A stretch of 20,195 nt of DNA. Source: a virus. The notes beneath the pieces are model-generated. The model worked only from the letters and a program-made list of their open reading frames with translations, was not told the origin of the DNA and ran no database searches. Location of the stretch: positions 1 to 20,195 of IMG/VR virus record IMGVR_UViG_3300027963_000410. The stretch is one strand, 5' to 3'. The position numbers and the translations under genes are program-made. Positions 1 to 20,195 of this stretch are shown piece after piece. Position 1 is the first letter of the stretch. Every line of letters begins with the position of its first letter.

Positions 1-38
1 ATTAGGCTTACATAAAATTACTTCTATGTGACATCTCT

Positions 39-69
39 AAAAAAATCCCCCACCCCGAAAGGCGGGGGG
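39..69 (-). terminator. Intrinsic terminator of the late operon
   Basis: On the minus strand a C-rich arm (64-69 plus GCC at 61-63) pairs with a G-rich arm (47-56). The stem has about eight pairs with one G-U and a loop of about six bases. It is followed by A and seven U residues (39-45). This is a classic rho-independent terminator. It lies about 50 bases past the last stop codon and points the same way as all genes here. The 38 bases beyond show no gene. Confidence 0.88.
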
Positions 70-105
70 TCAAATACCGTAGGCAACTGCGAAGCCACGG
101 CAACC

Positions 106-119
106 TGAGCAAGCGCTCA
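106..119 (-). other. Small hairpin directly after the last stop codon
   Basis: TGAGC and GCTCA pair around a four-base loop three bases past the TAA. It is only five base pairs, so it may be chance. It lies upstream of the strong terminator and could add transcript stability. Confidence 0.3.
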
Positions 120-121
120 AA

Positions 122-1681
122 TTAGGGAGAAATGCCAGTATATTCTTTCAATTTTTGGTTGTAAAACTCAGGGTCTTCGCGGTACGCCTGAATTGCGGAG
201 GCGCCAAGTGATACAGGAACCGTAACGAGCTGGTGAGGGCCGGGCACCATCGAGGCTACGCCGCTTAAAGCTCCCACGCCTTTAAGGCCCATCTTTAAAT
301 AGTCCCTTTGGTTCTCTGGCTTGTCATACTCGTGGGCTACTTCAGCAACATCTAAACCAGCGGAAAGTCCAGCTAAAGGTGCCAAGGCATACTTTCCAAC
401 AGTGGCCACTGGCCTCATCATGTTCTTGAACATGCCATTGACAGACTCAAGGCCAGACATTGCTTGAGACATAATTGATGGAGGCTTGGGTGCCGTGGAA
501 ATAGGTTGGCGAGGAGGTAGTTGCGACAAACCGCCCGGCTGGCCTAAAGGAAGGTCAGGGTTAGGTGCAACGGGGGCTTTCATAGAGAAAGATTCTCGAG
601 GACCTCTTCCTACGCCTTGATCTGTGGTCATAACACCACCATACCGTGGATTCTCAACGTAAGTTTCACCGGGAAACAGGCCTTTAATTTTGTTCAAACC
701 TTCAATCCGTGCCGCGTTTATGTTGTGAGAGCCGCCAACCTCTCTGGTGTTGTTCAACGCTCTTGCGGCCTCAATGTCAGGCAACCCAAGAGATTTTGCG
801 TAGTTATAAACCTGAGCTCCAGTCTGGCCTTTGGCCATTCGGCCAGCGTCAGCTGGACCAACGGGAGGCTGCAAATTAAAACCAGTTGATGGAGCGCCGG
901 GCTGGCGCATTATGCTTTGCCCCCCCGAAGCGGGAGCCCCGGGAGCCCCGGGAGTTGCGGGAGGAGTTACGCCAGCAGCACGCTGTGCAGCAATGCGGGC
1001 TGTCTCTTCTGCGCCAGCGCGTTTAACGGCGGCAGCAGTGTTTCTAGCGCCAAGTCCCTGCGCACCAGTAGACAACATTCCAGCGGCCGTGCCAATACCG
1101 CCAAAAAGAAACCGCTCCGCCGGGCTTGCCCCAGATTTATCTCCCGTTGGCGGGGGAGGCGGCGGGGCATCCGCCATGACCATATCGCCGTCGCGCTCTG
1201 CTGGCTTTTCAGCAGGCTGTGCCAACGGCTCAAAGGGCAACATCTTGGATTCAGGTATTGCAGAATAAAAGCTCGACAGGGTCTTCTCGTATTCTTGCGG
1301 TTTCACGCCAAAGTAAGAGCCTTTTTTGCCAGACGCCAAACCACGAGTGAATGCGCCAATGTCGTCTCCGGTGTTGACGGCCAGCGGGAAATTGCGCTTA
1401 ATCAAGTCTGCGTAAAACTCACCAAAGATTTCGGGGTCTTCAAATTTTTCGTACTTATCGACGGACCCAGTCTTGTTGTCTTTGGCTTCGTAGCCGTGGC
1501 CGCTGAAGTCTTTGACGCCGCCCAAGTTGTGATGCTTCTTGGCCATATCGGTCTGGCCCCAACGGCTCTCTAAACCCCACTGACTCAACAACACATTGGG
1601 GTCGACGTTGATCTCTTTGCTAACTTGTTGAGCAACGGGCCCGTAAGTGTCAATAAACTGTTCAACATTTTTGTTGGCCAT
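122..1681 (-). CDS. Virion-associated peptidoglycan hydrolase: GH73 glucosaminidase domain fused to structural domains
   Basis: 519 residues. Residues about 5-140 form a glucosaminidase domain (FlgJ / GH73 type). QWGLESRWG carries the likely catalytic Glu at E38, and HHNLGGVK is the family's N-L-x-G motif. It would hydrolyse peptidoglycan glycan strands to let DNA or ejection proteins cross the wall. A Pro run (173-178) and Pro/Ala/Gly linkers follow, then a helical region. A hydrophobic C-terminal part (about 422-500, with LAPLAGLSAGLDV and GVGALSGVASMVPG) could insert into membrane. The layout parallels ejection proteins that carry a lytic domain, such as T7 gp16, which uses an unrelated transglycosylase. 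AGGGGG overlaps the end of the gene before. This is the last gene before the terminator and is distinct from the endolysin. Confidence 0.83.
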   Translation of the reverse strand: MANKNVEQFIDTYGPVAQQVSKEINVDPNVLLSQWGLESRWGQTDMAKKHHNLGGVKDFSGHGYEAKDNKTGSVDKYEKFEDPEIFGEFYADLIKRNFPLAVNTGDDIGAFTRGLASGKKGSYFGVKPQEYEKTLSSFYSAIPESKMLPFEPLAQPAEKPAERDGDMVMADAPPPPPPTGDKSGASPAERFLFGGIGTAAGMLSTGAQGLGARNTAAAVKRAGAEETARIAAQRAAGVTPPATPGAPGAPASGGQSIMRQPGAPSTGFNLQPPVGPADAGRMAKGQTGAQVYNYAKSLGLPDIEAARALNNTREVGGSHNINAARIEGLNKIKGLFPGETYVENPRYGGVMTTDQGVGRGPRESFSMKAPVAPNPDLPLGQPGGLSQLPPRQPISTAPKPPSIMSQAMSGLESVNGMFKNMMRPVATVGKYALAPLAGLSAGLDVAEVAHEYDKPENQRDYLKMGLKGVGALSGVASMVPGPHQLVTVPVSLGASAIQAYREDPEFYNQKLKEYTGISP

Positions 1682-1682
1682 G

Positions 1683-3620
1683 TTATTCCCCCTTTACCTT
1701 GCGACGGTTTATTCCAGTCACTGGGTCTTTTATGTATCCGGGGCTTGGTGGGTTTGCATTAGTTGCGGGAGCTGCTGGCGGCTTGGTTGGCTCAACAAGC
1801 ATCTTTCCACCAAACGACAGGTCGGCCAAATCTGAGTTGTACTTATCACGCATTTCTGCGTAGCGGTCAGAGTCTAAAAACTCGCCAGCCGTCATTTTTG
1901 AATTTTTAAATTCTTTTGCAACGCGACGATCAAACTGTGCGCGACGGGTCATCAAATCTGCCTTCATACGAATTGTTTCTGGCGTGTCTTGTGCATTGAT
2001 ACCAGCACTTCCCATCAACTGTTGCTCGTAATTGGAAACTGAACCCTTCATGTACTTAGTCTGCGCCAATTGCATTTGGGCTACATACATCAAAAACGTG
2101 CGGTACTTGGCCTGATCTGCTGCGCTTAATCCAGCATTTCGCATGACATTTTCAATCTCAGGTACGCCCACACGGAAGTTAGTTGTCCCAACACCGCCTT
2201 GAATTAGCATTGCAATTCCTGAAGAAATTTTGTCGTTATTCAAAATACCAGACATTTTTGAGGCATTGGGATCAGCGGCAAATTTTCTAAATTGATTAGC
2301 CAAGGTAATTGTGTCGTCTGCATCTTTACCGCGCTGAATAAAGTCTTTTTTGGTTGCAAATTCCTCTTCAAGTTCAGTCGATTGCGTTTTTTCTGCTTTT
2401 TGTTTTTCAAGCTCAAGTTCTTGTTTTGACTTTATGCGTGATGGTTCGCCAGCTTTACCCTCTGCTTTTTGAGGGCCCTCCACAACTCGCTTGGCCAAGT
2501 CGTAATAGGCTGGATCATTGTTTGCAGCCAACATGCTAAGTCTGGCCGCGGTACGAGCGTCAACTGAATAGGTGCCGGGATAACCGTACAACTGCACTTC
2601 TTCTGTTTTTCCAGTTGGGTACTGATAAAACTTACCAGTCGACAAGTCAAGCACGCCACCTTCTTTGTCTCGATAGCGCTTTTGCTCAATCTCCTGACCT
2701 TCTTTGATGAGGTCGCCGGGGGACTTTGACTTATCAAATCGGTTCAGCCTAACGTAATCACGGGCCGACATAAAGTTAGGGTTGGGTGGAGCAACTTGAA
2801 TGCCATCCACACCCTCAAAACCGGGCGGCTTGTCCCTAGTTGGCAAAGGCCCTTGAGTTACGACCTGCGGCGCAATTGTTTTTACTTCAGGCGCTGCTGC
2901 AGGGGCAGACGGCCTAGGCATGTTTTTAAGTCGATCTTCCCAAAAATTTTTCTCATTTATAAATTGTTCTTCTGAACCTCTACCACTTTCCATCCATTTT
3001 TTCTTTTGTTCTGGGTTGTTATAAGCGGCAACAATTCGACTCAAGTTGTCGTATTCTTCTTGCTTGCCTTGATCCGCTTTAGACGGAGCAGGCAATCCAC
3101 CGCCAGCAGGTGCGGCGAGCGCTCCTTGCGACAACGGTCCAGCGGAAGGTGCAACAGATGCTGCAGGTGCTGCGGGTGCGGGGGCGGCCTTAGGACCCGC
3201 TAAGGCGCCCGACAAAGGTCCAGCCACTGGGGCTGTTTTGGGGCCCGCTACAGGGCCTGTGGGGTTTAAATAATTAGACAGCTCTGTGTCGCGTGACTTT
3301 AAGCGCTGCAGCTCAAGGCCCTGACCAGCCACCGCAACCCTCTGCTGCGCAATTTCTTGTTCTCGTTTACTTTCAGCCTCTTGGGCCGCACCTACATTCT
3401 TTGCAACATTACCCAATGACTCGCCAAAGCTTCCCGTCTGGCCCGGCGTCAGGAACCCCTGCGCCATAGCCAGAAGCGTGGGATCGAACAGCCTGTTCTT
3501 GCGAGTGTCAAGAGACTCGTTAAGAAGCGTCAGCGCCTCTTGATAGCGCCTGTTCGCCTCTATCGCCTCGGGGTCGTCTCCCGGCAAGTAACTTGCTGAT
3601 GGTGTTTTTGGTTCGGCCAT
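1683..3620 (-). CDS. Large Pro/Ala-rich virion protein, probable ejection protein (645 aa)
   Basis: A TTG at 3644 gives a longer frame, but the ATG at 3620 lies one base after the previous stop and follows GGGGG, so it is preferred. Residues 1-100 are helical and include NRLFDPTLLAMAQGFLTPGQTGSFGESLGN, a pattern found in phage virion proteins. Residues about 110-180 are an Ala/Pro/Gly linker with repeated AGP. A charged middle part includes GGVLDLSTGKFYQYP. Residues about 400-600 are helical and contain NVMRNAGLSAADQAKYRTFLMYVAQ. The end is a Pro-rich linker and NRRKVKGE. No enzyme motif is seen. It sits between two other internal-protein candidates and is followed after one base by the GH73 gene. 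Confidence 0.7.
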   Translation of the reverse strand: MAEPKTPSASYLPGDDPEAIEANRRYQEALTLLNESLDTRKNRLFDPTLLAMAQGFLTPGQTGSFGESLGNVAKNVGAAQEAESKREQEIAQQRVAVAGQGLELQRLKSRDTELSNYLNPTGPVAGPKTAPVAGPLSGALAGPKAAPAPAAPAASVAPSAGPLSQGALAAPAGGGLPAPSKADQGKQEEYDNLSRIVAAYNNPEQKKKWMESGRGSEEQFINEKNFWEDRLKNMPRPSAPAAAPEVKTIAPQVVTQGPLPTRDKPPGFEGVDGIQVAPPNPNFMSARDYVRLNRFDKSKSPGDLIKEGQEIEQKRYRDKEGGVLDLSTGKFYQYPTGKTEEVQLYGYPGTYSVDARTAARLSMLAANNDPAYYDLAKRVVEGPQKAEGKAGEPSRIKSKQELELEKQKAEKTQSTELEEEFATKKDFIQRGKDADDTITLANQFRKFAADPNASKMSGILNNDKISSGIAMLIQGGVGTTNFRVGVPEIENVMRNAGLSAADQAKYRTFLMYVAQMQLAQTKYMKGSVSNYEQQLMGSAGINAQDTPETIRMKADLMTRRAQFDRRVAKEFKNSKMTAGEFLDSDRYAEMRDKYNSDLADLSFGGKMLVEPTKPPAAPATNANPPSPGYIKDPVTGINRRKVKGE

Positions 3621-3621
3621 T

Positions 3622-4653
3622 TTATGACCCCCAATCTGTTGCAACTATGTTTCCGTTTCGATCGTAGTATTGGTTGGTTGCCGTATCAAAGAAAAGTTGC
3701 GTCCCTGCTGCGTTGCCGCCAACAAATTCATTTGGGTCTACTTGGATGTTGCCTACACTAGAAGCGGCGCCTTTAAGATATGAGGCGAGGTCTTTGCCCA
3801 AACCCGCAATAGTTTCAATGCCTTTGCCGCCAGCAACACTACCAACAGCAGACATAGTCCCCAAAATATTTGCCAAATCTGACGCTTGATACGAACCAGC
3901 TTTTGGACCCACAAATGTCTGTGTTTGGTTCTGAGGCATAGTGTACCCGCGCATGAGGCCAGAGGCGGTTGTAGCAGTCTTAAGAGGTTGATCCAACAAG
4001 CTCTGCTCGTAAGCTTGACGCTCTGCGCCAGCTTTGGTCAATGCGCCGACTCCAGTCAAACCTGACTCAAGCTCTTGCTGCGCAAGCTTGCCCTGCGTAC
4101 CAGCGGTTAAGTTCTGCAGTTGAGCCTCGTCTAAGGCGCCTTTTAGAGCCTCACTGTAGCCTTTTGAAAGAGCGCCGTACTGCTGACCAGTCAAACCAGC
4201 CTGAACGTCAGCCATGGACTGCCCAAGGGCGTTTGCGTAGCGTTGGCCACCAAGGCCGCCAGTACCTACAAAACCAGCCTTCATGCTTGGGAGTAGGTTC
4301 CTTTGCACGTTCTGTTGAGACAGTCGCTCCATCTCATCCACTACGTTGCTGGTGTAAGGATTCATTAAGGCTTGAATGCGCTCAGGGGTAATGCCCTGCG
4401 CGGCCTGAGCAGCGGTGCTCTGTGCGGCTTGCAGCTGTGGCTGATAGGAAGTTGTTGCGGCGGGCAGGTTAGAGTAGCCCATGGTCTGTAGTGGGTCATA
4501 TCCCGCAACGCTTTGTTGTGGAGTTTTACCCATGGCAGTCTGGCCAGCCTGAGACAGACCAGACAGGTAATTGGTGTAGTACGACGGCGCGTTGTCTTGC
4601 GTGGTCGTCGTCTGTTTAATATCTGGTAACGGTGCGCCTTGGGTGAATGCCAT
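3622..4653 (-). CDS. Probable internal/ejection virion protein (343 aa)
   Basis: A Gln/Ala/Gly-rich protein. The central segment is most telling: ALMNPYTSNVVDEMERL, then QRNLLPSMKAGFVGTGGLGG, then GQSMADVQAGLTGQQY. This NPYT...V and Gly-rich loop pattern is common to uncharacterised virion proteins of tailed phages. Residues from about 80 to 220 are helical. The C terminus ends in TNQYYDRNGNIVATDWGS, a YD-repeat-like beta segment. TAGGAG overlaps the stop of the giant gene, and the ATG follows that stop by two bases. An ejection or internal core role is inferred from the neighbours; there is no catalytic motif. Confidence 0.72.
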   Translation of the reverse strand: MAFTQGAPLPDIKQTTTTQDNAPSYYTNYLSGLSQAGQTAMGKTPQQSVAGYDPLQTMGYSNLPAATTSYQPQLQAAQSTAAQAAQGITPERIQALMNPYTSNVVDEMERLSQQNVQRNLLPSMKAGFVGTGGLGGQRYANALGQSMADVQAGLTGQQYGALSKGYSEALKGALDEAQLQNLTAGTQGKLAQQELESGLTGVGALTKAGAERQAYEQSLLDQPLKTATTASGLMRGYTMPQNQTQTFVGPKAGSYQASDLANILGTMSAVGSVAGGKGIETIAGLGKDLASYLKGAASSVGNIQVDPNEFVGGNAAGTQLFFDTATNQYYDRNGNIVATDWGS

Positions 4654-4655
4654 GG

Positions 4656-7600
4656 TTATCTCCTAGCCTTGCTTTTTTTCAGGTAATCCAACGGCGACTT
4701 TTTTGCCGGAGGAGGAAGGTCCTTCGGCTTGGCCGATCTATGATATGCCCTGATGGAATGCATCATTTCGTATAGTTTATCGCTTCCTGCCTTAGTTGAG
4801 CCGTTTCCGAGAGCCGCAACCACGTCAGCAGGGAAAACAAACTCACCATCGGCAAGCATGGCGGGTATGTCGTCAGACTGACCATCGCCGGGTCCCGTCA
4901 CCGCGTCACCTTTTCTGAAGTCTAAGCGAGCCTTGCCAGAGTGGTTGATTACATTCAACCCACCCCCAGCGTATTTGCCGTATCGCGTACTGCCGCCGCC
5001 AGCCATCATGGGAACGGCAAGGCCGCCCTCTTTAGAGTATAGCAAATCACCACCAGAAGAGCCACCTAAAAGGTCGTTCATTTCTGGCTGCTGGCCATAA
5101 GCAAAATAATCAGAACCTTGCTGTGAAGGTGTTAGCGCATCTTGCATAGGTGCTCCCTGTTGATTTTGTTGCTGAGGTTGTTGAGGCTTGGGCACATAGG
5201 TGTTCTCTTTCACCATTTTTAGGTATTGATCAAGAGGTCCTTCAAATTTTGCCTCACCCGATGTTTTAAGTCCAATGTCTTTAGTTCCGGGTATAGATTC
5301 ATCCATAGCACCAGCAGCAAGCGCTGGGGTGACCATGGCGGCAGCATTTGCAAGGTTTTGTGAAATTCCTTGTTGTGCTTTGGTTGCTCGAGCCGCTTTG
5401 GCGGCCGCTTCTGCTTTTGCTTTTTCTGCCGCCTGCTGCGCTTGAAGTTGGGTAAGGTTAGTCTGCAACCCAGCCACACCCGTGCCAATTTCTTTAATAG
5501 CTGTGTTTGTGGCGGTCTGGTAGTCCTGACCTTGCTTCATCAACTCATCAACACGATTATTAAATTGAGTTTGCATATCAACGATGTTGGTTTTTACATC
5601 AGTGATTTGCTGTGTTGTGGTTTGTGAAACATTGTTAATTGCGGTAGCAAGGTCAACACCTTGTTTAGCTTGAGAAGCCACCAACTCTTTTTGGGCCGCA
5701 GTCAAAGCATCAAATTTGGCTTGAGTGCTTGTTTCTAACCCAGTAATTTGCTGCTGGGTTTGTTGTTGACCAGCCGTGATTTGACCTTGCACGCCTGAAA
5801 TGGCTGTGTTCAGTGCATCCGTTTGAGACGCGCCTTGAGCTACAAGCTGGTTGTAAAGGGATTGTTGACCTTGCGACAGTTGATTGTACTGTTGAGCTTG
5901 TGTTTGACTTAATCCATTAATTTGTTGTTGGGTTGCAGCTTGCGAATTTGTGATTGCGGTTTGAAGATTTTCACCCTGCTGGATGCGAGCGTTAACCTCC
6001 GCCTTTTGAGCGGCCGTTAGCGCAGCATATTGAGCCTGAACATCGGCAAGGTTGGTTTGCGTCCCAGTTTCTGTTGTGCTCGTCGTTCCTGTTGTGCCTG
6101 TTGTTCCTGTTGTTGCACCAGCAGCACCAGTGCTTTGTGTTGCACCAGCAGTGTCAGTAGCGTTAGTTGTTGCCGTTCCAGTATTGGCGGCGGTTTGTGT
6201 TGCGCCAGAAGTGTCAGTATTGCCAACAACATTAGTAGCACCAGTAGTATTTGCGGCGCCAGTAGTGTTAGTGGCGCCAGCAGTGTCGGTAGCACTAGTA
6301 GTACCAACAGTGTTAGTAGCACCGACATTATCAATGGCTCCAGTAGTGCTAGTGGTCCCAGTAGTACCAGTAATACCAGTAATACCAGTAATACCAGTGG
6401 TATCAGTAGTACCAGTAATACCAGTTGTATCGGTGATTCCTGTTGTTCCTGTTGTATCAGTGGCTCCTGTAGTTCCAGCAGTGTCAGTAGTACCAGTATT
6501 TTCAGTTATATCAGCGGCTCCTGTAGTATCGGCTGCTGTCGTATCTCCACCTGTAACGTCTACATTTACAACATCTCTATTATCTACATCTACAGGAGTA
6601 AGAGGTGTTAAATCTTTTGCCGCATTTTCTTGCCTTATTCTCTCCGCCTCAGATATTGGTGCTTGATAATCTTTCCCTGTAACTTTTTTGTATTCAGCTT
6701 GCAAGTTGGAGTCGTTTGGAGTTTGTAATAACGCCTCCTCCAACGCCTTTGAATAATTAGCGTCCATTGCAACACCAGCAAAACCATAAGTATTGGTGTA
6801 CTCGTTAAAAGCTCGAGCTAAGTTTGGATTCTTGGCAAGTGCAATTTGAAACTTTGGATCGTTAGCAGCAAATGCGGAGCCAAGTCTACTTGTGCCTGTA
6901 GAAGCATCGGTTGAAGTTGCGGGCAATGCCTGTGCGGTAGAAGACTGTGCAAAAACATCTTGCATGGCTGCATTTAAAGCAGTCCGCTCGTCTGATGTCA
7001 AGTTGGACTGATTTAGCTCGTTCATTAAAGATGATCTTGCATCTTGAGATTTAGCAAATGCAGTATTAAAAATTGAATTTTCGTCAAAGCTAACTTGTTT
7101 TCCGCCAGCGTCTTTAAAGTCAATTTTGTTTTGATCTACGCCAGCAGCGTTAGTAAACGCTTGTTGGCCGTCTTGCATAAACTTACCATCTTTGGTCAAC
7201 GTCATGCCGTTGTTCAATACCCAATTTCCATCAGCGTCAGTCTCTGTAGCCTTGATTGCGCCGCTGTTTAAGGCGTCAATCGTGGCGTTGCGAGTTGCCA
7301 CCTCAGCCAATGCTTTGGTGTAGTTCTCATTAGCAGTGTCTGCCGCTGCTTTTGTTTTAGACCAAGCCGCGTACTTGGTTTCGTACTCTTTAGAGGCCGC
7401 CATTGCCTTTGCAGCTAGGTTAGTTCCGTCTGCATTTGGCGCCTCAATGTCGCTTTTAATTGCTTGTAACTCTGCAACTTTTTGAGGTAATAATTTGTTT
7501 TCTGACTCAATATAGTCAATTAAAGGTTTATTATTTTCATATAGTTTTTGAGCAGCCAAGCTATTATCTTTAATTCTTTTTTCTTCGTCGTCTAATACAA

Positions 7601-8681
7601 CCACGTGGTCTTTAATGCCGTTTATAAGCATTTGCATGTATTCGTTTTTGCCCCAAAAAGGCACTGGAGCATAGCGATTATAATAGTCCACCCATACATC
7701 ATAAGATGCTTTCCAAGTATCATATTTTTCCTTGGCTGTATTTATTACAGAACCTAATTGATCATATTGAGTTTTAAACGGGGTATATTTTTCTGTAATT
7801 GCTTTTTGTAAATCAGAGTCTCTTTGAATAATAGACTGACGCAAGTTTTCCGCCTCAACCGCCTTGCTATCAAGCTCTGCTTTGTAAGTAGTAAATTTAT
7901 CCTGAGCTTTTTGAGCGGCCTCTGTATCCGTTGTTAGGTTTACATAAGCGTCTTTGGCCATGCGAGACACTTCAGAGCCAGCCATGTTGACGCCAGCGTA
8001 TGCAATATAGTTACCTACGGTTTGAGCTGGGTCGCCCTTTCCAGACACCAGCGTGTTAAGTGCTGTGCTGGCTGCGCCTTTCATAACATTTAAGGCTGTT
8101 GGACTAAATCCCCAATTGGGGTCTTTGTTGACGGAGTTGAAGTAGCTGTCTGTAGAAGAGTAAATAAGGCCAGAAGTAAATCCAGAAGACACTCCCTGAG
8201 CAACACTCCTGCCTGTTAAGGCGGCGTTGATACCACCGATTACGGAGGAATTCAATGCGGCGGATGAGGCCTTTGCAACCATCACAGCCTGATCGGGTGA
8301 TAGGTTGAAGTTTTCCATAGCCCAGTCTGTTATGTCACCAGAGGGCATATTTACGGCATAGTTTTTAATGTCTGCGCCAAGTTGTGTGCTGCTCATAAGC
8401 TCTGATGATGCATAGGACAGGGCGGCACTCTTAGCCATATCGCCTATGTTTCCACCTTGAACTCCTGCAATAACTGCGGCTGTTACGTAAGGAGGAACAC
8501 CAAAACTAGCCCCAACCACCTGAGCCACAACAGGAAGTGGATTTTTTAAGATGGCCTGCACAGTATTAAAGGTCGTATTTACAGTATTAACGGCCGCGTT
8601 GAAAGTATTCGTTATAAGATCAGAAGCGCTCCCAAGAGGGTTTCCTATATCAATACCAGTAGTTTGTTTAACCCATCCCAT
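4656..8681 (-). CDS. Giant low-complexity virion protein with helical repeats (1341 aa)
   Basis: Probably an internal or ejected virion protein. Residues 1-245 are Ala/Gly/Ser-rich with a hydrophobic stretch near 48-75. Residues 250-475 form long charged helices (coiled coil). Residues about 705-875 are a Thr-Gly-x low-complexity tract. Residues about 880-1085 contain four imperfect repeats of 40-60 residues with the pattern ALTAAQK...QQG..L.TAI...TQQQI. A Lys/Ala helix and a Gln/Pro-rich linker follow. Residues 1258-1312 ([20 protein letters not shown] and a following LYEMMHSIR) match a C-terminal domain shared by many phage virion proteins. The tail is basic. AGGGG lies six bases before the ATG. 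Placement with three other large Ala/Gln-rich genes supports a DNA-ejection role. A tape-measure-like role is possible, but no other long-tail genes are seen. Confidence 0.75.
6066..6560 (-). repeat. Thr-Gly coding minisatellite
   Basis: About 165 codons encode almost only Thr, Gly, Ala, Asp, Asn, Ile and Val in a TGx/TTx rhythm. The nine-base unit ACCAGTAAT (plus strand) is perfectly repeated three times at 6366-6392 and continues degenerately. Unit sizes are multiples of three, so slippage would keep the frame. Codons for Thr and Gly vary across the tract, so purifying selection on the protein pattern is as likely as recent slippage. Confidence 0.8.
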
Positions 8682-9160
8682 TATTCACCCCTTGGTTCAC
8701 CAGTGGTGAACGTAAACATTTTAGAGGTTGAATCATAATTAGATTCTGCACCTTCAAACTTACCTTTTTTAAGAGCAAGCTTTAATGCTTTTAAAGCCTC
8801 GGTTGTTGTGTGCGCAAAAAGTTTATCAAAGCCCATTTTTCTTGCTGATTGAATAAACTCAATAATGTTGTTGACGTAGTTTTCTCCAGTATCGCCGTTA
8901 TAACCACGAATAAACCCTGTTCTTTCTGGAAGAGCGGCAATTGTGAATAAGGTGTTCCCAGCCCTTACTCTAAGAAGTTTTGGGTCACTGTACTCTTTAA
9001 GCATAATGGTGTACGACAAGCGCTCAGGCGTGATATTTGCTTTTTTAGCCGCAGCCTTGCACATCTCTAGACCTTGCTTGTACTCATGCGCAGCCACCAA
9101 AAATATGTCATTAGGCTGAAGCATGTGCTTTTTAGAGCTGACTGGATGAATGCCTATCAT
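8681..9160 (-). CDS. Unknown phage protein, alpha/beta (159 aa)
   Basis: I do not recognise it firmly. It starts [20 protein letters not shown] and has a helix [17 protein letters not shown] probable beta core follows ([17 protein letters not shown]), then the helical half [28 protein letters not shown] and a short C-terminal beta hairpin. The order beta-helix-beta recalls GNAT-like folds, but no acetyl-CoA loop is visible, so this is only a hint. TTGGAG eight bases upstream supports the ATG at 9160. It overlaps the ferritin-like gene (ATGA) and the giant gene (TAATG), so it is made with both. Confidence 0.65.
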
Positions 9161-9840
9161 GCTGGTATCTCCAAGTAACGGCTATCGTCCACTTTGTTAG
9201 GATGAAACTTTGGCAAATAAATTTTCAGCATGGGAACAAATACCTTGGTTGTCATGTGCCACGACCAATGAGCAAGATCAGTCCAGTCTTTCAGGCGCTT
9301 AAAGCTGACGCCTTTGAGTGTGTAGCCCACAATGAATTTGATGACGTAGGCTTGATTTTGCCTTGCAATTGCCCGTAAGTCAGCATCTGAGTAACCTAAA
9401 CTGCGCCAAAGGTCGATAGCAAGGTCCTTGTGTCCAATCTCTTCGCGTGAATGCCAAGCAAACAATTTGTGCTCGCGCCCAGAACAATTTCCATGCAGGT
9501 CAAGGATCATTCGGCCAATGCAGGCCGCAAGGTGCTCAATAGAAACCATAGCCCCAAGCCAAAGCTTGTTGCCGGGGCGGCGGTGAATGATGGAGGCCTT
9601 GTCAAACTCAAAGTTCGCCTCTTGAGTCAATCCAGCGCGGGCATTGTAGGCTTCGTGTGCGCTTGCGTGGGCCAGCTCCTCCTTGATGAATTGATCAAGG
9701 CGTTGCGATAGTTCTTTGTCATGCAGGCTCGCTAGGTGGTGCTTTGCAACAGACACAAAAGCCTTCTCCCACGCAGGGAAAAGAATGCTCAAACCGTTAT
9801 AAAAACGGGTATAGACCTGTGAATCATTGCACCAGTTCAT
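9157..9840 (-). CDS. Ferritin-like predicted metal-dependent hydrolase (PF10118 / COG3687 type)
   Basis: 227 residues, helical. The family pattern is clear: LSILFPAWEKAF near the N terminus, FIKEELAHASAHEAYN, SIEHLAA, and WHSREEIGHKDLAIDLW. The likely metal ligands follow the ferritin-like order E25, E55-x2-H58, E102, E134-x2-H137, with H62 and H130 nearby, so a di-metal centre is expected. Members of this family are annotated as metal-dependent hydrolases or di-iron proteins, and their substrates are unknown to me. All four ligand positions are intact. It is encoded within the tail and virion operon, joined to both neighbours by ATGA overlaps, and has no clear Shine-Dalgarno sequence of its own. 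It could be a cargo enzyme of the virion, a membrane-lipid modifier or an auxiliary metabolic gene; the sequence does not decide. Confidence 0.82.
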   Translation of the reverse strand: MNWCNDSQVYTRFYNGLSILFPAWEKAFVSVAKHHLASLHDKELSQRLDQFIKEELAHASAHEAYNARAGLTQEANFEFDKASIIHRRPGNKLWLGAMVSIEHLAACIGRMILDLHGNCSGREHKLFAWHSREEIGHKDLAIDLWRSLGYSDADLRAIARQNQAYVIKFIVGYTLKGVSFKRLKDWTDLAHWSWHMTTKVFVPMLKIYLPKFHPNKVDDSRYLEIPA

Positions 9841-10097
9841 GTTGTTTGCGTCGCTGGGTTAACTGCCGCCACCATAGCCTCCGCCCAATAGTACCAATCT
9901 TCGTACTGATCGGTTCTTGGCGTTGCCTCATTAGAAAATACGTCGATTGCGTTTAGGCCATTTCCCCAAACTCTCCAATCCGTGTGCTGCGTTGGTATTT
10001 CCAACTGTTGAGCCGCATACAGCTCGCACATAAGCGACGCCCACGACTCAAACGTGTGATAGCGCGGGTCATAAACTTGAGCAGGATTAAGGGCCAT
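9837..10097 (-). CDS. Small Trp/Tyr-rich phage protein (86 aa)
   Basis: The longest frame begins at a TTG at 10115. The ATG at 10097, overlapping the nozzle gene by 11 bases with GAGG just upstream, is preferred. The product begins MALNPAQVYDPRYHTFESWA and contains DWRVWGNGL and DWYYWAEAMV, a repeated W-x2/3-W pattern. Similar small proteins follow nozzle genes in podoviruses, but no function is known to me. The stop overlaps the next start as ATGA. It may be a minor tail or assembly protein. Confidence 0.72.
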   Translation of the reverse strand: MALNPAQVYDPRYHTFESWASLMCELYAAQQLEIPTQHTDWRVWGNGLNAIDVFSNEATPRTDQYEDWYYWAEAMVAAVNPATQTT

Positions 10098-12294
10098 ATG
10101 GCCTCGCGTCGCCAATTTCGGCGCTTAATAAGAGCTTACCGAGCTGATAGTCACCACCAGCAGTGTTTGAAATAAACTTAAGCCTCAACTCTCTTCGCTG
10201 CTCTCGCATGTCAACTTTGCCAGTATTGGGTCCAAAAACGTACGGGTCAGACTCTTTATCGGCGCCTTGAGCAAATGGAGGGCCAGTCACTATTAAGGAC
10301 ATGTCACCAGACTGGACAAAGTCAGGCTCCACGCGCTCTAAACGCAGCCATCTGTTTTGGCCATCCGCGGTAGGCTGTGATGGGCCTCCAGAAACCAATC
10401 CTAGGTCGTTAGTCTCAAAGTAGCTCTCAATGGCACTGACGTTCTGCCCGTTGATGGCGTCGGTTCCAATCTCATGTTGGAGGATTTCAATTCTGTTCTC
10501 TGGCGTGGAGAATGTAAGAGAAGCAGTAGCCGTTACGGTAGCCGCGGCAGACATCTGAATGCCCTGTGCATACAAAGTTGCAACAGGGATAGAAAACCCA
10601 GCACCAGTTCCACCCAGCTGAGTATTGGACGCGATCAGAGCATCTCCCACTTGGTAGCCAGCGCCTCTAGATGTTACGGTAATGGCTGTTACAGCACCCC
10701 CAGCAACGGTCACGGTAGCCTTTGCGCCGCTTCCGCTGCCACCAGTGAGGGTGACGTTTGTGTAGGTGCCGTTAACGTATCCTGCGCCTCCAGTAATAGC
10801 TCCCAATGTCTTGATGCTGCTAGTCTTTATGGCGGTAACGTAAGTGTTTACAGGAATGCCTGACCCAGAAATGATTAGCCCCAAAACCACTTGGGTGTTG
10901 TATGTGTCTAAGTACAAGAATTGACTTGCGCTCACCGTGTTAAATGAGTCGGTAAAAACAACTTCCGCCGGGGATGTATCCCAATTAGCCTGCACAGGGA
11001 AACGGAAAACTTGCGAGAAGTAACCCGCAGAACGGCGAGCACCTAAAGCTTGGCCAGCGTCGTACCAAGTGTTTTCTCGAGTGTTGTAGACAATAGCGTC
11101 AGTACACTCAGTTGCGTCACCTCTAGGATAGAACCACCAAACCTCACCAAAACGCGGGACTTTGCTGACCCAAACTTTTTGCCTTTGAGCATAGTTCAGG
11201 TTGTCAAAGAAGTAGTTCTGGTTCATGTTGTTAGGAATTTCCTTCACAACACCGTTGTACATCAAGAAACGGTCTACTCCGCACCAGTAGTAAACACCGT
11301 CATACTCAATTGCGGATTGGCTAGACAGAATGGAAGACTGCGAGCTGATGATGTCGTAGCGCCAGTATTGCGGGGGTGTTCCAGCTCCGCCGATATAGGA
11401 CACGCGAATTAAGCTATCAAGGCTCCAAAACAGCCCAGAAGGCGCGTTTGATCCACCCCTGACGGGTAACCCCTGCACAATCTTTCCTGTGGCCACGTTA
11501 ACTGCATTGGTGTCTGCGGAGACCCAGTCTTGAGCGTTGCCAGCGGAGCAGTTCTGAATCAGCCCATTGTTGCCGTAAACAAAGACGTAAGGGTGAAGCG
11601 ACACCACCCCACCAGATACGCTAATGTTGTTGCTGAAGGTGGCCGCAACCACTCCAGCAGAGACCGCGTTGGACAAAGTCACGGTGGTGGTAGAGACCGA
11701 AAGTACAGTAGTGTTGGCTGGGATGCTGGTTCCCGTAACGGTTTGGCCAGCTCCAATCAATAGGTTTGAGGCCGCAATTGTCACCACGGCAGTGCCAGTA
11801 GAGGTAATGGTGTCCATAAACGTGCCAATCTGTGACATGTTTGTACCATTAATGTCGCCAATCAAGACAGGCGTGTTGGCGTCGTTGTCAATTGATGCAA
11901 GGTTTTGACCCGGATGTGCAAGCAGCGACTGCACCCCAGCTCCAGCAACGTCATAGAAACCATCAAACTGCCAAAGGTTAAGGTTGGAGGCAGTAAAGTT
12001 TGACAGCGTAAAGTTGCTAACCCCAGCTCCAATGCCGTTATCGTCAATAGTCAGCACTTGCAGACCATTGTTATAACCACTGAAGATGTAATTAAATGCG
12101 TTCTGAGCGTTAACCCAAATGCCCCTTGATGGGCCTGTTAGTTGATCGGAAATGACGCGATACCCGCCCATTTTTCTAGGGCGCCCGCGCTGAAACCTTA
12201 CCCAACGACCATCATTGTAGAACTGCTTATCAAAGACGGTTCCGTCCCGCTGGACGCCGGGCATGGTGTCAAGTGCAAAGACTTTTGCGGTCAT
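10087..12294 (-). CDS. Tail nozzle / tail tubular B-like protein with inserted modules
   Basis: 735 residues. The opening RDGTVFDKQFYNDGRWVRFQRGRPRKMGGY and the later segments YWRYDIISSQSSI, EYDGVYYWCGVDRFLMYNG and VWWFYPRG...ENTWYDAG match the beta-propeller nozzle of podoviruses (T7 gp12-like and SU10-like). It would form the distal tail end through which DNA exits. Two inserts stand out: about residues 155-225, with VTGTSIPANTTV, and about 460-580, with ISGSGIPVNTYV followed by the Gly-rich GGAGY...GGSGSGA...SRGAGYQVGD module. These look like surface-exposed adhesive additions. GGAG lies seven bases before the ATG. The start overlaps the gene before as TAATG. Confidence 0.83.
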   Translation of the reverse strand: MTAKVFALDTMPGVQRDGTVFDKQFYNDGRWVRFQRGRPRKMGGYRVISDQLTGPSRGIWVNAQNAFNYIFSGYNNGLQVLTIDDNGIGAGVSNFTLSNFTASNLNLWQFDGFYDVAGAGVQSLLAHPGQNLASIDNDANTPVLIGDINGTNMSQIGTFMDTITSTGTAVVTIAASNLLIGAGQTVTGTSIPANTTVLSVSTTTVTLSNAVSAGVVAATFSNNISVSGGVVSLHPYVFVYGNNGLIQNCSAGNAQDWVSADTNAVNVATGKIVQGLPVRGGSNAPSGLFWSLDSLIRVSYIGGAGTPPQYWRYDIISSQSSILSSQSAIEYDGVYYWCGVDRFLMYNGVVKEIPNNMNQNYFFDNLNYAQRQKVWVSKVPRFGEVWWFYPRGDATECTDAIVYNTRENTWYDAGQALGARRSAGYFSQVFRFPVQANWDTSPAEVVFTDSFNTVSASQFLYLDTYNTQVVLGLIISGSGIPVNTYVTAIKTSSIKTLGAITGGAGYVNGTYTNVTLTGGSGSGAKATVTVAGGAVTAITVTSRGAGYQVGDALIASNTQLGGTGAGFSIPVATLYAQGIQMSAAATVTATASLTFSTPENRIEILQHEIGTDAINGQNVSAIESYFETNDLGLVSGGPSQPTADGQNRWLRLERVEPDFVQSGDMSLIVTGPPFAQGADKESDPYVFGPNTGKVDMREQRRELRLKFISNTAGGDYQLGKLLLSAEIGDARPYGP

Positions 12295-13532
12295 TAGAAC
12301 ACTCCGCCAGAGATACCGCCCGTAAAGGTTCCCGTTCCAGAAATTGTGAGACCAGAAGAGGACAGGCCAAACAACTTAACGCCAAGGATGGCCATACCCA
12401 ATTCACCTGAAGTTGGCCTATATATACCAGTTGAATTTTCAGAAGCAAAGTTAAGAGACGGCGCCGCTACGGTTCCGTTGACCAATGATACATTCAAGGC
12501 ACCCGCAGCGATTGTGGAGGCGTTTAATAGGTTTACAGAGTCGCAAAGCAGGATTACCTGCTCACCAGCAGGTACAGTTGCAGTGCCGCCCCCAGAGCCT
12601 GTGGTAAAGGTAATCTGATAGCCCGCACCCGTACCATTAGTCTGGTTGGTGATGTAGTAAACCTGAACGGTTTGCGGAAGGGTAACCGTTACGTTACCAC
12701 TTAAGGTCCCTGTGTACTTCTGTACTACGTTTGAGGCCTCAGCAGAGGTTAAGGTATAGCTGCCAGATGTAACAGCCTTGGTAAGTTGCGTAAAATTGAA
12801 CTGAGTACTGCGTCCAAGGCCGACGGTGTAGAAAGCCACGCCAGAGCAGCAGATAAAGCAGGAATCAGAAGGCTGCAGAGAGATAGAAGCGGCGCCATTG
12901 ATTAAATCTCCACCAGAGGGGGCCACGGTCAAAGTGCCAGTCCCGCCATTACGCAACATCATAAACCAATTGTTACCTAACGTAACGGCTGATGTAAGAG
13001 TCAAGGTTCCTGCGCCATCATTCCAAACGTAGTAAGAGGCGCGGTCAGAATCAATTGCAGTATAGGCGGAAGAGAACGTGGTGACGTTGTGCGCCGCGTT
13101 TAGGGTGTTGGTGATGGCCTTTAAGCCGTACCCAGCCAAGGCGCCAGCGTCTACGTTAGATGAGCCCACACCAAAGGCAATGTTGCCCCACGTTCCCGCG
13201 GTAGTAGCGTTGGTGGTGATGTAGATGTACCGTGCGGCGCTAGGGGCCACGCTTGCAATTGAGTTGCCGTCGTAGTCTTTAATGGTAACGGTGTTGGCGC
13301 CGATGTTTCGTATTAGAGCGTCCGAGCCTACAGAGGCCTGATTTGCAGGCGGCATGGACAGGGACAGGCCAGCAGTGGTGGCCGTAACGTCCATAATACG
13401 CGCAGCGGCGTTGTCGGTTGCGCTGCCGTTGATTGGCCAAGACAGGGTCGTGTTAACAGAAATTGAGACGGACCTATAGGACACGTCAGTCGGCTGTATC
13501 ACCTGACCCGTAAACGGACTGGTAAAGCTCAT
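12294..13532 (-). CDS. Phage tail protein, fibre-like beta-rich (412 aa)
   Basis: The opening FTSPFTGQVIQPTDVSYR and the next segment, LSWPINGSA, resemble a family of tail proteins encoded between adaptor and nozzle in uncultured podoviruses. The body is Gly/Thr/Ser/Val-rich with repeated patterns such as ALIRNIGANTVTI, WFMMLRNGGTGTLTV and YITNQTNGTGAGYQI, each probably one jelly-roll or beta-helix module. Near the C terminus SENSTGIYRP is a motif shared with phage fibres, but the protein ends soon afterwards in GGISGGVF with no S74 chaperone. Probably a short tail fibre or tail decoration attached to the adaptor and nozzle. GAGG lies eight bases before the ATG, and the start and stop overlap both neighbours as TAATG. 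Confidence 0.75.
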   Translation of the reverse strand: MSFTSPFTGQVIQPTDVSYRSVSISVNTTLSWPINGSATDNAAARIMDVTATTAGLSLSMPPANQASVGSDALIRNIGANTVTIKDYDGNSIASVAPSAARYIYITTNATTAGTWGNIAFGVGSSNVDAGALAGYGLKAITNTLNAAHNVTTFSSAYTAIDSDRASYYVWNDGAGTLTLTSAVTLGNNWFMMLRNGGTGTLTVAPSGGDLINGAASISLQPSDSCFICCSGVAFYTVGLGRSTQFNFTQLTKAVTSGSYTLTSAEASNVVQKYTGTLSGNVTVTLPQTVQVYYITNQTNGTGAGYQITFTTGSGGGTATVPAGEQVILLCDSVNLLNASTIAAGALNVSLVNGTVAAPSLNFASENSTGIYRPTSGELGMAILGVKLFGLSSSGLTISGTGTFTGGISGGVF

Positions 13533-14167
13533 TATGAATCCCTCACAATAGCCTGACGATCAGCCGCACGAGTGACGTTTTCTGTCTTCAGGACTTCGAT
13601 AATTTGGCTGTAATTCTGCTGCCACATAGGCATGCGCTCGTCGTTCTTAAGGAACGGCATGGCCTGCAACAGAGTCCCGTACAGCAGCGCCTGTGGGGCG
13701 TACTGAGTAAACCAATTGGACTGATTTGCGGAGTCCAAGGGCTGAACCCTTTGGTAGTACAGGACCTCATAAGAGTAGTCGTCGTCTGGCGTAGGCCCTA
13801 CAAGCCAGTGCTCATAGTCATAATCGCAGAAGTACAGAGGGGCGTCCTCCAAAGCTGGGTCTGGCCAGTACTCACGGATGTACTCGTATGTGCGCAGGAG
13901 AATGGGGCGGCGCTTTCCAGCCACGGTGACGTTCATGGACACAGTCTTGCGCCAACGTGCAGGCTTAGGGATGACGTTCTCGCCCTTGACTAGGGCACTT
14001 TCAACCACCTGAAGGTTGCCCAAGAACTTAATTTCGGACGCAATGATCTGTTCCGCAAGCATGATAAACTGCGGAATCTTTTCGAGCGTCTGCGTGTCAG
14101 TGCGCTCCAAATACGTTTGGATGTCATTGACCAGCGAGTCATAGGTCATCACGGCTGCAACCGTCAC
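13532..14167 (-). CDS. Head-tail adaptor / tail tubular A-like protein
   Basis: 211 residues. The opening MTYDSLVNDIQTYLERTD, the middle RTYEYIREYWPDP and WLVGPTPDDDYSYEV, and the end QYAPQALLYGTLLQAMPFLKND match the pattern of podovirus adaptor proteins (SU10 adaptor and T7 gp11-like). These sit between the portal and the nozzle and bind the tail fibres. It starts at a GTG with a good Shine-Dalgarno site; an ATG at 14149 is the alternative start. The stop overlaps the next gene as TAATG. The tail protein and nozzle encoded next support the role. Confidence 0.82.
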   Translation of the reverse strand: MTVAAVMTYDSLVNDIQTYLERTDTQTLEKIPQFIMLAEQIIASEIKFLGNLQVVESALVKGENVIPKPARWRKTVSMNVTVAGKRRPILLRTYEYIREYWPDPALEDAPLYFCDYDYEHWLVGPTPDDDYSYEVLYYQRVQPLDSANQSNWFTQYAPQALLYGTLLQAMPFLKNDERMPMWQQNYSQIIEVLKTENVTRAADRQAIVRDS

Positions 14168-14174
14168 AATGCAT

Positions 14175-14180
14175 CCCCTT
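14175..14180 (-). promoter_or_regulatory. Shine-Dalgarno deciding a GTG start
   Basis: The minus strand reads AAGGGG, seven bases ahead of the GTG at 14167. The next in-frame ATG, six codons further in, has no such site. The GTG start is therefore preferred for the adaptor gene. Confidence 0.65.
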
Positions 14181-14208
14181 TAAAGTATTTGGCTATTTTA
14201 TTATGACT

Positions 14209-14685
14209 TCAGGATAAAAACAACGCCCGCTCGTCAATTCTTCGGTTCTGAAGGCCTTTGAGTATTTTACCCCCAGCCATACAGTACTTTAGGAGTTCTT
14301 CCGCGGCTCCTTTGAAATCTCCTCTAAGAGCCTTCTGACGCAGCGTGCTTCGCTGTAATGTGCCCAAACCAACATTAAAGCTAAAGCTAACAAGAGCATC
14401 AAACTGACCTTGGGTAAGGGGTACGGGAACATACTGTGCCACACCCCGCTCAAAGCGAGCCAAATCTGTGCGAAGAATTCCATCTACTTCCTCCATCGAA
14501 AAGGTCCGATTATCCTCTTCTTTAAGGGGAAAGGACATTCGGTCCTCTATCTTGAGTTTACCCTGTTCTGGGTACAAAACGTGGCCCACACCGACAGTCC
14601 AGAGCCGCGCCGGGCATCTATATGGCTTCTGTCGTACGCCTTCATGGTGCATCACCGTCTTGATGGCTTTGGGGCTGACGTTCAT
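14209..14685 (-). CDS. Endolysin, T4-type lysozyme (glycoside hydrolase family 24)
   Basis: 158 residues, the usual size for a phage lysozyme. It cleaves the N-acetylmuramic acid to N-acetylglucosamine bond of peptidoglycan. The catalytic pattern E-x8-C/D-x5-T is present as E15, C24 and T30, within HHEGVRQKPYRCPARLWTVG. Cys takes the place of the Asp of T4 lysozyme, a known variant in the family. The C-terminal lobe shows the family signatures QFDALVSFSFNVG and LQNRRIDERALFL. There is no signal peptide or signal-anchor sequence, so export should depend on a holin. The start overlaps the holin stop as ATGA. Confidence 0.93.
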   Translation of the reverse strand: MNVSPKAIKTVMHHEGVRQKPYRCPARLWTVGVGHVLYPEQGKLKIEDRMSFPLKEEDNRTFSMEEVDGILRTDLARFERGVAQYVPVPLTQGQFDALVSFSFNVGLGTLQRSTLRQKALRGDFKGAAEELLKYCMAGGKILKGLQNRRIDERALFLS

Positions 14686-15197
14686 TTCCCAAAGGCTCGG
14701 CCACCAAAGTGGAAACTTATTATGGCCGCAAAAAGCGTTTGGGTTTCGTTATCCCACAACTGTTCTGCCAACTTGTCAAAAGATACGCCAGAAGCTATAC
14801 CATGATAGACGAGGCAGGCGTCGATGGCCACCAAAAGAAAGAAGAACCCGTAAGTAATCACGGGCCGAACGCTTGCTCTTAGGTTGTGCATCCATTGGCT
14901 AGTCCCTTCATTCAAACTTACGTCATGGGCGTATATAGTCTGCATTTCAGCTTGCTGGGCGCCGATTAGAGCTTGCTTCTCTTGCGACGCGGTTTCAATT
15001 TGAAGCTGCTCAGACTTAATGTGCTCAATTTGCTCCTGAACGTCGTAGCCTAACTTTTTAAGCTCAAGCTCCCGTTCAATTTGCATTTGGGCCAAAGTTA
15101 TCTCGTGCTTCTTGTCCGACCTATCTTGAAAAAACTCAAGGAGCTTAGGTAGGCCGCCCATTAAGAATGAGACGATAGTTGAAAGCAGAGTGATCAT
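14682..15197 (-). CDS. Three-helix holin-like protein (GTA holin 3TM type)
   Basis: 171 residues. A hydrophobic N-terminal segment (about 2-22) precedes a long charged coiled coil (about 24-95). Two more membrane segments follow (about 112-134 and 153-166). The motifs LRASVRPVITY before the second helix and FHFGGRAFG at the C terminus fit the family of three-transmembrane holins found in gene transfer agents and many phages (Pfam GTA_holin_3TM). It would open the inner membrane at the end of infection and release the lysozyme encoded next. ATGA overlaps join it to the 48-residue gene before and the lysozyme after. No clear Shine-Dalgarno sequence is seen, so coupling is likely. Confidence 0.85.
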   Translation of the reverse strand: MITLLSTIVSFLMGGLPKLLEFFQDRSDKKHEITLAQMQIERELELKKLGYDVQEQIEHIKSEQLQIETASQEKQALIGAQQAEMQTIYAHDVSLNEGTSQWMHNLRASVRPVITYGFFFLLVAIDACLVYHGIASGVSFDKLAEQLWDNETQTLFAAIISFHFGGRAFGK

Positions 15198-15340
15198 TTT
15201 TTGTTATACAGCTCAAACAAGACTTTTACCTTTTCCTCAAGGACTGCGACTCGGTTATCAAGCTTTGCAAGGACAATCACAAGGCTAACAAAGGCTAATA
15301 AGAGAGGCCAAACTTTAGCTAGGATGTCTATGGTGTCCAT
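15194..15340 (-). CDS. 48-residue membrane-helix plus coil protein in the lysis cassette
   Basis: Found by translating the 142-bp gap between the two annotated neighbours. It begins MDTIDILAKVWPLLLAFVSL. A membrane helix spans about residues 9-25, followed by a short heptad-like coil LDNRVAVLEEKVKVLFELY and a basic end NKK. It has AGGA six bases upstream. It starts by TAATG overlap with the gene before and ends by ATGA overlap with the holin-like gene. The fit of both ends to the neighbours' stop and start is strong evidence that it is real. It repeats the anchor-plus-coil layout of the 77-residue protein before it in miniature, so it may be a partner or regulator such as an antiholin or spanin component. 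That role is inference. Confidence 0.78.
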   Translation of the reverse strand: MDTIDILAKVWPLLLAFVSLVIVLAKLDNRVAVLEEKVKVLFELYNKK

Positions 15341-15573
15341 TACTTATCCTGCTTCAGTTCTAGCTTGTCCATGATCTTGTTGAACATTTCCTTGATGTCG
15401 CGCATGTCTTCTCTATAGTCATCGCGCTGTACGTAGACTTTAGGAATCTCTTCACGCAGCTTGGCAAGATCGGACTTTAAGTCTTTCACAGCCGCCCAAA
15501 GCTCACGAGCAAACCATCCGCAAACTGCCATGCAGAATCCGAGACCGACGTTAATGAGTGTTTGGGCGTCCAT
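15340..15573 (-). CDS. Membrane-anchored coiled-coil protein, spanin- or XhlA-like layout (77 aa)
   Basis: One N-terminal hydrophobic segment (about residues 5-22, LINVGLGFCMAVCGWF) is followed by a charged coiled coil to the end, including KVYVQRDDYREDMRDIKEMF. This is the layout of inner-membrane spanins and of XhlA-type lysis proteins: an anchor with a cytoplasmic or periplasmic helix. I see no outer-membrane lipoprotein partner, so a true Rz/Rz1 pair cannot be claimed. There is no good Shine-Dalgarno sequence, so translation probably depends on coupling to the gene four bases upstream. The stop overlaps the next start as TAATG. Confidence 0.72.
   Translation of the reverse strand: MDAQTLINVGLGFCMAVCGWFARELWAAVKDLKSDLAKLREEIPKVYVQRDDYREDMRDIKEMFNKIMDKLELKQDK
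15347..15350 (-). promoter_or_regulatory. Ribosome-binding site for the 48-residue gene
   Basis: The minus strand reads AGGA, six bases ahead of the ATG at 15340 and inside the end of the upstream gene. Together with the TAATG overlap it supports translation of the short gene that follows. Confidence 0.6.
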
Positions 15574-15577
15574 GTTA

Positions 15578-15811
15578 TTACCAAGTTACGGGTTGATTTG
15601 TAATCTTACGCAGACCAAGGTTGATCGCCGTAAGCGCTAGAGCTTGCAGTTCAGCACCGATCACAAAACCATAGCGCATTTGAAGACCGAGCGCGGCGGC
15701 ACAGACTACGTTCACCCAGAAGGTCTTAGAAAGATAGAACTTCTTTCCAGTCACTTGGCTTACTAATGCGTCCGATGCCGCTGCGGCAATAGCTGAATTT
15801 ACATCGCTCAT
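15578..15811 (-). CDS. Small phage membrane protein, possible holin or lysis accessory (77 aa)
   Basis: An Ala-rich N-terminal helix is followed by FYLSKTFWVNVVCAAALGLQ, a clear membrane segment, and a second hydrophobic stretch around residues 48-65. It ends ITNQPVTW. The SKTFWVN and QPVTW motifs resemble short membrane proteins found in phage lysis regions. Holin activity is plausible but unproven, since a three-helix holin-like gene lies two genes downstream. It starts by ATGA overlap with the gene before and stops four bases ahead of the gene after. Confidence 0.72.
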   Translation of the reverse strand: MSDVNSAIAAAASDALVSQVTGKKFYLSKTFWVNVVCAAALGLQMRYGFVIGAELQALALTAINLGLRKITNQPVTW

Positions 15812-16035
15812 TCTTTTACCTCTGCCTCGGCAGGTTGCTCTTTCAATGCTTCTTTCAGCATAGTCAAGAACGCATCCTTACCGACGTTCAATTGTTGCAG
15901 TTGGAATTGAGTTGAGCCGATCTTGCGGTCTAAATCCACACAATGGTGAAACAGTACGGTTTGTTGCTCCGTAAAGTCATTAGCGTCGTACTCAACTCCG
16001 TCGATTGTCACGATTTGGGGCTGTTTGTTTGCCAT
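15808..16035 (-). CDS. Small coiled-coil phage protein (75 aa)
   Basis: The product starts MANKQPQIVTIDGVEYDAND and then forms one long amphipathic helix ending in Glu/Lys-rich sequence (PAEAEVKE). The layout, a short beta segment TIDGVEY followed by a coiled coil, resembles small uncharacterised phage proteins grouped under domains of unknown function (possibly DUF6447, not verified). The start has AAAGGA eight bases upstream. The stop overlaps the next start as ATGA, so it is translationally coupled to the membrane protein that follows and heads the lysis cassette. Role unknown. Confidence 0.72.
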   Translation of the reverse strand: MANKQPQIVTIDGVEYDANDFTEQQTVLFHHCVDLDRKIGSTQFQLQQLNVGKDAFLTMLKEALKEQPAEAEVKE

Positions 16036-16055
16036 ATCGTAGTTCCTTTCAATGT

Positions 16056-16077
16056 GCCGCCAAGGTCGGGTGGCGGC
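16056..16077 (-). promoter_or_regulatory. Intergenic stem-loop upstream of the lysis cassette
   Basis: A 48-bp gap holds a perfect GC-only six-base inverted repeat, GCCGCC...GGCGGC, with a ten-base loop. No U tract follows on either strand, so it does not look like a standard intrinsic terminator. It lies 20 bases ahead of the next ATG and outside that gene's AAAGGA ribosome-binding site. It may be an mRNA processing or stability element, or a partial transcription attenuator. The stem is seen in sequence; its role is inferred. Confidence 0.45.
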
Positions 16078-16083
16078 TTCCCG

Positions 16084-16305
16084 TTATTTAATTGCAGCCT
16101 TCAGGGGTGCAAGGTCTTGGTCTTGCATGAAGTCTTTAGCAACCATAATTTTTAAGTGATCAACGTTCCTTTTCAAGCAATCAGCCCAGTCTTCGTCAGA
16201 CATATCTTCGGGTTGACCTGCGTTGATGAGGTTTACGCTATCCATAGCTGCGCTGTAGTGGCGAGCGATTTCTTCTGCGGTGATTTGTTCAATGATTTCA
16301 GACAT
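16084..16305 (-). CDS. Small acidic protein of unknown function (73 aa)
   Basis: The longest open frame starts at 16392, inside the preceding gene. The ATG at 16305 is preferred: it follows the upstream stop by 10 bases and has AAAGGA just ahead of it. The 73-residue product starts MSEIIEQITAEE, is acidic and mostly helical, and contains the segment EDMSDEDWADCLKRN. I recognise no catalytic or binding motif. Its place between the fibre gene and the lysis cassette suggests a late gene of phage-specific function; nothing more can be supported. Confidence 0.7.
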   Translation of the reverse strand: MSEIIEQITAEEIARHYSAAMDSVNLINAGQPEDMSDEDWADCLKRNVDHLKIMVAKDFMQDQDLAPLKAAIK

Positions 16306-16315
16306 GATATTTCCT

Positions 16316-16558
16316 TTACTTGGCTTCTTGAGCCGCTTGATAAGCCGCAATGACTTCAGGTGTCCATGCTGCATTGCAGATAGCCACGACATTAGCAGGT
16401 TGACCAGTAAGGTCTTGTGCTGGTGTCAGGCTTGTGCGGTGGTAGGTTTGGCTCAGTTGCTGACCGTCTTCCATGATGCGAGTTGCCTCACGATAGAGAA
16501 CAACACCGTTCTCAATCACAGTGATTTGGTCTACTACAGTTTGTTTAGTTAATGCCAT
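16316..16558 (-). CDS. Conserved phage protein of unknown function (80 aa)
   Basis: A small soluble protein starting MALTKQTVVDQITV. It contains a central ATRIMEDGQ...TYHR segment and ends in an Ala-rich helix. Genes of this type commonly follow tail fibre genes in tailed phages, but no biochemical role is known to me. The start is well supported by AGGA seven bases before the ATG. It lies directly after the giant fibre gene and before a chain of other small genes, so it could be a fibre assembly factor or a minor structural protein. That is inference from position only. Confidence 0.75.
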   Translation of the reverse strand: MALTKQTVVDQITVIENGVVLYREATRIMEDGQQLSQTYHRTSLTPAQDLTGQPANVVAICNAAWTPEVIAAYQAAQEAK

Positions 16559-16587
16559 GATAATTTCCTCTCTTTGTTAAAAATGTG

Positions 16588-16606
16588 TCCGACTAAGCCA
16601 TCCGAC
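16588..16606. repeat. Short direct repeat in a 56-bp intergenic gap
   Basis: The gap between the fibre stop and the next start contains TCCGAC twice (16588-16593 and 16601-16606), 13 bases apart. No convincing sigma-70 promoter boxes or stem-loop with a U tract are seen. It could be chance, or an operator or RNA-binding site. It is listed because this is the longest non-coding gap inside the operon. Confidence 0.25.
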
Positions 16607-16614
16607 CTAGTTAA

Positions 16615-19600
16615 TTAAACTCGATAATTTCCTGTCATACCGTTAATGTCTCCAGCGGTATCCATTGGTATATTTGTCTCGTTACCACCGCCTGTTGGCC
16701 CTTGTCTCAAAATAATTATGGCGGTTCCTTGGTCTTGTATTGCCAAGGGATAATTTAATGCTGTTAGTGCAATATTGTTAAAATAGCAAGTGTAAGCACT
16801 TGGATTAACTTGAGAATTATTTGAAGTAAATGGCAACCCAGTAATTCTCATATTGCCTGTGCCTGTATGTGCAGTCCATCGCAATGTTAATTGAATAAAC
16901 ACTCTATCACCAATTTTTGTATATGCACCAGCTTGGGCGGTATATGTACCAGTTCCTGCCGATGTTGTTCCCTCAAGGACGGGAGTAAAAGTCCCCTCCT
17001 CATAGTCATCTAGCGTGTTGGCGTCAGCAGATGCTATTTGAGTTGCGGGAAACTTAACCCCAGAACCTTCCGATGCTGGCCCAGTTCCACCAACGCTAAT
17101 GCCAGCATTAAACTGAGTGCCGCCAGCAGAGTTGATAATCTGCCGTGGATTCCCATCCCCATCAGACAGCACGATGTAGTTGCTTGCTGTGCGGATGTCT
17201 AGGCCACCGTTGTTACCTGTGTAGTTGCCAATAATTACATTATTACTTCCTGTTGTAACAGAATAACCGCAAGTGTTTCCGTTTGCAGTTGACCTACCTC
17301 CAACAAATGTATTGCTAGAACCAGATGTGATACTGTATCCGGCCTGTCTTCCAATCATTGTGTTGCTGTTGCCAGAAGTACAGGAGGCCAAGGCTTCATA
17401 CCCCACAGCAGTTTGATAGTTTTGAGTTGTATTTGAATACAGCGCCCGATACCCGACAGCGGTGTTGTCAATTCCTGTTGTGTTTGCGTAAGCCGCTTGA
17501 TAACCAACAGCATTATTGCTTGAGCCTGTGGTGTTGGAGCGAAGTGCTTGATAGCCTATTGCTACAATATTGCTAGCTGTATTAGGATACGCTGCTTCAT
17601 AGCCAACTGCAACAACACCACTCATTGATGCTCCAAGGCCACAGGCTTGATGACCAACAGCGGTATTACCAGTGCTTGTTGTAGTGGAGCCTAGCGCAGC
17701 ATACCCAACACCAGTATTTTCACCACCTGTGGTGTTGCTACCAACCGCACCATACCCAACACCAAGATTATTTGAACCTGTGGTTGTAAATCGTAAAGCA
17801 TTCGACCCAAATGCAGTACAGTAACTGCCTGTTGTAATAACAGGCCCCGCATAAGAGCCAGCGATAGTATTTTGTTGCCCAGTTGTATTTGCAGCTAAGG
17901 CTGAATAACCTAAAGCAATATTATCACTTCCAGTAGTGTTGGCTCCAAGCGCTGCCATACCTATAGCAGTATTTTGGTTTCCAGTAGTATTTGCATCTAA
18001 CGCCTGATATCCTACAGCAACTAAACCTGTTCCTGTAGTATTACTATACCCAGCCTGATAACCTACAGCAGTGTTGCTAGATGCTGTGGTGTTGGCTTGG
18101 AGGGCCGAAGTTCCCAAAGCGGTGTTGTAGTTGCCCGTGGTGTTGCTTCTCAAAGCAGCAGTATCTGACCCCGGTAAGCCACCACCAACAGCCACGTTTG
18201 AGCTACCGCTTGTGTTTGCGGCAAGGGCTTGATGGCCAATTGCTGTGTTAATTTGACCAGTTGTCAGGGCAGCTATCGTCCCATAGCCAACGCCCACGTT
18301 CCAGCGCCCTGTTGAGCCAGAAGCCCCGATTAGCGCGGTATTACCAATCGCAATGTTTACATCGCCTGTAGTTCGGTATGCGGCTTGATAACCTATAGCA
18401 GTACTGTCAGAGGCTGTGGTGTTGCTGAAAAGTGCGCTATGACCTAATGCCGTATTTTGCGTTCCTGTGGTATTAAGAAGGATTGCGTTATTGCCAACTG
18501 CCAAGTTGTTGTTAGCAGTGGTATTTGATGCAAGAGCTTCTACGCCAACTGCGAGGTTACCGCTACCAGTGGTGTTAGCGCCAAGAACCGCATTTCCCAA
18601 ATTTCCACCAATACTTCCAATGCCAATATTATTAGCACCAGTAGTATTGGCACGCATTGCGCCATAACCGATACCGATGTTTCTGTTTGCCGTGGTATTT
18701 GCTTGCAATGCCGCACCACCAATAGCAATGTTTTCACCGCCAGTTGTATTGCTTTGCATAGGCCCAGTCCAGTTGCCGGGGCCGTCATCACTACCAAGTG
18801 CCACGTTGGCAGAACCTGTTGTATTGGAAAACAACGCCAAAGAACCAACAGCCAAATTACCAACTCCAGTTGTTGTAGCTTCCATTGCCCGAAAGCCAAC
18901 AGCCGTGTTTCTAGCATTGTTGGAGGGCGCAAATGCTTTGAGTGCTTGATAACCCACAGCCACGCTGTTAGACCCAGTGACGTTGGTATAAAGAGCCTGA
19001 TAACCCAAAACAGTGTTTGATGCGCCTGTCGTATTTGAGTAAGCCGCCTGATAACCTACAGCAGTGTTGTTGCTGGCGGTGGTGTTAAGCGCCAATGCTC
19101 CATCACCCATCGCGGTGTTACTTGCTCCAGTTGTGTTAGTGGTTAATGCTGTATATCCAATGGCAGTATTTGATGCGCTCGTCGTATTTCCAGCTAATGC
19201 GCTTAAACCAACAGCCGTATTTCTACCGCCAGTAGTATTTGCAACCAAAGCCGATGAACCGACTGCGGTGTTCCCCGTACCAGAAGTATTGGAGTTCAAT
19301 GTTCCATATCCCAGCGCAGTCAAGGTGGTTCCAGTATTTGCAGAAGCCAATGCGAGATTTCCCACCGCAGTATTGCTAGACACAGCACCTGCACCACGTC
19401 CTACTGTGAGGCCGTAAACAGTCAGGTCAGTGCCGCTGTATAGCAAGTTGGCAGAAGATGTAAGGTTGCCGCCAGTGGTGGTGTAGACCACTCGACCAGT
19501 TGTTAGGGAAGAATCGGCAAAGTCGTTGACAGTCAGCGTAGTGCCGTCAAATGTCATGTTGGCAGAACCCGTAAGGACTTTACTGCCATTCAAGTATTGA

Positions 19601-19989
19601 ACTTGGTTGGCTGTGCCGCCGGAAAGGGTTACGTTGCCCGAAGCAGAAACAGTAGTAAACGCACCAGTATTAGCAGTAGTAGCACCCACAGTACCGTTCA
19701 ATGGGCCAGCAAAGCCCGAAGAGGTCAATACTGTGCCGCTCCATGTCAGAGAAGCAGAACCAGCCAATACGCCAGCGTTGTTGAATTGGACTTGGGTAGT
19801 AGAACCACCGATAGAACCAGTGGCTTTAGAGGCCATAGTCTGAACAACACCGGAGCTGTCCTTGAAAAATAATTTTCCATCATTGGTGTTCATCGCAAGC
19901 TCACCAGCCACCAAGTTGGCGGCGAGTGGCACGTTAGAAGCGGTAGCGCTATAGTAGAGGGATACGGGCGTAAATCCTGTGGCGGCCAT
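16615..19989 (-). CDS. Giant phage tail fibre with about 40 YadA-type head repeats
   Basis: 1124 residues; probably a trimeric host-contact fibre. Residues 1-55 contain LVAGELAMNTNDGKLFF, a usual start of phage fibres. Residues about 67-195 hold three repeats of a Q-x3-N/T...GS/SSA-x3-GT-x-LT unit. From residue 206 to about 928 there are some 40 copies of a ~17-residue unit of the form NTAVGxxALxxNTTGxx, the left-handed beta-roll repeat of YadA-like adhesin heads and many phage fibres. Four copies are lengthened to about 24 residues. Residues 994-1000 read DDYEEGT, which opens a C-terminal beta domain found at the end of many phage fibres. I see no peptidase S74 self-cleaving chaperone motif. 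The start is set by AAGGAG eight bases upstream. Receptor specificity is not visible. An adhesin of bacterial origin is less likely, because there is no signal peptide or membrane anchor and the neighbours are phage genes. Confidence 0.88.
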   Translation of the reverse strand: MAATGFTPVSLYYSATASNVPLAANLVAGELAMNTNDGKLFFKDSSGVVQTMASKATGSIGGSTTQVQFNNAGVLAGSASLTWSGTVLTSSGFAGPLNGTVGATTANTGAFTTVSASGNVTLSGGTANQVQYLNGSKVLTGSANMTFDGTTLTVNDFADSSLTTGRVVYTTTGGNLTSSANLLYSGTDLTVYGLTVGRGAGAVSSNTAVGNLALASANTGTTLTALGYGTLNSNTSGTGNTAVGSSALVANTTGGRNTAVGLSALAGNTTSASNTAIGYTALTTNTTGASNTAMGDGALALNTTASNNTAVGYQAAYSNTTGASNTVLGYQALYTNVTGSNSVAVGYQALKAFAPSNNARNTAVGFRAMEATTTGVGNLAVGSLALFSNTTGSANVALGSDDGPGNWTGPMQSNTTGGENIAIGGAALQANTTANRNIGIGYGAMRANTTGANNIGIGSIGGNLGNAVLGANTTGSGNLAVGVEALASNTTANNNLAVGNNAILLNTTGTQNTALGHSALFSNTTASDSTAIGYQAAYRTTGDVNIAIGNTALIGASGSTGRWNVGVGYGTIAALTTGQINTAIGHQALAANTSGSSNVAVGGGLPGSDTAALRSNTTGNYNTALGTSALQANTTASSNTAVGYQAGYSNTTGTGLVAVGYQALDANTTGNQNTAIGMAALGANTTGSDNIALGYSALAANTTGQQNTIAGSYAGPVITTGSYCTAFGSNALRFTTTGSNNLGVGYGAVGSNTTGGENTGVGYAALGSTTTSTGNTAVGHQACGLGASMSGVVAVGYEAAYPNTASNIVAIGYQALRSNTTGSSNNAVGYQAAYANTTGIDNTAVGYRALYSNTTQNYQTAVGYEALASCTSGNSNTMIGRQAGYSITSGSSNTFVGGRSTANGNTCGYSVTTGSNNVIIGNYTGNNGGLDIRTASNYIVLSDGDGNPRQIINSAGGTQFNAGISVGGTGPASEGSGVKFPATQIASADANTLDDYEEGTFTPVLEGTTSAGTGTYTAQAGAYTKIGDRVFIQLTLRWTAHTGTGNMRITGLPFTSNNSQVNPSAYTCYFNNIALTALNYPLAIQDQGTAIIILRQGPTGGGNETNIPMDTAGDINGMTGNYRV
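17205..19374 (-). repeat. Array of about 40 YadA-head-type 51-bp repeats
   Basis: The coding sequence repeats a ~17-codon unit about 40 times with strong drift at DNA level but a conserved protein pattern: N-T/I/L-A-V/I-G, then A-L, then N-T-T-G. Four units (about numbers 12, 15, 23 and 40) carry insertions of about seven residues. Copies are diverged, so this is an old structural repeat rather than a recent tandem expansion. Length changes in multiples of the unit would keep the frame. Confidence 0.85.
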
Positions 19990-19997
19990 ATTAATTA

Positions 19998-20003
19998 CTC
20001 CTT
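19998..20003 (-). promoter_or_regulatory. Shine-Dalgarno overlapping the upstream stop codon
   Basis: The minus strand reads AAGGAG, eight bases before the ATG of the large fibre gene. The site shares bases with the TAA stop of the upstream fibre gene (20002-20004), so a ribosome ending there sits on the next start signal. This fixes the start of the downstream gene at 19989. Confidence 0.8.
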
Positions 20004-20195
20004 AGAATGTTCCAGCGGCTATTGTATTAGCTGGGTTGAGGGGGGTGTATCCGAGTGCTGTTGTCACGTTAGAAGATGTCAGTTCACCACGAATTGTTGC
20101 GCTAGATTTGTTGTCTACGTTACCTAAGCCGACCATTGCGGCTGTGATACCGCTTACTGTACCAGTAAATGTTGGCGATGCCAAGTTTGCCTTCA
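20002..20195 (-). CDS. Phage tail-fibre-like protein, C-terminal end (partial, open at right edge)
   Basis: The reading frame is open to the window edge. The first in-window start-like codon is a TTG at 20184, inside the tail-fibre motif KANLASPTFTGT, so the real start lies outside. Visible sequence includes SPTFTGT, the segment VGLGNVDN and the ending LGYTPLN. All three are stock motifs of modular phage tail fibres and collar proteins and suit the end of a trimeric beta-structured stalk. The protein ends in AAGTF. Its TAA stop overlaps the Shine-Dalgarno sequence of the next fibre gene 12 bases downstream, so the two are probably co-translated. Which kind of fibre this is cannot be told from about 64 residues. 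Confidence 0.8.
   Translation of the reverse strand, partial: KANLASPTFTGTVSGITAAMVGLGNVDNKSSATIRGELTSSNVTTALGYTPLNPANTIAAGTF

Follow-up and report, generated by a model that had tools for sequence, protein, structure and literature searches.

A predicted diiron enzyme of family PF10118 encoded in an optional cassette beside a GNAT-fold gene in a phage virion operon

The window analysed here, which is the whole 20,195-base record of an IMG/VR virus, carries on its minus strand at positions 9157–9840 a gene for a PF10118 protein of the diiron (ferritin-like) type. The protein falls in a branch, confined to phages, of a metal-enzyme family that is still uncharacterised; it retains an intact active site, and its gene occupies a precise exchange slot beside a gene that corresponds in position to T7 gene 13. 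Comparison of related loci shows that, in the late operon of short-tailed freshwater phages, the PF10118 gene is an optional cassette that is exchanged between near-identical phages. In sister phages the slot is taken by an acyl carrier-like protein (ACP) and a ketoacyl synthase (KAS), and this repeated choice between a predicted diiron enzyme and an ACP–KAS pair leads to a testable idea for the role of the gp13-like GNAT protein in particle assembly or DNA delivery.

The predicted protein is 227 residues long, and no coding sequence is present on the plus strand at 9157–9840. The PF10118 (Metal_hydrol) profile matches it with E = 1.1e-35 and 124 bits over profile positions 16–247 of 247, far above the curated cut-off of 33.2 bits. 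The original prediction, made from the sequence alone, had assigned the protein to this family, and the profile search bears this out. Likewise, the ligand order that it described (E25, E55xxH58, E102, E134xxH137) and the segments LFPAWEKAF and WHSREEIGHK were all verified in the open reading frame, and the presence of a PF10118-type gene at this position is confirmed. The ATGA stop/start overlaps that it reported at both ends of the gene are also real; they lie at 9837–9840, with the upstream gene, and at 9157–9160, with the downstream one (both minus strand). No model in PHROGs or NCBIfam matched the 227-residue protein, and nothing relevant was found in the literature on COG3687 or PF10118. 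With a GC content of 0.488, the same as the window mean, the gene shows no sign of recent import.

The six ligands (E25, E55, H58, E102, E134 and H137) are kept in 100% of 62 phage and 53 bacterial relatives, so that the ligand pattern is not due to chance. Conservation is complete or almost complete at H62, H103, W129 and H130 as well, across phage and bacterial relatives alike, and E133 is also common to the phage clade and the bacterial PF10118/COG3687 proteins. The two groups differ, however, in that the phage proteins have a shorter N-terminus and consistent changes near the site, with W24 for G, E54 for Q and W145 for Y, MVSI at 98–101 in place of the bacterial TAAx, and R110 among the changed pocket residues. 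Judged from these residues, the phage clade may combine a conserved metal site with an altered substrate pocket. Moreover, ten pairs of PF10118 genes gave dN/dS values of 0.04–0.13, which is indicative of strong purifying selection.

An AlphaFold2 model of the PF10118 protein (pLDDT 92.1, pTM 0.89) is all helical. The ligands sit on four long helices, with E25 on helix 8–36, E55 and H58 on helix 42–69, E102 on helix 92–116, and E134 and H137 on helix 122–147, all at corresponding distances from the loops connecting the paired helices. The nearest solved folds identified by Foldseek were TenA, aldehyde-deformylating oxygenase, R2lox, PaaA/C, COQ7 and CADD, with TM-scores up to 0.59; the E-values were weak, none being below 0.2, and heme-oxygenase-like folds scored as well as ferritin-like ones. 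Aldehyde-deformylating oxygenase, R2lox, PaaA and COQ7 share with the phage protein the E, ExxH, E, ExxH order and, going by the model, probably the four-helix bundle (TM 0.5–0.59), whereas PDB sequence searches with the protein and with its profile gave nothing meaningful and matched no solved structure. A fold search of BFVD was also weak, its top match being a phage rubrerythrin-like protein (E 0.75). The model is consistent with a diiron four-helix oxidase, which is the likely identity of the protein; the choice of a ferritin-like over a heme-oxygenase-like superfamily would follow from the ferritin-type pattern of the ligands. The name ‘hydrolase’ borne by PF10118 is itself a prediction, and the ligand set points instead to a diiron oxidase, so that the protein is probably not a hydrolase.

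Scans of IMG/VR identified 79 loci encoding PF10118 relatives with 37–99% identity; the peptide-pattern scans pick up close members, and other phage PF10118 clades could exist. Throughout, counts refer to contigs de-duplicated by identical protein (by identical DNA in the GNAT survey) and are not corrected for relatedness, and Fisher p values based on them serve for description. One further copy lies on a phage-like contig of this group (L017, CAMDXR010000008.1) binned in a Limnohabitans MAG, which also has a chromosomal PF10118 gene of its own; this single MAG-binned contig gives a weak hint of a freshwater Burkholderiales host. Apart from that contig, no phage-type PF10118 was found in about 920 Pseudomonadota genomes, comprising 151 genomes of the Comamonadaceae, searched with the Pfam model, followed by two samples of 369 and 399 with some overlap, and the best bacterial match reached about 99 bits as against 416. 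Chromosomal relatives were present in 53 of the 151 Comamonadaceae genomes, about a third. The phage members score 100–135 bits, compared with 224–265 for the majority of bacterial proteins from the family sampled. In phylogenetic trees the phage proteins form a single clade, separate from the bacterial ones, with support of 100/100; the length of its stem depends on model and sample (2.8 and 1.2), and only separateness is claimed. The bacterial PF10118 genes have mixed neighbours, including a thioesterase, a GMC oxidoreductase and a methyltransferase; AraC and MalT-type regulators recur among them, but no single pathway does. The only matches in INPHARED were to ‘Acinetobacter phage MD-2021a’ and were discarded as phage evidence; these contigs, filed there as phage and up to 254 kb long, look like bacterial assembly. 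No integrase was found in 12 contigs of 54–58 kb, which thus give no indication that these phages are temperate.

All genes of the surrounding operon lie on the minus strand. Upstream of the PF10118 gene are genes for an SU10-type adaptor protein (13532–14167; PF24175, E = 1.8e-24), a tail-fibre-like structural protein of 412 residues (12294–13532; phrog_12796, E = 2e-4) and a nozzle-type virion protein of 735 residues (10087–12294; phrog_3287, E = 1e-26), similar records of the last being annotated as phage stabilization protein. Between the nozzle and PF10118 genes is a small conserved gene, here termed s92 (9837–10115), which encodes a putative protein of 86/92 residues with its likely start ATG at 10097. 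On the other side the PF10118 gene is followed by a gene for a 159-residue GNAT-fold protein (8681–9160) and, directly after this, by one for a large protein of 1341 residues (4656–8681), which gave no match in a Pfam search and is by its position a candidate internal or ejection protein. Two candidate internal virion proteins, of 343 (3622–4653) and 653 (1683–3644) residues, are assigned from position and synteny. They are followed by a candidate virion-associated lytic protein of 519 residues with an N-terminal glucosaminidase domain (122–1681; PF01832, E = 1.1e-12). The original prediction had placed the PF10118 gene between a tail gene and virion genes. Its location in a nozzle/ejection operon holds, but the immediate neighbours are different, since the gene directly upstream is s92, which separates it from the nozzle gene, and the gene directly downstream encodes the GNAT-fold protein, whose virion status is unproven.

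The GNAT-fold protein has no Pfam or PHROG match. Its structural model (pLDDT 95.8) matched GNAT proteins in all 50 of the PDB matches listed, the best with E = 1.4e-3 and the TM-scores being about 0.4–0.5. The usual acyl-CoA motif, Q/RxxGxG/A, is absent from the protein encoded in the window; of 31 phage GNAT-like proteins, 29 lack it. In its position between the nozzle gene and the internal virion genes, as well as in size, the gene resembles T7 gene 13, which lies between the nozzle gene (gp12) and those for gp14–16, whereas no sequence relation to T7 gp13 was detectable (hhalign probability 0.1). In cobaviruses GNAT domains are reported at the gp13 place, and equivalence to gp13 and a role in virion morphogenesis have been suggested (PMC6775973); this suggested role was the only one found in the literature on gp13-like GNAT proteins. 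A GNAT domain at the same place has also been reported for a Pseudomonas phage (PMC10142737). The GNAT-fold family, with members of 119–167 residues, is widespread in the phages studied here, yet is without a Pfam or PHROG model.

The GNAT gene comes directly after PF10118 in each of the 57 distinct phage loci that extend far enough downstream, including lineages in which the nozzle is only about 27–35% identical to that of the window, and the ATGA overlap at the PF10118 stop is present in 38 of these 57 relatives. Among 43 loci that have a similar nozzle but no PF10118, 18 also contain the GNAT gene, so that the link between the two genes is partly positional. Many phages carry a GNAT-fold gene with neither PF10118 nor the KAS/ACP cassette.

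Among loci with a nozzle similar to that of the window, 62 are informative, and 13 of these carry the PF10118 gene, which is thus optional. In an independent survey of 51 loci with the same GNAT type, the gene directly upstream was PF10118 in 25, s92 (the empty state) in 23 and another gene in three. The pair L009 and L060 are about 98% identical through the nozzle and s92 genes; beyond these, PF10118 is the one gene that L009 has in addition, and the difference begins at the s92 stop codon. The overlap at 9837–9840 in the window corresponds to this exact border of the exchangeable cassette in relatives. Elsewhere PF10118 has been replaced in place by alleles of about 50% identity. L142 and L180, for instance, share about 90% identity along 15.4 kb, which drops to 53–62% across the body of PF10118, with a second, shorter dip inside the large downstream gene, and the identity between L081 and L092 falls at PF10118 in the same way. 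L025 and L186 have unrelated upstream DNA and nozzles with 35% amino acid identity, but share a block, 93% identical, that extends from the start codon of PF10118 to include the whole GNAT gene. Genes for GIY-YIG-like and HNH-like endonucleases, judged by eye, lie in or beside the slot (L021:4809–5357; L083:12650–13303), and such endonucleases might drive exchange there.

These exchanges bear directly on the view, taken in the original prediction, that the ATGA overlaps ‘lock’ the gene in place and show a virion role. The ATGA junction is retained with or without the PF10118 gene, which is optional and is swapped alone; the overlaps are thus a by-product of cassette exchange and no proof of virion function, and close gene overlap within a virion operon is, taken alone, no evidence of such a function. 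The fixed place in the operon does fit late expression, as well as a link to the GNAT-fold neighbour. As to whether homologues lie beside nozzle genes in other phages, the place in the nozzle/ejection operon proved to be conserved across divergent phages.

A second cassette occupies the same slot in sister phages. In one complete phage genome on deposit (MW202545.1) a gene for a ketoacyl synthase occupies the slot, and a scan for this enzyme gave 51 loci, of which 44 are distinct. Examples of the cassette are found in L342–L392 (such as L371:3555–4963) and at L018:10252–12072. PF10118 was found in none of the 44. The nozzle gene is within the locus in 41 of them, a small protein with a D-S-L/M-D motif is encoded just before the KAS in 42, and the GNAT gene follows directly in 39 of the 40 informative loci. 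The KAS has Pfam domains, and its Cys130, His273 and His306 are invariant (numbered by the first alignment row). A profile of 13 members of the small protein matches acyl carrier proteins of the PDB almost exclusively (best E 0.0024) and the Ser of the DSL/DSM motif is invariant in these members; single-sequence Pfam matches stay below the cut-off. Genes of 372–397 codons upstream of PF10118 in other lineages were considered as KAS candidates and rejected, being structural-like. Roseobacter prophages are known to carry acpP-fabF-fabG fatty-acid genes (PMC8224337). The cassette described here likewise combines an ACP-like protein with a ketoacyl synthase on a phage; it differs in having no fabG and in sitting in the nozzle–GNAT slot of apparently virulent phages. 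The presence of KAS/ACP and PF10118 in one slot could also reflect a mere preference for an insertion site.

The explanation favoured here, which is put forward tentatively, is that a diiron oxidase of the phage clade takes part in acyl chemistry, is coupled to its GNAT neighbour and is made during particle assembly. From sequence and model, the PF10118 protein would be an active O2-dependent diiron oxidase or oxygenase, and its substrate would be hydrophobic or of acyl type, whether free, lipid-bound or thioester-bound. Its gene would be expressed late, as particles are assembled. More tentatively, the product may serve the GNAT-fold protein, and the latter may bind an acyl group, or transfer one, on a virion or ejection protein or on a host target; in sister phages the same step would be supplied by the ACP and KAS from the same slot. 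A precedent is ApxIC/HlyC, a GNAT-fold acyltransferase that takes acyl-ACP, is without CoA-binding elements and acylates pore-forming proteins (PMC8339906); the parallel with the phage GNAT protein is tentative and one of analogy, not homology. A more specific version, which seems unlikely, is a small acyl-chain pathway within the structural operon, in which the GNAT protein at the gp13 position would acylate an ejection (channel) protein in the manner of HlyC/ApxIC and the slot, with either ACP and KAS or PF10118, would supply or tailor the acyl group. If true, this would mean lipidation of phage ejection proteins and would give a function to gp13-like genes.

The slot can also be seen as an insertion hot spot of the late operon that holds an auxiliary metabolic gene, one that alters host lipid or small-molecule metabolism and is unlinked to GNAT or virion. 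The optional presence of PF10118 and its in-place allele swaps would fit such a gene, as would its chromosomal relatives in Comamonadaceae and the endonucleases and structural genes found in the slot elsewhere. This explanation is possible but doubtful, because PF10118 lies directly upstream of GNAT in every one of the 57 loci, even those with divergent nozzles, and the two genes moved as one block in L025/L186. Replacement of PF10118 alone between phages about 90% identical in DNA (L142/L180 and L081/L092) is what might be expected of alleles exchanged in an arms race, that is, of a counter-defence or superinfection-exclusion factor. Strong purifying selection within alleles and the late-operon position make this improbable, and no defence-linked homologue was present in the libraries used. 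About as improbable is the view of the original prediction, that of a packaged virion enzyme ejected with the DNA and acting on the host envelope; in every lineage the gene does lie with those for the nozzle and the presumed ejection proteins, as this view would have it, but it is missing from close relatives whose structural genes are nearly the same (L009 versus L060) and no packaging signal is seen in the protein.

The ferritin-type ligand order would also be compatible with oxygen detoxification or iron storage, as in ferritin, rubrerythrin or Mn-catalase, and gut phages (‘Gratiaviridae’) do carry Dps and Mn-catalase of the diiron-carboxylate superfamily (PMC8008677). Those are phage-borne members of the same superfamily, but of families other than PF10118, to which the present protein belongs. 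Moreover, its nearest solved folds are substrate-oxidising enzymes, and the conserved H62, H103, W129 and H130 suggest a specific substrate pocket. Detoxification of oxygen species, which had also been proposed for the gene, has no specific support and is extremely improbable. Acyl chemistry is preferred to it because acyl thioesters are the substrates on which ketoacyl synthases and ACPs act; the ACP–KAS cassette lends indirect support to the acyl or lipid side of the earlier suggestion of lipid chemistry.

Several structural proteins of the window have further features. Nozzle residues ∼460–590 form an inserted domain like baseplate or fibre segments (several PHROGs), and the length of the nozzle in relatives varies from ∼540 to 912 residues. 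The 1341-residue protein has a Thr-Gly-rich low-complexity stretch at window positions ∼6050–6650, and its relatives range from ∼1,200 to 2,300 residues. Finally, positions 16615–19989 encode a protein of 1124 residues, to which few relatives align full-length, with many NTAVGxxAL/NTTGxxN repeats like those of a repetitive tail-fibre or adhesin stalk.
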